Source: Bryobacteraceae bacterium (GTDB lineage: Bacteria > Acidobacteriota > Terriglobia > Bryobacterales > Bryobacteraceae). From it: DNA of 64,000 nucleotides. This document shows positions 1-64,000 of the stretch, one piece after another. The notes beneath the pieces were generated by a model. The model saw only the letters and a program-made list of their open reading frames with translations, was not told the origin of the DNA and searched no databases. A program made the position numbers and the translations under genes. Each line of letters opens with the position of its first letter. Position 1 is the stretch's first letter. Where the stretch lies: assembly GCA_026002855.1 (NCBI GenBank), contig BPGD01000001.1:2426001-2490000 (forward strand), in the 5' to 3' direction.

Positions 1-2543
1 CGGTAGCCCGCCGGCAGGCGGATGGCCTGCCGGAAGCGCCGCTGCGCCTCGGCGACAAAGCTGCCCTGGTCGCGGCCGCGAATGTTGGTGCGCACGGTGA
101 TCTGGCGCTGGTTGTCACGGCGGGCGATGATGGTCGCGCCGTCGGAGATCTCGATGGAGGCGAGTTGGGCGAGCGGCACGCGGCCGCCGTCGCGGGTCGG
201 CACCAGGATGTTGCCGATGGCATTGATGCTGCCCCGCGCCTCCGGCACATAGCGGACGGTGATATCGAAGCGGCGTTCGCCCTCGAACACGGCGCCCACG
301 GTACGGCCGCCGATGGCCATTTCGATCACGTCCTGCACGTCGCGCACGTTGATGCCGAAGCGGGCCACGGCCTGCCGCGAGATCGAGATGCGGAGCTGCG
401 GCTGCTCCGGCTCCTGTTCGATGGCCGAGTCCGCAGCGCCCGGCACCTGCCGCACGAGTTCCAGCGTTCTCTCGGCGTAGCCGCGCAGTGTGGCCAGGTC
501 CGGGCCGCTGAGAATGACGGCCAGGTCGGCGGCCGAGCCGGTCACGGCTTCGGTCACGTTGTCGATGATCGGCTGGGTGAAGCTGAAGGCGGCGCCGGGA
601 ATCTGCTCCTGGAGTTCGTGGCTGAGAACATCCACCAGCCGGGCCTTGGTCATTCCCCTGGGCCAGGTGTCGTAAGGCTTCAGGGAAACCAGAAACTCAT
701 TGCGGTTCGGACCGTAGGGATCCGTGCCGGCGTCATTGCGGCCCGTCTGCGAGCTCACCAGCGCCACTTCGGGATGGGCGGCGATGATGCGGCGGATGAC
801 GCCCGCCACCTCGGCGGATTTTTCCAGCGAAATGCCGGCCGGCAGGTTCGCGCGCACCCAGATGAGCCCTTCGTCGAGGGGCGGCAGGAATTCGACGCCG
901 AGCCGTGCGGCCGCCACGCCGGCCAGCGCGATGGCCGCCGCAGCCGCCGCCAGCACCAGTTTCGGCCGCTCCAGCGACCGGGCGACGATGCGCCGGTAGC
1001 CCGCCTCCAGCCACGCAAACACCGGATTCTTCCACCCCGTGCGCCCGTCGCGCAACAGGTAAGTTGCCAGCGCCGGCACCAGTGTCAACGAAACGAGCAA
1101 CGAGCCCAGAAGCGCGTAGCAGACCGTGAACGCCATCGGCGTGAACAGCTTGCGCTCCACGCGCTCCAGCGTGAACAGCGGAAAATAGGCCGAGATGATG
1201 ATCACCAGTGAGAAAAAGATCGGCCGCTCGACTTCCAGTGCCGCGTCGCGAACGGTGCCGATGAGCCAGCCGTCTCCCAGCGTGGCGCCGGTCCGCCGGC
1301 GGTGCTCGAGCGTGTGGAGGATGTTTTCCACCATGACCAGCGAGCCGTCGACGATGATGCCGAAGTCCAGCGCGCCCAGGCTGAGCAGATTGGCCGGAAT
1401 GCCGGAAAAATGCATGCACACGAAGGCGAACAGCAGCGACAGTGGAATGGTCACCGCCGTCAGCACCGCTGCGCGGAAACTGCCGAGGAAGAAGACAAGC
1501 ACCAGCAGTACCACCGCCAGCCCCTCAACCAGCGTGCCGGACACCGTGTGCAGCGTGTGGTGGACCAGGTCCGTGCGGTCGTATATGGGCTCGATGGTGA
1601 CGCCCTTCGGCAGCCGGTTTTGACGCAGGTCCTCGACCGCCTCCTTGATGGACTTCAGCACCTCGGACGGGTTCTCGCCGCGGCGCATCAGCACAATGCC
1701 CTCGACGCCGTCGTGATCATCGCCGACGGCAAAAATGCCCGTGCGCGGCGCGGGCGCAATCTCCACCTTGGCGACGTCCTTGACAAACACCGGCACGCCG
1801 CCAGACTCGGCGACGACGATGTTTCCGATGTCGCTGACATCGCGGATGAGGCCGATGCCGCGGATCACCATCGCCTGCTGGCGGTTATCAAGCAGCGCGC
1901 CGCCGGCGTTGCTGTTGTTGGCCTGGATCGCCTCCGCCACGCGCGCAATCGAGAGGCCGTACTTGATCAGCGCCCCCGGGTCGATCTGCACCTGATACTG
2001 TTTGATCAGCCCGCCGAACGGCGTCACATCGGCCACGCCGGGTACCTGGAGCAAGCGCGGCTCCACCACCCAGTCCTCCAGCTCACGGAGCTGCATCGGC
2101 GTGTAGCCCGGCCCGGCCAGCCGGTAGCGGTACAACTCTCCGATCGGAGTCGACATGGGCCCCAGCTCGGGCGAGACGCCCTCGGGCAGTTCGGCGTCGC
2201 GGAGGCGCTCCAGCACGACCTGGCGCGCGAAATAGTCGTTCACGCCCTGATCAAAGGTGAGCTCCACCACGGAGAGGCCAAAGATGGTGCGCGAGCGCCG
2301 GGCGATCACGTTGGGCACGCTGTTCAGCGCGCGCTCGATGGGAATCGTGACCTGCTGCTCGATCTCCTCGGCGGCGTGCCCCGGATAGAGGCTGATCACC
2401 ACGACCTGCGTGTCGGAGATATCCGGGTAAGCTTCCAGCTTGAGCTGGAGCGCTGCCCAGATGCCGGCGCCGACCAGCACAAGCGCCAGCAGCAGGGTGA
2501 CCAGCCGCTGGTGCAGGGCGAAACGGAGCAGTCTGGCGATCAT
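1..2543 (-). CDS. czcA: Heavy-metal RND efflux transporter (CzcA/CusA-like), 3' part outside window
   Basis: Inner-membrane, proton-driven RND pump of a tripartite efflux system, probably exporting metal cations. About 847 codons are visible; the family is about 1,040 residues, so roughly the last 190 lie beyond the left edge. The ATG overlaps the adaptor stop by 4 bases (ATGA), and the protein begins MIARLLRFALHQRLVTL with the first membrane helix straight after. Near residue 390 the TM4 motif reads LGALDFGIIVDGSLVMVEN; DFGIIVDG with a single Asp is typical of the heavy-metal (HME) branch, whereas drug pumps have a VDDA-type motif. The visible part ends at RLPAGY, which fits the conserved region before the last membrane domain. 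It is the third gene of a channel-adaptor-pump operon. The metal cannot be told from sequence. Confidence 0.9.
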   Translation of the reverse strand, partial: MIARLLRFALHQRLVTLLLALVLVGAGIWAALQLKLEAYPDISDTQVVVISLYPGHAAEEIEQQVTIPIERALNSVPNVIARRSRTIFGLSVVELTFDQGVNDYFARQVVLERLRDAELPEGVSPELGPMSTPIGELYRYRLAGPGYTPMQLRELEDWVVEPRLLQVPGVADVTPFGGLIKQYQVQIDPGALIKYGLSIARVAEAIQANNSNAGGALLDNRQQAMVIRGIGLIRDVSDIGNIVVAESGGVPVFVKDVAKVEIAPAPRTGIFAVGDDHDGVEGIVLMRRGENPSEVLKSIKEAVEDLRQNRLPKGVTIEPIYDRTDLVHHTLHTVSGTLVEGLAVVLLVLVFFLGSFRAAVLTAVTIPLSLLFAFVCMHFSGIPANLLSLGALDFGIIVDGSLVMVENILHTLEHRRRTGATLGDGWLIGTVRDAALEVERPIFFSLVIIISAYFPLFTLERVERKLFTPMAFTVCYALLGSLLVSLTLVPALATYLLRDGRTGWKNPVFAWLEAGYRRIVARSLERPKLVLAAAAAAIALAGVAAARLGVEFLPPLDEGLIWVRANLPAGISLEKSAEVAGVIRRIIAAHPEVALVSSQTGRNDAGTDPYGPNRNEFLVSLKPYDTWPRGMTKARLVDVLSHELQEQIPGAAFSFTQPIIDNVTEAVTGSAADLAVILSGPDLATLRGYAERTLELVRQVPGAADSAIEQEPEQPQLRISISRQAVARFGINVRDVQDVIEMAIGGRTVGAVFEGERRFDITVRYVPEARGSINAIGNILVPTRDGGRVPLAQLASIEISDGATIIARRDNQRQITVRTNIRGRDQGSFVAEAQRRFRQAIRLPAGY

Positions 2544-3739
2544 GGCCTGTCCCTGCCTGCCAGCAGCATCACGCCATCGACGACCACCCGGTCGCCCGCC
2601 TGCAGCCCGGACAACACGGGGATGCGGTCCCCGATGGGCGGCGCCGTCTCGACGCCGGTTCGGTCAAACACGCCCGGCGCCGTTTCGCGCCATACGCACG
2701 GCCTGCCCCCATAGGCGAACACGGCCGAAGCGGGCACCACCGGGCGCGGCTCGGTCTGTTCCGCCAGATGAACGGTGCCGAACATCTCTGGCTTCAGCCG
2801 CCCGTCGGGATTCGGGATTTCCGAACGCACCTTCACCGTGCGGGTCTGCGGGTCCACCGTGTCGCCGATCAGCGTGACCCGGCCGTGGAAACTCTCGCCG
2901 GGATACGCGGCCAGCTCGAACGTAATCGGGGCGCTCAGGCGGATGTTGCGGATGTCGGTTTCCGGCACGTCGGAGGTAATCCAGATCGAGCTCAGATCGG
3001 CGATCGTCATCAGCGCGTCGCTCAGATCGTTGCGGTATTCGCCGTTGACGACGGACAGTTCGAGCACCTTGCCAGCAATCGGGGCCCGGATCGTGATCTG
3101 CTGGCCGAACATGCCCGGCGCGGCGCCCAGCAGCTCCAGCCGGCGGCGGGCCTGCTCTTCCGCCGCGCGCGCCTGTTTCACCGCGGACTCCGCCTGCACG
3201 AGGATCGCCTCCATGTTGGTGACCTCTTTCAGTGGCACGGCGCCGTGCGCGTAGAGGTCCCGCGTGCGGTCGAGATCCAGTCTCGCCTTGGCCAGCGCCG
3301 ACTCGGCCTGGGTCACCGCCGCCTGAGCCTGCTGATAAGCCGACACCGCCGCATCGATCTCGGCGCTCTCCACGGTGAGCAGCGGCTGGCCGCGGTGGAC
3401 GAAATCGCCCGTGCGCACCAGCACGCTCACCACGCGGCCGGTCACTGGCAGAAACACGCGTGAAATCCGGTTCGAGTTGGCTTCCACTTTTCCAGGGGCG
3501 GTGACACGTCCCATGCCCACCATTGCGGTCTCCACCGGCTGAACGCGGATCTGGGCCAGCTTGGGCGAGCCGGGCGGGATCTCGACCCGCGCCGGCGCGC
3601 CGGCCGGAGCGGCCGCCGGCTGCGGTTTTTCTGCCGTCTGTTCCGCTTTCCGCCCGCAGGCGCCCAGCGCCAGGGCGAGCACGGCCGCGGCGAAGAGGGC
3701 GCTTTTTCGTGTCCGCCGTTCGGATTCTGGTTTCTGCAT
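2540..3739 (-). CDS. czcB: RND efflux periplasmic adaptor (CzcB/HlyD family), lipoprotein
   Basis: Membrane-fusion protein of 399 residues that bridges the inner-membrane pump and the outer-membrane channel. The N-terminus (residues 1-29) is basic, then hydrophobic, and ends LALALGAC, a plausible lipobox, so it is probably lipid-anchored in the periplasm. The order is a barrel-sandwich half-motif near residue 95-120 (VVSVLVRTGDFVHRGQPL), a helical hairpin rich in Ala/Gln/Glu at about 125-205, the returning lipoyl half (IAGKVLELSVVNGEY), a beta-barrel and a C-terminal membrane-proximal domain. It starts 2 bases after the channel gene stop and overlaps the pump start by 4 bases, so the three genes are surely co-transcribed. 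No His-rich metal-binding tail is seen. Confidence 0.9.
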   Translation of the reverse strand: MQKPESERRTRKSALFAAAVLALALGACGRKAEQTAEKPQPAAAPAGAPARVEIPPGSPKLAQIRVQPVETAMVGMGRVTAPGKVEANSNRISRVFLPVTGRVVSVLVRTGDFVHRGQPLLTVESAEIDAAVSAYQQAQAAVTQAESALAKARLDLDRTRDLYAHGAVPLKEVTNMEAILVQAESAVKQARAAEEQARRRLELLGAAPGMFGQQITIRAPIAGKVLELSVVNGEYRNDLSDALMTIADLSSIWITSDVPETDIRNIRLSAPITFELAAYPGESFHGRVTLIGDTVDPQTRTVKVRSEIPNPDGRLKPEMFGTVHLAEQTEPRPVVPASAVFAYGGRPCVWRETAPGVFDRTGVETAPPIGDRIPVLSGLQAGDRVVVDGVMLLAGRDRP

Positions 3740-3741
3740 CG

Positions 3742-5022
3742 TTAACGTCCTGCAATCGAGGCCGCCGTCGCGCTCTCAAGCTCGTACAGGCTGCGGGCGT
3801 AATTGGCGCGGGCATTGTTGTATGTCTGCATCGCTTCGTTGAACGCCCGCTGCGCGTCGAGGAATTCCACCAGGCTCGCCTCGCCGCGTTCGTAAGAGTA
3901 GCGCGTCGTGTCGAGCACTCTTCGCGCCTGGCTTAGCATCTCCGCTTCCACCTGGCGCACCAGATTCGCGTACGAGAGGCACCGCTGGTAGGCGGATTCA
4001 ACCTCGCTGCGCACGGCCAGCTCGGCCGCGGCGGCGCGCTGCTGCGCCTGTTCCATCTCCCGCTGCGCGCGGGCGATCTCGCCCTGGTTGCGGTGAAACA
4101 CCGGAAGCGGAATGGAAAACGAAAATCCCATCGTGTTGCCGCTGATGCCGTAGGCCCACTGCCGCGTCAGCTCCGTGCCGACCGTGTAGTCGACCTTCGC
4201 GTTGGCCCGTTGCAGACGGAGATCGGCGCGTGAACGCTCGATCGCCTGCTTCTGCGCGAGCAGATCCGGCCGCGAGGCCAGGGCCAGCTCAAGCGCCTTT
4301 TCTCTAGGCATTGGCGCCGGGTCGGAACGCATGGCGTCGTCGACGTCAAAATCCTCTCCGGGCGCATCCGGGCGGCGGCCAAGCGCCAGCCGCAGGCGCG
4401 CCTTCGTCTGCCCGAGCCGCAGCACGCCCTCCTGCACGTTGGCCGCAAACTGGAGCGCCGCCACGCGGGACCGCTGAAGCTCCACCTCGGCCAGGTCGCC
4501 CGCCTTGAACCGCGCCTCGTTGATGGCGACCAGCTTCTGGAGGCTTTCAAGCGTCTGCTGGTCGAGCCGCAGGCTCTCTTTGGCGAGCTGGACATCGACA
4601 TAGGCCGCCTGCACCTCGCCGATCAGTTGGCGGAGCCGCTCGCGGAAGGCGAGCTCGGCCAGCGAATATTCGGCTCGCGCCAGCTCAATGCGGCGTTCGC
4701 GCTTGCCGCCGCGCTCGATGGGCAGGTCAGTGTGCAGTGTGAATGCGTTGGGCCCCAGCGGGCTGTCGCCGGAGTAGAGCACGCCGAAGACGTTCAGCGT
4801 CTGCGCCGAGGCGGTGACCACCGGGTTCGGCCGCAGTCGTGCCGTGATTTCCCGCGCCCGCGCGATGTCCAGGTTCGTTCTCTCCGCCATCAGTTCCAGG
4901 TTGCGGGTCACAGCCTCCTGAATGGCGTCTTCGAGCGAGAGCTTTTTGGCGGGCTGGGCATCGGCCGCAGCGGCGCACAGCAGCACCCAACCTGCCAGTC
5001 GCAGTCTCATCTCTTCCAGCAT
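3742..5022 (-). CDS. czcC: Outer-membrane efflux channel (TolC/CzcC family)
   Basis: Outer-membrane channel of the tripartite pump, 426 residues, a normal TolC/CzcC length. A signal peptide is visible (MRLRLAGWVLLCAAAADAQ) when read from an in-frame ATG at 5010; the upstream ATG at 5022 adds four residues, and GGAAGAG sits directly before 5010, so either start is possible. The body is two repeats of long amphipathic helices, as in the family, with the conserved LSLEDAIQEAVTRNLELMAE opening. It is the first gene of the operon. Its upstream region (5023-5222) is shared with the divergent NarL-type kinase gene, which may mean common regulation, but no operator was recognised there. Confidence 0.87.
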   Translation of the reverse strand: MLEEMRLRLAGWVLLCAAAADAQPAKKLSLEDAIQEAVTRNLELMAERTNLDIARAREITARLRPNPVVTASAQTLNVFGVLYSGDSPLGPNAFTLHTDLPIERGGKRERRIELARAEYSLAELAFRERLRQLIGEVQAAYVDVQLAKESLRLDQQTLESLQKLVAINEARFKAGDLAEVELQRSRVAALQFAANVQEGVLRLGQTKARLRLALGRRPDAPGEDFDVDDAMRSDPAPMPREKALELALASRPDLLAQKQAIERSRADLRLQRANAKVDYTVGTELTRQWAYGISGNTMGFSFSIPLPVFHRNQGEIARAQREMEQAQQRAAAAELAVRSEVESAYQRCLSYANLVRQVEAEMLSQARRVLDTTRYSYERGEASLVEFLDAQRAFNEAMQTYNNARANYARSLYELESATAASIAGR

Positions 5023-5222
5023 CCAGGTGCAGGCGGCGAACGCGCCATCGCCCGCGCACGGGAGAAGCTAACCCGTTTCGTGGCGTCCGGCCCCTCCCTC
5101 GGGAAGCGGGGCAACGCACCCCTTGTGCAGGCCCCCGTCTCCGGGCGGCGATTTCCCCCCTGCCGGAGGGAATCCCGGCTGGCGGCAAAGATGCGATGTT
5201 GGGATCAGGCAGGAGAGACCTC

Positions 5223-6281
5223 ATGAGCGAGAATCCCGCCGTCGATTTCGCGGCCGTCTGGCCCATGCCCGCCCCCAGCGCCGTCGATTCGCGGCGCCTG
5301 TTCTGGACCGCGGGCGTCGGCTTCGCGTTCCTCGTGGGCCTGGTGGCGGTGGCGGCAACGCTCGGGCTGCTGGCTTCGAACCGCATTCAGGACACCGCCC
5401 AGGAGCTGGTGCGGATGCATCTGATCGGCAGGGGAGGGCGGCAGGTCGAGGCGCTCATCTTTCAACAGACCCAGGGGCTGCTGATCCGCATGGTGTGGGT
5501 GCTGGGCTTCTGCTTCTTCCTGGCGGTGCTGGTTTCGACGGTCACGCTTTCCGCCCTGCGGCGGGCCTTCCGGCAACTGGCCAGGCAGGAAGATGAACTG
5601 GCGAAGGTGTCCTGGCATCTGCTCGACATTCAGGAGAAGATGGCGCGCCGCTTCTCCCACGAGATCCACGATGAGCTGGGCCAGAGCCTGCTCGGCCTGC
5701 GAAGGATTTTGAACCGGCTGCCCGACGAGCCCGGCGCCGGCGGCGCTCCGGGAGCCCGCCAGATGGCCACGGCGCTGGTCGATGATGTCGTGGAAAGCGC
5801 GCGCCGGCTGTCGCAGATGCTTCGGCCGGTGATCCTCGACGATCTCGGCCTCGATGCCGGGCTGCGCTGGCTGTGCGAAACGTTCACCGCGCGCACGGGC
5901 ATCGCCGTTCATTACCAGTCCAATTTCGAGGGCCGCCTCGAGGAGCAGGAAGAGACGCACCTGTTCCGGATCGCCCAGGAGGCGCTGACCAACGTGGCGC
6001 GGCATTCCGGGGCAACGGCCGCATGGGTAACACTCCAGGTGCGCGCCGGCGACGTGATGCTGGAAATCGCCGACAACGGCCGCGGCCTGCAACTGCCGCC
6101 CGAGCAGCCGCGCGCCTCGCTGGGCATGATAGGAATGAGGGCGCGCGCCCGGCAGATTGGAGGCGAGTTCGCGGTGGAGAGCCGCCGGGGCGGCGGCTTG
6201 GCCGTGCGCGTGGTCGCGCCGCTGCGAGTGATAAACCAGCATGGAGCGGAACACGAAAATCCGGGTGTTGCTAGCCGATGA
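5223..6281 (+). CDS. NarL-type sensor histidine kinase
   Basis: Membrane sensor kinase of 352 residues. The ATG at 5223 follows AGGAGAGACCTC, a good Shine-Dalgarno; an upstream in-frame ATG at 5196 has none. Two membrane helices (about 27-50 and 88-111) enclose only about 38 residues, so there is no sizeable periplasmic sensor domain and the signal may be sensed in the membrane. The phospho-acceptor is His146 in FSHEIHDELGQS (HisKA_3 type), followed by a HATPase_c domain with EALTNVARHSGA and DNGRGL. Its last 41 bases overlap the response-regulator gene, so the two are translationally coupled. It is divergent from the CzcCBA-like operon and may regulate it; this is inference from position. 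Confidence 0.9.
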   Translation: MSENPAVDFAAVWPMPAPSAVDSRRLFWTAGVGFAFLVGLVAVAATLGLLASNRIQDTAQELVRMHLIGRGGRQVEALIFQQTQGLLIRMVWVLGFCFFLAVLVSTVTLSALRRAFRQLARQEDELAKVSWHLLDIQEKMARRFSHEIHDELGQSLLGLRRILNRLPDEPGAGGAPGARQMATALVDDVVESARRLSQMLRPVILDDLGLDAGLRWLCETFTARTGIAVHYQSNFEGRLEEQEETHLFRIAQEALTNVARHSGATAAWVTLQVRAGDVMLEIADNGRGLQLPPEQPRASLGMIGMRARARQIGGEFAVESRRGGGLAVRVVAPLRVINQHGAEHENPGVASR

Positions 6282-6885
6282 CCACGCCATTCTGCGTAAG
6301 GGCGTGAGCATGCTGGTCAACGCGCAGAGCGACATGGAGGTGGCGGGCGAGGCCGCCTCCGGCGAGGAAGCGCTGCGCGAGGCCCAGCGCGTGCAGCCGG
6401 ACGTCGTCGTGATGGATGTGTCCATGCCCGGCCTGAACGGAATTGAGGCCACGCGGCGGCTGCTGGAGCTGCTGCCGCGGGTGCGCGTGATCGGCCTCAG
6501 CATGTATCGCGACGCCGTCTATGTGCGAGAGCTGCTCCGCGCCGGCGCCTCCGGGTATCTTGTGAAAGACTGCGACGACGCCGAACTGCTGCTGGCCATC
6601 CGCGCGGCGGCGCGCGGCGAAGCCTATCTCAGTCCCGCCGTGACCGCCGCCGTGCTCACCGACTACCGCAAGAACGTGTCGAATCCCATCGACCTGCTCA
6701 CCAGCCGCGAACGCGAGGTGCTCGTCATGATCGCCGAGGGCAGAACAAACAAGGAAATCGCCGCGGCGCTGAATCTGAGCGTCTACACCGTGGAGTCCTA
6801 CCGCGGCAGCCTGATGGAGAAGCTCAACCTGCACAACACCGGCGACGTGGTACGCTTCGCCCTGCGCAACGGCCTGATTGCCTGA
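6241..6885 (+). CDS. NarL/FixJ-family response regulator
   Basis: Response regulator of 214 residues and partner of the overlapping kinase. The receiver domain (about 7-122) has the acidic pair in LLADDHA, the phospho-acceptor Asp59 in VVVMDVSMPG and a Lys in YLVKDCD. A LuxR-type helix-turn-helix follows at about 147-214 (LTSREREVLVMIAEGRTNKE, then NLSVYTVESYRGSLMEKL). It is expected to bind DNA as a dimer. It ends 6 bases before the convergent end of the OmpR-type kinase gene. Target genes are unknown; the CzcCBA-like operon on the other side of the kinase is the first candidate. Confidence 0.93.
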   Translation: MERNTKIRVLLADDHAILRKGVSMLVNAQSDMEVAGEAASGEEALREAQRVQPDVVVMDVSMPGLNGIEATRRLLELLPRVRVIGLSMYRDAVYVRELLRAGASGYLVKDCDDAELLLAIRAAARGEAYLSPAVTAAVLTDYRKNVSNPIDLLTSREREVLVMIAEGRTNKEIAAALNLSVYTVESYRGSLMEKLNLHNTGDVVRFALRNGLIA

Positions 6886-6891
6886 GGGCGG

Positions 6892-8256
6892 TCAACGTCT
6901 CGCCTCTCCCGCTGGCAGGCTGACGCGGAACGTGGCGCCGCGGCCCGGCTCCGAGAACGCTTCAATCCGCCCGTGATGCGATTCGACGATCCAGCGGGCG
7001 ATCGACAGGCCAAGCCCGGCCCCGCCGGTGGAACGGGAAGGGTCGGCCTGGAAGAAGCGGTCAAAAATGTGCGGCAGGTCCCTCGGTTCGATGCCGCAGC
7101 CCGTGTCCTCGACCTCCAGCAGATAGGCCTCCCCCTGGGGCCGCAGCCGGACATGCACGCTGCCGCCGGATGGAGTGAACTTGATCGCATTGTCGATCAG
7201 CAAGAGCGCCAGTCGGCGCAGCCACGCCGCATCGCCCAGCACGGGCAGGGCGACGCCCGGCGTTTCGACGCGGAATTCGAGGCCTTTCGACTCCGCCGCC
7301 GGGCGCAACTGCTCGCACGCCTCTTCGACGGGCCGCCGCCAGTCAAGCCGCGCGGCGGCCACCGGCGCGGCGCCGGAGTCAGCGCGGGCCATCACCAGGA
7401 GCTGTTCGAGCGTCTCGCTCATTTCCACGGCGCGCTCCCGGATGGCGGCGAGCTCTTCCCGGTATTCTTCCGGCGCGCGCTGCTGCCGCAGTGCGAACTC
7501 AGCCGACGCCCGGATGAAGGACAGCGGCGTGCGCAGCTCGTGGGAGGCATCGGAGGTGAACCGTTGCAGGCGTGCGGCCGATTGCTCCAGGCGGTCCAGC
7601 ATCTCATTCCAGGCTTCGCACAGCCGCGCCAACTGCGGGTCGCGCGCCGGGACGCGCAGCCGCGCGCTGAGGTCCTGAAAGCTGATGCGGCACGCGGCGG
7701 CGGTCATCTCGTCCACCGGTTGCAGAATGCCCCGGCTCATCCACCAGCCGCCCGCGGCCGCCGCTGCCAGCACCAGCGGACCCGCCAGCACCAGCAGCCA
7801 GCCGAGCCGCGCCAGTTGGCGCTCCGCCTCGGCCGACGAACGCCACAGCAGCAGCGCGGCGTCTTCGTCTCCGACCCGAACCCGGCGCAGCAACAGGCGC
7901 GCGGGCCCGCCGCCGGCGCGGCCCGCCGCTACGCGCCCGGGGGGTGGCAGCTCCGCTTCGGCCGACTCAGGGAAACGGAACCAGACGCGCCGCTGCGCGT
8001 CCAGAACTTGCAGCCCCGCGCCGGACGGGAGTCCGGCAGAAAACTCGCGCGCTTCCTCAACCACGCCCGACAGGCCGGGCGCCAGCTTTTCACTTCGCAG
8101 GAGGCGTTCCAGTCCCGCGCTTTCGGCCCACACCCAGCGGTCGAGATCCTCCACGAGCGCGTGGCGCATGCTGAGCCACACGAACGCCGCGAAGGCGGCC
8201 AGCCCTGCCGCCTGCACGGCGGTGAACCAGACCAGAAGCCGCGTCCGCAATGTCAT
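6892..8256 (-). CDS. OmpR-associated sensor histidine kinase
   Basis: Classical transmembrane sensor kinase, 454 residues. The ATG at 8256 (MTLRTRLLVWFTAVQ) overlaps the stop of the response-regulator gene by 4 bases, and an N-terminal membrane helix follows at once. A periplasmic segment of about 125 residues is closed by a second helix (LLVLAGPLVLAAAAAGGWWM). Then come a HAMP linker, the H-box SDASHELRTPLSFIRASAEF with the phospho-His, the N-box DNAIKFTPSGG, and the G boxes DTGCGIE and GGAGLGLSIA. The arrangement is that of CusS/QseC-like kinases. It probably responds to an envelope or metal signal, because the divergent gene encodes a periplasmic PepSY-like protein and RND operons lie on both sides. 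Confidence 0.92.
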   Translation of the reverse strand: MTLRTRLLVWFTAVQAAGLAAFAAFVWLSMRHALVEDLDRWVWAESAGLERLLRSEKLAPGLSGVVEEAREFSAGLPSGAGLQVLDAQRRVWFRFPESAEAELPPPGRVAAGRAGGGPARLLLRRVRVGDEDAALLLWRSSAEAERQLARLGWLLVLAGPLVLAAAAAGGWWMSRGILQPVDEMTAAACRISFQDLSARLRVPARDPQLARLCEAWNEMLDRLEQSAARLQRFTSDASHELRTPLSFIRASAEFALRQQRAPEEYREELAAIRERAVEMSETLEQLLVMARADSGAAPVAAARLDWRRPVEEACEQLRPAAESKGLEFRVETPGVALPVLGDAAWLRRLALLLIDNAIKFTPSGGSVHVRLRPQGEAYLLEVEDTGCGIEPRDLPHIFDRFFQADPSRSTGGAGLGLSIARWIVESHHGRIEAFSEPGRGATFRVSLPAGEARR

Positions 8257-8936
8257 CGCCCGCTTTCGCCCGCATCGTCCAGAACGTAGCCGACGCCGCG
8301 CACCGTGCGGATGAGCCGCCGGTGGGCGTCGCTGTCCACCTTGGCGCGCAGGTTCTTGATGAACGCCTCGAGCGTGTTGCCGGAGACGTCGCGGTCGAGG
8401 CCCCATACCTCGTCGAGCAGCGTTTCCCGCGGCACCACGCGCCCGCGGCGCCGCATCAGCAGTTCAAGCAGCGCATACTCGGTGCGGGTGAGCATCACCG
8501 GCCGGCCGGCGACGCGCGCTTCGCGCAGCCCGGTATGCAGTTCGAGCGGCCCGGCGCGCAGCATCACCGGCTGCGGCGCCGGCCCGCGGCGCAACGCGGC
8601 GCGCACGCGGGCCACAAAGACTTCCATGTCGAACGGCTTGGTCATGTAGTCGTCGGCGCCCAGTTGCAGGCCGGCCACGACGTCGGCCGGGGCGTCCCGG
8701 GCGGTGAGCACGAGGACCGGCGTGTTATTGCCCCTCGCGCGCAGCCGCCGGAGCAGCTCCATCCCGTCCAGCCCGGGCAGCATCAGGTCCAGAATCACCA
8801 GGTCAAAGGCCGCTGCCTGACACATGCTCCAGGCCGTGACGCCGTCAGCGGCCGCAGCCGTCTGGTAGCCCTCCTCGCGCAGGCAGCGCTCGAGCAGCAA
8901 GGCCAGCCTGCGGTCGTCTTCGACGATCAGGATCAT
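8253..8936 (-). CDS. OmpR/PhoB-family response regulator
   Basis: Response regulator of 227 residues. The receiver opens MILIVEDDRR, with phospho-acceptor Asp50 in VILDLMLPG and Lys in DDYMTKPFD. The C-terminal winged-helix domain (about 127-222) shows LTRTEYALLELLMRRRGRVV and RTVRGVGYVL, as in PhoB/OmpR proteins. The start at 8936 is set by the conserved receiver N-terminus; no clear Shine-Dalgarno is present, but TACAAT on the minus strand lies 15 bases upstream (8952-8957). The upstream region contains a perfect 17-bp inverted repeat shared with the divergent PepSY-like gene. The kinase gene overlaps its 3' end. Confidence 0.92.
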   Translation of the reverse strand: MILIVEDDRRLALLLERCLREEGYQTAAAADGVTAWSMCQAAAFDLVILDLMLPGLDGMELLRRLRARGNNTPVLVLTARDAPADVVAGLQLGADDYMTKPFDMEVFVARVRAALRRGPAPQPVMLRAGPLELHTGLREARVAGRPVMLTRTEYALLELLMRRRGRVVPRETLLDEVWGLDRDVSGNTLEAFIKNLRAKVDSDAHRRLIRTVRGVGYVLDDAGESGR

Positions 8937-8951
8937 GGCATGTTCAGTCTG

Positions 8952-8957
8952 ATTGTA
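8952..8957 (-). promoter_or_regulatory. -10-like hexamer TACAAT before the OmpR-type regulator gene
   Basis: TACAAT (5 of 6 to TATAAT) lies 15 bases before the regulator ATG, giving a predicted leader of about 8 nt. The -35 position (about 8975-8980) falls inside the left arm of the inverted repeat 8968-9010 and has no good match to TTGACA, as expected for an activator- or repressor-controlled promoter. Confidence 0.4.
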
Positions 8958-8967
8958 AGCCGCCCGC

Positions 8968-9010
8968 CTGAAGGCGGCCTGAAGTGAGGTCTGCTTCAGG
9001 CCGCCTTCAG
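8968..9010. promoter_or_regulatory. Perfect 17-bp inverted repeat between the OmpR-type two-component genes and the PepSY-like gene
   Basis: CTGAAGGCGGCCTGAAG (8968-8984) is repeated as its exact reverse complement at 8994-9010, with a 9-base spacer. The left arm itself contains a small hairpin, CCGCC-TGAA-GGCGG (8964-8977). The repeat lies between divergent genes and covers the expected -35 region of the regulator gene, so it could be an operator. OmpR-type proteins usually bind direct repeats, so a different binder, or an RNA hairpin in the leader of the PepSY-like gene, is also possible. Confidence 0.5.
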
Positions 9011-9042
9011 CTTCCTCTGGTTCCATGGAAACGGAGGTGATC

Positions 9043-9501
9043 ATGAAAAACCCGTTCCACCCGATGTCCGTTTTCACCCTGATTCTCGCCCTCTCGCCTG
9101 CCTTTGCCCAGGCGGAAAAGAAAGTCTCCGCCGCCCAGGTGCCGGAGGCTGTAAAAAGCGCCGTCGCACGGCGCCTGCCAGGCGCGAAAATCATTGGATA
9201 TTCGCTCGAAACCGCGGGAGGCGTGAAACCGTATGAAGTCGAATGCGTCGCCGCCGGCCGGCGCCATGACCTGACCGTCACCGCCGAGGGCGTTGTACGC
9301 GAAGACGAGGAAACCATCCCGGCCGGGGAAATCCCTGCCGCAGTACGCGCATCCTTTGAGAAAGAATTCCCGGGGGCCACGGTCTCCCGCGCTGAGAAAA
9401 TCACCGCAGGAGATAAGATCACGTATGAACTGTCCCTGAAAAACAGCGCCCGCAAAGAAGCCGTCTTTTCACCGGACGGGAAACTGATTTCCGCCAGATA
9501 A
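9043..9501 (+). CDS. Periplasmic PepSY-like (DUF2874/BLIP-like) protein
   Basis: Small exported protein of 152 residues. The start at 9043 has an unusually perfect Shine-Dalgarno, GGAGGTGA at 9033-9040, so strong translation is expected. A signal peptide (about residues 1-23, ending PAFAQA) is followed by two copies of a PepSY-like unit: VPEAVKSAVARRLPGAKI...YEVECVAAGRRHDLTVTAEG and IPAAVRASFEKEFPGATV...YELSLKNSARKEAVFSPDG. Proteins of this family are often encoded beside two-component systems and are thought to act in the periplasm, perhaps by binding a ligand or modulating a sensor. Here it is divergent from an OmpR-type pair. The biochemical role is unknown. Confidence 0.8.
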   Translation: MKNPFHPMSVFTLILALSPAFAQAEKKVSAAQVPEAVKSAVARRLPGAKIIGYSLETAGGVKPYEVECVAAGRRHDLTVTAEGVVREDEETIPAGEIPAAVRASFEKEFPGATVSRAEKITAGDKITYELSLKNSARKEAVFSPDGKLISAR

Positions 9502-9512
9502 CGGGCGCGCCG

Positions 9513-9548
9513 GCTGCGGCGCCGCGCTACTCGAAGCGGCGCCGCAGC
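9513..9548. terminator. Bidirectional terminator-like inverted repeat between convergent genes
   Basis: GCTGCGGCGCCGC (9513-9525) and its exact reverse complement (9536-9548) form a 13-bp stem with a 10-base loop. It lies between the convergent 3' ends of the PepSY-like gene (stop at 9501) and the second RND pump gene, and it includes the pump stop codon (9527-9529). No T-run follows on either strand, so this is a hairpin of terminator position rather than a canonical intrinsic terminator. Confidence 0.5.
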
Positions 9549-12500
9549 GCGCCGTACAGCACCGGCGTCACCAGCAGCGAAAGCAGCATCGAGACAACCA
9601 CGCCGCCGATAACGGCGATCGCCAGCGGCTGGAGCATCTTCGCCCCGGAGCCCACGCCCAGCGCCAGCGGAAGCATGCCGAACACCGTCGCCAGCGCCGT
9701 CATCAGGATCGGCCGCAGGCGGCGCCGCCCCGCGTGGAAAATGGCGTCCCGCAGCCCGAACCCGCGGCGGCTGAATTCCTGCTCCGAATCAAGCATCAGA
9801 ATGCCGTTCTTGTGAACGATGCCCACCACCATGATCACGCCCATGAACGAAGAAATGTTCAGTGTTTCTCCGGTGAAAAACAGCGCCAGCAGCGAGCCGG
9901 ACGTGCACAGCAGCGTCGCTGCCAGAATCGCCGTTGGATGGGAATAAGACTGGAATTCTGCCACGAGAATGATGAAAATCAGCAGAACCGACGCAAGCAA
10001 GACCACTGTCAATCCGAAAAACGATTCCTTCTGAAGCTGATACAGCCCGCCGTAATCCACCTCGATGCCCGGCGCCAGCTTCACCTCCTTCGGCAGCCGC
10101 CGCTGGATCTCGGCCATCGCCGAGCCGAGGTCCCGGCCTTCCAGCCGCGCCGTCACCGCCGCCAGCGTGCGGAGGTTTTCGCGCCGGATCTCGTAGGTCG
10201 CCGGTTCGGCCTCCACCTGCGCGATGCTTGCCAGCGGCACCGTCTGGCCCGACGGCGAGGTGAGCAGCAGCGATTCCAGATCGGCCTTCGTGCGGCGGTA
10301 CTGTTGCGGGTAGCGGACGCGGATGCCGATGAGCCGTTCGCCGCGGATCATCTGCGTCGCCAGCGAGCCGTCCAGCATCGCCGCCTCCAGCGCCGCCACG
10401 TCCGGCACGCGAAAGCCCGCGCGGGCCGCCTTCTCGGGATCGACACGGATGTTCAGGCTCGGCCCGATCGGGATCGTCTGGTTGATCACGTCCACCACGC
10501 CGCGCACCGAAGGCAGCCACGCGGCCACGCGCTCGGCAGCCTCGCGGTAGGCCCCCGGATCGTCGCCGTAAAGCTTGATTTCGATCGGCTGCGGCGACCA
10601 GGCGAGGTCGCCCACCAGGTCTTCCAGGATGTGCGGAAACGCGACTTCGAGCGCCGGCTCGCTGGCGAGGATCCGGGTGCGCAGATCGCTGGTGATCTCT
10701 TCGAGACCGCGCCGGCGCTCGCGCTTGAGCCGCACGAGGAAGTCCCCCGTGTTCGGCTCCGCGATGGCCAGGGCGAGCCTTGCCCCGGTCCGCCGCGAAT
10801 AGCTCTCCACCTCCGGCGTCGAGCGCAGCAACTGCTCGACGTGCCTCAGCACGCGGTCGGTTTCTTCGAGCGACGTGCCCGGCGGCATCCGGTAGTCGAG
10901 CACGAAGGCGCCCTCGTCCATGTCTGGAAGGAAGCCGCTGCCGAGCTGCCAGTACAGCAGCGCCGAGCCGGCCAGAACCAGCGCGGCGGAGGCCAACACC
11001 AGGCCCGTATGGTCGAGCGCCCAGGCCAGCGCCCGCTCGTAACGCGCAGTCAGCCAGTGCATCAGGCGCCCCTCGCCCGCCTGCTCGGCCTCGTCGAGCG
11101 GGGCCGCCTGCCGCTGCACGCCCCGCAGCAGGCGGCTGGCCATCATCGGCGTGAACAGCACCGCCAGCACCAGCGACGCGGCCAGGGCCGTTGCCATCGT
11201 CGCCGCCAGCGCCCGCAGGAACATGGCCGTGATGCCGCCGAGAAAAACGAGCGGCAGGAAAACGACGATCGGCGTCAGCGTCGAGGCCGTCAGCGCCGGT
11301 GTCAGCTCAAGCACGGCGCTGCGCGCCGCCTCGGCCGCGCTCTGGCCCATGCCGAGATGCACCATGATGTTTTCCACCATCACGATGGCATCGTCGATCA
11401 CGATGCCGATGCAGGCGGCCATTCCGCCCAGCGTCATCAGGTTCAGGCTCATTCCGAGCAGCCGCAGACAGACCACCGAAATCAGCACCGCGATCGGAAT
11501 CACCACCGCCGCAATCAGCGTCGTCCGCCAGTCCTTCAGGAACCCCACCAGCACGAGCACCGACAGCCCGAGGCCAATCAGAATGCTCTCCTCAACGCCC
11601 CCGATCGAGTCCCGCACGAGCACCGAGTGATCATAAAAAGTGGCGATCCGCACATCGGGCGGCAGCGTCGCGCGCATCTGCCGCAGCTCTTCATTCACCG
11701 CGTCGGCAATGGCCAGCGTGTTGCCGGCGGGCTGCTGGAGCACATTGACCAGCACCGCCGGCCGCCCGTCGGCGGTGACGATGTTGTAGACGACCTCCTG
11801 CCCGCGAGTCACCTCCGCCAGGTCCTTCACCCGGATCGGCGTGCCGCCGGCCATGTCGACCACGAGATTGGCGATCTGTTCGGGCGAGACGAACATCCCG
11901 TTCACGGCGGTCAGATACAGGTGGTAGTTCTCCTGGATCATGCCCGCGCTTTCGATCATGTTGGCCGCGCGGATCGCCTCCACCACGCGCGCCAGCGGTA
12001 GGTTGTAGGCGTTCAGCCGCTTCGGGTCCACCAGCACGTGGAACTCCGGCCGCCGCCCACCGACAATGCGCGTTTCAGCGACCCCCGGCACGCGGTACAG
12101 CCGCGGCACGATGCGGTAGTAGGCCAGATCCCACAACTCGGCCTGGGTGCGCGTGGGCGATGTGAGGCTGATGCCGAGCATCGGGAACACGGAGAACGTG
12201 AGCCGGTTCACATAGAACCGGCACCCCGGCGGCAGCGATGGCGTGATCTGCGCGATGCGCCCCTGCACCAGATGCTGCGCGTCGCGGATGTCGACGTCCC
12301 AGCCGAAAAAAACGCTGATTTCGGTCGAGCCCCGCGCCGTCACCGAGCGCAGCATCGTGATGCCGGGCACGATGCGAATGGCCTCTTCGAGCGGCCGCGT
12401 CACCGTCTGCATCTGCACTTCCACCGGCGTGATGCCGTTGTCCACCAGCACGACGATGCGCGGAAAGTCCGTCTGGGGAAAGATCGCCACTGGCAGGCGG

Positions 12501-12595
12501 AACAGCAGGACCGCGCCAGCCACCGCCAGGCTGAGCACGATGAGGAAAATGGCGCGTCCCTGCGACTCCATCAGCCGCGCCAGCGCTGCCGTCAC
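9527..12595 (-). CDS. RND multidrug-type efflux transporter (HAE1/AcrB family)
   Basis: Inner-membrane RND pump, 1,022 residues. I chose the GTG at 12595 because it overlaps the adaptor stop (GTGA) and has GAGGAGGAG five bases upstream; an ATG at 12571 is an alternative. Two copies of the RND topology are visible (helix, large periplasmic domain, six helices). The TM4 motif near residue 400 is IGIVIDDAIVMVENIM with the paired Asp residues for proton relay, which places it with hydrophobe/amphiphile exporters or uncharacterised relatives, not the heavy-metal branch. The porter domain includes PVEVQMQTVTRPLEEAI. It is the last gene of a channel-adaptor-pump operon. The substrate is unknown. Confidence 0.9.
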   Translation of the reverse strand: MTAALARLMESQGRAIFLIVLSLAVAGAVLLFRLPVAIFPQTDFPRIVVLVDNGITPVEVQMQTVTRPLEEAIRIVPGITMLRSVTARGSTEISVFFGWDVDIRDAQHLVQGRIAQITPSLPPGCRFYVNRLTFSVFPMLGISLTSPTRTQAELWDLAYYRIVPRLYRVPGVAETRIVGGRRPEFHVLVDPKRLNAYNLPLARVVEAIRAANMIESAGMIQENYHLYLTAVNGMFVSPEQIANLVVDMAGGTPIRVKDLAEVTRGQEVVYNIVTADGRPAVLVNVLQQPAGNTLAIADAVNEELRQMRATLPPDVRIATFYDHSVLVRDSIGGVEESILIGLGLSVLVLVGFLKDWRTTLIAAVVIPIAVLISVVCLRLLGMSLNLMTLGGMAACIGIVIDDAIVMVENIMVHLGMGQSAAEAARSAVLELTPALTASTLTPIVVFLPLVFLGGITAMFLRALAATMATALAASLVLAVLFTPMMASRLLRGVQRQAAPLDEAEQAGEGRLMHWLTARYERALAWALDHTGLVLASAALVLAGSALLYWQLGSGFLPDMDEGAFVLDYRMPPGTSLEETDRVLRHVEQLLRSTPEVESYSRRTGARLALAIAEPNTGDFLVRLKRERRRGLEEITSDLRTRILASEPALEVAFPHILEDLVGDLAWSPQPIEIKLYGDDPGAYREAAERVAAWLPSVRGVVDVINQTIPIGPSLNIRVDPEKAARAGFRVPDVAALEAAMLDGSLATQMIRGERLIGIRVRYPQQYRRTKADLESLLLTSPSGQTVPLASIAQVEAEPATYEIRRENLRTLAAVTARLEGRDLGSAMAEIQRRLPKEVKLAPGIEVDYGGLYQLQKESFFGLTVVLLASVLLIFIILVAEFQSYSHPTAILAATLLCTSGSLLALFFTGETLNISSFMGVIMVVGIVHKNGILMLDSEQEFSRRGFGLRDAIFHAGRRRLRPILMTALATVFGMLPLALGVGSGAKMLQPLAIAVIGGVVVSMLLSLLVTPVLYGALRRRFE

Positions 12596-13836
12596 TTCTT
12601 CTCCTCCTCGACCTTCACCTCCGCCCCATCGGGCAGCCCGTAGCCGCCCTCGACGATGACGCGCGCGCCCGGCTCCAGCCCTTTGAGCACCGCGACGCGC
12701 CCGCCTTCGCCAGGCCCGGTTTCCACGGCGCGCCGCACAGCGCGCTGCCCGGCGCCGACCGTCGTGACAAAACCGTGGCGGCGGTCCTCGTCCCACTGCA
12801 CCGCCGCGGTGGGCACGAAGACGGCCTGCGGCATCCTTCCGGTCTCGATCCGTGCCGAACCGAACAGCCCCGTGCGCACCGGCCCCTCCGGGGCACCCAT
12901 CTCGCACCAGGCCTCCACGGTGCGCCGCGCCGGGTCCACCGCCTGGTTGACCACGGTGATGCGGCCGCGCCAGACAGTGCCGGGGAAATCGGCCGGTTCG
13001 AAGGCGCAGGCCTGGCCGCGCGCCACGCCCGTAGCCTCCGTCTCCGGAATCTGCGCTCGCGCCACCACCACGGCGAGGTCGGCCACGCGGAACATGGGCA
13101 CGCCGGGCCCGGCCATGTCGCCGACAAAGACGAACTGTTCCGTCACCGCTCCGGCGAACGGGCTGCGCACGGTCGCGTAAGAAAGCTGCGCCTCGGCCAG
13201 CGCAAGCCGCGCCCGGGCCGCTGCCAGGCGGCTCCGGGCCATGGCGATGTCGCGTTGCCCGGTCTGCCGCAGCAGCAGCTCATGGGCGTTCTGCGCCACC
13301 TGGAAGGCGGCTCGCGCCTGCTCGAGCTCGGTCTGCGACATGAGAAGGTCACGCTGCGGGATCGCGCCCTCTTCATACAGCCGCTTGCGGCGCTGATAGA
13401 ACTTCTCGGCCTGCTCCATCGCGGCCCGCGCCGAAGTCAACTGCCCGCGCGCCCGTTCGACATCGCCGGGAAGCGTGCCCGCCTCCAGTTTTGCCAGTGA
13501 GGCCTCCGCATCCGCCACCGCCGCGCGGGCTTCGTCGCGCTGGGCCTCAAGATCCCGGCTTTCCAGCCGGGCCAGCGGCTGCCCGGCGCTCACCCGGTCT
13601 CCTTTTCGCGCATACAGCTCGACCACCGGCGCGGTGACGCGCGCGGCCACCACCGCCTCCTGCCGGGCGAACACCGTGGCCGGGGCGGTGACATACAAGA
13701 CGGCCTCGCCGGCTTCGGCCCGGGCCACGCGCACGCGGAACTCGGTCTTCACCGGCTGCTCTTTGGCCGTGCGGCAACCGCCCATCAGCGCCGCCAGCGC
13801 CATCGCCGCCACGGCGGACATGCCTGCCCTGATCAT
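12592..13836 (-). CDS. RND efflux periplasmic adaptor (HlyD family), lipoprotein
   Basis: Membrane-fusion protein of 414 residues. A lipoprotein signal is clear (MIRAGMSAVAAMALAALMGGC, with the lipobox Cys at position 21). The barrel-sandwich halves are VVELYARKGDRVSAGQPLAR and TVRSPFAGAVTEQFVFVGD; between them is a long alpha-hairpin (about residues 90-200) rich in Ala, Arg, Gln and Glu. The C-terminus is acidic and basic (EVKVEEEKK), and its GAGGAGGAG bases serve as the ribosome-binding site of the overlapping pump gene. Its own ATG overlaps the channel-gene stop by 4 bases. It is the middle gene of the second RND operon. Confidence 0.9.
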   Translation of the reverse strand: MIRAGMSAVAAMALAALMGGCRTAKEQPVKTEFRVRVARAEAGEAVLYVTAPATVFARQEAVVAARVTAPVVELYARKGDRVSAGQPLARLESRDLEAQRDEARAAVADAEASLAKLEAGTLPGDVERARGQLTSARAAMEQAEKFYQRRKRLYEEGAIPQRDLLMSQTELEQARAAFQVAQNAHELLLRQTGQRDIAMARSRLAAARARLALAEAQLSYATVRSPFAGAVTEQFVFVGDMAGPGVPMFRVADLAVVVARAQIPETEATGVARGQACAFEPADFPGTVWRGRITVVNQAVDPARRTVEAWCEMGAPEGPVRTGLFGSARIETGRMPQAVFVPTAAVQWDEDRRHGFVTTVGAGQRAVRRAVETGPGEGGRVAVLKGLEPGARVIVEGGYGLPDGAEVKVEEEKK

Positions 13837-15140
13837 TGTCCCGATGCCACCTCCAGGTCGCGTTTCGCATTGAAGAACGCCGCCAGCGTGGAGTAGTAGT
13901 TCATCCGCAGGTCGGCAAGCTGCCGCTGCGCCGTCACCACGTCGAGAGCCGAACCCTCGCCGCCCTCAAAGCGGATGCGGCTCAGCCGCAGGTCCTCCGC
14001 CGCCAGATCGATGGCCGTGCGCAGCAGATCGAGTTGACCGCGAAGGGAGCGCAGGCTCGCGAGCGCACTCCGGTAAGCCTGCGAGAAGCGCCGCAGCGCC
14101 GCCTGTCGGGCCTCATCCGTCTGAGCCGCCCGCCACCGGGCCTGACGCGCGGTGTTGCGCGCCTGGAACCAGTCGAACAGCGGAAAGGAGAGCGAGGCCG
14201 TGGCCGCCCAGCCGCGCTCCCGCCAGACCACGCGGTTTGCGTCGAGCCCGAAATCCAGCCCCCAGCGCAACTGCGGCAGCAGCGCCGCCCGCGCCATCTT
14301 CGACTCGGCCAGATAGCTCCGCTCCTGCGCGTCGAACAGCCGGATCTCCGGCCGCCGCATCCAGGGCCGGCCGCCCGCGCCGTCCTCTTCCGGAACGCTC
14401 AGATCGGGCTCCTCGAAAACGTCTTCCACCTCGAGCGGCGCCGTCACTTCTTCTGTCCAGTAGGAGGCCAGCTCCTGGCTGGCCAGCGAAATCGACAGCC
14501 GCGCCGCCTCGAGCGCCTGCCTGAGCGAGGCTGTCTGCGCGGCTGCCTTCACCACATCGGCGCGCGCCGCTTCGCCTTCACCAGCCATCTGCCGGATCCG
14601 ACGCTCGAAGCTTTCGGCCTCGGCCAGCGATGACTCAAGCGCCGCGGCCAGCTTGCGCGCCAGCAGCAGCCGGTAATAAGACGCGGCCACGGCGCGCCTG
14701 AGGTCGCGCTCGGTGGCCGCCAGCGCGGCCGAGGCCGCGGCCTGCTGTTGCCGGGCACGCTCCAGGTTGGCCCGCAGCCGGCCGCTCGTGTCGAGCTCCT
14801 GAAAGAGACCGGCCAGCGCCGTGTATTCGCGGATTCCGTTCCAGGCCACATAGCTCTGCACCGCGGGATCGGTGCGGCTGGGCGAGTTGTACAACAGGCT
14901 CGTGCCAGCCGTGCCCTGCGGCAGAAACGCGGCCCGCGCCACCGCCGTTCCTGCGGCCGCGATCTGCATCTCCCGCCGGGCCTGGCTCGCCGCCGAAGCC
15001 GCCCGCAGCGCGCGGCGCTGGCATTCTTCGAGCGTCAACGGCTGGCCCGGCTGCGCCCGCAGGAGTGCTGCAACAACGAGCAGAATGGCCGCCGGTCTCG
15101 TCCGCCGGCGGGCCAGGATCCAAGGCATCACAATCCGCAT
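13833..15140 (-). CDS. Outer-membrane efflux channel (TolC family)
   Basis: TolC-type channel, 435 residues from the ATG at 15140; this start gives a basic N-terminus and a hydrophobic signal sequence (ARRRTRPAAILLVVAALLRAQ). In-frame codons further upstream (to 15224) would add 28 residues without a signal character. The mature part begins PLTLEECQRRALRAASAASQ, the typical opening, and consists of two long alpha-helical repeats with the late motif SALDVVTAQRQLADLRMNYY. It is the first gene of the second RND operon, divergent from the third RND operon across a 241-base gap (15141-15381) in which I recognise no operator. Confidence 0.85.
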   Translation of the reverse strand: MRIVMPWILARRRTRPAAILLVVAALLRAQPGQPLTLEECQRRALRAASAASQARREMQIAAAGTAVARAAFLPQGTAGTSLLYNSPSRTDPAVQSYVAWNGIREYTALAGLFQELDTSGRLRANLERARQQQAAASAALAATERDLRRAVAASYYRLLLARKLAAALESSLAEAESFERRIRQMAGEGEAARADVVKAAAQTASLRQALEAARLSISLASQELASYWTEEVTAPLEVEDVFEEPDLSVPEEDGAGGRPWMRRPEIRLFDAQERSYLAESKMARAALLPQLRWGLDFGLDANRVVWRERGWAATASLSFPLFDWFQARNTARQARWRAAQTDEARQAALRRFSQAYRSALASLRSLRGQLDLLRTAIDLAAEDLRLSRIRFEGGEGSALDVVTAQRQLADLRMNYYSTLAAFFNAKRDLEVASGQ

Positions 15141-15381
15141 CCAGTCTGACGGCGTGATCTGAAGGAATGCTGAATTTGCGGAGGCTTGGGTCCTGTTCCA
15201 CGCGCCCGTGAGGGAATCCTGCATACTTGAAGCACCGGCTCACGCTATGGATCTGGCGGATGAACTCGGCACAGCCGCATTGCCGTCGCACGCGCGCTCC
15301 CGCCTCTGGTCAGAGGCCGTCTCCTGCCGCGGGTTACCTTCGGCCGTTCATCTGACGCCTGAACCGTTTTGAGGTCATCTC

Positions 15382-18300
15382 ATGTGGCTGGTTCGCCTCG
15401 CCCTGCGCCGTCCTTATACCTTCGTCGCGCTCGCCCTGCTGATCGCGATTCTCGGCGTCACGGCCATCGTGTCGATGCCGGTTGACATCTTCCCCAACAT
15501 CGACATTCCGGTGGTCAGCATCGTCTGGAGCTACGGCGGCATCTCGCCCGAAGAGATGGAGAAACGCATCGTCACCGTCTTCGAGCGGGCGATGACCACG
15601 ACGGTGAACGACATCGAGCACATCGAGTCGCAGAGCTACCCGGGCGTTTCGGTCACCCGCGTCTACTTCCAGCCCAACGTCAGGATCGACCTCGCCATCG
15701 CCCAGATCACAGCCATTTCCCAGACGCTGCTCCGCATCATGCCGCCGGGCACGTTTCCTCCAAACATCCTCAAGTACGACGCCTCCACCGTGCCCATTCT
15801 TCAGCTCGCCCTCAGCAGCGACACGCTGAGCGAGCAGGAGATCTTCGACTACGGCCTGAACTTCATCCGCACGCAGCTCGCCACCGTCCAGGGCGCCTCC
15901 GTGCCGCTGCCCTACGGGGGCCGCTTCCGCCAGGTGATGGTCGACCTCAACCCCGAGGCGCTCTACGCGAGGCAGCTCACCGCCGTGGACGTCTCCAACG
16001 CCCTGAATCTGCAAAACCTGATTTTGCCGAGCGGCCAGCTCCGGCTGGAAAACCGCGAATATGTCGTCCAGCTCAATTCCAGCCCTTTGCGGCTGGAGGA
16101 GCTCAACAACCTGCCGGTGCGCACGGTGAACGGCGCCACCGTCCTCATCAGGGACATTGGCCAGGTCCGCGACGGCTACGCAGTCCAGACCAACCTGGTC
16201 CGCCTCAACGGCGTGCGCGGAACCCTCCTGACCGTGCTGAAAAACGGCCAGGCCTCCACGCTGGACATCATCGCCAGGGTCAAGGCGGCGCTGCCGAAAA
16301 TCCTCGCCGGACTGCCTTCGTCTCTCCGGGTCAAGGAGATGTTTGACCAGTCAATTTTTGTCCGGGCAGCCATTGAGGGCGTGCTCAAGGAAGCGCTGCT
16401 GGCGGCCCTGCTCACCGGCCTGATGATCCTGCTGTTCCTGGGCAGCTGGCGCAGCTCGCTCATCATTTCCATCTCCATTCCGCTGTCGATTCTCTCCTCG
16501 ATCATCGTGCTGAAGCTGCTGGGGCAGACGCTGAACGTGATGACCCTCGGAGGGCTGGCGCTGGCCATCGGCATCCTGGTCGATGACGCTACCGTGGAAA
16601 TCGAAAACATCCACCGCAACATGGCCATGCGCAAACCGATTACCCGCGCGGTGCTGGACGGGGCCATGCAGATTGTTGTGCCCACCTTCATTTCGACCCT
16701 CTCCATCTGCATCGTCTTCGTGCCGGTCCTGCTGCTCACCGGCGCCGCCAGGTTCCTTTTCACGCCGCTGGCGGCGGCCGTCGTGTTTGCCATGCTGGCC
16801 TCCTACACGCTTTCCAGAACGCTTGTGCCCACCATGGCCCACCACCTGCTCCGGCAGGAGGAGCACCTGTACCGCGCGGGCCTGCACGAAGATGAACGCG
16901 GGGCCGGCGGCCCGCTCCACCTCATCCATCTCGCCTTCAACCGCCTGTTCGAGCGGCTCCGCGCCGCCTACGCCGGCCTGCTGGACTGGGCGCTGGATCA
17001 CCACTGGACCGTCATCGGCGTCTTCTTCGTTTTCTGCGCCGGCTCGCTGGCGCTGGCTCCGCTGGTCGGCCAGGACTTCTTCCCCAATGTCGACGCCGGC
17101 CAGATGCGATTTCACGCCCGAGCGCCCGCCGGCACGCGCCTGGAAGAGACCGAACAATTGTTCGCTCGCATCGAGGCCGTGGTCCGCGAGGTAATTCCGC
17201 CGGCCAATATCGAGATCATCACCGACAACATCGGCCTGCCCACCGGCGGCATCAACCTCGCCTTCGGCGACAGCCCCACCCTCGGCGTCAGCGATGGCGA
17301 GATCCTGATTTCACTCAGGGGCGAAGACCGCCTCCCGGTGGAGGAGTACGAGGTCCAGCTCCGCCGGCGCCTGCGTCAGGAGTTTCCTGACGTGGTCTTC
17401 TTCTTCGAGCCGGCCAACATGACGACGCAGATTCTCAATTTTGGCCTGCCCGCCCCGATCGACGTCCAGGTCGTGGGCCGCAATCAGCAGGCCGCCTACC
17501 GCGTGGCGCAGCAACTGGCCGCCGAGATCGAGCGCGTGCCGGGCGCCGTGGACGTGCACATCCACCAGGTCGTGGACGCCCCCGCGCTGCTTGTCAACGT
17601 AGATCGCGCCAGGGCCTCCCAGCTTGGACTCACACAGCGCGACGTCGCCAGCAGCCTGCTCATTTCGCTGAGCTCCAGCGGCCAGGTTGCGCCCAACCAG
17701 TGGCTCAACCCGCTCACCGGCGTCAACTACCAGGTGGCCGTGCAGACTCCCATCTACCGCTTCCAGACGTTGAGCGATCTGCTGCACACGCCCATCGGCG
17801 CCAACACCGGCGCGGTGGCGGTAACCACGCCCGATTCGCTGGCCGGCATCGCTGGCGCCCCAGCCAGCGCCGTCGGGACCGCAGCCAGCAAGACATCGGC
17901 CGCTTACGGCAACCCGGGCGCCCTGCCCAACCGCGCCCAGCTCCTTGCCAACCTCGCCACCGTCAGCCGCGGCCGCACCATGCAGATCGTCAACCACTAC
18001 AACGTCCAGCCGGTCTTCGATGTCTACGCCAACGTGTCGCGCACTGACCTGGGCTCGGTCGTCTCCGCCGTCGAAAAGATCATGCGGCGCCACGAGCGCA
18101 ACCTGCCCCGCGGCCTCTCGCTCGTCCTTCGCGGGCAGGCCCAGACGATGAAAGAGTCCTTCTTCCGCCTGGGCCTCGGCGTGCTTGGCGCCATCGTGCT
18201 TGTCTACCTGCTGCTGGTCATCAATTTTCAGTCCTGGCTCGATCCGTTCATCATCCTGATGGCGCTGCCGGGCGCGCTGGCCGGCATCGTCTGGGCGCTG

Positions 18301-18723
18301 TTCCTTACCCGGACGACATTCAACGTCCCCTCGCTGATGGGCGCCATCATGACCATCGGCGTGGCCACCGCCAACAGCATCCTTCTGGTCGTCTTTGCCA
18401 ACGACGAACAGCTTGGCGGCGTTCCTGCCCGCCAGGCCGTGCTCGCGGCGGGCTTCACGCGCATGCGGCCGGTGCTGATGACCGCCGGGGCGATGATCAT
18501 CGGCATGCTCCCGATGGCGTTCGGCCTCGGCGAGGGAGCTGAACAGAACGCTCCGCTCGGCCGCGCCGTCATCGGCGGCCTGTTTGTCGCCACCGTCTCC
18601 ACGCTGCTCGCCGTCCCGGTCATTTACAGCCTGCTGCGCAAGCGGCCCCCGGTGGACCGCGACGCTCAGATCTTCCTGGAAGAGCATGAGGGCGAGCTGC
18701 CCCCGGACGAATCCCTCTCCTGA
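15382..18723 (+). CDS. RND efflux transporter (AcrB/HAE1-like family)
   Basis: Inner-membrane RND pump of 1,113 residues, slightly long for the family. GAGGTCATCTC precedes the ATG. It starts with a membrane helix (MWLVRLALRRPYTFVALALL) followed by the pore-domain signature SMPVDIFPNIDIPVVSIVW. The TM4 region near residue 400 reads AIGILVDDATVEIENIHRN with the Asp pair. Extra length lies in the second periplasmic half (about residues 800-870), which is rich in Ala, Thr, Asn and Gly and looks like a flexible insertion. It is the first gene of an operon with an adaptor (11-base gap) and a TolC-type channel. This is a third independent RND system within 22 kb; the substrate is unknown. Confidence 0.9.
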   Translation: MWLVRLALRRPYTFVALALLIAILGVTAIVSMPVDIFPNIDIPVVSIVWSYGGISPEEMEKRIVTVFERAMTTTVNDIEHIESQSYPGVSVTRVYFQPNVRIDLAIAQITAISQTLLRIMPPGTFPPNILKYDASTVPILQLALSSDTLSEQEIFDYGLNFIRTQLATVQGASVPLPYGGRFRQVMVDLNPEALYARQLTAVDVSNALNLQNLILPSGQLRLENREYVVQLNSSPLRLEELNNLPVRTVNGATVLIRDIGQVRDGYAVQTNLVRLNGVRGTLLTVLKNGQASTLDIIARVKAALPKILAGLPSSLRVKEMFDQSIFVRAAIEGVLKEALLAALLTGLMILLFLGSWRSSLIISISIPLSILSSIIVLKLLGQTLNVMTLGGLALAIGILVDDATVEIENIHRNMAMRKPITRAVLDGAMQIVVPTFISTLSICIVFVPVLLLTGAARFLFTPLAAAVVFAMLASYTLSRTLVPTMAHHLLRQEEHLYRAGLHEDERGAGGPLHLIHLAFNRLFERLRAAYAGLLDWALDHHWTVIGVFFVFCAGSLALAPLVGQDFFPNVDAGQMRFHARAPAGTRLEETEQLFARIEAVVREVIPPANIEIITDNIGLPTGGINLAFGDSPTLGVSDGEILISLRGEDRLPVEEYEVQLRRRLRQEFPDVVFFFEPANMTTQILNFGLPAPIDVQVVGRNQQAAYRVAQQLAAEIERVPGAVDVHIHQVVDAPALLVNVDRARASQLGLTQRDVASSLLISLSSSGQVAPNQWLNPLTGVNYQVAVQTPIYRFQTLSDLLHTPIGANTGAVAVTTPDSLAGIAGAPASAVGTAASKTSAAYGNPGALPNRAQLLANLATVSRGRTMQIVNHYNVQPVFDVYANVSRTDLGSVVSAVEKIMRRHERNLPRGLSLVLRGQAQTMKESFFRLGLGVLGAIVLVYLLLVINFQSWLDPFIILMALPGALAGIVWALFLTRTTFNVPSLMGAIMTIGVATANSILLVVFANDEQLGGVPARQAVLAAGFTRMRPVLMTAGAMIIGMLPMAFGLGEGAEQNAPLGRAVIGGLFVATVSTLLAVPVIYSLLRKRPPVDRDAQIFLEEHEGELPPDESLS

Positions 18724-18734
18724 CAGGCAATCCC

Positions 18735-20141
18735 ATGAGTGTTCAAGATCCTCATCCCGATGCTCATCTGAGTCCGTCCCGCGAGGAACGGCTCCGGCTG
18801 GAACTGGAACAGTTGAAGGAGAAGCGCGAGCGGATCCTGCCGCATGCCGAAACCCAACTGCCCCCGCTGGTGCGCCCATCCCGCATCACCGTTGCCGCGC
18901 TTGCGCTGATGGCCGCGGCCGGGCTCGCCGCCGCTTTTGTCCTCGGATACCTGCCCCGGCAGAAGCGGCTCCAGCAGGTGCTGGCGGAAAGCCGCAGCCT
19001 GGGCTCGGCGCCGCCGGTGGTCAACGTGGTCCGCTCCGCTGCCGCGCCCGCCGAGATCACGCTCGAGCTGCCCGGTTCGGTGCAGGCCATCACCGAGGCG
19101 CCGGTGCTGGCCCGGGCCGACGGCTACCTGAAGCGCCGCACCGTCGACATCGGCGACCGCGTCTCGGCCGGCCAGGTGCTGGCCGAAATCGACGCGCCCG
19201 AACTCGAGCAGCAGGTCGCCCAGGCGCGCGCGGCGCTCGAACAGGCGCGCGCCGCCCAGCAGCAGGCCGCCGCCAGCCTGGAACAGGGTCGCGCCAGTCT
19301 CGAACTGGCTCGCGTGACCGCCGAACGCTGGAGCGGCCTGTTTCTGAAGGGCGCCGTCTCGCGGCAGGAAAACGACCAGGTGCAGGCGCAGTTCCGCGCC
19401 CAGACCGCGTCGGTGCAGGCCCTCGAAAGGGCGCTGGCTGCCGCCGGCCGCAACGTCGTCGCCGCCGAGGCCAATCTCCGCCGGCTCGAAAGCCTCCGGG
19501 ACTACCGCATCGTCCGCGCTCCTTTCGACGGCATCATCACGCTGCGCAACGTGGACACGGGGGCGCTCATCAGCGCCGGCCAGACCATGCTGTATCGAAT
19601 CGCCCAGGTCTCCGCCCTGCGGGTGTATATCAACGTCCCGCAGACAGAGGCCCCGGACGTCCGTACCGGCATGCCGGCGCAAGTCACCGTCACGGAACTC
19701 CCAGGCCACGTCTTTGCAGGCCGGATCGAGCACACCTCGGTTGCCCTCGATCCGTCCAGCCGCACCCTGCTGGCCGACGTGCACGTCCCCAACCCCGGCC
19801 TGAAGCTGATGCCCGGCATGTTTGCCCTTGTGCGGCTCACCGTGCGCCGCTCCCATCGGCCCGTGCTGATCCCGGGCGACACGGTCGTGCTGCGCTCTGA
19901 AGGGCCGATGGTCGCCGTCGTCCGCGATGGCCGCGTACACTACCAGGCCATTTCCATCGCCCGCGACGACGGCCACACGATGGAGGTCTCAGCCGGCCTT
20001 GCGCCCGGCGAGCTCCTCGCCGTCAACCCCGGCGACGCCGTGAAGGAGGGAGCAGCCGTTGAGATCCGCGAACTGCCCTCCCGCGCCACCAGCCCCGCTG
20101 CCGAACAGCCCGGTGCTCGTCCCGGCCGCCAGGAGCGTTGA
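18735..20141 (+). CDS. RND efflux periplasmic adaptor (HlyD family)
   Basis: Membrane-fusion protein of 468 residues. Unlike the other two adaptors here, it is not a lipoprotein: a cytoplasmic tail of about 50 residues, charged and heptad-like (EERLRLELEQLKEKRERIL), precedes one membrane helix (ITVAALALMAAAGLAAAFVL). Then follow the barrel-sandwich half (DGYLKRRTVDIGDRVSAGQ), a hairpin of about 100 residues, the second half (YRIVRAPFDGIITLRNVDTG), a beta-barrel and a C-terminal domain. It lies 11 bases after the pump gene and 3 bases before the channel gene. Confidence 0.9.
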   Translation: MSVQDPHPDAHLSPSREERLRLELEQLKEKRERILPHAETQLPPLVRPSRITVAALALMAAAGLAAAFVLGYLPRQKRLQQVLAESRSLGSAPPVVNVVRSAAAPAEITLELPGSVQAITEAPVLARADGYLKRRTVDIGDRVSAGQVLAEIDAPELEQQVAQARAALEQARAAQQQAAASLEQGRASLELARVTAERWSGLFLKGAVSRQENDQVQAQFRAQTASVQALERALAAAGRNVVAAEANLRRLESLRDYRIVRAPFDGIITLRNVDTGALISAGQTMLYRIAQVSALRVYINVPQTEAPDVRTGMPAQVTVTELPGHVFAGRIEHTSVALDPSSRTLLADVHVPNPGLKLMPGMFALVRLTVRRSHRPVLIPGDTVVLRSEGPMVAVVRDGRVHYQAISIARDDGHTMEVSAGLAPGELLAVNPGDAVKEGAAVEIRELPSRATSPAAEQPGARPGRQER

Positions 20142-20144
20142 CCC

Positions 20145-21998
20145 ATGCGCCGACCCCTCCAGAAGCCGCTGTCTTTGCTGCTGTGCGCGCTCGTTGCCGC
20201 CGGTCCAGCCGCCGCCGGCGAGCCCTTCTGGCAGCGCTGGACCCCCCGTTCCGCCCCGCCGCCGCCGGTGTTCGCCAACTCGCCCCGTCTTTCCCGGTTG
20301 ATCCGCGGGGGGCACTTGTACCTTTCCCTCGAGGACGCCATCCAGCTGGCCATCGAAAACAACCTCGACGTCGAAATCCAGCGCATCAACCTGAGGATCG
20401 CCAGCACCGAAATCACCCGCGCCCGCGGCGGCGGCGCCACGCGCGGCCTGAATTACACCCTCGCCGAGGCCCCGGCCGGCGTGGGAGGCCCCGTAACAAC
20501 GCTCCAGACAACCGCGCAGCGGACAATTCCGGGAACCTCGGTCAGCACGAATCCGCTGGAAACGGGCGCCCTCGGTCAGATTCAGTCCAACCTCAATCTG
20601 CTCGGCGCCATCCCGCTTAGCCCCGGCCCCGCCCTGCCCCAATTCGATCCCGTCGCCAGTGCCCGCACCAGTTGGCTGCACCAGACGGTCCCGCAGATCA
20701 ACCCGATTCTCGCCGGCCGGCCGACGCTCGTCACCGAAAGCTGGTCCGCCGGCGCCGCCTTCCGGCGCGGCTTCGGCTCGGGCGCGCTCGTCACGGCCGC
20801 TTTTGACAATTCGCGCGTCGATTCCAATTCCCTCCGCAACAACTACAATCCCTACACAACGTCCTCGTTCTCGCTCACCATCACCCAGCCGCTGCTGCGA
20901 GGCTTCGGCTTCCGCGTGAACCACCGGTACCAGCGCATCGCGGGCAATGAGGCCCGCATCGCCGACCTGCTTTTCCGTCAGCAACTCATCAATACCGTCT
21001 ATGGCATCATCCGCCTCTATGCGGATTTTGCCGCCCTGTACGAGGATGTACGCGTCAAGGAGGAGACCCACGCCCTCGCCCGGAAGCTGCTGGCCGACAC
21101 AACCGTTCAGGTCGAACAGGGCACCCTGGCCGCCGTCGAACTCGCCCGCGCCAGGGCGCAGGTCTTTTCGACGAAGCTTGATCTGGAAAAGGCCCGGGGC
21201 CAGCTCGAGGAGCAGGAGGCCATTCTGAAGAACGTGCTCACGCGCCGCGGCAACGCCGATGCCGATGTCCGCGCCGTCTCCATCATCCCCACCTCCGCGC
21301 TCGAGCCGCCTGCCCCTCCTTCGGCCCCCATGGAGGACCTGCTCGCCGAAGCGCTGGCCAAACGGCCGGATCTGGCCCAGGCCGGGCTCCAGCTCGCCAA
21401 TGCCGATCTCGCCCTGGAAGGCTCGAAAAGCGCCGCGCGGCCCCAGTTGGATCTCGTCCTCAGCGCCCAGAACAGCGGCCTGGCCGGGCAGTTGAACCCG
21501 GCTCTCGCTAACCCCGACCCCACTTTCGCCGGCGGCTACCCCACTGCCCTTGGCCAGGTGCTGCGCCGCAACTACCCCACCTATTCGGCGGGCATCCAGC
21601 TGGATCTGCCGCTGCATAATCGCGTGGCCCAGGCCGACCTCGCGCGCGACCAGTGGATGCGGCAACAATTGGCTGTCCGCATCCAGCAGTTGCAGAATCA
21701 GGCGCGCCTCGAAGTGGAGGACGCGCTCATCGCCCTGCGGCGTGCGCAGGCGGCCCATGAAGCCGCCCGCCAGGCGCTCGTCTTCCAGCAGGAGTCGCTT
21801 GCTATCGAGCAGGCGAAATTTGAGGCCGGGGCTTCCACCAGCTACATCCTCATCCAGGTGCAGAATGCGGTGAGCCAGGCCCGCTCCGCTGAAGTCGCCG
21901 CCCGGGCTGCCCTTGTCAAGGCCAAAGCGGCGCTCGAGCGCGCCACCGGCGCCATCCTCGAGGTGAACCACATCTCCATCGATGCCGCCCGGCAATAG
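20145..21998 (+). CDS. Outer-membrane efflux channel (TolC family), enlarged
   Basis: TolC-type channel of 617 residues, well above the 430-480 typical of the family. A signal peptide is present (residues 1-24, LLLCALVAAGPAAAG). The helical part begins LSLEDAIQLAIENNLDVEIQ near residue 60. An insertion of about 120 residues rich in Thr, Pro, Asn and Gly (about 95-215) precedes QPLLRGFGFRVN, and the second helical repeat ends in the typical TSYILIQVQNAVSQARSAEV. It is the last gene of the third RND operon. A GC-rich hairpin at 22085-22100 lies 86 bases after the stop. Confidence 0.88.
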   Translation: MRRPLQKPLSLLLCALVAAGPAAAGEPFWQRWTPRSAPPPPVFANSPRLSRLIRGGHLYLSLEDAIQLAIENNLDVEIQRINLRIASTEITRARGGGATRGLNYTLAEAPAGVGGPVTTLQTTAQRTIPGTSVSTNPLETGALGQIQSNLNLLGAIPLSPGPALPQFDPVASARTSWLHQTVPQINPILAGRPTLVTESWSAGAAFRRGFGSGALVTAAFDNSRVDSNSLRNNYNPYTTSSFSLTITQPLLRGFGFRVNHRYQRIAGNEARIADLLFRQQLINTVYGIIRLYADFAALYEDVRVKEETHALARKLLADTTVQVEQGTLAAVELARARAQVFSTKLDLEKARGQLEEQEAILKNVLTRRGNADADVRAVSIIPTSALEPPAPPSAPMEDLLAEALAKRPDLAQAGLQLANADLALEGSKSAARPQLDLVLSAQNSGLAGQLNPALANPDPTFAGGYPTALGQVLRRNYPTYSAGIQLDLPLHNRVAQADLARDQWMRQQLAVRIQQLQNQARLEVEDALIALRRAQAAHEAARQALVFQQESLAIEQAKFEAGASTSYILIQVQNAVSQARSAEVAARAALVKAKAALERATGAILEVNHISIDAARQ

Positions 21999-22852
21999 CG
22001 GACGAAACGGCCCGGGGGCCGTCTGAGCCGCGTCATCACCGCAGCGCCGGGACGCGAAGCGTCTTTCCGGGCGCAGTACGAAGCCCGCCCGTCAGGGCGG
22101 AGGGAATAAGCGGTTCCGATCAACCGCCGCGCGGGTTCAGGCCGCACCGTGGCCGCCCGTTCTCACAGCGCTTCACGCAATTTCACCTGCTGCGCAGAGC
22201 CGACCGACAGGAAGAACCAGCCGTTTCCAAACCCGCATGGGGAACCGTAACGCAGAGCCTTCGACGGCGCCGGTCATGCCGCTGGTCATACGGTTTTTCC
22301 GAATGTTCCGGAGGAACCAGTCAAGATCAAATCGACGAAAAGTTATTGGGATTGAACACACAACTGTTCTCAGGGTCTGACGGCAGACTCGGCAGGGAGC
22401 ACCTTCAAGGCAGCGGGCCGCCGGGCGAGTCTCTCCTCGCCCGCCACGGCCTTATTTTCCTGACCAGCCACGGGCGCGAATTCCCAAAGCAGGACCCGGT
22501 CGGAATGTGCCCGCTTGTTCCAGGCCTGCCAGCTCGCTCTCCCTCGCGGAACGATGACCGCAGCGGCTCCGCGCGAGAGCGCCCGCCAGAATCGATCTCC
22601 GTCTGGCCTGGCCCTGGCGCTCAGGCGGATCATAGGGTCTTCCGACGAGCTACGAGTCACACCGACAGCCCTTTTCCTGCCGCTTCGGGACAGGCTATGC
22701 GGCATTCGCAGGGCGATGAACCCGGTCCGCGACTGCGGCTTGTTCCACGATCTGGCACCGATGTCTGCCCAGAAGGTTCCGGCAGGGCCCGGATCCGTCG
22801 AACCGGGTTCCGTATCACAAACAGAGTCCGGATGCAGGCCTGGTGAGGATTC
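21999..22852. other. 854-base non-coding gap between convergent genes
   Basis: This lies between the third TolC gene and the secreted-repeat gene, which converge. Open frames here have no recognisable domain, no good ribosome-binding site and an Arg/Pro/Ser-rich composition typical of random frames in GC-rich DNA, so I call no gene. A hairpin CCGCCC-GTCA-GGGCGG at 22085-22100 could help terminate the channel operon. An unusually AT-rich patch lies at about 22318-22372; I cannot assign it a function. Confidence 0.5.
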
Positions 22853-24484
22853 TCACATGGGGGCCGGCCAATAGATGTGCACAAAGGCCGCCAGGGTCTC
22901 GCCGGCCTGGCGATTTTCGGCGACGATGGTTTCGAGCAGAGGCGGATCAAACCAGGCGGCGGTGAGCGGAGCCGCCGCCAGGACGACGAGCCGCACAGGG
23001 ACCCGCGCCACAATCCGATTCTGAACAACTTCCCGGACGAGCAGCGTCTCCTGGTAGGCGCCGGCGGACAGGCCTGCCGGGTTTACGGTGACCGTCACCA
23101 GCATGGGGGCGATACCGGCCGTGTTGGAGACGCCCAGCCAGGCGGCGCCGGTCTCCTTTTCCAGAACCCACGGCAGGGCCGCACCCAATACCTGAATCTG
23201 CTGTCCAGCCGGCGCTGCGCCTCCCGTGACAAAGCTGAACTGAAGGCCAGGCGGAGGCTGGTTTTGCGTTCCTGTCACCGTCACAACCACGGGCAGCCCC
23301 ATTTGGGCCAGCGTGGATTTCTGGATCGTGGCGACATTGCCGGCCTGGTCCGTGAGCGTGACGAAGCGGACTTCCCAGGCGCCACCTTCCGAGTTCTGGG
23401 GAAACAGCCCGCTACAGGACAGGGAGGCGGTCAGACTGCCCGCAGGCAGGACGCCGGAGGCGCAGTCTACCCGTTGACCGCCGCTGGGACTGAATATGGC
23501 CACCACCGCCTGTTTGACACCGGTTCCCGTGTCCGACGCCTGGACCACCCCGCTGATGGGGGCGGCTCCCGACGATGTGTTGACGGTCAACGGGTTCAGG
23601 GTCAGGCCGGTGAGCACGGGTGGGCTCGAATCCGTGACCGCGGTCACCTGGACTGTGGTTGGCAGCCCCATGGCGGCCAGATCGCCGGTCGTGTAGTAGC
23701 GCGAGTTGTCCACGCGGTCGCGGAGCTCGAGAAACTGGACGCGCCACTGGCCGGTTTCCATGCCGGGAACGAACGACCCGGAGCAATTGTAGGTCCCGTT
23801 CAACGGCGTCCCGAGCGACGGATTGCCTGGAAGCGCATAGCAGTCCACCCGCTGCTGTCCGGAGGGACTGTAGAAGGCGAAATAGGCGATATACAGTCCG
23901 GACAGATTGTCCGTTGCGGTAATCGAACCACTGACGGTCACCGGCGACCCGCCAACGTTGACGTTCAACGGCGAGAAACTATAGCCCGTCAGAACGGGCG
24001 CCGTGAGATCGGCCGTGCCGCTGAGCGTCAGCGTCGTGGGCAGCCCCATGGCAGAAAGCTCTGACCTTTGATACATGGCGGTATTGCCGGCCCTGTCGGC
24101 AAGGGACACGAACTGAAGCGTCCACTGGCCTGTCTCCGTATACTGCGGAAAGACCCCAAGGCAGGTGAAAGTGCCGGACAGCGACGTGCCGCTGAAGGAA
24201 CCCAGGCTGCTGTGACAGTCCACACGACGGTTGCCGCTGGGGCTGTAGAAGGCGAGAAATGCGCTTTGCAGGCCGGCGGAATCATCCGTCGCCTGGATTG
24301 TGCCCGTCAGTGTTGTTGACGAATTGCTGACATCGAAGGCCGCCGGCGTGAAGCTGTAAGCGACCAGAGTGGGTGGAGTCGTGTCCTGCGCGGCGCAGGA
24401 GATGGACACCGCAAGCAGGGCGAGCAGCCCATTCCAGATCCCGCGGCGGAATCGCAGGCCGCGGGGAACGATAGGCCGCGACAT
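22853..24484 (-). CDS. Secreted protein with three Cys-containing Ig-like repeats and a C-terminal BACON-like domain
   Basis: Exported protein of 543 residues with no function I can name. I start it at the ATG at 24484, with AGGA seven bases upstream; an ATG at 24490 is also in frame. The signal peptide ends near CAAQ (residues 30-33). Three tandem repeats of about 120 residues follow (about 36-157, 160-283 and 288-403). Each has a PPxLxxYSFxP-like opening, a bacterial Ig-like xASD/TD-G centre, the motif FYSPSGxxRVDC, a second Cys about 16-19 residues later (C90/C108, C215/C234, C341/C357), then ETGQW...F..L.DRAGN and S.L..MGLPT. The C-terminal part (about 410-505) resembles BACON-type beta domains. 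Paired Cys suggest one disulfide per repeat. A surface or extracellular adhesive role is inference. Confidence 0.72.
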   Translation of the reverse strand: MSRPIVPRGLRFRRGIWNGLLALLAVSISCAAQDTTPPTLVAYSFTPAAFDVSNSSTTLTGTIQATDDSAGLQSAFLAFYSPSGNRRVDCHSSLGSFSGTSLSGTFTCLGVFPQYTETGQWTLQFVSLADRAGNTAMYQRSELSAMGLPTTLTLSGTADLTAPVLTGYSFSPLNVNVGGSPVTVSGSITATDNLSGLYIAYFAFYSPSGQQRVDCYALPGNPSLGTPLNGTYNCSGSFVPGMETGQWRVQFLELRDRVDNSRYYTTGDLAAMGLPTTVQVTAVTDSSPPVLTGLTLNPLTVNTSSGAAPISGVVQASDTGTGVKQAVVAIFSPSGGQRVDCASGVLPAGSLTASLSCSGLFPQNSEGGAWEVRFVTLTDQAGNVATIQKSTLAQMGLPVVVTVTGTQNQPPPGLQFSFVTGGAAPAGQQIQVLGAALPWVLEKETGAAWLGVSNTAGIAPMLVTVTVNPAGLSAGAYQETLLVREVVQNRIVARVPVRLVVLAAAPLTAAWFDPPLLETIVAENRQAGETLAAFVHIYWPAPM

Positions 24485-25048
24485 GCGCATTCCTGAAATT
24501 CAGTGCTCCGTGGCAGAGAAAATTCTCAGCCGAAATGCACGCATGCCGCCGGAAAACTGCGTATCGGAGCCGATACACCGATTTCACGCACACGCACTGG
24601 ATCGCCCGTGCGAGACCACGGATCGCGCATGGCTCTGCTCAGCGCTCCGTTCTCCTGTGCTTGCGCGCGCGTGCGCAATGTACGAGAGCGCGGATCCCAT
24701 GCCACGATTCCGCCGCGCGCCGCGTTGCAGCCTGTCATGACAACCGAGCCGCTGCCGCTGTTTCAGCACGCAGCCCGGTCTCCTTCCCGATGGCAACGGC
24801 CCTGGGGCATGGTGAAGTCAGGAGCGCGGCGGAGGGTCGAATCCCTTGGATTGCAGCGAGCCACGGAATCCCGCAGAAGAATGCTCCTCGAAGCCGGAAG
24901 ATGGCTGGAAATTCCACGCCAGATCCACGTCCGGATTCGTTCAGGATGCGCCGGCACGGCCACGCGGCGCCTGCCTCAGCCAGGATTTTTCGCGCCTGTC
25001 GCCGGGCCATCCTCACTGATCTGTTCGCCCGGGGCAAACCGCCCCGTT
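24485..25048. other. Intergenic region upstream of the secreted-repeat gene
   Basis: No gene is supported here. The region holds a palindrome at 24561-24576 (see its own entry), an alternating purine-pyrimidine tract with inverted ends at 24661-24678 (TTGCGCGCGCGTGCGCAA), and, just after the sigma-factor stop codon on the minus strand, a GGGGC-AAACC-GCCCC hairpin (25031-25045) without a T-run that could be a weak terminator. Confidence 0.5.
24561..24576. promoter_or_regulatory. Palindrome GTATCGGAGCCGATAC upstream of the secreted-repeat gene
   Basis: A perfect 7+2+7 inverted repeat lies 77 bases before the secreted-repeat gene start. On the minus strand its distal arm reads TCCGATAC, 6 of 8 to the sigma-28 -10 consensus GCCGATAA, with TGAA 14 bases further upstream (24583-24586; the consensus is TAAA with 15). 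The divergently placed neighbour on the same strand encodes a sigma-28-like factor. It is either an operator or a weak sigma-28-type promoter; neither is proven. Confidence 0.3.
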
Positions 25049-25855
25049 TCAGAACGAATGCGCGGAAGTGATTCCGTTCTGCTGGAGCGCCGCGGCCATT
25101 TTTTCGAGCGCGGACTTGTGGATCTGCGAGACGCGGCTTTCGTTGATGCCGAGCAGGCCCCCGATTTCCTTCATCGTGAGCTCATTGCCGTAATAAAGGA
25201 CCACGACCTTCCGGTATCTTTCCGGCAACGTGCGCATGGCCTCTTCCAGCCGCTGGCGCATCTGCTCGCGGGCGCACATGTGGTCCGGCTGCATTTCCGG
25301 CGCGCCGGGATAATCCGGGGGCGGCAACTCTTCCTGATCCTGGGCGCGGCTGGAAGCGGAAATCAGCCCGACATTGCGGAGGTCCAGTGCCATCTGCCGC
25401 CATCGGGAAATGCCCACGCCCAGCCGTTCGGCCAATTCGTCCTCGGTGGGCTGGCGCTGAAGAAGCGCGCAGAGATCACGGGTTACCTGCTCGACCTGGC
25501 GGTGGCGCCGGCGCAGATCGCGTGACGCCCAGTCCATCTGGCGCAGGCTGTCGAGGATTGCGCCCTTGATCCGGTGCTTGGCATAACTCGAAAAGGCCAC
25601 CTTCTTATTCGGGTTGTATTTGGTGGCCGCATCAAACAGGCCGAGAATGCCGGCATGAACCAGGTCGTCCAGCTCCACATGCACCGGGAGCCCTTCATGT
25701 ACGCGCAACGCGATCGCCTTCACCAGGGGCAGATTTTCCATTACCACCCGATCACGGCGCTCGAGGGCCGTCTCTTTTCTGCTTTTGTGAAGACGGGTTT
25801 CCGCCGGCTTGGCCGGTTTTCTCGCCGTCACAGCCGCTGTCGCTTTTGCCGCCAT
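25049..25855 (-). CDS. fliA: Sigma-70-family RNA polymerase sigma factor, FliA/WhiG (sigma-28) type
   Basis: Sigma factor of 268 residues. The ATG at 25855 has AGGAAGG eight bases upstream; the frame stays open for 120 codons further, but these read as low-complexity and are not used. A basic, Ala/Lys-rich N-terminus is followed by region 2 (LPLVKAIALRVHEG, LDDLVHAGILGLFDAATKYN, FSSYAKHRIKGAILDSLRQM), region 3 (TRDLCALLQRQPTEDELAER) and region 4 with the -35-binding helix (LTMKEIGGLLGINESRVSQI). This is the FliA/SigD/WhiG pattern, which lacks region 1. No flagellar or chemotaxis gene is in the window, so the regulon could be motility, or a WhiG-like non-motility programme. The gene name is by similarity only. 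Confidence 0.85.
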   Translation of the reverse strand: MAAKATAAVTARKPAKPAETRLHKSRKETALERRDRVVMENLPLVKAIALRVHEGLPVHVELDDLVHAGILGLFDAATKYNPNKKVAFSSYAKHRIKGAILDSLRQMDWASRDLRRRHRQVEQVTRDLCALLQRQPTEDELAERLGVGISRWRQMALDLRNVGLISASSRAQDQEELPPPDYPGAPEMQPDHMCAREQMRQRLEEAMRTLPERYRKVVVLYYGNELTMKEIGGLLGINESRVSQIHKSALEKMAAALQQNGITSAHSF

Positions 25856-26053
25856 CGCATCATCCTTCCTGCCGAAATCCGATCCCGGGCCGGTCTCTCT
25901 GGCGGAGACCCTGGCCTTCCATCCGGGAACCTCCGGCGCCCCGGAAACGACCTCCGGAGCGTTTGACGCAGAAGGGAAGGCAATCCCGCGGCCACTCTTC
26001 CTGGCAGGCGCAGCAGCCGTGGCCGCTGCCTGGGATGACAACGCAACTGACAG

Positions 26054-26082
26054 ATTTAGAAGATCTTGCGTAACGGCCTGCA
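26054..26082 (-). promoter_or_regulatory. Candidate sigma-70 promoter for the sigma-factor gene
   Basis: On the minus strand, TTGCAG (26082-26077) is followed after 17 bases by TCTAAA (26059-26054), in a locally AT-rich stretch. It would start a transcript near 26047 with a leader of about 190 nt before the ATG at 25855. Confidence 0.4.
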
Positions 26083-26301
26083 ATTCCCCCTCAAGACCGG
26101 GCAGGCAGGGCTGTCGGCCGATGCCAACCGGTTTTTCCCGTTTCGAACCTCGACACCCCCGATTCCTCACGGCTGACCTCACCAAGCTGGAACACCGAGT
26201 TCCAAATCGGTACAAATTCGGAGTTCCGTCGGCGGTAAGGGAAAACCTCGCCGAATGCTCCTGCGCCGATGCTAGCGCGAAATTGAGGAATTTCCTTTAG
26301 A

Positions 26302-26332
26302 GGGATTCGCTGAGTTCGCATCTGCGAATCCC
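26302..26332. repeat. 9-bp stem-loop in the sigma/mgtA intergenic region
   Basis: GGGATTCGC (26302-26310) and GCGAATCCC (26324-26332) form a perfect stem with a 13-base loop. It is upstream of the predicted mgtA promoter and upstream of the sigma-factor promoter on the other strand, so it is outside both predicted transcripts. It may be a remnant, a binding site or part of an unannotated RNA. Confidence 0.35.
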
Positions 26333-26437
26333 CGAAACCGGGCAGAGTTTTCGCCCGAAACGTGGGTCCGGAGAACTCCCGTTGGCGCAGGCAACGCGCG
26401 GCTCCCGAAGAGGGCCGCAGGGCCGGCTCGCCGCGAC

Positions 26438-26492
26438 CCCATCGTTGCCGGGCCTCTGGCTGCTACTGGCTGCGCCAGTTCCCAGCGATGGG
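26438..26492. repeat. Nested inverted repeats just upstream of the mgtA promoter
   Basis: An outer pair CCCATCG (26438-26444) / CGATGGG (26486-26492) encloses a tight hairpin ACTGGC-TGC-GCCAGT (26465-26479). The structure ends 23 bases before the -35 box of the mgtA promoter. It could be a terminator shielding the promoter, a regulator site or a small structured RNA. Confidence 0.35.
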
Positions 26493-26515
26493 ACGGGGCT
26501 GCGATCATCAAGTGG

Positions 26516-26544
26516 TTGACAGATGAGAGGGTGCCGCCTAGACT
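26516..26544 (+). promoter_or_regulatory. Sigma-70 promoter of mgtA
   Basis: TTGACA (26516-26521, perfect -35), a 17-base spacer and TAGACT (26539-26544, 4 of 6 to TATAAT). It is the best-matching housekeeping promoter seen upstream of any plus-strand gene in the window. The predicted start is near 26551, giving mgtA a leader of about 370 nt. Confidence 0.65.
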
Positions 26545-26550
26545 GTGGGA

Positions 26551-26918
26551 GGGGCCGTTTTCCGAACGGCCACACTCAGCGGATTTATGGAAAGATCTGG
26601 CAGCAGTAGTTGGAGTGCCGAGCGGGACGAACCGCCTTTGTGCGTGCGCCCACCGTTCGCGCGTCCTGTCGCCGCAGCCATCGCCACACCGCTCCTTCTC
26701 CTCTCCCGTTAGGGCGGGCCGGCCGCGGCGGTGTGAAGCGCCGCGGGCCAGGCCGCCGCGAGGGCTTTCTCCTGTTCTGAGTTGAGGTGCTCTTCCGTCC
26801 TGTTGCCGGTTTCTGGCAGCCGAGCGCTCCGTGTTTCTGTCTGTCATTGCCGGCGAGGGAGGCGCTGTTCTGGCATTCCGGATCAGGCTGCTGCCGTCCT
26901 GCAAAGGAGAAAGAGCCG
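26551..26918 (+). promoter_or_regulatory. Long structured 5' leader of mgtA
   Basis: About 368 bases between the predicted transcription start and the ATG. At its very 5' end is a hairpin GGCCGTT-TTCCG-AACGGCC (26553-26571). Near the middle is a very stable hairpin with CCGCGGCG / CGCCGCGG arms and an 8-base loop (26723-26746). The ribosome-binding site AAAGGAGA (26904-26911) is near the end. Long leaders that sense Mg2+ or translate a short peptide are known for mgtA genes of enterobacteria. I could not match this one to the M-box (ykoK) consensus or find a convincing leader peptide. Confidence 0.4.
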
Positions 26919-29552
26919 ATGCGTGCCATCCTGCGGAGCATTGCCAACCGGAAGCCGGCTGGACAGAAAAACGGCAAAGCTGTGGTCATCAACTCGCGCG
27001 CCGGGCTGCTCCAGGGCGATTCGCGCGACGTGCTGGCCGCGCTCCAGACCTCGCCTCAGGGCCTTTCCTCGGAAGAAGCCGCCGCCCGGCTGGAGCAGTA
27101 CGGGCCGAACACGGCGGTACGCCAGGAGACCACCCGGTGGTGGACCCACCTGCTGCGGGCTTTCAATAACGCTTTCATCCTCCTGCTGCTGGCGCTCGCC
27201 GCTGTCGCAGCTCTGACGCAGGACTACGAGGCGGCGGTGATCATCTCTGCCATGGTGCTGGTCAGCGCCGTGCTCCGCTTCACGCAGGAGTACCGTTCGA
27301 ACGTGGCAGCCGAGAAACTGCGCGAGCTCGTCGAGACCACCGCCACGGTGACCCGCGACGGCGTCCGGCGCGAGGTGCCGGTGGAAGAAATCGTCCCGGG
27401 CGACATCGTGCATCTGTCGGCGGGCGACATGATTCCTGCCGACCTGCGGCTCGTGACGGCCAAGGACCTGTTCGTCAGCCAGGCGGCCCTCACCGGCGAA
27501 TCGCTGCCGGTGGAGAAGTTCGCCAATGGAGAAACGCGCGAGGCCGGCAACCTGCTGGAGGACCCGCGGCTTTGTTTCATGGGATCGAACGTAATCAGCG
27601 GCACCGGCACCGGCGTCGCGGTGGCCACGGGCGCACAGACCTACTTCGGCGCGCTCGCCCGACAGGTGACCGGCCATCCGGTGGAGACGGAATTCGACCG
27701 CGGCATCAGCCGCATCAGCCGCCTGCTGATCCGCTTCACGCTGATCATGGTTCCCGTGGTCTTTTTCCTGAACGGGCTCACCAAGGGCGACTGGACGCAA
27801 TCCTTCTTCTTCGCGCTCTCCGTGGCCGTCGGCCTGACGCCGGAGATGCTGCCGATGATCGTCACGGCAAACCTGGCCCGCGGCGCCGTCAACATGTCGC
27901 GCCGGAAAGTGATCGTCAAACGCCTTCCTTCCATTCAGGACTTCGGCGCGATGACCGTGCTGTGCTCGGACAAGACGGGCACGCTGACGCTCGGCCGCGT
28001 CATCCTGGAACGGCACCTCGATGTCCTGGGGCGCGAGTCCGAAAAGGTCCTGCAACTGGCCTATCTCAACAGCTACTATCAAACCGGACTCAAGAGCCTG
28101 CTGGACGCCGCCGTTCTCCAGCACGCCGAGCTCGAAAAGGGCCTGCGCGTGGCCACCGATTACCGTCTGGTGGACGAAATCCCCTTCGATTTCTCCCGGC
28201 GGCGCATGTCGGTCTGCGTGGAGACGGAAAAGCGCGAAGAGCTGCTCATCACCAAGGGTGCCGTGGAAGAGGTGATGGCCGCCTGCCGGTGGATGGAGAT
28301 TGACCGAAAGCCGCAGCCGCTGGACGCAGAAGCGCGGCAGCGGGCCCTCGGGCTGGTGCGGGGGCTCGGCGAGGAGGGCTTCCGCGTGATTGCCGTCGCC
28401 TTCCGGCGGTTTCCGCTTGGCCGCCGGCATTACAGCCAGGCCGACGAGGCCGAAATGACGCTGGCAGGATTCATGGCGTTTCTGGACCCGCCCAAAGACT
28501 CCGCCGCCCCGGCACTCAAGGCCCTGCGGGACCACGGGGTCGAAGTCAAGGTGGTGACCGGCGACAACGAGCTCGTGGCAAGGCGTGTCTGCCATGAGGT
28601 GGGCCTTGCCGTCGACACGGTGCTCCATGGACACGAAATTGACGCGATGAGCGATGCCGAACTCGCCGTCGCGGTCAGGCATGCAACTCTGTTTGCCAAG
28701 GTCTCGCCGCTGGCTAAGGCGCGCATCGTGCGCGCGCTCCAGGCGTCCGGCGAGGTCGTCGGATTTCTCGGCGACGGCATCAATGACGCCCCGGCGCTGA
28801 AACAGGCCGACGTGGGAATTTCGGTGAATACGGCAGTCGATATTGCCCGGGAATCGGCCGATCTCATTCTGCTCGAAAAGAGCCTGCTCGTCCTTGAAGA
28901 AGGCATCGTGGAGGGCCGGCGGACGTTTGGAAACATCGTCAAATATATCCGGATGGGCACGAGTTCGAACTTCGGCAACATGTTCAGCGTGCTCGGGGCC
29001 AGCGCGTGGCTGCCATTCCTGCCCATGCTACCGCTTCAGCTCCTTGTCCAGAACCTGCTTTACGACCTGTCGCAGACCGGTATCCCCTTCGACGATGTGG
29101 ACGAGGATTACCTGAAGGCTCCGCGCCGCTGGGAAGCGGGTGCCATCGCCCGGTTCATGCTGTTCCTCGGACCGGTGTCTTCCCTTTTTGATTACGCCAC
29201 ATTCCTGCTGATGTGGTTTGTTTTTCATGCCAACTCGCCCGAAAAGCAGTCTCTTTTCCAGTCCGCATGGTTCGTGGAGGGCCTCCTTTCTCAGACACTC
29301 ATCGTCCATGTCATTCGCACGCGGAAGCTGCCTTTCGTGGAAAGCCGCGCCTCCTTCGTGCTGATGGTCACCACCCTGGCTGTCATGGTGGCGGGTCTCG
29401 TCATTCCCTTCACGCGCCTGGGCGCAAGCCTCAACATGCGGCCTCTGCCCGGAGCGTATTTCCCCTGGCTGCTGCTGATTCTGGCGGCCTACGGCGGCCT
29501 GGCTCAGCTCGTGAAGCACTGGTACGACCGGCGCTTCGGCTACTACCGCTGA
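26919..29552 (+). CDS. mgtA: Mg2+-importing P-type ATPase (MgtA/MgtB, type IIIB)
   Basis: Inner-membrane P-type ATPase of 877 residues, normal for MgtA. The ATG at 26919 follows AAAGGAGAAAGAGCCG. Visible in order: a cytoplasmic N-terminus with the cation-ATPase N domain (GLSSEEAAARLEQYGPNTAV), two helices, the actuator loop with LTGESLPVEK, the phosphorylation site Asp351 in LCSDKTGTLTLG, the hinge motif GDGINDAPALKQADVGISVN near residue 619, and C-terminal helices. The MgtA-type CLD-like feature ADLILLEKSLLVLEEG is present. It is expected to bring Mg2+ into the cytoplasm during limitation. A long leader suggests post-transcriptional control. The next gene starts 88 bases after the stop, with its own ribosome-binding site. 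Confidence 0.92.
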   Translation: MRAILRSIANRKPAGQKNGKAVVINSRAGLLQGDSRDVLAALQTSPQGLSSEEAAARLEQYGPNTAVRQETTRWWTHLLRAFNNAFILLLLALAAVAALTQDYEAAVIISAMVLVSAVLRFTQEYRSNVAAEKLRELVETTATVTRDGVRREVPVEEIVPGDIVHLSAGDMIPADLRLVTAKDLFVSQAALTGESLPVEKFANGETREAGNLLEDPRLCFMGSNVISGTGTGVAVATGAQTYFGALARQVTGHPVETEFDRGISRISRLLIRFTLIMVPVVFFLNGLTKGDWTQSFFFALSVAVGLTPEMLPMIVTANLARGAVNMSRRKVIVKRLPSIQDFGAMTVLCSDKTGTLTLGRVILERHLDVLGRESEKVLQLAYLNSYYQTGLKSLLDAAVLQHAELEKGLRVATDYRLVDEIPFDFSRRRMSVCVETEKREELLITKGAVEEVMAACRWMEIDRKPQPLDAEARQRALGLVRGLGEEGFRVIAVAFRRFPLGRRHYSQADEAEMTLAGFMAFLDPPKDSAAPALKALRDHGVEVKVVTGDNELVARRVCHEVGLAVDTVLHGHEIDAMSDAELAVAVRHATLFAKVSPLAKARIVRALQASGEVVGFLGDGINDAPALKQADVGISVNTAVDIARESADLILLEKSLLVLEEGIVEGRRTFGNIVKYIRMGTSSNFGNMFSVLGASAWLPFLPMLPLQLLVQNLLYDLSQTGIPFDDVDEDYLKAPRRWEAGAIARFMLFLGPVSSLFDYATFLLMWFVFHANSPEKQSLFQSAWFVEGLLSQTLIVHVIRTRKLPFVESRASFVLMVTTLAVMVAGLVIPFTRLGASLNMRPLPGAYFPWLLLILAAYGGLAQLVKHWYDRRFGYYR

Positions 29553-29640
29553 GCCGTTGGCGGGCCGCTCCGCCGGCGGCGCCCGCGCCTGCACCGCAGC
29601 GCGCTCGTGCACTATCCGTTCAGAGGAGAACCAGAGCGAC

Positions 29641-30377
29641 ATGTCTGAAAGGAACGCCTTCCGCTTCAGCCGGCTGCCCTTCGCGCTGCGGCTGGCGCTG
29701 AGCTGCTTTCTTGCGACTCCCGGGATCGGCTACCTCGTCGAGGGCGTCAACCTGTACCTGACCTACCACCTGACCGACGGAGAACCGGGGCTCTCCGTCG
29801 CCGATCTGCGCCGCGCATTCTACGGCCAGCGGGACAATACCCGGCTGGCCGGCAAAATCGATGGCGGCAGCATGGTCCAGTTCCTGCCGCGCCCGGGCGA
29901 CCGGGCGACCGGGAAAAGATCCTCTCCCGGATTCAGGACGGCGCCAGCGAGGAGGGCTACCGTGCCACGGTGACACCCATCCTCCAGGTCAATTGCATCC
30001 GCTGCCACCATCCCGGCGGATTGCAGCGGTTCACCCCGCTCACGTCTTACGTCGAGGTAATGGCGGTCACGCAGATCGAACGCGGCGAGCCCCCGCAGTT
30101 GTGGGCGCGGGTGGCCCACACCCACATCCAGTCGATTGCCCTGATCTTTCTGGCGCTGACGGGCATCTTCTCCCTGACGCAGGTCCCGCGGGCGCTACAA
30201 ACAGCCCTGATTGTGCTCCCGTTCCTTGCGCTGGTGGCCGACTTCGGGTTCCGCTATCTCATCAGGTTCGTGCCCGCGCTGGTCTATGGGATGGCCGCTT
30301 CCGGCGCGCTGATGGGCCTGCTGTTCGCCGTGCTCATTCTCGTGCCGCTGTACGAGATGTGGCTGCGGCGCGATTGA
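29641..30377 (+). pseudogene. Membrane-anchored heme-c protein gene interrupted by an 8-bp tandem duplication
   Basis: Two frames form one gene. The first starts at ATG 29641 (GAGGAGAA about 14 bases upstream) and encodes an N-terminal membrane helix (LALSCFLATPGIGYLVEGVN) and about 90 residues. The second continues at once after the repeat CGGGCGAC x2 (29894-29909) and encodes a CxxCH heme-binding site (NCIRCHHPGG) and three membrane helices, ending at 30377. Removing one 8-base copy restores a single frame of about 243 residues (LPRPGDREKILSRIQDGASE across the join). The restored layout, one helix, a periplasmic heme-c segment and three helices, resembles membrane cytochromes seen beside denitrification genes; a nitric oxide reductase lies 1.3 kb away. 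The duplication may be a true mutation, a reversible slippage site or a sequencing error. Confidence 0.7.
29894..29909 (+). repeat. 8-bp tandem duplication (CGGGCGAC)x2 causing a frameshift
   Basis: Two exact adjacent copies, 29894-29901 and 29902-29909. One copy gives a continuous reading frame through the heme-c protein gene; two copies shift it by +2 and lead to a stop at about 29973. Confidence 0.85.
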
Positions 30378-30383
30378 GCGATC

Positions 30384-30581
30384 TCATCCTCTGTCCGCCC
30401 GGCGGCCTGTATCCTCCGGGCCGGACTCGTTGTCGCGCAGGCGGCCGCGCTCGCGAAGCGCCTTGCGAAGCAGGAACTCGATCTGCGCATTCAGGGAGCG
30501 CAGGTCGTCGTCGGCCCATTTTTTCAGCGCCTCGAGCACTTCCGCATCGATCCGCAAGAGAAACGACCTGCGCTCGGCCAT
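30384..30581 (-). CDS. Ribbon-helix-helix (Arc-type) DNA-binding protein
   Basis: Small protein of 65 residues with the Arc/MetJ fold pattern: an N-terminal strand RRSFLLRID that would pair in a dimer and insert into the major groove, helix 1 (AEVLEALKKWADDDL) and helix 2 (SLNAQIEFLLRKALRER), then a polar tail. It lies 15 bases downstream of the SPFH gene on the same strand. SPFH genes followed by a small Arc-type gene are a recurrent pair in bacteria. It probably represses its own operon; a palindrome over the SPFH promoter -10 box is the obvious candidate operator. Confidence 0.8.
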   Translation of the reverse strand: MAERRSFLLRIDAEVLEALKKWADDDLRSLNAQIEFLLRKALRERGRLRDNESGPEDTGRRADRG

Positions 30582-30596
30582 GTCCCGTCAGCCAGA

Positions 30597-31478
30597 CTAC
30601 TGATAGATGGTGCCCGTGTTGAGCACCGGCTGGGCGGCTGCTTCCCCGCACAGCACGACCAGCAGGTTCTGCACCATCGCCGCGCGCTGCTCGCCATCCA
30701 GCTGCACGACGCCGCGGCGGGCCAGCATCTCCAGCGCCATCTCCACCATGCCCACCGCGCCCTCGACAATCTTCTGCCGGGCCGCAATCACCGCCGCCGC
30801 CTGCTGCCGCCGGAGCATCGCCGCGGCAATCTCGGGAGCGTAGGCCAGGTAGCTGATGCGCGCTTCAAGGACTTCCACCCCGGCCACGGCCAGCCGCTCC
30901 TGGATCTCGTCCTTCAGGCGCGCCGCCACCTCCACCGTGCTGCCGCGCAGGGAGACCTCGTGCTCCTCATGCGCGTCGTACGGATATGCGGTGGCCAGGT
31001 TGCGCACCGCCGCTTCGCTCTGCACGTGCACGTAGTTCTCGTAACTGTCCACCTGGAAGATCGCTTCGGCCGTGTCCACTACCTTCCAGACGACAACCGC
31101 CGCGATCTCGATCGGATTGCCGTCCCGGTCATTCACCTTCATCTTCGACGTCTCAAAATTGCGCACCCGCAGCGAGACCGGCTTCTTCGCGTAAAACGGA
31201 TTCGCAAATCGCAGCCCGGGTTCGCGCACCGTACCGACGTATTTTCCGAACAACGTCAGCACGACACCCTGATTCGGCTGCACCGTGAAAAATCCCGCCC
31301 AGGCGAACACATCCAGGATCAGCACAACCACCCAGAACCCGAGCATCCAGCCCCGCACCACCGCCTCGGCGTGCCTCGCCGTCCAGACCAGTCCAGCGAT
31401 GGCGCCGATCAGGACGACCACGGAAACCAGCAGCACCGGAATTCCATTCCAGGCCTCAATCACTCGCTCCTTCAGCAT
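30597..31478 (-). CDS. SPFH/Band-7 membrane protein
   Basis: Membrane scaffold protein of 293 residues. I chose the ATG at 31478, with GAGGA eight bases upstream; an ATG at 31502 would add MQEDEDIA but lacks a Shine-Dalgarno. Two membrane helices (about 13-37 and 47-67) are followed by the Band-7 domain (QPNQGVVLTLFGKYVGTVRE, FANPFYAKKPVSLRVRNFET, then IQERLAVAGVEVLEARI) and an Ala-rich coiled coil (AAMLRRQQAAAVIAARQKIV). Members organise membrane microdomains or control membrane proteases. It is co-transcribed with the RHH gene and divergent from nitric oxide reductase. Confidence 0.88.
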   Translation of the reverse strand: MLKERVIEAWNGIPVLLVSVVVLIGAIAGLVWTARHAEAVVRGWMLGFWVVVLILDVFAWAGFFTVQPNQGVVLTLFGKYVGTVREPGLRFANPFYAKKPVSLRVRNFETSKMKVNDRDGNPIEIAAVVVWKVVDTAEAIFQVDSYENYVHVQSEAAVRNLATAYPYDAHEEHEVSLRGSTVEVAARLKDEIQERLAVAGVEVLEARISYLAYAPEIAAAMLRRQQAAAVIAARQKIVEGAVGMVEMALEMLARRGVVQLDGEQRAAMVQNLLVVLCGEAAAQPVLNTGTIYQ

Positions 31479-31531
31479 GGCAATATCCTCGTCCTCCTGC
31501 ATTCAGCAGTTGTCCGCTGAGTGCTATTAGA

Positions 31532-31561
31532 GTGATATCACATCGATAGCGATTGTGTCAA
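31532..31561 (-). promoter_or_regulatory. Sigma-70 promoter of the SPFH-RHH operon, with palindromic operator over the -10 box
   Basis: On the minus strand, a perfect TTGACA (31561-31556) is followed after 18 bases by TATCAC (31537-31532). The -10 box lies inside the perfect palindrome GTGATATCAC (31532-31541), and a further ATCGAT palindrome occupies the spacer (31542-31547). Tandem short palindromes are the usual target of RHH repressors, so autoregulation by the downstream RHH protein is plausible. Confidence 0.6.
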
Positions 31562-31587
31562 GAAAAAACCGCCATGTCCGCCCCATG

Positions 31588-31599
31588 TGACTGGAGTCA
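31588..31599. promoter_or_regulatory. Palindrome TGACTGGAGTCA upstream of nitric oxide reductase
   Basis: A 5+2+5 inverted repeat 69 bases before the norB-like start, in the divergent control region. It does not match the FNR/NNR (TTGAT-N4-ATCAA) or NsrR consensus closely; it may bind another regulator. Confidence 0.3.
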
Positions 31600-31667
31600 T
31601 GGAGCGCTCGGGCCCGAAGCGCGAAGCTGAACGTGCCGGGCCCTCGCCCGGAAGGAAAGGAGCAACC

Positions 31668-33884
31668 ATGAGAAAGCTGTGGCTGGCGTTCGGGGCGGTG
31701 ACCGTGGTCTCGTTTGCGATTCTGGGCTGGATCGGCACGCGGATCTATCAGGAGAAGCCGCCGATCCCTGCTGCGGTCGTCACACCGGACGGGACCGTGG
31801 TGATCCGCGGCGAAGACATCAGGGCGGGGCAGAACATCTGGCAGAGCATGGGCGGCATGGAGGTTGGATCCGTGTGGGGGCACGGCAGCTATGTGGCGCC
31901 GGACTGGACGGCGGACTCGCTGCGTCGCGAGCTCGAATTCGTCCTGGACCGCTGGTCCCGCGGCGGCCACGGCAGGCCATTCGCCGAACTGGATGCGGAA
32001 CAGAAGGGCGCTCTCCAGGCGCGGCTTCAGCAGATGTTCCGAACGAACACGTACGATCCGGCCAGCGGCCGGATCGTGATCGACCCCGTGCGCGCCGAGG
32101 CGTTCGCGGCCAACGTGGCTCATTACACGAAGCTGTTTGCCGAAGGAGAACCGGCCTATGCGATCCCGAAGGGCGCGGTGCCGGATCCGGAGCGCGCCCG
32201 GAAGCTGGCGGCGTTTTTCTGGTGGACGGCCTGGTCGGCATCGACCAACCGGCCGGGCGACACGATCTCTTACACGCACAACTGGCCGCATGAGCCGCTG
32301 GTGGGCAACGGGCCGACAGGCGAGAGCGTGATCTGGACGGGCGTCAGCATTCTCATGCTGCTCGGCGGCATCTGCGCGATGATCTGGTGGTACGCGTCCC
32401 AGCCAAAGGAAACGCCCATCGAGCGGCCGGAGGCGGATCCGCTGAGGAAAATCGTGCTCACGCCGTCGCAGCGGGCGACGCTGAAGTACTTCTGGGTGGT
32501 GGCGCTCCTGATTCTGGCGCAGATCGTGCTGGGCGTGGTGACGGCGCACTACGGCGTGGAAGGCAACGCTTTCTACGGAATTCCGCTGGCCAAATGGCTG
32601 CCTTACAGCGTGACGAGGACGTGGCACATCCAGCTCGGCATCTTCTGGATTGCGACCTCATGGCTGGCGGCGGGGCTGTTCATTGGGCCGTTGATCTCGG
32701 GACACGAGCCGAAGCGCCAGGCGCTGGGCGTGAACGTGCTGTTCCTGGCGCTGCTGGTGATCGTCGTCGGGTCGCTGGCGGGCGAGTGGCTGAGCATCCA
32801 TAACCGGCTGACGGACCGGCAGGCGTTTCTGTGGGGCCACCAGGGCTATGAGTATGTGGACCTCGGACGGATGTGGCAGCTCCTGCTGCTGGCGGGCCTG
32901 TTTCTTTGGCTGTTTCTGGTGCTGCGGGCGGTGAAGCCGGCCTTCCGTACGGCGGGCGAGACCCGGCCGCTGCTTACCATCTTTCTGATGAGCGCCGGAG
33001 CGATCGGCCTGTTCTACGGGGCAGGCATCATGTGGGGGCAGCACTCGCACCTGTCGATGGTCGAGTACTGGCGCTGGTGGGTGGTGCATCTGTGGGTGGA
33101 GGGCTTCTTTGAAGTCTTCGCCACGGCGGTCATCGCCTTCTTCTTCGCGCGGCTTGGACTCGTGCGGCCGAAGCTGGCGGCCGAGGCGGCGCTGCTGTCG
33201 GCCACCATCTATCTGGCCGGAGGCATCATTGGCACCTGCCACCATCTCTACTTCACCGGCACTCCGACGGTGGCGCTGGCCTGGGGTTCGGTGTTCAGCG
33301 CACTGGAAGTGGTGCCGCTGACGATGGTGGCTTTCGGCGCGCTGGACGACCTGCGGCGCGGGCGGGCCACCGAGTGGGCGCAGCGCTACCGCTGGCCCAT
33401 TCGTTATTTCGTGGCCGTGGCCTTCTGGAACATGCTCGGCGCCGGGCTGTTTGGCTTCATGATCAACCCTCCGATCGCGCTCTACTACATGCAGGGGCTG
33501 AACACGACCCCCGTCCACGGCCACGCCGCGCTGTTTGGCGTCTATGGCATGCTCGGCATCGGCCTGACGCTCGTCTGCCTGCGCGCCATGGACCGCCAGG
33601 AGGAATGGAACGACCGCCTGATGAAGTTCGCCTTCTGGGCCTTGAACGGCGGCCTGTTCGCGATGACGGTGTTCAGTCTGCTCCCCGTGGGACTCATGCA
33701 GACGTGGGCCAGCGTCAGCCAGAGCTACTGGTACGCGCGCAGCATGGAGTTCCTCCAGACGCCGCTGATGCAGGCGCTGCGCTGGATGCGCGCCCCGGGC
33801 GACACGCTGTTTGCGCTGGGTGCGCTGGCGCTCGTGTGGTTCATGTTGAAGGTCCGCCCGGCGGGCGCGGAGAACCAGAGCTGA
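31668..33884 (+). CDS. norB: Quinol-type nitric oxide reductase (qNor), single subunit
   Basis: Reduces NO to N2O at the cytoplasmic membrane with electrons from the quinol pool. It has 738 residues, the length of single-chain qNor (fused NorC-like and NorB parts). The ATG at 31668 follows GGAAAGGAGCAACC. A first helix (LWLAFGAVTVVSFAILGWIG) is followed by a periplasmic domain of about 190 residues without CxxCH, as in qNor, then about 13 helices of the heme-copper oxidase fold. His ligands are seen in the segments LTDRQAFLWGHQGYEYVDLG, MWGQHSHLSMVEYW and TTPVHGHAALFG, and the Glu residues needed for the non-heme iron are in HLWVEGFFEVF (near residue 474). It may serve denitrification or NO detoxification; no other denitrification enzyme is in the window. 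Confidence 0.93.
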   Translation: MRKLWLAFGAVTVVSFAILGWIGTRIYQEKPPIPAAVVTPDGTVVIRGEDIRAGQNIWQSMGGMEVGSVWGHGSYVAPDWTADSLRRELEFVLDRWSRGGHGRPFAELDAEQKGALQARLQQMFRTNTYDPASGRIVIDPVRAEAFAANVAHYTKLFAEGEPAYAIPKGAVPDPERARKLAAFFWWTAWSASTNRPGDTISYTHNWPHEPLVGNGPTGESVIWTGVSILMLLGGICAMIWWYASQPKETPIERPEADPLRKIVLTPSQRATLKYFWVVALLILAQIVLGVVTAHYGVEGNAFYGIPLAKWLPYSVTRTWHIQLGIFWIATSWLAAGLFIGPLISGHEPKRQALGVNVLFLALLVIVVGSLAGEWLSIHNRLTDRQAFLWGHQGYEYVDLGRMWQLLLLAGLFLWLFLVLRAVKPAFRTAGETRPLLTIFLMSAGAIGLFYGAGIMWGQHSHLSMVEYWRWWVVHLWVEGFFEVFATAVIAFFFARLGLVRPKLAAEAALLSATIYLAGGIIGTCHHLYFTGTPTVALAWGSVFSALEVVPLTMVAFGALDDLRRGRATEWAQRYRWPIRYFVAVAFWNMLGAGLFGFMINPPIALYYMQGLNTTPVHGHAALFGVYGMLGIGLTLVCLRAMDRQEEWNDRLMKFAFWALNGGLFAMTVFSLLPVGLMQTWASVSQSYWYARSMEFLQTPLMQALRWMRAPGDTLFALGALALVWFMLKVRPAGAENQS

Positions 33885-33911
33885 CGGCGCTCCTTCCGGG
33901 CCGCGGCCGGA

Positions 33912-34024
33912 GCTCGCCCGCAGGGCGAGCCGATGAAGCGGACACTGTCGCGCTGTGCGAGTTCCACCTGCGCCCTGTCCGCCTCTTCCCGCGGCCTGCG
34001 GCCGCCTCACTCGCGGCTCTGAAG
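33912..34024. repeat. Dispersed repeat, copy A (hairpin plus GC-rich core)
   Basis: A hairpin GCTCGCCC-GCA-GGGCGAGC (33912-33930) is followed 60 bases later by the core at 33990-34024, which starts CGCGGCCTGCGGCCGC (itself a 6-bp stem-loop). The same layout and a 35-base core with 30 identical positions occur at 51610-51711. It lies between the convergent ends of norB and the AddB-like gene, so it may also terminate transcription. Confidence 0.45.
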
Positions 34025-34064
34025 TCAGAAACGGGCGCCGCCGGCCAGGCCGTCGAAGCCGATC

Positions 34065-36698
34065 TCAGGCCTCGTCCGTGGCGGCCAGTGCCGCGGCGCT
34101 CTCCTGCACGCGGCAGGCGTCGCGGAAACTGCACCACCGGCAAAGATCGGGATCGGCGGGCCGCACGTCGATCCGGCCCTCGAAGATTCGCAGCAGGGCA
34201 TCTTCCGCTGCCCGGCTGGCCGTCTGGATGCGGTCGTCCACCGCGGCGGGACTCGCGGCGCCGTAGAGCTTCACCTCGTTTTTCAGAGAGACCACCCGGA
34301 CCTCCTGCGGGCTGTAGCCCTCCTCCTGGAGGGCGCGCGCATACAGCCCGCCCTGAACGGCCAGGCCCTCTTCCTCCCTCTTGTTGCGGCGATTGGCGGA
34401 ACCGCCGCTTGAATACTTGAAGTCGAACACGAGGCATTCGCCGTTATCGAGAAAATCCACCCGGTCGGCGCGGCCGCGAATCTCCACGCCCAGCAGGGTG
34501 AGCCGCAGTTCCCGCTCCAACTCCACCCTGCCCGCGGGCCGGCTGCACTCGTGACGGGCATACAGTTGCAGATTCCGCTTCATCGCCTCGCGCGCCAGCA
34601 GCGTCTGGTGCGTTTCCGCGAGTCCTTCGCTGCGCATGGCCCGGTCCCAGTTCTCATCGCAGATCTTCGCGATGTCGCCGCCGCGCCGGTGCCATTCTTT
34701 CAGGATTTCGTGAGCCAGGATCCCTTCAAAGAGAGCATCCAGCCGCTCGGCCGGGAACCGGGGAAGCTCCTCGAGTCCGAGCGTGCGCGCCGCAAAGAAC
34801 TGAAACGGGCACTGGAGGAAGGACTCGATGGCCGTGGCCTGCGTCTTCGTGTGCATCTGGCGCAGGGCCGCGAGCACATCGTCCGAGACCAGCGCCGGCG
34901 GTGGCGCCGGGGCCGCCGCGCGCGCCGGCCGCACGGCAAACCGCCGCGCGCGGAACGTCTCCGCGCCTTCCGCTTCCGGCTGGTCGAGCACGAACGCGCG
35001 AAGGATCTCGTCGCCATTTTCGTTCCGCTCCGGCCAGGACAGGTACAGCCTCTGCGTGGCGCGCGTCCGCGCGACTTCGAAGTGAAACACTTCTTCGGCT
35101 TCCCGATCCCTGCTGGTGCGGATGCCGATCCCCTGTTGCGCGAGTGCCTGCCGCAGCGAATCCGGCAGCACCGGGTCCGGCTGGGCGCGACGCGGGAATT
35201 CGCTCTCCACAAGTCCGCAGACGAAGACGACCGGCAGCTCCCACTGCCGCGCCTCCTCGACGTCGAGCAGGTGCACGGCATCGCGGCGTGTGTCCCGGCT
35301 GTAGATGCGCGCTTCGTGGATCCCCGCCTCGACGTGTGGCCAGAATTCCATGAGCGGCACGCGATCGGCGGGGAGCCACTCCGCGGCGGCGCCGGCCAGC
35401 GAGAGGATCTCGCGGAAGGCGGCAGCGCGCATTGCGCAATCCTCGATCTCCCCTTCCGTGAGGGCTCGCCCGGCAGGCGGAGGCGCAAGGAGACGGGCGA
35501 GTTCGCCAAGGCGTGCGGACCACTCTTTGGGCGGGAGCTTCAGATCGGGCCAGTCAGCCAGTGGCGCCAGCGCGCGGGCCGCCACAGGCGCAAGGCGCTC
35601 GAGCCTTTCCAGCCCCTGAAACGGCAGGGCCTCCACGGCCCGCGCCCAGACGCCGTCGGCCCGGAGAGCCACCGCGGTGACGGCCACCGGTGTGCGGAGC
35701 AGCTCCAGGGTCGCCTCGCCGTCCCAGCCGCTGCGCACCGCTTCCACGAAGCGCCGCACCAGCAGACACGCCGGCTCGCGGCGCAGCGAGCGGCCGAAAT
35801 ACGCGCGCGTCGGCACGCCGGCGCGGAACAGGGCGCGCTCGAAGCGTCCGAGATATTCCTCCTCGTTGCGAAGCACGACGCCCATCTCGCGCCAGGGGCG
35901 GCCCGCTTCATGCTCTTCCAGAAGCCGCAGGACCACTTCTTCCACCTCATGCTCGCGCGAGGTGGCGCGGATCAGCGCCGTCCGCGGCCGCGGCCTGCAC
36001 GCGGCGAGCGTCTCCACACGCGCGCCGCTACGGCGGAAGCGCTCCACCAGCGGCGCCGCGCCCGCCCACTCCGGCAGCGTCACCGTCACGCGCGCCTGTT
36101 TCGCCAGAGCAAGGACGAACTCGGCCTCGACCGGCGAAAATCGAAAGAAGCCATCCAGCCAGACAGCGGCAAACGGCGCGCTCCCGCCGGCGGCGCGCCG
36201 CGCGGCCGCGGTCAGCGCCTGCGCGCGCAGCCGCAGACCGCCCTGCTCCAGCCACTCTTCAACGGCACGGTAGGCGGCCACAAGATCAGGATCCGGCCGG
36301 GCGCCCAGGCCAGCGAGCGACTCCAGTTGCAGCGCGCCGACGCCGGCGCCAGACAGCTCTTCAAATGCCGATGCCAGCGCCGCCGGCAGCCCGGGGCTGC
36401 CGCGCAGGGAAGGGAACAGCCGCGGATGGGCCTCCAGCGCCAGCCCGGTGATCAGGGCAAGTTCCGGCGCGCTGGCCACGCGGACCTCCGGCAGGAGACC
36501 GTGAAGGAGTCCGGCCAGCGTGTTGATCCACGAGGGCGGCACATGGCGGCCCTGCCGCGCCAGTTCATGGCGAAGGTGTTCGGCCATGGTCGCCGTAGGC
36601 ACCACCAGACGGACATTTTCCGTGCGCGCGGCGGCGGCGAATTCCTCCAGCACGCGGGTCGTCTTGCCGGATCCGGGCGGGCCGAGCAGAACCCTCAT
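34065..36698 (-). CDS. AddB-like helicase-nuclease with PD-(D/E)XK domain and Fe-S cysteines
   Basis: Predicted DNA-repair protein of 877 residues, shorter than AddB of Firmicutes (about 1,160). The ATG at 36698 gives MRVLLGPPGSGKTTRV, with the Walker A motif at residues 6-13. The middle resembles an inactive or partial UvrD-like fold. The C-terminal third holds a PD-(D/E)XK nuclease: HEILKEWHRR, then GRADRVDFLDNGECLVFDFK with the catalytic D-x-K, and a Gln in VQGGLYARAL. One Cys in LQCPFQFFA and three in DLCRWCSFRDACR match the Cys arrangement of the AddB Fe-S staple. No AddA/UvrD partner is in the window. A TACGCT hexamer 6 bases before the start suggests its own promoter. Confidence 0.8.
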   Translation of the reverse strand: MRVLLGPPGSGKTTRVLEEFAAAARTENVRLVVPTATMAEHLRHELARQGRHVPPSWINTLAGLLHGLLPEVRVASAPELALITGLALEAHPRLFPSLRGSPGLPAALASAFEELSGAGVGALQLESLAGLGARPDPDLVAAYRAVEEWLEQGGLRLRAQALTAAARRAAGGSAPFAAVWLDGFFRFSPVEAEFVLALAKQARVTVTLPEWAGAAPLVERFRRSGARVETLAACRPRPRTALIRATSREHEVEEVVLRLLEEHEAGRPWREMGVVLRNEEEYLGRFERALFRAGVPTRAYFGRSLRREPACLLVRRFVEAVRSGWDGEATLELLRTPVAVTAVALRADGVWARAVEALPFQGLERLERLAPVAARALAPLADWPDLKLPPKEWSARLGELARLLAPPPAGRALTEGEIEDCAMRAAAFREILSLAGAAAEWLPADRVPLMEFWPHVEAGIHEARIYSRDTRRDAVHLLDVEEARQWELPVVFVCGLVESEFPRRAQPDPVLPDSLRQALAQQGIGIRTSRDREAEEVFHFEVARTRATQRLYLSWPERNENGDEILRAFVLDQPEAEGAETFRARRFAVRPARAAAPAPPPALVSDDVLAALRQMHTKTQATAIESFLQCPFQFFAARTLGLEELPRFPAERLDALFEGILAHEILKEWHRRGGDIAKICDENWDRAMRSEGLAETHQTLLAREAMKRNLQLYARHECSRPAGRVELERELRLTLLGVEIRGRADRVDFLDNGECLVFDFKYSSGGSANRRNKREEEGLAVQGGLYARALQEEGYSPQEVRVVSLKNEVKLYGAASPAAVDDRIQTASRAAEDALLRIFEGRIDVRPADPDLCRWCSFRDACRVQESAAALAATDEA

Positions 36699-36704
36699 GG
36701 ACAC

Positions 36705-36710
36705 AGCGTA
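36705..36710 (-). promoter_or_regulatory. -10-like TACGCT 6 bases before the AddB-like start
   Basis: Minus-strand TACGCT at 36710-36705, then GTGTCC and the ATG at 36698. No Shine-Dalgarno is present. This suggests a leaderless transcript. Confidence 0.4.
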
Positions 36711-36721
36711 CAACGCCGATC

Positions 36722-37552
36722 CTAGCGGCCCGCGAGCCTCTGTATGAGCTGCTGGCTTTGCGAGTTGAGCACGATGAGCTGGCGGAGGTCCTCTTCGGCG
36801 GACTGCACCGCGGTCTGGATGCGGGACAGGTCGCCGACGGCCGCGGCCGGGTTGTCGCGCTGCGTGTCCAGCCGCACGGCGAGGGCGCGGAGCTGGTCGG
36901 TGATGTCGCGGTAGCGGCGCTGGAGCGAGGTCACCGTGTTTTCGCGCCGGCGGTTGATGTCAGACAGTTCGTTGAGAATCTGGCTCGTGGATGCATTGCG
37001 CTGGGCCAGCGCGGACAGCTCCTCACGTGTCCTGCGCAGCGTTGTCTCCATCTGCGCCAGGCGTTCGTTCTTGGCGCGGATCTCGGCTTCCATGGCCTGG
37101 ACGATGCGGCGCGTGTTTTCGAGCTCTTCCCGGAGCGCGGCCTCGGCCGCCTCCAGCCGGCGGTTCTCGGCGGACGCGCGTTCCATCGAAGCCTCGAGCT
37201 CGGCCACGCGGCTCTTCATCTCCGTCAGCGCCGTCTGGGTTTCCGCGAGCCGCGTCTGCGCGCCGGCCAGCTCGCGCACGGCGGCCAGACGCCGCGCCTC
37301 TTCCGCGCCGCGTTCGATGGCCGGCGGCAATTTCGGGGTAATGCCCTTTTCCGCCAGTTGCCGCCGCAGTTCCTCGTTTTCGAGCAGCAGCGCGGCGGCG
37401 CGTTCCCGCTCCTTCTTCACTTCCGCCTGGGCCTGTTCGAGCTGCCGGTTCACCTCGGCGCGCCACTGGAGACGCGTCCGCAGCAGCCACGCGCCGGCGG
37501 CCAATGAAAGCCCCAGCAGGACGGACAGCGCAACCAGGGCGGGGTTCCGCAT
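36722..37552 (-). CDS. Membrane-anchored coiled-coil protein
   Basis: Protein of 276 residues of unknown function. I start it at the ATG at 37552, which has TAGGAT seven bases upstream; an ATG at 37561, or a GTG at 37609 overlapping the VWA stop, would lengthen it. One N-terminal membrane helix (NPALVALSVLLGLSLAAGAW) is followed by about 240 residues of almost unbroken heptad-rich helix (QLEQAQAEVKKERERAAALL, ENRRLEAAEAALREELENTR, RLAQMETTLRRTREELSALA), so it should form a long periplasmic or cytoplasmic coiled coil. It lies between the VWA gene and the AddB-like gene (23-base gap), all on the minus strand. Confidence 0.7.
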   Translation of the reverse strand: MRNPALVALSVLLGLSLAAGAWLLRTRLQWRAEVNRQLEQAQAEVKKERERAAALLLENEELRRQLAEKGITPKLPPAIERGAEEARRLAAVRELAGAQTRLAETQTALTEMKSRVAELEASMERASAENRRLEAAEAALREELENTRRIVQAMEAEIRAKNERLAQMETTLRRTREELSALAQRNASTSQILNELSDINRRRENTVTSLQRRYRDITDQLRALAVRLDTQRDNPAAAVGDLSRIQTAVQSAEEDLRQLIVLNSQSQQLIQRLAGR

Positions 37553-37559
37553 ACGCTCC

Positions 37560-37565
37560 ATCCTA
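37560..37565 (-). promoter_or_regulatory. -10-like TAGGAT 7 bases before the coiled-coil gene start
   Basis: Minus-strand TAGGAT followed by GGAGCGT and ATG 37552. The GGAG could also be a close Shine-Dalgarno, so this is weaker than the TACRCT cases. Confidence 0.25.
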
Positions 37566-37605
37566 GACGATCCCCTCGTAGAGAGCGCTGCGCGAAACAA
37601 CCGTG

Positions 37606-38532
37606 TCACTCATCCATCCAGCCCTCCGGTGCGAGGCGGTTACGATATTCGAGCTCGGCGGCGCCGGAAAGCTGCACAGTGGCGTTTTTCGGAAGCCGTT
37701 CCGGAAGGCGGACAGCGATGGAATACATCGAAAGGATCCGCTGAAAAGCGGCCGCCACGGCGTCCGGGATTTCCGTCAGGTGGGTGCAGAACCAGGCGCG
37801 GCCGCCGGTGGCTTCGAGGACCTGCTGGAGACCCGTCTGGTAGGCCTCGTTCAGACGGTCGCGGCGGAAGGCGAGATGAACGGCGAAGACGGGCACGTCG
37901 CTGCGGGCGAGCGTGTCGGCCAGGCGGGCGGATTTTTCGCGGATCAGCGCATCGGGGAAGCGGCGCGAAAGGTCGCGCGTGTCGCTGGAATTGATCACCG
38001 GGTTGGTGTAGTCCTCGCGGTAGTTGGCCACGTCGGAGTCGGTCAGGTACAGCACGGCCACGCGCACCGGCGCTTTGCGGGCCAGCGAGACGCCGAGCCG
38101 GGCCGCCGGCTCGATGGTTTCCAGAAGACCGGCGCGGCCGGTGACGGGCGCGGCCTGAATGGCCGCGATGGCGGCGGCGCGGTCCGGCCCGGGATCGGCG
38201 AGAACGCGGAGGCCGTCGAGAGCGCTGAGGACGCCGATCCAGGCATTCTGCGGCATGGCTTCGATGGCCGCGGCCGCCGCCTGCCGGGCCGCGTCGATGC
38301 GGGCGATGTCGTCGGTCAGGTCGAGAATGAGGAGCAGCAGCAGCGGGTCCGCCGGGCCGAGGACTTTTTCGATTCGCGCCTCGCGTCCGTCCACCACGGC
38401 TTTCAGACCCTCCGCCGGTCCGCCGCCAAGCCATGCGGGAATCAGCCGCAGCGCGCCCCGGGCCGCGCGCGCGGGAGCCTTGGCGGCGGCGCGCGCCATC
38501 GTGACGGCGACAATCCACTGGCGGCGCGTCAT
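37606..38532 (-). CDS. von Willebrand factor A domain protein, Acidobacteria type
   Basis: Protein of 308 residues. The basic start (MTRRQWIVAVTMARAAAKAP) may be an export signal, with a twin Arg but not a clear Tat motif. The VWA fold is seen from about residue 68: LLLLLILDLTDDIARIDAA, where the MIDAS Asp-x-Ser-x-Ser is degenerate (DLTDD), then VRVAVLYLTDSDVANYREDY and the late strand VPVFAVHLAFRRDRLNEAY. It resembles VWA-related proteins abundant in Acidobacteria, whose role is not known. Its start overlaps the last base of the TonB-receptor-like gene stop, so the two are co-transcribed; it is followed by the coiled-coil gene. Confidence 0.72.
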   Translation of the reverse strand: MTRRQWIVAVTMARAAAKAPARAARGALRLIPAWLGGGPAEGLKAVVDGREARIEKVLGPADPLLLLLILDLTDDIARIDAARQAAAAAIEAMPQNAWIGVLSALDGLRVLADPGPDRAAAIAAIQAAPVTGRAGLLETIEPAARLGVSLARKAPVRVAVLYLTDSDVANYREDYTNPVINSSDTRDLSRRFPDALIREKSARLADTLARSDVPVFAVHLAFRRDRLNEAYQTGLQQVLEATGGRAWFCTHLTEIPDAVAAAFQRILSMYSIAVRLPERLPKNATVQLSGAAELEYRNRLAPEGWMDE

Positions 38533-41336
38533 CAGAAGCTGAACCTCAGACCGAGCTGCACCACCCGGCCGCCTCGCGAGCCGATGATGCGCCCGGCGTT
38601 AACGTTGGGCGCGCTGGCCGGGCCGATGACCACGTCCGGGTCGGTCCAGTTGGCATGATTCAGCCAGTTGAAGCCCGAAGCGGTGAATTCGAGCGACCGC
38701 TCGCGGTCGATGGGAAACCGCTTGGCCAGGGAGAGGTCGTGGTTCTGCGCCAGCGGCCCGCGCAGAAAGGGATGCGTGCGCGGCCCCGCGCCCATGGCGA
38801 AGTCCGGCGGGTGCGCGAAGGCGGCGGGGTTGAACCACAGTTGCGGCGAAGGATTCTTCACGCGGGGATCGACGCCAGGCACCGGGTTGACGCGCACGGT
38901 CTGGAGCACCCCGCCCGTGTTGTTGAATTGCGCGCGCAGGGCCAGCGGTTCGCCGCTCGACACCGTCGAGATCGCCGAAATCGACCAGTTGCCGGCGAGA
39001 TAGCCGCGCCAGTCGGCATAGTTCAGCAGCGGCTTGCCCGGACCCAGCGGCAGCTCGTACATGCAGGAGAACGAGAGCCGGTGCGGATTGTTCCACGCCG
39101 TCAGCGCCCATTCGTTCTTCCGGTTGAACTGGTCCTGGCGGCCGTAGGGGCCGGAGTAGTCGTCATACTGGCGCGAGTACTCGTAGGAGACGTTCAGCGA
39201 AAGGCCCTGGCCGGTGCGTTTTTCGGCGCGGAGAGACAGGGCCTCGCGGCGGTAGCGGCCATCGGGCCACTGCGAAAAGACGTCGATCTCGTAAAACTGC
39301 GGATAGGGCCGCAGGGCGCGGTTCCAGGCCAGATCGTTGAGCTGTTCGCGCAGAGAGAGGTAGTCCGGGTGAACGGCGTTGAGGCGCACGGCCGAGTTGC
39401 CAATGAAGAGGTCGCGGCCCCAGGCGACGCCAAGGCCGCCGCTGAGCACGATGCCGCCGCGCATCTGACGCTCATAGCTGACGCCCGCCGACTGATACCG
39501 CGGCAGGCGGCCGCTGTTGTCCAGCACATTGGCGTTGGTATCGTTGGCCGCCTCCGGCGTGAGGTCGGGCACGGGCCGCGGCGGCGGAGGCAGGCCGTCC
39601 CGCAACCGGAACGCGGGTTCGAGGAATGCGTTCGGCGAATAGTAATACGGATGTCCGGTGAAGCCGCGCGTGCCCCACTGGCCGTTGTAGATCGGGTAGG
39701 CCTGGTAGCTCATTCCATAGGAGAGGCGGACGACGGAACGGCGGTTGCCGCGCGGGTTCCAGGCAAGCGTCAGATACGGCTGCGGCTTGACGGCAACGGG
39801 CTGGAAGGCCCGGCCGTAACCATCGCGGCCGGCAAAGACCAGCGCACCGGGCCGGCCGTTGGCCGGGTTGGGCGCGCGCAGATCGACGATGCTCTGGCGG
39901 TCGTACCGTTCGACGCGCGGCGAGGCGGCCAGGAAACTGATGCCGTAAGTCAGCGTGAAATTGGGCCGGACCTCCCAGACGTCCTGCGCCCCGGTCGTCC
40001 ACGTCCAGTTGCGGAAATAGGACGGCGACGGCACCAGCCCGATGTCGGCCGTCTCCGGCCCGCCCAGCAGGAAGCTGGCGAAGGCGAGGCCGGTGTTGAC
40101 GACGCCGGGCAGGCTCGTGTAGCGCCAGGTGAAAAAGTACGCCCCGGCCGGCATCGCCGGGCTGAACGTGTTCACCTGGAGCCGTGAGAACTGGCTGAAG
40201 AAGCGCAGACTGTGGCGGCCCCGCTTGTGGGACAGCGCATCGGAGAAAGTGAACGTGTTGCGGGCCGTCCGGGCCGCGGGCGTCGTGCGCCCCATGTCGA
40301 TGTAATTGGCCAGGTCGAAGAAGGGGAAATGGCCCGAAGGCACGCCGCGCAGGCCGAGCCGCTCCGGCCAGCCCGAGGCGTCAGAAACATTTTCGCTGAC
40401 ATTTGTCTGGGCCTCGAGGCTCGCCGTGTGGACGGTCTGCGGCGAGAGCGTGAGGATGTGCTCGATGGCGCCGCGGCGGCTCGTGAAGCTGCGGTCGGCC
40501 GGCGCGGAGTCGGCCGGGCTTTGGATGAGCCGCGCCGTCCCCGCGAATCCGTTGGTGAACGACCACGACGCCGACAGCCGGTGCTTTTCCAGAAACGTGT
40601 GGTCCAGGCGGCCGATCATGCCGTCCGCCGTGTTCGTCTCCGGCGAAACGATGAAGTAGTTGTTGCGGAAAAACGGGCCGGCGTTGGCGTTGGGCAGCGG
40701 GTAGTAGTCGAGCGCGCGGCGCGCCACCGGGTCCTGGCGCGCCTCCGGGATGCGGTTGGCGGGGAAGGGATCCTTGAGAAATTCGGCGTTCTCCGCCGAG
40801 ACGGGCAGCGCCGGATTGTAGAGCGGATTCGCTCGGACCGTGGCGGGGTCGTAGATCGGCAGCGGCGCGCCGGACTGGTCCACCGTGAGGCTGAAGTCGC
40901 CGCGGCGTTCCGGCTCGATGGCGACGGTGCGCAGCGAGCTGCGGGCGATGCGCTCGCGCACGCCCTCGTAATTCAGCGAGAAAAAGGTTCGCCGCGAGCC
41001 GTCGTAGAGCTTCGGGATGACCACCGGTCCGCTCACGCTGAAGCCGAACTGGTTGCGGCGCAGCAGATTCTTCGTCCCGCCGCGCTGGCGGATCTCGTGC
41101 GGCACCGCGTCCAGAATGTCGTTGCGGAAGTTGTGATAGAGGCGGCCGTGGAACGCGCTCCAGCGCGGGCCGGCGCCGTGCGTGGCGCGCCTGGGGCTGT
41201 CCGGGCGCAGGCCCATCTCGCGCGTCAGCCTGCGGAATTCTTCCGCTGCCTGTTCCAGCGCCGGCCGCGCAGGCTCCTGCGCGCGCACGCACACAAGGAC
41301 GGAGGTCAGGATGGGCAGAAGAAGGAAGCTCCGCAT
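38532..41336 (-). CDS. TonB-dependent-receptor-like outer-membrane barrel lacking the usual N-terminal domains
   Basis: Outer-membrane protein of 934 residues. The ATG at 41336 gives a clean signal peptide (MRSFLLLPILTSVLVCVRAQ); an ATG 12 bases upstream (41348) lies too close to a TACACT hexamer. Members in Acidobacteria normally have a carboxypeptidase-regulatory-like domain and a plug before the barrel (about 1,100 residues). Here only about 45 residues separate the signal peptide from SAFHGRLYHNFRNDILDA and RRNQFGFSVSGPVV, which correspond to the end of the plug and the first barrel strand. The barrel is complete and ends in RGGRVVQLGLRFSF with the C-terminal Phe needed for BAM-dependent insertion. 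It may be a degenerate receptor or an open/adapted pore. It overlaps the VWA gene by one base. Confidence 0.78.
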   Translation of the reverse strand: MRSFLLLPILTSVLVCVRAQEPARPALEQAAEEFRRLTREMGLRPDSPRRATHGAGPRWSAFHGRLYHNFRNDILDAVPHEIRQRGGTKNLLRRNQFGFSVSGPVVIPKLYDGSRRTFFSLNYEGVRERIARSSLRTVAIEPERRGDFSLTVDQSGAPLPIYDPATVRANPLYNPALPVSAENAEFLKDPFPANRIPEARQDPVARRALDYYPLPNANAGPFFRNNYFIVSPETNTADGMIGRLDHTFLEKHRLSASWSFTNGFAGTARLIQSPADSAPADRSFTSRRGAIEHILTLSPQTVHTASLEAQTNVSENVSDASGWPERLGLRGVPSGHFPFFDLANYIDMGRTTPAARTARNTFTFSDALSHKRGRHSLRFFSQFSRLQVNTFSPAMPAGAYFFTWRYTSLPGVVNTGLAFASFLLGGPETADIGLVPSPSYFRNWTWTTGAQDVWEVRPNFTLTYGISFLAASPRVERYDRQSIVDLRAPNPANGRPGALVFAGRDGYGRAFQPVAVKPQPYLTLAWNPRGNRRSVVRLSYGMSYQAYPIYNGQWGTRGFTGHPYYYSPNAFLEPAFRLRDGLPPPPRPVPDLTPEAANDTNANVLDNSGRLPRYQSAGVSYERQMRGGIVLSGGLGVAWGRDLFIGNSAVRLNAVHPDYLSLREQLNDLAWNRALRPYPQFYEIDVFSQWPDGRYRREALSLRAEKRTGQGLSLNVSYEYSRQYDDYSGPYGRQDQFNRKNEWALTAWNNPHRLSFSCMYELPLGPGKPLLNYADWRGYLAGNWSISAISTVSSGEPLALRAQFNNTGGVLQTVRVNPVPGVDPRVKNPSPQLWFNPAAFAHPPDFAMGAGPRTHPFLRGPLAQNHDLSLAKRFPIDRERSLEFTASGFNWLNHANWTDPDVVIGPASAPNVNAGRIIGSRGGRVVQLGLRFSF

Positions 41337-41350
41337 CCGCGTCCACATTC

Positions 41351-41356
41351 AGTGTA
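41351..41356 (-). promoter_or_regulatory. -10-like TACACT before the TonB-receptor-like gene
   Basis: Minus-strand TACACT at 41356-41351, 14 bases before the chosen ATG at 41336; predicted leader about 8 nt. No Shine-Dalgarno is seen. Confidence 0.35.
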
Positions 41357-41393
41357 TCGTCTGCCGCCTGCGCGCCGCGCGCGGCGGCTGCGC

Positions 41394-41399
41394 TACGCT
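41394..41399 (+). promoter_or_regulatory. -10-like TACGCT 8 bases before lpxD
   Basis: TACGCT, then GGACGCAA and the lpxD ATG at 41408. The start is fixed independently by the conserved LpxD N-terminus. The predicted transcript would begin at or within 2 bases of the ATG. Confidence 0.45.
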
Positions 41400-41407
41400 G
41401 GACGCAA

Positions 41408-42451
41408 ATGAAGCTGAAAGAGCTGGCCGAAAGGCTCGGGTGCGAACTGCGGCCGGTGGCGCCCGGAGACGGAGAGCGCGAAATCCAGGGCGTGGCCGGC
41501 ATGGAACACGCCGGCCCCGCGCACCTCACGTTCCTCGCCAATCCGAAGTACGCCCACAAGGTGAAGGACTCGCGCGCTGCGGCGATCCTGGTGGCGCGGG
41601 ACGCGGGCCCGCTGCACATCCCGGCCCTGTTGAGCGACAACCCGTACCTGGACTTTGCCCGCGCGCTCGAGCTGTTCTATCAGCCGCCGCGGCCGGCCCC
41701 TGGCGTCCACCCGACGGCGGTGATTGCGCCTTCGGCCGAGATCGGCGAAGGCGTCTCGATCGGCGCCTACGCGGTGATCGGCGAGCGGGTGCGCATCGGG
41801 CGTGGCACGGTGATCCATCCGATGGTGGTGATCTACGAAGGCGCCCTCATCGGCGAGGACTGCGTCCTCCATGCGCACTGCTCGGTGCGCGAGCACTGCC
41901 GGCTCGGCAACCGCGTGGTCCTGCAGAACGGCGTCGTGATCGGCGCCGACGGCTTCGGATTTGCGAAACGCAAGGACGGGACCCACTACAAGATCGTGCA
42001 GTCCGGCCCGGCGGTGCTGGAGGACGACGTCGAGGTGCAGTCGCTAAGCAATGTGGACCGGGCCACGGTGGGCGAGACGCGGGTGAAACGCGGGGCGAAG
42101 ATCGACTCGCTCGTGCAGGTGGGCCACGCCTGCGTGGTGGGCGAGGACAACATCATCTGCGCGCAGACCGGCCTGGCCGGTTCGAGCGTGCTCGGCCGCA
42201 ACGTACTGCTGGCCGGCCAGGTGGGCGTCAGCGGCCATCTCACGATCCACGACAACGTGGTCGTCTACGCGCAGAGCGGCATCGGCGGCGACGTGCCGCC
42301 GGGGAGCGTCGTCTCCGGCTCGCCCGCCTTTGATGCCGCCGATTGGCGCCGCGCGGTGACCGCCTTTCCGCGGCTGCCGGATCTCGTCAGGACGGTGCGA
42401 AAATTGGAGAAGCGCATCGCCGAACTGGAAGCACGTCTGGAGGAAAAATAG
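41408..42451 (+). CDS. lpxD: UDP-3-O-(3-hydroxyacyl)glucosamine N-acyltransferase
   Basis: Third step of lipid A synthesis in the cytoplasm: transfers a 3-hydroxyacyl chain from ACP to the 2-amino group of UDP-3-O-acylglucosamine. It has 347 residues, as expected. The N-terminal uridine-binding domain (residues 1-100; LKELAERLGCELRPV, HLTFLANPKYAHKV) is followed by a left-handed beta-helix of hexapeptide repeats (IGEGVSIGAYAVIGERVRIG) and a C-terminal helix (VRKLEKRIAELEARLEEK). The catalytic His is His240 in VQVGHACVVGEDNIICAQTG. It shows that the organism makes lipid A. A LOG-family gene starts 3 bases later. Confidence 0.95.
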   Translation: MKLKELAERLGCELRPVAPGDGEREIQGVAGMEHAGPAHLTFLANPKYAHKVKDSRAAAILVARDAGPLHIPALLSDNPYLDFARALELFYQPPRPAPGVHPTAVIAPSAEIGEGVSIGAYAVIGERVRIGRGTVIHPMVVIYEGALIGEDCVLHAHCSVREHCRLGNRVVLQNGVVIGADGFGFAKRKDGTHYKIVQSGPAVLEDDVEVQSLSNVDRATVGETRVKRGAKIDSLVQVGHACVVGEDNIICAQTGLAGSSVLGRNVLLAGQVGVSGHLTIHDNVVVYAQSGIGGDVPPGSVVSGSPAFDAADWRRAVTAFPRLPDLVRTVRKLEKRIAELEARLEEK

Positions 42452-42454
42452 CTG

Positions 42455-43243
42455 ATGAAGAAAAGCCGGCATCTGAACCGCGCGCCGCTGGCCTATAAAA
42501 ACGAGGCGTTTCTGGATAGCTGGAACGGACGGGCCATCCGCATTCTCGCCGAATATCTGGAGCCGCTTGACCGTTTCAGCCGGGAAAAAATCCGGGACAC
42601 GGTCGTGTTTTTCGGCTCCGCACGCATCACCGAGGACGGGCCGATGGGGCGGTATTACCGGGAGGCGCGCGAGTTCGCGCGGCTCATCACGCAGTGGTCG
42701 AATGCGCTCGAACCGCCCACGCGGCGCTTCGTGGTCTGCACGGGCGGCGGCCCGGGCATCATGGAAGCGGCCAACCGCGGGGCCCATGAGGCGGGCGGCA
42801 AGTCGATCGGCCTGAACATCGCGCTGCCGCACGAGCAGTATCCCAACCAGTACATTTCGCCGGAGCTGAATTTCGAATTCAACTACTTTTTCATGCGCAA
42901 ATTCTGGTTCGCCTACCTGGCGAAAGCGCTCATCGTTTTCCCGGGCGGATTTGGAACGCTTGATGAGCTCACCGAAATTCTCACGCTGGCGCAGACACAG
43001 AAGCTCGAAAAGAAGATCATGATCATGCTCTACGGCACCGATTACTGGCGGGAAGTCATCCGTTTTGACGCGCTGGCCCGCCACGGCATGATCAGTCCCG
43101 AAGACCTGGATCTGATGGACTTCGTCGACGACGTCCACACGGCGATGGATCATCTGAAGACGTTCCTCACCGAAAACTACCTCCAGCCCCACCAGATCCG
43201 GGCCGCCGAGGAGCTGCCCGACATCGCCCGGTCGCGCCTGTGA
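42455..43243 (+). CDS. LOG-family protein (Rossmann-fold nucleotide phosphoribohydrolase-like)
   Basis: Protein of 262 residues of the LOG/TIGR00730 family, once annotated as lysine decarboxylase. Diagnostic motifs are GGGPGIMEAANRGAHEAGG and PGGFGTLDELTEILTLAQ, which bind a nucleoside monophosphate; plant and bacterial members release a base from its ribose-5'-monophosphate. Near residue 52 is VVFFGSARI, the first Rossmann strand. It has an N-terminal extension (about residues 1-45), as in the longer bacterial subgroup. It follows lpxD by 3 bases, so it is co-transcribed. The physiological substrate here is unknown. Confidence 0.87.
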   Translation: MKKSRHLNRAPLAYKNEAFLDSWNGRAIRILAEYLEPLDRFSREKIRDTVVFFGSARITEDGPMGRYYREAREFARLITQWSNALEPPTRRFVVCTGGGPGIMEAANRGAHEAGGKSIGLNIALPHEQYPNQYISPELNFEFNYFFMRKFWFAYLAKALIVFPGGFGTLDELTEILTLAQTQKLEKKIMIMLYGTDYWREVIRFDALARHGMISPEDLDLMDFVDDVHTAMDHLKTFLTENYLQPHQIRAAEELPDIARSRL

Positions 43244-43270
43244 GTCTGGCGGTTCGGGACCCGGAACAGG

Positions 43271-43276
43271 TACGCT
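43271..43276 (+). promoter_or_regulatory. -10-like TACGCT 8 bases before the PP2C gene
   Basis: TACGCT, then GAAGCGGA and the ATG at 43285. No separate Shine-Dalgarno at a usual distance. Confidence 0.4.
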
Positions 43277-43284
43277 GAAGCGGA

Positions 43285-45279
43285 ATGGACTGGCCCGGCT
43301 GGCTGAACACGTTGCGCAGGGCGGGCTGGCTGGAGCGGCTTTTCGCCGCCGGGGTGCTCGCGGCGCTCGCGTCGCAATGGTTCGCGCCGGGGCGCCTGCT
43401 GACGGCCGCGCTCCAGCTTGCGGCGTTCGTTCTGGGCTTTCTCCTCGTCTGGCGCCACGGGCTCCGGCTGGTGCGCCGGCTGATCTGGCGGCTGCGCAAC
43501 CGGCTCATCGTCGCCTACGTGTTCATCGCGGTGGTGCCGATGCTGATGCTGGCGGTGCTGACGCTGGCCGGCGCCTGGGTGGTCTCCGGCCAGATCGGCG
43601 CCTACCTGCTGAGCGTGGAGATGAACCGCCGCGTGGCGGCGCTGGAAACCATGGCGCGCTCGCTCGCGCGCGCCGCGCCGCAGGTGCGCACGGAGGCGGT
43701 GCGGCGCGCCGGGTTTTTCATCCGGGACCGCTTCCGGGGCGCCGAAATCCTGCTCAAGGACGAATTCGGACGCGAGGTCCGTTATCCGGACGACGCCTCG
43801 CTGCCGCACCCGCCCGATGGACACGGAGACGTCGCCGGACTGCTCGTTCGCGATGGCCGCTTCTACCTTTGGGCGCACGCGGGCGGAGAGCGTTCCGAGG
43901 TCGTGATCACCGTGCCGGTGACGCACGCCTTTCTCCAGGGCCTGGTCCCCGGGCTTGGGGCCATCCAGCTCACGCCCTTTTCCATCGGCCCCGGGGGCGT
44001 GCGCGCCATGGACGTCTCGCTGTACCCGCCGCTGCCGGACGAGCCGCCCGCGCCTGCGGCGATGGTGCCGGAGCCGGCCAACCTGGTCGACCTGCCCCTC
44101 AAGTGGGGCGTCTCTCTCGCCGCCTCGCTCTGGGACGCGCCCCAGCGCACGGCCACCGTCTTCCTCGGCGTCGCTACGCGCATCTCCGGCCCGCTCCGCA
44201 TCATGTTCAGTGTCGATACAAGCAGCGGCGGCCCCACCATGCTCATCCTGTTCTCCACCGCGCTGCTCATCTTCTTCCTCGTCGAGATCAGCTCCATCTG
44301 GATCGGCGTCTCGCTGTCGCGCACCATCACTTCGGCCGTCAACGAGCTCTACGAGGCCACCGTGCGCATCCGCAGCGGCGACCTCAGCCACCGCGTCCTG
44401 GTATCCGGCAACGACCAGCTGGCCGAGCTCGGCACCTCGTTCAACATCATGGCCGGCAATCTCGAGCGGCTGCTTCAGGCGGAGAAGGAGCGGCAGCGGT
44501 TGCAGGCGGAGCTGGAGATCGCCCGCGAGGTGCAGGCGCAACTGCTGCCGAAGCCCATTCGCGAGTTCGGTTCGCTCCGCATCGCCAGCGTGTGCCAGGC
44601 GGCGCGGATGGTCTCCGGCGACTATTTCGACTACCAGCCGCTCGACGGCACGCGGCTGGCCGTTGCGCTCGGCGACGTGGCCGGCAAGGGAATTTCGGCG
44701 GCGCTGCTGATGGCGACGCTGCAATCGGCCATGCGCAGCCAGTTGCGGCAGTGCATGGAGGCCGATGCCGCCGCCGCCGCGGGCACCGGCCCCGGCTACG
44801 GCCCGCAACCGGTCTCCACCGCGCGGCTCGTGTCGAACCTCAATCAGCAGCTCCATGCCTCCACCGCCCCGGAGAAATACGCCACGTTTTTCTTCAGCAT
44901 TTATGACGAGACGGCCGGCGAGCTCATCTACACCAACGCCGGCCATCTGCCGCCGCTGCTCGTGCGCGGCGGCGATGTCCTGACGCTGGATACCAACGGC
45001 ACCGTCGTGGGCTGCTTCGCCGGCGTGCGCTACGGCGAGAGCCGGCTGAAGCTCGAGCCGGGCGACCTGCTGGTCTGCTACACCGACGGCGTGACCGAAC
45101 CGGAAAACGTCTATGGGGAGATGTTCGGCGAGGAGCGGCTGCGCGCCCTTCTACGGGAGCACGCGGCGCTGGAGGTGGAGGAGATCGGGCAGCGCATCGT
45201 CGAAGAGGTCACGCGATGGACAGGCTCGGCCGAGCTTCAGGACGACCTGACCCTGCTGCTGATCCGGAAGGCGGGTTGA
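43285..45279 (+). CDS. Membrane PP2C-family (SpoIIE/RsbU-like) Ser/Thr phosphatase with HAMP domain
   Basis: Signal-transducing phosphatase of 664 residues. There are three N-terminal membrane helices (residues about 10-28, 36-52 and 73-98), a periplasmic sensor region of about 230 residues, another helix (MLILFSTALLIFFLVEI), a HAMP linker (SRTITSAVNELYEATVRIRS), a short coiled coil (EKERQRLQAELEIAREVQAQ) and the PP2C/SpoIIE domain from about 415 (GDYFDYQPLD, GDVAGKGISAALLMATLQ, YTNAGHLPPLLV, CYTDGVTEPEN). The metal-binding Asp residues are in GDYFDY, GDVAGKG and YTDG. RsbU-type enzymes dephosphorylate a STAS anti-anti-sigma factor; a STAS protein is encoded 9 kb away (54697). A K+ channel gene follows after 2 bases. 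Confidence 0.88.
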   Translation: MDWPGWLNTLRRAGWLERLFAAGVLAALASQWFAPGRLLTAALQLAAFVLGFLLVWRHGLRLVRRLIWRLRNRLIVAYVFIAVVPMLMLAVLTLAGAWVVSGQIGAYLLSVEMNRRVAALETMARSLARAAPQVRTEAVRRAGFFIRDRFRGAEILLKDEFGREVRYPDDASLPHPPDGHGDVAGLLVRDGRFYLWAHAGGERSEVVITVPVTHAFLQGLVPGLGAIQLTPFSIGPGGVRAMDVSLYPPLPDEPPAPAAMVPEPANLVDLPLKWGVSLAASLWDAPQRTATVFLGVATRISGPLRIMFSVDTSSGGPTMLILFSTALLIFFLVEISSIWIGVSLSRTITSAVNELYEATVRIRSGDLSHRVLVSGNDQLAELGTSFNIMAGNLERLLQAEKERQRLQAELEIAREVQAQLLPKPIREFGSLRIASVCQAARMVSGDYFDYQPLDGTRLAVALGDVAGKGISAALLMATLQSAMRSQLRQCMEADAAAAAGTGPGYGPQPVSTARLVSNLNQQLHASTAPEKYATFFFSIYDETAGELIYTNAGHLPPLLVRGGDVLTLDTNGTVVGCFAGVRYGESRLKLEPGDLLVCYTDGVTEPENVYGEMFGEERLRALLREHAALEVEEIGQRIVEEVTRWTGSAELQDDLTLLLIRKAG

Positions 45280-45281
45280 CC

Positions 45282-46295
45282 ATGCCACGGATGGCAAGAC
45301 GGGTGCTGCTGATGGCGGCCGCGGTGGCGGGCGTGCTCACGCTGGGCACGCTCGGCTACGTTTTCATCGCGGGCTACCCCTGGCTCGACGCCATCTACAT
45401 GGCCGTTATGACGATGACCACCGTCGGCTACGGCGAAATCCACCCGCTCGGACGCGCCGCCCGGCTGTTCAACACGTTCTACATCGCCGTCAGCGTCAGC
45501 ACGATGCTGATGGTCATCGGCATCATGACGCAGGCGATCTTTGAAGCGGAGCTGCGGAATGTTTTCGGCAGAAGAAGGATGAGGAAAATGCTGGAATCGC
45601 TGCGGGGGCACTATATCGTCTGCGGCTTCGGGCGCGTGGGCCGCGGCGCGGCGGCCGAGCTGCGCAAGACCGGCGCCGCCGTCGTCGTGGTGGACCGCGA
45701 CGAACGGCGCGTGGAGCGGGCGCAGCGGGCGGGCTGCCTGGCGCTGCCCGGCGACGCGACCTCGGATGAAAGCCTTCAGGAAGCAGGCATCGCGCGCGCA
45801 GCCGGCCTGGTGGCCGCGCTCAGCACCGACGCCGACAACCTCTTCGTTGTCATGTCGGCCAGAACGCTGAACCCCTCGCTGCGCATCGCCGCGCGCGCCG
45901 CCGAAGAAGAGACCGAACGCAAGATGCTGCGCGCGGGCGCCGACACGGTGCTCGCACCCTACAAGACCGCCGGCGCGCAGCTCGCCCTCTCGCTCATCAA
46001 GCCGCATGTCCGGCAGTTCCTCGACTTCGCGCTCGCCACGCCGGACTGGACGGTGCGCATCGAGCAGGTGGAAGTGGCCGCGGCCAGCGATCTGGTGGGA
46101 AAATCGCTGGCGGAAGCGCGGATCCGCGGCGAAATGCAGGTCGTCGTGCTCGGCATCCGCCGGGCCTCAGGCGGCATGGAGTTCAATCCCCCCGCCTCGG
46201 CGGTCATCGGCGCCGGCGATTGCCTCATCGTGATGGGCGAGGCCGAGCCGCTCCGCCGCTTCGAGATCCGCGCCGCAGGAGGCGCAGAGCGATGA
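45282..46295 (+). CDS. Potassium channel with RCK (TrkA-N/TrkA-C) domains
   Basis: Two-helix K+ channel with a cytoplasmic regulatory part, 337 residues. Helix 1 (about 8-31), the pore loop with the selectivity filter TTVGYG (residues 46-51) and helix 2 (about 65-88) are followed by TrkA-N, with HYIVCGFGRVGRGAAAELRK as the NAD-binding Rossmann motif and VVVVDRDERRVE after it. TrkA-C is at about 255-330. The layout equals MthK-type channels gated by ligand binding to the RCK domain. It begins 2 bases after the PP2C phosphatase stop, and its end overlaps nnr by 4 bases, so the phosphatase, the channel and the repair genes appear to be one operon. Confidence 0.9.
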   Translation: MPRMARRVLLMAAAVAGVLTLGTLGYVFIAGYPWLDAIYMAVMTMTTVGYGEIHPLGRAARLFNTFYIAVSVSTMLMVIGIMTQAIFEAELRNVFGRRRMRKMLESLRGHYIVCGFGRVGRGAAAELRKTGAAVVVVDRDERRVERAQRAGCLALPGDATSDESLQEAGIARAAGLVAALSTDADNLFVVMSARTLNPSLRIAARAAEEETERKMLRAGADTVLAPYKTAGAQLALSLIKPHVRQFLDFALATPDWTVRIEQVEVAAASDLVGKSLAEARIRGEMQVVVLGIRRASGGMEFNPPASAVIGAGDCLIVMGEAEPLRRFEIRAAGGAER

Positions 46296-47764
46296 AGATT
46301 CTCACCGCCGCACAGATGCGCGAGATCGACCGCCGCACCATCGAGCTCGGCGTGCCGTCGCTGATCCTGATGGAGAACGCGGCGTGCCGCTTCGTCGAGT
46401 TCCTTGAGCGGCAGTACGCGCCGCTCGAACGCCACCGCATCGTCATCGTCTGCGGCAAGGGCAACAACGGCGGCGACGGCCTGGCCATCGCGCGTCAGCT
46501 CCGGCTGCGCGGCCGGCCCGCGGCGCTCGACGTGGTTCTGGCCTGGCCGCCCGAGCAGCTGCGCGGAGACGCCGAGGCCAACCACCGCATGCTCGGGCTG
46601 CTCGGCGTGCCGGTACACCGAGAAATCCTGCCGCCGATGCGCGCGGCGACGCTCGTCGTGGATGCGCTGCTCGGCACGGGCCTCGCCGGACCCGCCCGCG
46701 GCGTCGCCCTCGATTTCATCCGCGAGATCAATCACGGTTTTCCGGGCGCCGAAGTCGTCAGCGTGGACATGCCCAGCGGCCTGTGCGAGGACGGCGAAAG
46801 CGTGATCCCCGCGCACACGGTCACCTTCACCGCGCCGAAGGTCGAACAGGTGCTTCCGCCCACCTGCGACCGCGTGGGCCGGCTGCACGTGGTGGAAATC
46901 GGCACGCCGCCGGAAATGCTCGAGCGCGACCCGTCGCTGTGGCTCGCGCTCTCCGAACCGCGCCGCTTCCGGCGCCTTTTCGAGCCGCGCCCCCGCGGGG
47001 CGCACAAGGGCGACTTCGGCCACGTGCTCGTGGTCGGCGGCGCAGAAGGCAAAGGCGGCGCTGCGGCCATGGCGGGCTGGGCCGCACTGAAAGCCGGCGC
47101 GGGGCTGGTCACGGTGGCCTGCGCCGAGGCCGAGCGGCGCACGGTGACGTCGCTGGCCGCCGAGCTGATGACGCAGAGCTGGCTGGACGATCCCGGCGAC
47201 AAGGACGTTGTCGCCCTCGGGCCGGGGCTCGGCTGCGACCCGGAAATGGCCGCCTTCGCCCAGCGCATGTTCGCGCAAAGCGCACTGCCCATGGTGGTGG
47301 ACGCCGACGGACTGAATGCGCTGGCCGGGACCGCGTTCCGCGGCCCCGGCCCCTGGCGCGTGCTCACTCCGCACCCGGGCGAGATGGCGCGCCTGGCCGG
47401 CTGTACGAGCGTCGATATCCAGGCCGACCGCGTGGGCGTGGCCCGTCGCTTCGCGATGGAACGCCACGTCGTGCTCGTGCTCAAGGGGCAGCGCACTGTC
47501 ATCGCTTTCCCCGACGGCCGCGTCTTCATCAACCCCACGGGCACGCCCGCCATGGCCACCGCCGGCTCCGGCGACATCCTCACCGGGCTCATCGCCGGCC
47601 TGCTGGCGCAATGGCCGGACCGCCGCGAGGAGGCGCTGCTGGCCGCCGTCTGGCTCCACGGACGCGCCGGCGAACTGGCCGCCGAACAGTCCACCGAATG
47701 GTGCGTCACGGCCACGGACCTGCTGCGCCACCTGCCCGCCGCCATCCGGGAAGCCGCTTCATGA
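46292..47764 (+). CDS. nnr: Bifunctional NAD(P)H-hydrate epimerase / ADP-dependent NAD(P)H-hydrate dehydratase
   Basis: Repairs hydrated NADH and NADPH. It has 490 residues, the standard fused length. The N-terminal epimerase (YjeF_N, about 1-215) shows LTAAQMREIDRRT and GKGNNGGDGLAIARQL. The C-terminal dehydratase (about 225-490) shows KGDFGHVLVVGGAEGKGGAA, LTPHPGEMARL, VLVLKGQRTVIAFPDG and the ribokinase-type GSGDILTGLIAGLLAQ with the catalytic Asp. The ATG overlaps the channel stop (ATGA), and the stop overlaps the tsaE start the same way. The nnr-tsaE pairing is common in many bacteria. Confidence 0.95.
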   Translation: MKILTAAQMREIDRRTIELGVPSLILMENAACRFVEFLERQYAPLERHRIVIVCGKGNNGGDGLAIARQLRLRGRPAALDVVLAWPPEQLRGDAEANHRMLGLLGVPVHREILPPMRAATLVVDALLGTGLAGPARGVALDFIREINHGFPGAEVVSVDMPSGLCEDGESVIPAHTVTFTAPKVEQVLPPTCDRVGRLHVVEIGTPPEMLERDPSLWLALSEPRRFRRLFEPRPRGAHKGDFGHVLVVGGAEGKGGAAAMAGWAALKAGAGLVTVACAEAERRTVTSLAAELMTQSWLDDPGDKDVVALGPGLGCDPEMAAFAQRMFAQSALPMVVDADGLNALAGTAFRGPGPWRVLTPHPGEMARLAGCTSVDIQADRVGVARRFAMERHVVLVLKGQRTVIAFPDGRVFINPTGTPAMATAGSGDILTGLIAGLLAQWPDRREEALLAAVWLHGRAGELAAEQSTEWCVTATDLLRHLPAAIREAAS

Positions 47765-48189
47765 GGACGCGCACGTTCATCACGCGCAGCGAGGAGGAGA
47801 CGATCGCGCTGGCCGCCGAGCTGGCGCGCCAGTGGCCCGTGCCCTGCTGCGTCGTGCTCAGCGGCGAACTGGGCGCGGGCAAGACCACCTTCGCCAAGGG
47901 CGTGGCCGAAGGACTGGGCGCGGCGCCCGCCGACGACATCTCCAGCCCGACTTTCGCCCTCATCCACGAGCACGGCGGCGGGCGCCTTTATCACGTCGAC
48001 CTCTACCGGCTCGATACGGAGGCCGAGGCGGCCTCGCTCGGGCTGGATGAGATCCTGGCGCGGCCGGCCGTGGTGCTGCTTGAATGGGCGGAACGGTTCC
48101 CGCGGCTGCTGCCGGAGGAACGCATCGAGATCCGCATCGAGGCGCAGCCGGACGACTCGCGCCGGATCCAGATCACGGAGCTGCCATGA
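47761..48189 (+). CDS. tsaE: tRNA threonylcarbamoyladenosine biosynthesis ATPase
   Basis: Small P-loop ATPase of 142 residues that works with TsaB and TsaD to make t6A37 in ANN-decoding tRNAs. The Walker A motif is GELGAGKTT (Lys41), followed by SSPTFALIHEH and LYHVDLYRL, the conserved TsaE blocks, and LLEWAERFPRLLPEERIEI near the C-terminus. The ATG overlaps the nnr stop by 4 bases, and its own stop overlaps the permease start by 4 bases. Confidence 0.95.
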   Translation: MRTRTFITRSEEETIALAAELARQWPVPCCVVLSGELGAGKTTFAKGVAEGLGAAPADDISSPTFALIHEHGGGRLYHVDLYRLDTEAEAASLGLDEILARPAVVLLEWAERFPRLLPEERIEIRIEAQPDDSRRIQITELP

Positions 48190-49304
48190 GTCAGGGACCC
48201 ACAGACCGGCAGGGACGGCTCGCGCTCGCGCTGCTGGCCGCCTTCAGCGCCATTCTCGTGGCGCTGGTGCTTGTGCCCTTCCTGAAACCGCTGCTGTTTG
48301 CGGCCGTGCTGGCGGTGGCATTCGAGCCGCTGTACGAGAAGCTGCTGCGGCTGTTGCGTTCCACTGTGCTGGCGGCGCTGGCGGCGACGCTCGTCATCGT
48401 GCTTCTTGTTCTCGCGCCGCTGGGGCTGATCGCGGTGAATGTCATCCAGGAGGCCGGCGTGGTCTACCAGGCCGCGGTGCAGCACACTTCCGCGCAGGGT
48501 GGCTGGGCGGCGTGGCTCGCCCGGACCATCGAACAGCCGGTTCAGTGGATGGCGCAGAAGACAGGACTTCCAGCGCCCGACGTGAAGGCGGCGCTGCTCG
48601 ACCAGGCGCAGTCGCTCGTGAAGACGCTCGCCGGCTGGGGCGCGTCGCTGCTGACCAACATCACGCGCTCTCTGGCCCATGCGCTGCTGGGGCTGCTCAT
48701 CCTGTTTTTCCTCTTTCTCGAAGGGCCAAAGATCAGCGTTGCCATGTATGAGTGGTCGCCGTTGCCGCGGGAGAAAACGGCCCAACTGCTGGTCGCGGTC
48801 CGCGAATCGATCGTCGCCAATTTCTACGGCATTGTCGCTGTGGCCCTGGTCCAGGGCCTGCTCACTGCCCTGGGGTTCCTCTTCACCGGACTGGGGGCGC
48901 CGGTGTTCTGGGGCGTGGCGGCGGCGTTCTGCTCGCTGATCCCCGTGGCCGGCACGGCCCTTGTGTGGCTGCCCGCGGCGCTCTTTCTGCTCTTCCAGGG
49001 CGCCTGGGGAAAGGCCCTGTTTCTGGCGCTCTGGGGAGCATTGGTCGTGGGAATGTCGGACAATTTCGTCCGCCCCTGGGTGCTCAGCGGGCGGACCGGA
49101 ATGAGCGGATTGCTTGTCTTTTTCGCGCTCATGGGCGGAATGCAGGCCTTCGGGGTGATCGGAATTTTCGCCGGTCCGGTGATCTTTTCCACCGCCGCGG
49201 CCGTCTTCCGGATGCTGCGCGAAGAATCCGGCCGGGCGTCCGCGGTCACTTCTTCGGAGGCTGCTGTGGCTGGCCCAGACGGCCCGGCTTCTCCCCGGGC
49301 TTGA
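48186..49304 (+). CDS. AI-2E-family membrane permease
   Basis: Polytopic inner-membrane protein of 372 residues with about eight helices in the AI-2E/PerM arrangement: two N-terminal pairs (LALALLAAFSAILVALVLVP, VLAALAATLVIVLLVLAPLG), a middle soluble region (about 95-165) and a C-terminal set (LSGRTGMSGLLVFFALMGGM, FGVIGIFAGPVIFSTAAAVF). The family includes putative exporters of AI-2 and Na+/H+ antiporters, so the substrate cannot be deduced. The start overlaps the tsaE stop (ATGA). Its last 59 bases overlap the convergent gene on the other strand. Confidence 0.85.
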   Translation: MSQGPTDRQGRLALALLAAFSAILVALVLVPFLKPLLFAAVLAVAFEPLYEKLLRLLRSTVLAALAATLVIVLLVLAPLGLIAVNVIQEAGVVYQAAVQHTSAQGGWAAWLARTIEQPVQWMAQKTGLPAPDVKAALLDQAQSLVKTLAGWGASLLTNITRSLAHALLGLLILFFLFLEGPKISVAMYEWSPLPREKTAQLLVAVRESIVANFYGIVAVALVQGLLTALGFLFTGLGAPVFWGVAAAFCSLIPVAGTALVWLPAALFLLFQGAWGKALFLALWGALVVGMSDNFVRPWVLSGRTGMSGLLVFFALMGGMQAFGVIGIFAGPVIFSTAAAVFRMLREESGRASAVTSSEAAVAGPDGPASPRA

Positions 49305-49911
49305 GCAGCGTGGGCTTCTTCTTGCCAGGCGCCACACCCTGCTTCTCCGCCTCGATCCGTTCCCGCTCCTTCTCGAGCTCTTCCTTCCGCTCGGGCGACA
49401 GCATCCGCTCGCGCTCCTCGCGCTGGGCCTTGTCTCTCTCCTGGACGGAGGCGGTGCGCTCTTTCAGGTCCTGCTCGTTCAATTCGATGCTGTCGCGCAA
49501 GGTCTCCAGCGCCTGGTCCAGCGCGAACTCGTACCGGGCGCGGTCCGGCTCCTGGCGGGCGGCCAACGCTTCCAGTCTGGCGAGCAGCTCCTTCTGTTCC
49601 CGGACGACGCCGTCGAGCCTCTCCAGCGGCTTCTGGCGGCGGATGGCGTCGTCGATGTTGAGGTCCATCGCCTCGAAGATCTGCGTGATCTGTTCGAGCG
49701 TGTCGTGAATCAGCCCGCTGCGCCCCATCTGGCGCTTGGCAAAAATCTGCTCGAGCATGTCCACCCGCTGGCGGGCAAATTTCAGATACAGTTCGAGCCG
49801 CGGGCCGGGCTCCTGCACCAGGCGCAACTGCTCAATTTCGTCCGGCGTCAGAAAATCCCGCTGGGCCGCCGCCGGCAGGCAGGCGATCAAAAAGAGGAGA
49901 AAAATCCGCAT
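49246..49911 (-). CDS. Exported helical protein of unknown function
   Basis: Protein of 221 residues. The ATG at 49911 gives a short signal peptide (MRIFLLFLIACLPAAAQ), with AGGGGG about 6 bases upstream. The mature part is mainly helical and highly charged (ERERMLSPERKEELEKERER), and the tail is basic and Pro/Gln-rich (GQPQQPPKK). It recurs with the two upstream genes in a three-gene set (TPR protein, small exported helical protein and this one) with 0-11 base spacing, so they may act together in the periplasm. Its 3' end overlaps the convergent permease gene by 59 bases. I do not recognise a named domain. Confidence 0.62.
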   Translation of the reverse strand: MRIFLLFLIACLPAAAQRDFLTPDEIEQLRLVQEPGPRLELYLKFARQRVDMLEQIFAKRQMGRSGLIHDTLEQITQIFEAMDLNIDDAIRRQKPLERLDGVVREQKELLARLEALAARQEPDRARYEFALDQALETLRDSIELNEQDLKERTASVQERDKAQREERERMLSPERKEELEKERERIEAEKQGVAPGKKKPTLLKPGEKPGRLGQPQQPPKK

Positions 49912-49922
49912 GGCTGCCCCCT

Positions 49923-50363
49923 TCACCGGGCCATCACGCCCTGGAGGAATTTCTCGTGAATCTGCGCCATTTTTTCGCGCGCCTGCTCGACAAACGCGCG
50001 TTCTTCAAAGCTCACCGCCAGGCCCAGCTCCTTCAGGCCCCGCTCGAAGCCGCGCGTGCGGATCTCGCCGCGCTTGTACTGGCGCGAAAGCCGCGACGGG
50101 CGCTTGCCGGTGGACTCCAGCGCCTCCAGCGCCAGCCGCGAGGCATCGACCACTTCATTCACAACGCCTTCGAATTCTCCCACCGGCCCCTGCTCGCGCA
50201 CGAGCTTCCAGGCGTCGGCCAGGCGTGCTTCGGCCAGCCGGAGCGCCTTGTCAAAGCGGCGCATGGGATCGCCCTCGCGCCGGACCTCCTCCAGGGTGAG
50301 CGGCGGGGGCGGCGCCGCCATTACCGCCAGGGCCAGATGCGCGAGCCACAGACGGCGTCTCAT
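49923..50363 (-). CDS. Small exported helical protein of unknown function
   Basis: Protein of 146 residues. It has a basic, hydrophobic N-terminus (MRRRLWLAHLALAVMAAPP) that fits a signal peptide. The rest is predicted helical and includes LTLEEVRREGDPMRRFDKAL, then a segment with several Arg/Lys (RLSRQYKRGEIRTRGFERGL). The ATG overlaps the TPR gene stop by 4 bases, and its stop is 11 bases before the next gene. No domain recognised. Confidence 0.62.
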   Translation of the reverse strand: MRRRLWLAHLALAVMAAPPPPLTLEEVRREGDPMRRFDKALRLAEARLADAWKLVREQGPVGEFEGVVNEVVDASRLALEALESTGKRPSRLSRQYKRGEIRTRGFERGLKELGLAVSFEERAFVEQAREKMAQIHEKFLQGVMAR

Positions 50364-51475
50364 CGCCCCGCCACCTTTTCCAGAATCCGCACCCTTTGCC
50401 GGGCCTTGAACTCTTCGTCCGGATGCGCGCCGTGGCTCGCCGCCAGGAATTTCCGGTAACTGGCCAGCGCCGCCTTCGGCTGATTCATGGCATCGAGCAT
50501 CGTCGCCCGGAAGTAGTCGTAGGCCGGCGTCTCGCCGTTGATCTGCCGCGCCCGCTCGAGCGCTTCGAGCGCGGCCTCATACTGCCGGCTGAGCATGAGG
50601 GCGGCCGTCAGCTCATTCCACGCCTCGCCGGAGTCCGGCCGCAGCCGCGTGGCCGCCTCGAACTGCCGGGCGGCTTCCGCGTATTTCTTCTGATCCCTGA
50701 GAATGCGGCCATAAAAGAGCCGGACCTCCGCATTGGCCGGCTCCGCGGCTGCCAGCGCCTCCGCCACGGCCGCCGCCTGCTCCAGTTGCCGGTTGCGCAG
50801 ATAGGCCGTCGCCAGTGCGTACAGAACCGCCGGTGTCGCGCCCCTGCTGCGCACCGATTCCAGGTGACGAATGGCCGCTTCGAGCGAGCCACTCTCCATT
50901 TCCATCACGCCGAGCCGCTCGAGCGCGGCCGGATTGTCCGGAAATCTCGCGTAGATTTCCGCAGCGCGCCTGCGTTCGCCGGCGCGTTCCCACGCCTGGG
51001 CGAGCGCGAGCGCGAGCTCGGCGTCGTCCGGCTCCCTGCGTGCGGCCTTTTCGAAGGCTTCGGCGGCCGCACGCCACTCGCCCATCTGCGCCAGCGCGCG
51101 TCCCAGCAGCCAGGCCGCCTTTGCGTCGTCCGGCTGCTGTTCAAGGCATTGCTCCAGCAGCGGGCGCGCCTCGGCGGCCTTGCCGGTCTTCACCAGCAGA
51201 TGCGCGAGGTTCAGCTTCGCGGCGCGCAGCTCCGGCTGGAGCTCCAGCACGCGGCGGAATGCGGCGATGGCCCGCTCGTCCTCGCCTGCCGCGGACAGCG
51301 CATAGCCGAGCTGGAACTGAATGGCGGCGGAGGAAGGCTCCTTTCGGGCGGCGTCCTCCAGAATGGGAATCGCCTCGGTCGCGCGCCCCTCCTCAATCAG
51401 CCGCAAGGCCTCGGCCGGAGGCGCGGCCGGCGCCTGCGCCCAAATCAAGGCCAGCACGAGGAGTACGCTGCTCAC
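50360..51475 (-). CDS. Exported TPR-repeat protein
   Basis: Periplasmic or outer-membrane-associated protein of 371 residues made of about nine tetratricopeptide repeats (for example AIQFQLGYALSAAGEDERAI, AKAAWLLGRALAQMGEWRAA, AEVRLFYGRILRDQKKYAEA). I chose the GTG at 51475 because it directly gives a signal peptide (SSVLLVLALIWAQAPA) and has TACAAT six bases upstream; ATGs at 51502 and 51517 would put charged residues before the signal. TPR proteins scaffold protein complexes. It heads the operon with the two small exported helical proteins; the partner proteins are unknown. Confidence 0.78.
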   Translation of the reverse strand: MSSVLLVLALIWAQAPAAPPAEALRLIEEGRATEAIPILEDAARKEPSSAAIQFQLGYALSAAGEDERAIAAFRRVLELQPELRAAKLNLAHLLVKTGKAAEARPLLEQCLEQQPDDAKAAWLLGRALAQMGEWRAAAEAFEKAARREPDDAELALALAQAWERAGERRRAAEIYARFPDNPAALERLGVMEMESGSLEAAIRHLESVRSRGATPAVLYALATAYLRNRQLEQAAAVAEALAAAEPANAEVRLFYGRILRDQKKYAEAARQFEAATRLRPDSGEAWNELTAALMLSRQYEAALEALERARQINGETPAYDYFRATMLDAMNQPKAALASYRKFLAASHGAHPDEEFKARQRVRILEKVAGR

Positions 51476-51481
51476 GCTTTC

Positions 51482-51487
51482 ATTGTA
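51482..51487 (-). promoter_or_regulatory. -10-like TACAAT 6 bases before the TPR-gene GTG
   Basis: Minus-strand TACAAT at 51487-51482 followed by GAAAGC and GTG 51475. No -35 match at the right distance and no Shine-Dalgarno. Confidence 0.4.
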
Positions 51488-51609
51488 CCGGCGGGACTCC
51501 ATCCGGACTTCATGCAACGCGCGCCAGCACTCCCAAGAGCGTTTTCCAAACGCAAATCCACTTCATCCGGTCCAAACCTCGTATGGGATCTACAGAGCTG
51601 CGACGTATC

Positions 51610-51711
51610 CTCGCCCCTCAGGGGGCGAGAAAGCAGCCGACATTCGCCGCGGCCGCGGGCCGTGGAATGCTCGTTTCGCGGCCTGCGGCCGCTTCCCTTG
51701 CGGCCCGGAAG
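51610..51711. repeat. Dispersed repeat, copy B (hairpin plus GC-rich core)
   Basis: A hairpin CTCGCCCC-TCA-G-GGGGCGAG (51610-51629) is followed 47 bases later by a core at 51677-51711 that shares the exact 16-mer CGCGGCCTGCGGCCGC with copy A and 14 of the next 19 bases. Same order and similar spacing as copy A at 33912-34024. Confidence 0.45.
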
Positions 51712-52218
51712 GGAAAACCGCCGGCGCCGCCGGAGTTCCGTCACACGCAATTGCACTCGCCAGATCAATCACTTGCACCCGGCATGCTTGCGGCCGCGTG
51801 GCATACTCTTTTCTGCGGGGATACGAATCTCTGGCCAGAGTCCCCCCGCTTGGACCGGACAGCCTCGTCGGGCGGCCGCTTGTGCGGCTTCACGCGACCA
51901 GGCAGCCTCGTCGCTTCGGCGGCAGGAAAAGCGGATGTCCCAAGGTAAGACCTGATGAGCTCGACAAATACGGCCCATTCGGCGCCGCGGCCCCCAGCGG
52001 GCGCGGCCGCGAGGCCGGGCTGCGCCAGGAGGGCGCGTTCCGGTTGACGCGGGCGGCCACACGGCGCGGGCGGGATGCCTCGAATGGATCCCGCCCGGCC
52101 CGCCGCCAGATCGGCCCGCTGATCCCTCAGACCTGGTCCACTCGCGTGCAGCCGCAGTGTCCCTGCGCCAGAAACATCCCCGTACCACATAACAGGACTG
52201 CTCCATTTCGTTCCCGGC

Positions 52219-52224
52219 TACACT
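52219..52224 (+). promoter_or_regulatory. -10-like TACACT 8 bases before cyaY
   Basis: TACACT, then GGATATTG and the cyaY ATG at 52233. No Shine-Dalgarno. The start is fixed independently by the conserved frataxin N-terminus. Confidence 0.45.
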
Positions 52225-52232
52225 GGATATTG

Positions 52233-52550
52233 ATGCTGAGCGAAACGGAGTTTTCGCGTGTCGCCGAAGAAGCGATCGAGTCTCTGTACCGCAAGCTCGC
52301 CCGGCTGAGCGACCAGTACGAGTTCGATGTCGACCTGAATCAGGGCGCGCTGACCATTGAATTTGACGATCCGCGCGAGCGCTTTGTGGTCAGCCCCAAC
52401 GCGCCCGTGCGCCAGGTCTGGGTCTCGGCGCACGTAAAAAGCTACAAGCTGGACTGGAACGGATCGGCGTTTGTGCTCGATGACGGGCGGACGCTCGAAC
52501 AGCTCATCGCCGACGCGATCCGCGTCCGCATCCCGGAATTCCCGCTGTAA
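52233..52550 (+). CDS. cyaY: Frataxin-like iron-binding protein CyaY
   Basis: Small cytoplasmic protein of 105 residues, the usual CyaY length, that modulates Fe-S cluster assembly by binding iron and the cysteine desulfurase. An acidic first helix (MLSETEFSRVAEEAIESLYR) is followed by DQYEFDVDLNQGALTIEFDD, VVSPNAPVRQVWVSAHVKSY, LDWNGSAFVLDDG and a C-terminal helix (LEQLIADAIRVRI), which matches the frataxin fold order. It is directly followed by hemW, whose GTG begins right after the cyaY stop. CyaY is best known from proteobacteria and mitochondria, so its presence in this genome is notable. Confidence 0.88.
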   Translation: MLSETEFSRVAEEAIESLYRKLARLSDQYEFDVDLNQGALTIEFDDPRERFVVSPNAPVRQVWVSAHVKSYKLDWNGSAFVLDDGRTLEQLIADAIRVRIPEFPL

Positions 52551-53627
52551 GTGGCCGGCGTCTACATCTCCTGGCCCTTCTGCCCGCAGAAATGCACGTA
52601 CTGTAACTTCGCCTCCGGCGTGTTCCCGGCGCAGTTGCAGCCGCACTACCTGGAGCGGCTTTGCGAAGAGATCGGCGGGCACGCGTGGCAGTGGACGCCG
52701 GAGACCGTCTATCTCGGCGGCGGAACGCCAGGGTCGATGCCGCCGCAGACGCTCGCGCGAATTCTCGCCCTCGTGCCCGGCCGGCCGTGGAAAGAAGCCA
52801 CGCTGGAAGCGGCCCCCGGCCTGATCCGCGCTGACGTGGTGCACGAGTGGGTGCGCTGCGGCATTGGCCGCGTGAGCCTCGGCGTGCAGAGCTTCGTGGA
52901 CACGGAGCTGCGCCTCACCGGGCGGCGGCACACGGCTGAAGACGTGGCGCGCGATGTGGCCGTGCTCCGGGAGGCGGGCATCGGCAACATCAACATCGAT
53001 CTCATCGCCGGCCTGCCAGGGCAGACGGAGACGGGCTGGCGCGAGTCGCTCGAATGGGTGGCGCGGCTCGCACCGCCGCACGTCTCCGTCTACATGCTCG
53101 AAATCGACGAGGACTCGCGGCTGGGCCGCGAGCTGCTTTCGGGCGGCGTGCGGTTCGGCGCCGCTGCGGTGCCGCCGGACGACCGCATCGCGGATTTCTA
53201 CGAAATGGCCGTGGAATTTCTTGAAAATCACGGCTGGATGCGCTACGAAATTTCCAATTTTGCGCGCCCCGGCTTTGAGTCCCGCCACAACCTGAAATAC
53301 TGGCGGCTGGAGCCCTATGCCGGCTTCGGCGCCGACGCCCACTCGTTCGACGGCGCATGGCGCACGGCCAACACGGACGATGTGCGGACTTACGCCGCGC
53401 ACGGGCCGATGCCCAGCAGGACGCGGGCAGACCTGCCCGGAGAACGCTACCTTGCCGGGCTGCGGCTGATGGAAGGCGTCGAATTCCGGCCGGAAGACGA
53501 GGCGCGTTTTGGAGACGCCGTGCGGCGTTTCCTTGCGCTCGGGTTGCTCGAGCGCAGCGGCGGGCGCATCCGCCTGACGCGGCGCGGCGTGATGTTGTCC
53601 AATGAAGTGTTCGAGGCGTTCCTCTGA
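52551..53627 (+). CDS. hemW: Radical SAM heme chaperone HemW
   Basis: HemN-like radical SAM protein of 358 residues that delivers heme to respiratory enzymes rather than oxidising coproporphyrinogen. The cluster motif is CPQKCTYC (Cys11, Cys15, Cys18), next to the HemW-typical [15 protein letters not shown]-binding blocks are [11 protein letters not shown] and [33 protein letters not shown] and [20 protein letters not shown] follow, then a C-terminal winged-helix-like part. The GTG start abuts the cyaY stop with no gap. Its last base overlaps the aldolase ATG. Confidence 0.9.
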
Positions 53628-54658
53628 TGATTGACCTGCGTTCTGACACGGTGACCCGGCCCACGCCGGAGATGCGGCGCGCCATGGCCGAGGCCCAGGT
53701 GGGCGACGACGTTTACGGCGAGGATCCCACCGTCAACCGCCTGGAAGAGCGCGCCGCCGAAATCACCGGCAAGGAAGCGGCGCTGCTGGTGCCCTCGGGC
53801 ACCATGGGCAACACCATCGCCATCAAGTGCCTGACGCGCCATGGACAGGAAGTCATCTGCGATTCGCGCGGCCACCTGCTGAACTACGAGCTTTCGATGA
53901 CGGCCTGGTTTTCCGGCTGTCTCATCCGTCCGGTGGACACGCCGGACGGCATCCTCAGCTGGGAGCGCATCGCGCCCGCCATCCGGCCCCTGGGCCCGCA
54001 CGCCGCCGACACAGGCTGCATCGAGCTGGAAAATACGCACAACATGGCGGGCGGAACCGTGTATCCGCCGGAAGTGCTCAAAGACGTCTGCGCGCGGGCT
54101 CATGCCCTCGGCCTGCGCGTGCATCTCGACGGCGCGCGCATCTTCAACGCCGCCGTGGCCTGCGGTCGCAGCGTGCGCGAGCTGTGCGAGCCCGCCGACA
54201 CGGTCATGTTCTGCCTGTCGAAGGCGCTGGGCGCGCCCGTCGGCTCGATTCTGGCCGGCCCGCGCGACCTGATCGCGCAGGCGCGGCTGTACCGGAAACG
54301 GCTGGGAGGCGGCATGCGCCAGGCGGGCGTGCTGGCGGCCGCCGGCCTGGTGGCGCTCGAGCAGACGCCGCCGAAGCTGGCCGAAGACCACGCCAACGCA
54401 CGGCTGCTCGCCGAAGGGCTCGCCAACCTGCGCGGCGTGCGCGTGGAGCCGGCCGTGCCCCCGACCAACATCGTCATCTTTGACATCGCGGCCACCGGCG
54501 TGCCCGCCGCTGAACTGAGCGCGCGGCTCAAACAGCGCGGCGTGCTCATCAACCCGATCAGCCCGACGGCGCTGCGGGCGGTGACTCACTATGACGTGAG
54601 CCGCGCCGACTGCGTGCGTGCGCTGGAAGAGATCGCCGCCGCGCTCGCCACCCATTGA
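53627..54658 (+). CDS. ltaE: Low-specificity L-threonine aldolase
   Basis: PLP enzyme of 343 residues that cleaves L-threonine or L-allo-threonine to glycine and acetaldehyde. The N-terminus is typical ([20 protein letters not shown], then [20 protein letters not shown]). [16 protein letters not shown] binds the PLP phosphate, His/Asp are in [15 protein letters not shown], and the Schiff-base lysine is Lys199 in [12 protein letters not shown]. The ATG overlaps the last base of hemW, so it is co-transcribed with cyaY and hemW. Confidence 0.93.
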
Positions 54659-54696
54659 GCCGCTCCGCGGTGTACGATACGGGAACCGGAACTGCC

Positions 54697-55053
54697 ATGA
54701 GCCGCGAATCCGCGCATCGCATCGAAAGCCGGCAGGAAGGCGGCGCCACCGTCATCGCCTGCGAGGGCCGCATCACGCTCGGGCTGGCCACCAACACGCT
54801 GCGCAACCTGCTGCGCGAAGCCATCGAAGGCGGCGCGAAAGTCGTCGTGGTGGACTTCCGCGGCGCCGTGCAGCTCGACTCCACCGGGATCGGCGAGCTC
54901 GTCGGCGCGCTCTCGCTGGCCAACGAACGAGGCGCCTCGCTGCGGCTGGCCTCGCTGCCGCCGAAGATCCGCGAACTGCTGCGCATCACGCGGCTCGACA
55001 CGGTGTTCGACGTCCGCGAAGACCTCCAGGACGCGCTCAGCGGCGCTCGCTAG
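54697..55053 (+). CDS. STAS-domain anti-sigma-factor antagonist
   Basis: Small cytoplasmic protein of 118 residues of the SpoIIAA/RsbV type. The ATG at 54697 gives MSRESAHRIESRQEGGATVI, then the STAS core CEGRITLGLATNTLRNLLRE, VVVVDFRGAVQLDSTGIGEL with phosphorylatable Ser62, and LRLASLPPKIRELLRITRLD. Such proteins release a sigma factor when a PP2C phosphatase dephosphorylates them; a membrane PP2C phosphatase is encoded at 43285. No anti-sigma kinase (RsbW) gene is in the window. Its last 17 bases overlap the convergent SDR-like gene. Confidence 0.87.
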   Translation: MSRESAHRIESRQEGGATVIACEGRITLGLATNTLRNLLREAIEGGAKVVVVDFRGAVQLDSTGIGELVGALSLANERGASLRLASLPPKIRELLRITRLDTVFDVREDLQDALSGAR

Positions 55054-56500
55054 CCACTTCGTTCTCCGCCTGCCGCTTCAGGCTGCGAAGCATGCCGCCG
55101 AAGACGATGGCGTGAAGCGGCAGCACCGCATGCCAGTACAACAGCCCGAACAGACCGCGAGGCCGGAAACGGGCCGTCTGCACCAGCCGCGAGCGTTGTT
55201 CATTCAGCGGCTCGATGCCGAATTCGAGCAACGCTTCGCCCGGCAGTTTCATCTCCGCGCGCAGGCGGACAAGCCGGCCCGGGTCGAGCCCGACGACGCG
55301 CCAGAAATCGAGCGCCTCGCCCAGTGCGATGGCATCCGGGTGGCGGCGTCCTCGGCGCAGACCCGGACCGCCGGCCAGCCGGTCCAGCCAGCCGCGCAGC
55401 ATCCACAGCCAGTTGGCATACCAGCCGTGACGGCCCCCAAGGCGGCACACGGTGCGATAAACGGCATCGGCCGGCGCCGCGACCTCGACCGAGCGCTCAT
55501 CGGTAAAGACCTTGCCGCCCGCCCAGGCAGGGTCGCCGGGAATCGGGCCCGCCATGCTCCAGGTGGTTTCCGCCTCTCCGCTCTCCTCTTTCCGCAGCGC
55601 GGCGCGAATGGCTTCGCGCACCGTCAGCAGTCGCTGCGGAATCAGTTCGCGAATTCGCGTGTCCCGACAGATGACCGGGTTGCGCAGCCCCTCCGCCAGC
55701 GGACGCGCAATCGAGTGGTGAATGGGAGTCACCAGATGAATCCAATAGGAACTGAGCCGCGGCGTCAGCACGGGCACCGGGACCACCAGGCGCCGGCCCA
55801 CGCCCAGCTCCTCGCCCATGATGTCCATGATCTCGCGGTAAGTGAGGATCTCCGGACCGCCAATGTCAAACGTGTCGCCAACGGTTCCCGCCGCTTCGAG
55901 CGCCGCCGCGAGATAGTGAATCACGTTGCGCACGGCGATGGGCTGGCAGGGGGTGCTGACCCAGCGCGGAGTGACCATGACGGGAAGGCGCTCGACCAGA
56001 TAGCGCAGGATCTCGAACGATGCGGAGCCGCTGCCAATGATCATGGCGGCGCGGAAGACGGTGACCGGCACGCCCGGCTCCTGAAGCGCCGCCTCGACTT
56101 CGCGGCGGGAAGACAGGTGCTCGCTCAGACCGGCGCCGGTCTCGCCCAGCCCGCCGAGGTAAACAATGCGGGCGACGCCCGCCTGCCGCGCGGCTGAGGC
56201 GAACGCGCGTGCCAGACGGAGATCGTGCGCGGCGTAGTCCCTGCCGGCGCTGATCATCGAGTGGACGAGGTAATACGCGGCCGTGCAGCCCTGGAGGGAG
56301 GCGCGCGTGGCGGCTTCGTCCGACAGGTCAGCGGCGACGATCTCGATGTGGGGATGCGATGCCCAGGGGCGGTCCCTCAGCTTCATCGGGGATCGCACGA
56401 GGCAGCGCACGCGATAGCCCGCTTCAAGCAGGCGGGGCGCGAGACGCCCGCCGATGTAGCCCGTGGCGCCGGTGACGGCAATGGTCTGCACTCTTTTCAT
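55037..56500 (-). CDS. NAD(P)-binding SDR-like protein fused to a START-like DUF2867 domain
   Basis: Protein of 487 residues with an atypical short-chain-reductase N-terminus (Rossmann motif TGATGYIGG at residues 10-18, then RVRCLVRSP and VEIVAADLSDEAATRASLQG) to about 290, followed by a C-terminal DUF2867-like part (ETTWSMAGPIPGDPAWAGGK onward, with RLRAEMKLPGEALLEFGIEP and FRPRGLFGLLYWHAVLPLHA). The ATG at 56500 has GGAGCG 6 bases upstream. The substrate is unknown; relatives are thought to act on hydrophobic molecules near the membrane. It is divergent from the BNR gene across 72 bases and overlaps the STAS gene at its 3' end. Confidence 0.82.
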   Translation of the reverse strand: MKRVQTIAVTGATGYIGGRLAPRLLEAGYRVRCLVRSPMKLRDRPWASHPHIEIVAADLSDEAATRASLQGCTAAYYLVHSMISAGRDYAAHDLRLARAFASAARQAGVARIVYLGGLGETGAGLSEHLSSRREVEAALQEPGVPVTVFRAAMIIGSGSASFEILRYLVERLPVMVTPRWVSTPCQPIAVRNVIHYLAAALEAAGTVGDTFDIGGPEILTYREIMDIMGEELGVGRRLVVPVPVLTPRLSSYWIHLVTPIHHSIARPLAEGLRNPVICRDTRIRELIPQRLLTVREAIRAALRKEESGEAETTWSMAGPIPGDPAWAGGKVFTDERSVEVAAPADAVYRTVCRLGGRHGWYANWLWMLRGWLDRLAGGPGLRRGRRHPDAIALGEALDFWRVVGLDPGRLVRLRAEMKLPGEALLEFGIEPLNEQRSRLVQTARFRPRGLFGLLYWHAVLPLHAIVFGGMLRSLKRQAENEVASERR

Positions 56501-56557
56501 TGGATGCGCTCCGGCTCCCATCCAGTGCAGCCATCGCCCGCGATACGGGCGCTGCGA

Positions 56558-56563
56558 TACACT
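56558..56563 (+). promoter_or_regulatory. -10-like TACACT 9 bases before the BNR gene
   Basis: TACACT, then GTGCCCCGT and the ATG at 56573. No Shine-Dalgarno. The start is supported by the signal peptide that follows. Confidence 0.4.
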
Positions 56564-56572
56564 GTGCCCCGT

Positions 56573-59500
56573 ATGCGGACCGCACACTGCCTCGCCTCTC
56601 TCGCCACGCTCTGCCTCGTCTGGGCACAGGAGGCGCCGAAGCCCGCCCCGGCAAAGCCCGACGCCAACGACCCCTGGCAGGAGGCGACTTTCCGCTCCTT
56701 CCGGCTGCGCTCCATCGGCCCGGCGCTGCTGTCCGGCCGCGTCAACGTCCTCGTGGTTCACCCTGCGCACGCGGCCACCTGGTATGCGGGCGTGGCCTCC
56801 GGCGGCGTCTGGAAGACCACCAATGCGGGCACGACGTGGACGCCGATTTTCCAGAACGAAGGCAGCTACTCGATCGGCGACGTGGCGCTCGACCCGCGCG
56901 ACCCGAACGTCCTCTGGGTGGGCACGGGCGAACACAACGCGCAACGCAGCGTCGGCTACGGCGACGGCGTCTACCGCTCCGCCGACGGCGGCCGCACCTG
57001 GAAAAACATGGGCCTGAAGAATTCGGGCAATATCGGCCGCATCGCCGTCGATCCGCGCGACTCGAAGGTCGTCTACGTGGCCGCGCAGGGGCCGCTCTGG
57101 TCGTCAGGCGGCGACCGCGGGCTCTACAAGACCACCGACGGCGGGCAGACGTGGACGCAGATCCTCAGGATCAGCGATGACACGGGCGTCACTGATGTGG
57201 CCCTGGATCCGTTCAACCCGGACGTCGTGCTGGCCGCCGCGCATCAGCGGCGCCGCCACGTGTGGACGCTGATTCACGGCGGGCCGGAGTCCGCCCTCTA
57301 CAAGTCCAATGACGGCGGCAGGACGTGGCGCAAAATCACCACCGGCCTGCCGGGCGGCGAGCTGGGCCGCATCGGGCTGGAATTTTCGCGCGCGCAGCGC
57401 GGGCTGGTCTACGCTGTGGTGGAGGCGTCGCGCGAGGGCACCGGCACCTACCGATCGCTCGATTCAGGCGAAAGCTGGGAGCGGCGGTCCAACGTCGCAG
57501 GGCAGCCGATGTATTACGGCCACATCGTTGCCGATCCGCAGATCGCCGGGCGCGTGTACATGATGGACGTGATCGTGCGCGTCTCCGACGACGGCGGCGC
57601 CACCTGGCGGGTGGTAGGCGAGCGCGCCAAGCACGTCGACACGCACGCCTGGTGGATCGACCCCAAAGACTCCAGCCACATTCTCGCCGGCTGCGACGGC
57701 GGCATCTACGAGACCTGGGACGGCGGACGCATCTGGCGGCACATCACGAACCTGCCGGTGATGCAGTTCTACAACATCGCCGTGGACAACGCCTCGCCCG
57801 TCTACAACGTCTGCGGCGGCACGCAGGACAACAACACCGTCTGCGGCCCGGCGGCGACGCGCGGCGTTGATGGCGCCACCAACAATGACTGGTTCGTGGT
57901 GACCGGCGGCGACGGCTTCGTCGTCCGGATCGATCCCACCGACCCCAACATCGTCTACGCCGAGTCCCAATATGGCGGACTCGTCCGGCTCGACCGGCGC
58001 ACCGGAGAACGCGTCCCCATCCGGCCGGTGGAAGGCAGGGGCGAGCCGCCGCTGCGCTTCAACTGGGAGTCGCCCTACATCATCAGCCCGCACAACCCGA
58101 AACGGCTCTACTTCGGCGCCAACCGCCTGTTCCGCTCCGACGACCGCGGCAACTCGTGGACGCCGGTGAGCGGCGACCTGACGCGGCAGGTAGACCGCAA
58201 CCTGCTCCCGGTGATGGGCAAAATCTGGCCGCCGGAGGCGATCGCCAAACACCAGTCCACCAGCACCTGGGGCAACCTGACGGCGTTGAGCGAGTCGCCG
58301 CTCAGAGAGGGGCTCATCTATACGGGCAGCGACGACGGACTGATCAGCGTGACCGAAGACGGCGGCAGGACGTGGCGGCGGATCGAGAAGATCCCCGGGT
58401 TGCCGGATCTCTCGCACATCGGGCCGATTGGCGTCTACGTGCAGCGGCTGGTGGCCTCGCGCCATGACGCCGGCACCGTGTATGCCCTCTTCGACAATCA
58501 CAAGAACGGCGATTTCCGCCCCTATGTGATGAAATCCACTGACCGCGGCGCCACCTGGGCGTCCATTTCCGGCAATCTTCCGGAAAATGGCCCGGCGCTT
58601 TCGCTCGCCGAGGATCCGGTAAATCCGAACCTCCTTTTCTGCGGCACGGAATTCGGGCTGTATTTCACCGTCGACGGCGGCAAGCGCTGGATCCGGCTGC
58701 GCAACAACCTGCCGGTCATACCGGTGCGGGACCTGGCGGTGCAGGAGCGGGAAATGGATCTCGTCGCCGGCACCTTCGGCCGCGGCATCTACATTCTCGA
58801 CGACTATTCCCCGCTGCGGCATGTATCGCAGGAAATCTTTGAAAAATCCGCGCACATTTTTCCGGTGAAAAAGGCCGTGCTTTTTGTCCAGGACACCGGC
58901 AAAAGCCGCGGCTCGCAGGGCGCGCAGCTCTACATGGCCGAAAATCCCCCGTACGGCGCAACCATTACCTACTGGCTGAAAGAGACGCTGAAGACAAAGC
59001 GTCAGCTCCGGCAGGAGCGGGAGAAGAAGGATCCGAAGTCCTACCCGTCGCAGGCGGAGCTGACCGCCGAAGACGACGAAGAACCGCCGCAGATCCTGCT
59101 GACGATCACCGATGCGCGCGGACGCGTGGTGCGCCACCTTGCCGGGCCAGTCACCCGCGGCATCCACCGGGTCACATGGAACCTGCGCGGGCCTGCCATC
59201 AGCGCGGCGCAAACGGGCCAGCGGGCCACGGAGGATGAGGAGGACATGCAGCGGCGGCAGCAGGCAGGCGGCGCCCTGGTGGCGCCGGGCACGTACCGGG
59301 TGACGCTGGCAAAGAAGGTGGCCGGCGTGGTGACGCCGCTGGGCGCCGAGGCGGTCATCACCGTGGAGGCGGACTCCGCCCTCACATTGACCGAGGCCGA
59401 CCGCCGTGCGCGCGACGAGTTCATCGAGCGCGCGCTGCGCGTCCAGCGCCAGGTGCTTGGCGCGCTGGACGAGGCCAACCGGGCCAAAGCGAGGCTGGCG

Positions 59501-59854
59501 GCGATCCGCCGGGCGCTGCTCGACGGGCCGGCGCAGCCGCAGATGATGGAAACGGCGGTGAAGCTGGATGAGCGCCTGACGGGCATCCTGAGAAAGATCC
59601 GCGGCGACGAGACGCTGCGGGGGATGGAGTCCGGCGCGCCCTCCACCATCCAGTCCCGCGCCAGCGCCGCCGTGGCGGTGACGCGCGGAATGGCCGGGCC
59701 GCCGACGGCGACGATGCAGATGAACCTGCGCATCGCGGCCGAAGAGCTGGCCGCGGAGACGGCGAAGCTCAGGGCGCTGCTCGAAGAGCTCAGGAAATTC
59801 GAGCAGGCGCTCGACGCGGCCGGCGTGCCCTACACCGAAGGCCGTTACTGGTAG
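56573..59854 (+). CDS. Exported BNR-repeat (sortilin/VPS10-like) protein
   Basis: Large exported protein of 1,093 residues. The signal peptide is MRTAHCLASLATLCLVWAQ. Many BNR-type Asp-box repeats follow (KTTDGGQTWTQI, KSNDGGRTWRKI, TEDGGRTWRRI, KSTDRGATWASI), from about 60 to 750, forming one or two beta-propellers. The last 300 residues include a beta domain (LLTITDARGRVVRHLAGPVT) and helical tails. Such proteins are abundant in Acidobacteria and Bacteroidetes and are often annotated as glycosyl hydrolases, but no catalytic site of a known hydrolase is visible. No operon partner. Confidence 0.85.
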   Translation: MRTAHCLASLATLCLVWAQEAPKPAPAKPDANDPWQEATFRSFRLRSIGPALLSGRVNVLVVHPAHAATWYAGVASGGVWKTTNAGTTWTPIFQNEGSYSIGDVALDPRDPNVLWVGTGEHNAQRSVGYGDGVYRSADGGRTWKNMGLKNSGNIGRIAVDPRDSKVVYVAAQGPLWSSGGDRGLYKTTDGGQTWTQILRISDDTGVTDVALDPFNPDVVLAAAHQRRRHVWTLIHGGPESALYKSNDGGRTWRKITTGLPGGELGRIGLEFSRAQRGLVYAVVEASREGTGTYRSLDSGESWERRSNVAGQPMYYGHIVADPQIAGRVYMMDVIVRVSDDGGATWRVVGERAKHVDTHAWWIDPKDSSHILAGCDGGIYETWDGGRIWRHITNLPVMQFYNIAVDNASPVYNVCGGTQDNNTVCGPAATRGVDGATNNDWFVVTGGDGFVVRIDPTDPNIVYAESQYGGLVRLDRRTGERVPIRPVEGRGEPPLRFNWESPYIISPHNPKRLYFGANRLFRSDDRGNSWTPVSGDLTRQVDRNLLPVMGKIWPPEAIAKHQSTSTWGNLTALSESPLREGLIYTGSDDGLISVTEDGGRTWRRIEKIPGLPDLSHIGPIGVYVQRLVASRHDAGTVYALFDNHKNGDFRPYVMKSTDRGATWASISGNLPENGPALSLAEDPVNPNLLFCGTEFGLYFTVDGGKRWIRLRNNLPVIPVRDLAVQEREMDLVAGTFGRGIYILDDYSPLRHVSQEIFEKSAHIFPVKKAVLFVQDTGKSRGSQGAQLYMAENPPYGATITYWLKETLKTKRQLRQEREKKDPKSYPSQAELTAEDDEEPPQILLTITDARGRVVRHLAGPVTRGIHRVTWNLRGPAISAAQTGQRATEDEEDMQRRQQAGGALVAPGTYRVTLAKKVAGVVTPLGAEAVITVEADSALTLTEADRRARDEFIERALRVQRQVLGALDEANRAKARLAAIRRALLDGPAQPQMMETAVKLDERLTGILRKIRGDETLRGMESGAPSTIQSRASAAVAVTRGMAGPPTATMQMNLRIAAEELAAETAKLRALLEELRKFEQALDAAGVPYTEGRYW

Positions 59855-59947
59855 CGCGCCGGCCCGGGGCCGCTTGCCGCCGGCATCGCGCGGGCGGGAT
59901 GATGGAGGTGCGTTCGCACTTTATCATTTCAGATCGGAAATACTGCA

Positions 59948-62686
59948 ATGAAACCCGGCAGCGGCAAATCCCTCAAAAAGGCGCACAACATTTTCGGCGA
60001 AAAGGAACACCCGCTCGATCCGTTTTTCAGACCCAAGAACGTGGCCGTCATCGGGGCCACGGAAACGCCCGGCTCGGTGGGGCGCACGACGCTGTGGAAC
60101 CTGATCAGCTCCCCGTTCGGCGGCGCCGTTTTTCCGGTGAATCCGAACCGCGCAAGCGTGCTGGGGATCAAGGCCTACCGCAACGTAAAGGAGATCCCCG
60201 CCGAGGTGGACCTGGCCGTGATCGTCACGCCGGCGCGGACCATCCCCGGCATCATCACGGAGTGCGGCGAGGCCGGCATCCGGGCCGCGGTGGTCATCTC
60301 GGCGGGCTTCAAGGAGACGGGCCCCGAAGGCGCGGAGCTCGAACGGCAGCTTGTGGAAAACGCACGCGCCGCGGGCATGCGCGTCATCGGGCCGAACTGC
60401 CTTGGCATCATGATTCCGCCCACGGGCGTCAACGCCACCTTTGCCGCGGCGATGGCGCGCACGGGCAACATCGCCTTCCTCAGCCAGAGCGGCGCGCTGT
60501 GCACGGCGGTGCTCGACTGGAGCCTGAAGGAGAACGTCGGCTTCAGCGCGTTCATGTCGATCGGCGCCATGGCCGACGTCGGCTGGGGCGACCTGATCAC
60601 CTATCTCGGCGATGACCCGAAGACGCGCGCCATCCTGCTCTACATGGAGAGCGTGGGCGACGCGCGCAGCTTCCTTTCGGCGGCGCGCGAGGTGGCCTAC
60701 ACCAAGCCGATCATCGTGATCAAGGCCGGCCGCACGGCGGCAGGCTCCGCCGCCGCGGCCTCTCACACGGGCGCGCTCACCGGTTCGGACGACGTGCTCG
60801 ACTCCGCCTTCCGGCGCAGCGGCGTCCTGCGCGTCAGCACCATCGCCGAACTGTTCTACATGGCGGAGGTGCTTAGCAGGCAGCCGCGTCCGAAGGGCCC
60901 GCGGCTGACCATCCTGACCAACGCCGGCGGGCCCGGCGTGCTGGCGGCGGACGCGCTGCTGCTCGGCGGCGGCGAACTGGCCGAACTGTCACCGAAGACC
61001 GTCGAAGAGCTCAACCAGTTCCTGCCGCCCACCTGGAGCCACCGCAACCCGGTCGACATCATTGGCGACGCCGGCCCGGACCGTTACGCCAAGGCGCTCG
61101 AAGTGGTCTCCCGCGACGAGAACACCGACGGCATGCTGGTGATCCTCACCCCGCAGGCGATGACCGACGCCACGCAGACCGCGCAACTGCTGAAGCCGCT
61201 GGCGCGGCTGGGCGAGCGCCCGGTGCTTGCCTCGTGGATGGGCGGCGTGGAAGTGGCCGCGGGCGAACACATCCTGAACCAGGCCGGCATCCCCACGTTC
61301 CCCTACCCGGACACGGCCGCGCGCATGTTCAATTACATGTGGCGCTACTCGTACAACCTCAAGGCGCTGTACGAAACGCCGACCTACGCCGGAGACGACG
61401 AAGGCGGCTCGGCGCAGAAAGCGCGCGAGGTCCTCGACCGCGTCCGCGCCAGCGGCCGCACCATCCTCACCGAGCATGAGTCCAAGCAGGTGCTGGCCGC
61501 CTATGGCATCCCGGTGCTGCCGTCGATCATCGCCGCCACCGAAGACGAGGCGGTGCGCGCGGCGGCCGAAATCGGCTACCCGGTGGTGCTCAAGCTGCAC
61601 TCGCTCACCATCACTCACAAGACCGATGTCGGCGGCGTGCAGCTCAACCTGAGGGACGAAGAGGCGGTCCGCCAGGCGTTCCGCGCGATCCAGGCGAGCG
61701 TCGCCGAAAAAGCCGGCCCGGAACATTTCCAGGGCGTCAACGTGCAGCCGTTTGCGAAACTGGACGGCTATGAGGTGATCCTCGGCTCCTCCATCGACCC
61801 ACAGTTCGGGCCGGTGATCCTGTTTGGCATGGGCGGGCAGCTCGTCGAGGTCTTCAAGGACCGCGCGCTCGGGCTGCCGCCGCTGAACACAACGCTGGCG
61901 CGGCGCATGATGGAACGCACGAAGATCTTCACCGCGCTGAAAGGCGTGCGCGGCCGCAGGCCGGTGGACATCGCCGCGCTCGAACAGTTGATGGTGCGCT
62001 TCTCGCGGCTGGTAGTCGAGCAGCCCTGGATCCGGGAGATCGACATCAACCCGCTGCTGGCCTCCCCGGACCGGCTGCTGGCGCTCGACGCCCGCGTGGT
62101 GTTGCACGATCCTTCCCTGTGCGAAGAGGACCTGCCGCGGCCGGCCATCCGTCCCTACCCGCTCGAATACGCCGGCGAGTGGACGATGCGGAACGGCGAC
62201 ACGGTGCTCATCCGGCCCATCCGCCCCGAGGATGAGCCGGCGATGGTGCGCTTCCACGAAACGCTCTCTGAACGCACCGTCTATCACCGTTACCTTCAGG
62301 TTCTGAACCTGAGCCAGCGCGTGGCGCACGAACGGCTGATCCGCATCTGCTTCATCGATTACGCGCGCCAGATGGCGCTGGTGGCCGAGCGCACTGACCC
62401 GCACACCGGACAGAAGCAGATCATCGCCGTCGGCCGGCTCCAGGGACTTGGCCAGCCGGAGGCCGAGTTCTCCATCGTCGTCACCGACGACTATCAGAAC
62501 ATGGGCCTCGGTTCGGAGCTGCTGCGGCGGCTCGTCGACATCGGCCGCAGGGAAGGAGTCAGGGCGATCATTGCCGACATCCTCGCCGAGAACGTAGCCA
62601 TGCAGAAGGTGGCGGAGAAATTCGGCTTTCGCATCCAGCGCTCGGTGGACGAGCCGGTGGTCTCCGCGCGCCTCGAATTGCAATAA
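59948..62686 (+). CDS. ADP-forming acyl-CoA synthetase fused to a GNAT acetyltransferase
   Basis: Fusion protein of 912 residues. The N-terminal CoA-binding domain ([37 protein letters not shown]) and succinyl-CoA-ligase-like domain ([17 protein letters not shown]) include His273 in [12 protein letters not shown], the residue phosphorylated in ADP-forming acetyl-CoA synthetases. An ATP-grasp domain (about 475-725: [56 protein letters not shown]) follows, then a GNAT domain from about 750 ([35 protein letters not shown]). Pat/YfiQ lysine acetyltransferases have the same layout but are thought not to use the synthetase part. Here the catalytic His is present, so both activities may exist. It starts 93 bases after the BNR gene. 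Confidence 0.85.
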
Positions 62687-62703
62687 CCGGGCGGGCGCGG
62701 CGC

Positions 62704-62982
62704 TCAGCCGCGCTCTTCCCGTTTCCGTTCGCGCAGCAGAGTCATCACGCTGGAGACCAGCTCTTTCGCCTGTTCGATGTTCTGGGAAATGATTTGGACG
62801 TCCATGGCGGGCCGGCCGGGTTGCCGCGCGCTCTGGCAGTAGACGCCGTGCTGGCCGACGAGGATCAGTGCGTCGGTGAGCACGTCGAGCGCGACGGCGA
62901 GGCGGCCCGCCTCGACGCCCATCTGCAACTCGTGGCGTTCGAGTTCATCGCGAAAATCGTCGAATGCGGAGGGCGGATTCAT
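62704..62982 (-). CDS. Small helical protein of unknown function
   Basis: Protein of 92 residues without a signal peptide. It is predicted to be all-helical and charged (ELERHELQMGVEAGRLAVAL, IISQNIEQAKELVSSVMTLL) and ends in a basic tail (RERKREERG). It lies 17 bases after the convergent synthetase/GNAT gene, and its start is 8 bases from the upstream part of the CBM9-like gene. The coding call rests on length, codon position and lack of a better alternative; no family recognised. Confidence 0.5.
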   Translation of the reverse strand: MNPPSAFDDFRDELERHELQMGVEAGRLAVALDVLTDALILVGQHGVYCQSARQPGRPAMDVQIISQNIEQAKELVSSVMTLLRERKREERG

Positions 62983-62989
62983 GGGCGGG

Positions 62990-62995
62990 TATGAT
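62990..62995 (+). promoter_or_regulatory. -10-like TATGAT 10 bases before the CBM9-like gene
   Basis: TATGAT (5 of 6 to TATAAT), then GGAAACTGCC and ATG 63006. The hexamer overlaps two other in-frame ATGs (62991, 62994), which makes 63006 the likelier start. Confidence 0.35.
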
Positions 62996-63005
62996 GGAAA
63001 CTGCC

Positions 63006-63695
63006 ATGCCGTGGATTGCCGGCCTTCTTGTCTTGATGCTGGCGGCGCCGGCTGTGACGCAGGAAGTGGCGCGCAGCCGCCGCCTTCAGGGCAACGTGGT
63101 TCTCAACACGGACCCGGACTCGGGCCTCTGGTTTGGCGCCCCGGCGGTGATCGCCGAAAACAGCGCCCGCGGCACGCCCACGCCCGGCCACCGCACCGAG
63201 ATCCGCTCGCGCTGGACGGACACGCATCTGTACTTCCTTTTCATCTGCCCTTACGAAGAGCTGTACCTGAATCCGCAGCCGGTGACGGACCGCGAGACCA
63301 ACCGCCTGTGGGAACGCGATGTGGCCGAGATTTTCATCGGCGCCGATTTCGAAAAAATCTGGCAATACCGCGAGTATCAGGTGTCGCCGCAGGGTGAGTG
63401 GGTCGACCTCGACATCGACCGCAGGGAGCCGAAACCGGAGGGCGGCTGGCAGTGGAACTCGGGCTTTGAGGTGGCGGCGCGGATCGATCCGGTGCGCAGG
63501 GTCTGGTACGGCGCCATGAAAATTCCCGTCCGCTCGATTACGGAAAAACGCGCCGCGCCGGGGTTCGAATTCCGGGTGAATTTCTACCGCCTTCAGGGCC
63601 CGCCGCCGCGGAAAAGCATCGCCTGGCGGCCCACCGGGCCCACGGGCAACCATCACATTCCGGAAGCATTCGGCATCCTGCGTCTGGAGGAATGA
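63006..63695 (+). CDS. Exported CBM9-like carbohydrate-binding protein
   Basis: Protein of 229 residues. The chosen ATG gives a clean signal peptide (MPWIAGLLVLMLAAPAVTQ). The mature part is a beta-sandwich resembling the CBM9-like (DOMON-type) fold: TEIRSRWTDTHLYFLFICPY, ERDVAEIFIGADFEKIWQYR, EYQVSPQGEWVDLDIDR, then a late FRVNFYRLQGPPPRKSIAWR block. In acidobacteria such proteins are common near polysaccharide genes and are thought to bind sugars or heme. Its stop overlaps the following mutase start region (GAGGAATGATG). Confidence 0.78.
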   Translation: MPWIAGLLVLMLAAPAVTQEVARSRRLQGNVVLNTDPDSGLWFGAPAVIAENSARGTPTPGHRTEIRSRWTDTHLYFLFICPYEELYLNPQPVTDRETNRLWERDVAEIFIGADFEKIWQYREYQVSPQGEWVDLDIDRREPKPEGGWQWNSGFEVAARIDPVRRVWYGAMKIPVRSITEKRAAPGFEFRVNFYRLQGPPPRKSIAWRPTGPTGNHHIPEAFGILRLEE

Positions 63696-64000
63696 TGCTG
63701 CGAGCCGCACGCAGCCTGCGGATTTCTCCCGCCGGATTGCGGGGCATCGTGGGCCACGGCCTCACCGCCACGCATGTGCTCGATTTCGCCGCCGCCTTCG
63801 GCACGTTCCTGGAAGCGGACGGCCCGGTCGTGGTGGGCCGCGACCCGCGCGTTTCGAGCCTGATGATCCGCGAAGGCGTGCTCGGCGCGCTGCTGGCCGC
63901 CGGGCATGACACGGTCGACCTCGGCATCGTTTCCACGCCTGTCATCCAGCACGCCATGCGGCGGCTCGGCGCCGCCGGCGGCGTCTCCATCGGCGCCAGT
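63695..64000 (+). CDS. Phosphohexomutase (phosphoglucosamine/phosphomannomutase family), cut by right edge
   Basis: The first 102 codons of an alpha-D-phosphohexomutase that interconverts sugar 1- and 6-phosphates. I start it at ATG 63695 with GGAGG four to five bases upstream; ATG 63692 is also possible. The N-terminus reads RISPAGLRGIVGHGLT (substrate-specific opening), then VVVGRDPRVSS, and at the window edge GGVSIGAS, the start of the catalytic phosphoserine loop (usually ASHNP). The gene continues beyond 64000, so GlmM, ManB and PgmG cannot be separated. Confidence 0.85.
   Translation, partial: MLRAARSLRISPAGLRGIVGHGLTATHVLDFAAAFGTFLEADGPVVVGRDPRVSSLMIREGVLGALLAAGHDTVDLGIVSTPVIQHAMRRLGAAGGVSIGAS

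Follow-up and report, generated by a model that had tools for sequence, protein, structure and literature searches.

Comparative genomics points to an autorepressed operon of an SPFH membrane protein and an Arc-like ribbon-helix-helix protein

INTRODUCTION

Bacterial SPFH (stomatin/flotillin-like) proteins are common, and what they sense or organize is mostly obscure. Small ribbon-helix-helix (RHH) proteins are familiar from two settings. The subsites of the phage P22 Arc operator are spaced by 11 bp, and the strand residues of Arc are Q9-N11-R13; in type II toxin–antitoxin operons, RHH proteins serve as antitoxins of the ParD, RelB and FitA kinds. Membrane sequestration of an autorepressor is known from the SdpI–SdpR pair of Bacillus, where SdpR belongs to the ArsR family. 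RHH autorepressors are known, as are Arc-like tandem operators and SPFH proteins. In the portion of the 2009 survey drawn on here (PMC2636767), SPFH proteins are classified by sequence and operon partner and subfamilies 6–12 are without documented members; the words ‘repressor’ and ‘DNA-binding’ are absent from its main text. Among the titles and abstract beginnings listed from the open-licence literature, no SPFH–RHH operon, no TGATATCA/TGATATCATT operator and no SPFH tail of the kind reported below is described. The terms ‘band 7’ and ‘ribbon-helix-helix’ co-occur in PMC3877243, and in PMC8656257 the ribbon-helix-helix mention is a reference to VirC2.

Here we describe an operon in which an SPFH gene is followed by an RHH gene, found in a 64,000-nucleotide stretch of Bryobacteraceae DNA (the window, meaning the whole stretch analysed). 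Its RHH protein belongs to the RHH/Arc sequence family according to Pfam and its best solved relatives, and its operator resembles those of Arc-type repressors in its tandem subsites, which follow one another at the promoter with a spacing of roughly one helical turn. In contrast to P22 Arc, the protein is chromosomal and encoded behind a membrane scaffold gene, the strand residues are mostly A/S/P-F-L/P/A-x-R, and each subsite, TGATATCA, is a full palindrome present in up to three copies. With the SPFH–NfeD proteins (QmcA–YbbJ, YuaG–YuaF and YqfA–YqeZ, as far as the excerpt of PMC2636767 describes them) the SPFH protein shares the SPFH domain, an N-terminal anchor and a long helical C-terminal region; it differs in its two membrane-length helices and in having an RHH protein as partner, NfeD being absent by Pfam from the window neighbours scanned (RHH, norB and a small ORF). 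Judged by position and co-occurrence, the small RHH regulator, the tight operon and the operator over the promoter appear to recall type II toxin–antitoxin operons, from which the locus differs in its partner, a membrane scaffold gene that comes first in the operon. The logic that we propose, a membrane protein that would titrate the repressor of its own operon, is analogous to that of SdpI–SdpR; the players here are an SPFH protein and an Arc-like RHH protein, and sequestration is a proposal.

MATERIALS AND METHODS

The first set of loci comprised the 20 best loci from 41 genomes (19 relatives plus the locus of the window itself) and, from named genomes, the best 80 of 589 relatives; L021–L030 were left out as weak matches belonging to other SPFH proteins. 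Expectation–maximization (EM) was run on 98 upstream regions from this set, L017 and L020 being excluded for broken gene ends. Of 297 evenly drawn Acidobacteriota genomes, 93 carried the SPFH gene at E 1e-40, in 94 places. We read 88 of these, the window included, and left out six contig-edge or fragment places (G167, G176, G253, G308 twice and G332).

The large table holds 304 loci with SPFH, of which 291 are distinct and 285 assessable. One fragment (L017) and five loci whose contigs end before an RHH gene could be seen (L018, L101, L232, L236 and L409) were dropped; L275–L279, L312–L341 and L410 were not entered, as they repeat loci already present, bar a few further Acidobacteriota places. 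Operator counts required at least 100 bp of upstream sequence, which leaves 271 loci with the RHH gene (RHH+) and 10 without it (RHH-).

RESULTS

The SPFH gene (30597..31502, minus strand) encodes a protein of 301 aa counted from the first ATG; homologues suggest that translation in fact begins at the ATG at 31478. Pfam (Band_7, PF01145, 5.1e-27), alignments and an AlphaFold2 model built from 34 sequences (mean pLDDT 85.7) agree on its assignment, and the hallmarks of the superfamily, a Band_7/SPFH domain and a predicted N-terminal membrane anchor, are present. In the model, membrane-length helices at residues 20–44 and 47–68 are followed by the SPFH domain (approximately 71–221), a long helix (223–262) and a short helix (270–285); the tail, residues 290–301, has pLDDT below 50 and is predicted to be disordered. 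The closest solved relatives by sequence are QmcA and HflK, and the fold of the model matches stomatin, HflK/C, prohibitin and QmcA. The codons of the C-terminal tail PVLNTGTIYQ, a putative RHH-docking peptide on grounds of co-occurrence and predicted disorder, occupy 30600..30629 (minus strand). Downstream on the same strand lies the Arc-like RHH gene (30384..30581, 65 aa), the proposed autorepressor, whose product scores 26.6 bits against Pfam RHH_5 (PF07878; cut-off 26) and 24.3 bits against Arc (PF03869; cut-off 20.4). Its closest solved relatives are Arc proteins, with pArc at 3.6e-5. A weak similarity (E 0.051) was also seen to chain G of PDB 9pio, an ‘Arc family DNA-binding protein’ of 79 aa in a solved complex. 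A small ORF on the plus strand (29970-30374), convergent with the RHH gene, carries a CxxCH haem-c motif and a hydrophobic segment and has no Pfam match above cut-off. No RNA element was found at Rfam gathering scores within 29000-34500.

Rechecking of the window letters placed every promoter and palindrome element of the earlier note where it had put them. The promoter of the operon, on the minus strand, consists of a -35 box TTGACA (31556-31561) and a -10 box TATCAC (31532-31537) separated by an 18-bp spacer. The earlier wording, a near-perfect sigma-70 promoter, holds for the -35 box, which matches the consensus at 6/6 positions, and is generous for the -10 box, which matches at only 4/6. 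A consensus promoter scan of the window did not list this promoter because the scanner demanded T at position 6 of the -10 box, and TATCAC is without the final T. The -10 box is contained in the palindrome GTGATATCAC (31532-31541), and ATCGAT is at 31542-31547. The earlier note had recognized this palindrome and overlooked that it is the middle of three TGATATCA copies at 11-bp spacing. The central copy 2 (31533-31540), over the -10 box, is perfect, and the outer two are degenerate: copy 1 (31544-31551; matrix score and letters checked), in the spacer between the -35 and -10 boxes, matches at 5/8 positions, and copy 3 (31522-31529), downstream of the -10 box, at 6/8; copies 2 and 3 are documented by matrix score and by the profile of 273 operators. 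Within the genus of the window (L001–L005) the outer copies resemble GCTA-type arms, one the inverse of the other, that flank the central TGATATCA and would give one larger palindrome.

With at most one mismatch, chance predicts 0.54 occurrences of GTGATATCAC and 0.45 of TGACTNNAGTCA per window, roughly half an occurrence of either palindrome, so that the window alone proves little. The weight lies in comparison. Unseeded EM on the 98 orthologous upstream regions returned TGATATCAAttTGATATCAtTT (27.7 bits) with a log-likelihood of 1972, against 128–142 in six dinucleotide-shuffled sets. This conservation is what marks the palindrome as non-random: by comparison of sequences, it is real and beyond chance. 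The motif reaches at least 15 bits in 97 of the 98 regions, the sole exception being L053, a locus that is also without RHH. The RHH gene lies downstream on the same strand in 97/100 loci of the first set; L018 and L101 end with their contigs, and L053 has none within 2.5 kb nor elsewhere in its genome. Applied to the 64 kb of the window, the EM matrix scores the operator at 21.8–23.9 bits and all other sites at -4.3 or less, so that it is the only site above 0 bits.

The even draw of Acidobacteriota gave the same picture. An operator was found in 87/88 places at 7 bits and in 83/88 at 12 bits, the best downstream control scoring -1.1; the one miss, L208, has just 64 bp upstream. The RHH gene was visible in 85/88 places. 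Two of the misses are contig ends; the third, L180, is on a contig equal in length to that of L067, in which the RHH gene lies 1154 bp further on. When 273 operators were aligned, TGATATCA repeated with an 11-bp period, and the weaker copy 3 stood out without having been selected, the matrix having selected copies 1 and 2. In 71/273 operators a TTGACA-like box (at least 5/6) precedes the TATCAT of copy 2 by 16–18 bp, with a peak at 17 bp, which argues that promoter and operator overlap; the remaining 202, about three quarters, are without a good TTGACA at this distance. Positions 31519-31561 are thus strongly supported by comparison as the operator-promoter of a two-gene operon that would be autoregulated.

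Pattern scans of the 41 and 297 genomes were also read for a regulon beyond the operon, and this idea was rejected: elsewhere, among the matches listed, only scattered weak sites resembling background were seen. With at most two mismatches, the two-copy pattern has a single site in the window's genome, the SPFH–RHH operator, among the matches listed. Tallied by hand among the matches listed, it occurs in 76/93 Acidobacteriota genomes with SPFH and in 69/204 without. Because the pattern is also found in the latter, its position and not its presence carries the argument.

Operator and RHH gene occur together in records labelled Acidobacteriota, Pseudomonadota, Bacteroidota, Gemmatimonadota, Planctomycetota and Verrucomicrobiota, and in plasmid-collection records of Deinococcus, Nonomuraea, Qipengyuania, Parabacteroides, Prevotella, Phocaeicola and Acetoanaerobium. 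Some of the metagenome labels could be mistaken: L064, for example, is titled Bacillota, but the search of its phylum gave the Acidobacteriota set again, with identical E-values. RHH+ Bacillota rest on a single plasmid-collection record, L115. A viral or mobile origin was considered and rejected; relatives were present in 29 plasmid and 7 phage records, and in viral_contigs two scans yielded 5 and 1. Phage-labelled records of Enterococcus and Listeria and a Pseudomonas aeruginosa plasmid record (L116, L117 and L271) contain closely related SPFH genes with no RHH gene, and the phage labels of such records may denote host DNA. In a number of loci (L050, L054, L056, L059, L061, L062, L073, L076, L096, L106, L107, L110 and L416) extra ORFs stand between SPFH and RHH. 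They include small membrane-type proteins, a DUF1648-like protein below the Pfam cut-off in the Planctomycete L106 and, by eye in Bacteroidota, a membrane-type ORF together with a hydrolase-like one. The extra ORFs may also belong to the system. A DUF4177 protein was noted near some SPFH–RHH loci.

In the large table, RHH gene, operator and SPFH tail occur jointly. At 7 bits, the operator was found in 268/271 RHH+ loci and in 0/10 RHH- loci, a cut-off chosen after the data had been seen; the counts are identical at 0.5 bits and become 263/271 and 0/10 at 12 bits. The earlier note had proposed that palindromic sites over the -10 box control the SPFH–RHH operon and are bound by the RHH protein, and had set conservation before such operons as the finding on which this would stand or fall. 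The comparison backs the layout and suggests that the RHH protein probably binds there. The three RHH+ loci that miss the operator are L020, a gene match without its 5' part, and the alphaproteobacterial L118 (Rhizobium) and L267 (Bosea), which have a diverged RHH protein and single or irregular GATATC cores. The tail motif, searched near the SPFH C-terminus as N-x-[GS]-[TSNG]-[LIVMF], an expression likewise written after the data had been seen, is present in 272/272 RHH+ loci and in 0/13 RHH- loci among the 285 assessable. The 13 RHH- rows, which include near-copies (L116 with L117; L405–L407, near-identical), are L053 (a Gemmatimonadota MAG), the Enterococcus-/Listeria-type L116, L117 and L271, Deinococcus radiophilus, Teredinibacter, Pseudomonas amygdali, the Pseudomonadota L379, L384 and L386 and the IMG/VR contigs L405–L407; in plasmid, phage and IMG/VR records, absence refers to the 1.5–2.5 kb seen.

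The loss is concentrated at the end of the protein. Against the 40 lowest-scoring RHH+ proteins, the 13 RHH- proteins have a mean identity to the family consensus of 0.27 versus 0.74 over the last 7 residues, 0.40 versus 0.70 over the preceding 33 and 0.56 versus 0.59 over the SPFH body; with the body nearly alike and the C-terminus relaxed, it is the C-terminal region that changes and not the whole protein. A sister pair with similar SPFH scores illustrates this: L375 has the RHH gene, the tail NAGTLYN and an operator of 25.2, and L379 has none of them. The association also served as a predictor. Six of six operator-bearing Bacteroidota loci in which RHH had not been seen in the first 0.8–1.5 kb proved to have the gene 0.9–2.0 kb downstream and were reassigned from RHH- to RHH+, whereas two of two loci without operator had none within 5 kb. 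Kinship also favoured this outcome, because displaced RHH genes were known from other Bacteroidota (L107 and L110). At the level of whole genomes, the Arc-like RHH family found behind SPFH has no member in the 4/4 RHH- genomes checked and exactly one in each of the 5/5 RHH+ genomes checked, the window's included. On a 96-row tree, four changes are needed for RHH loss, four for the tail and five for the operator. Well-supported branches dictate two of the RHH changes, and in both of these pairs tail and operator change likewise; four RHH- rows are long branches. With so few independent losses, a sign test on independent pairs cannot reach 0.05. In the losses seen, these comparisons suggest that RHH gene, operator and tail are lost together.

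DISCUSSION

We propose that the SPFH–RHH operon is autorepressed and that its repressor docks on the C-terminus of the SPFH protein, an explanation that, taken as a whole, we consider probable. Its most secure component is autorepression: the comparative data make it very likely that the RHH protein represses its own operon at the three-copy operator. Three 8-bp TGATATCA-type palindromes, 11 bp apart, would be occupied by side-by-side dimers of the Arc-like protein along the spacer, across the -10 box and immediately beyond it; RNA polymerase would then be excluded, and the RHH protein would thereby limit its own expression and that of SPFH. Docking through the SPFH C-terminus stands, on the co-occurrence data, at about an even chance. 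The SPFH protein would be a scaffold anchored in the membrane and probably oligomeric. Its disordered tail (P-V-x-N-T-G-T-L-Y-Q), together with the preceding helix, would dock the RHH protein, and the level of free repressor would be set by how much scaffold is present at the membrane or by its state of assembly there. Sequestration at the membrane would lead to derepression; the alternative direction is co-repression, as in toxin–antitoxin pairs. We prefer sequestration because the tail is predicted to be disordered, lies behind the long helices of the scaffold and disappears together with the repressor. The identity of the operator, its place over the promoter, its dependence on the RHH gene and its being the single clear site in the window's genome are supported by comparison; we infer RHH binding and repression, capture of the RHH protein by the SPFH C-terminus and the direction of the effect.

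Could the RHH protein repress the operon without ever touching SPFH? The C-terminal change in RHH- proteins would then be ordinary divergence after a change of function. We regard this as rather unlikely. It accords with the RHH- SPFH proteins being on average more diverged (179–434 bits) and with the small number of independent RHH- lineages. However, RHH+ proteins that score equally low retain the tail (L118 at 288, L267 at 289 and L115 at 347 bits), the SPFH body is conserved equally in both groups, and a tail that is predicted to be disordered yet kept across phyla suggests a partner.

A toxin–antitoxin-like pair, in which an antitoxin-type RHH protein neutralizes SPFH and SPFH acts as co-repressor through conditional cooperativity, would explain the bicistronic layout, the RHH fold and the tandem operator over the promoter, and one RHH homologue is indeed annotated as a HicB-family antitoxin. 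We nevertheless find it very unlikely: the partner is a stomatin/HflK-type scaffold and no small nuclease, neither SPFH nor RHH has a PADLOC match to a defence system, and SPFH relatives without RHH exist, which disfavours strong SPFH toxicity.

The divergent neighbour of the operon is norB, a quinol-type nitric oxide reductase gene (31668..33884, plus strand; Pfam NorB_cytochrome_c-like 1.6e-67 and COX1 9.7e-61), and the earlier note had suggested a nitric oxide- or stress-linked circuit that would place operator, norB-side palindrome, qNor and the haem-c gene under common control. In favour of such a circuit, qNor is divergent from SPFH in 5/5 loci of the same genus and in one further genus (L239). 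Yet this adjacency was seen in those two genera only. Of the 61 family genomes, 31 carry norB at E 1e-100, and SPFH lies within the flank of approximately 1.5 kb of only 3/30 family norB loci. The norB-side palindrome TGTGACTGGAGTCATG (31586..31601, with TGACTGGAGTCA at 31588-31599) differs from the RHH operator. It belongs to what we take to be a CRP/FNR-type site: TGTGAC-N4-GTCACA matches at 10/12 positions or better in 16/21 norB promoters (those of the first 21 loci, L237–L257), against 2/1050 shuffles, and most of the norB promoters that bear it have no SPFH alongside, only 3 being beside SPFH. No tie to the haem-c ORF was found in the window. There is thus neither a conserved norB linkage nor a common operator, and joint control is highly improbable; the rarity of the adjacency and the separate norB palindrome likewise lead us to reject a nitric oxide link as a general feature. 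Since the CRP/FNR-like palindrome recurs at norB promoters and SPFH adjacency is so rare, the two palindromes look like two neighbouring, separate switches, and the norB-side one is a candidate nitric oxide-responsive site of norB, outside the SPFH–RHH circuit.

That an unlinked regulator binds TGATATCA and the RHH gene is a mere passenger is scarcely credible, as presence and loss of the operator track the RHH gene and an RHH strand residue covaries with the base before the second copy (mutual information 0.32 versus 0.05 shuffled; 263 loci, confounded by kinship).

What would an autorepressed operon with a docking scaffold mean for the SPFH family? A cognate repressor with a defined operator would provide a reporter for these proteins, and because changes in the scaffold should alter the promoter, direct screens for the signal would become possible. 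The operator matrix has already helped to find the displaced RHH genes, and could replace database labels of RHH proteins such as ‘HicB family antitoxin’ and ‘PTS ascorbate transporter subunit IIC’. More tentatively, at somewhat less than an even chance, we envisage a widespread one-operon sensor of membrane state, in which the C-terminal helix and N-T-G-T-L-Y-Q tail of SPFH would capture its own Arc-like repressor and assembly of the scaffold at the membrane would directly set transcription from the three-copy 11-bp operator. If this is true, these proteins would constitute an SPFH family that carries its own transcriptional readout, of which we know no earlier case.
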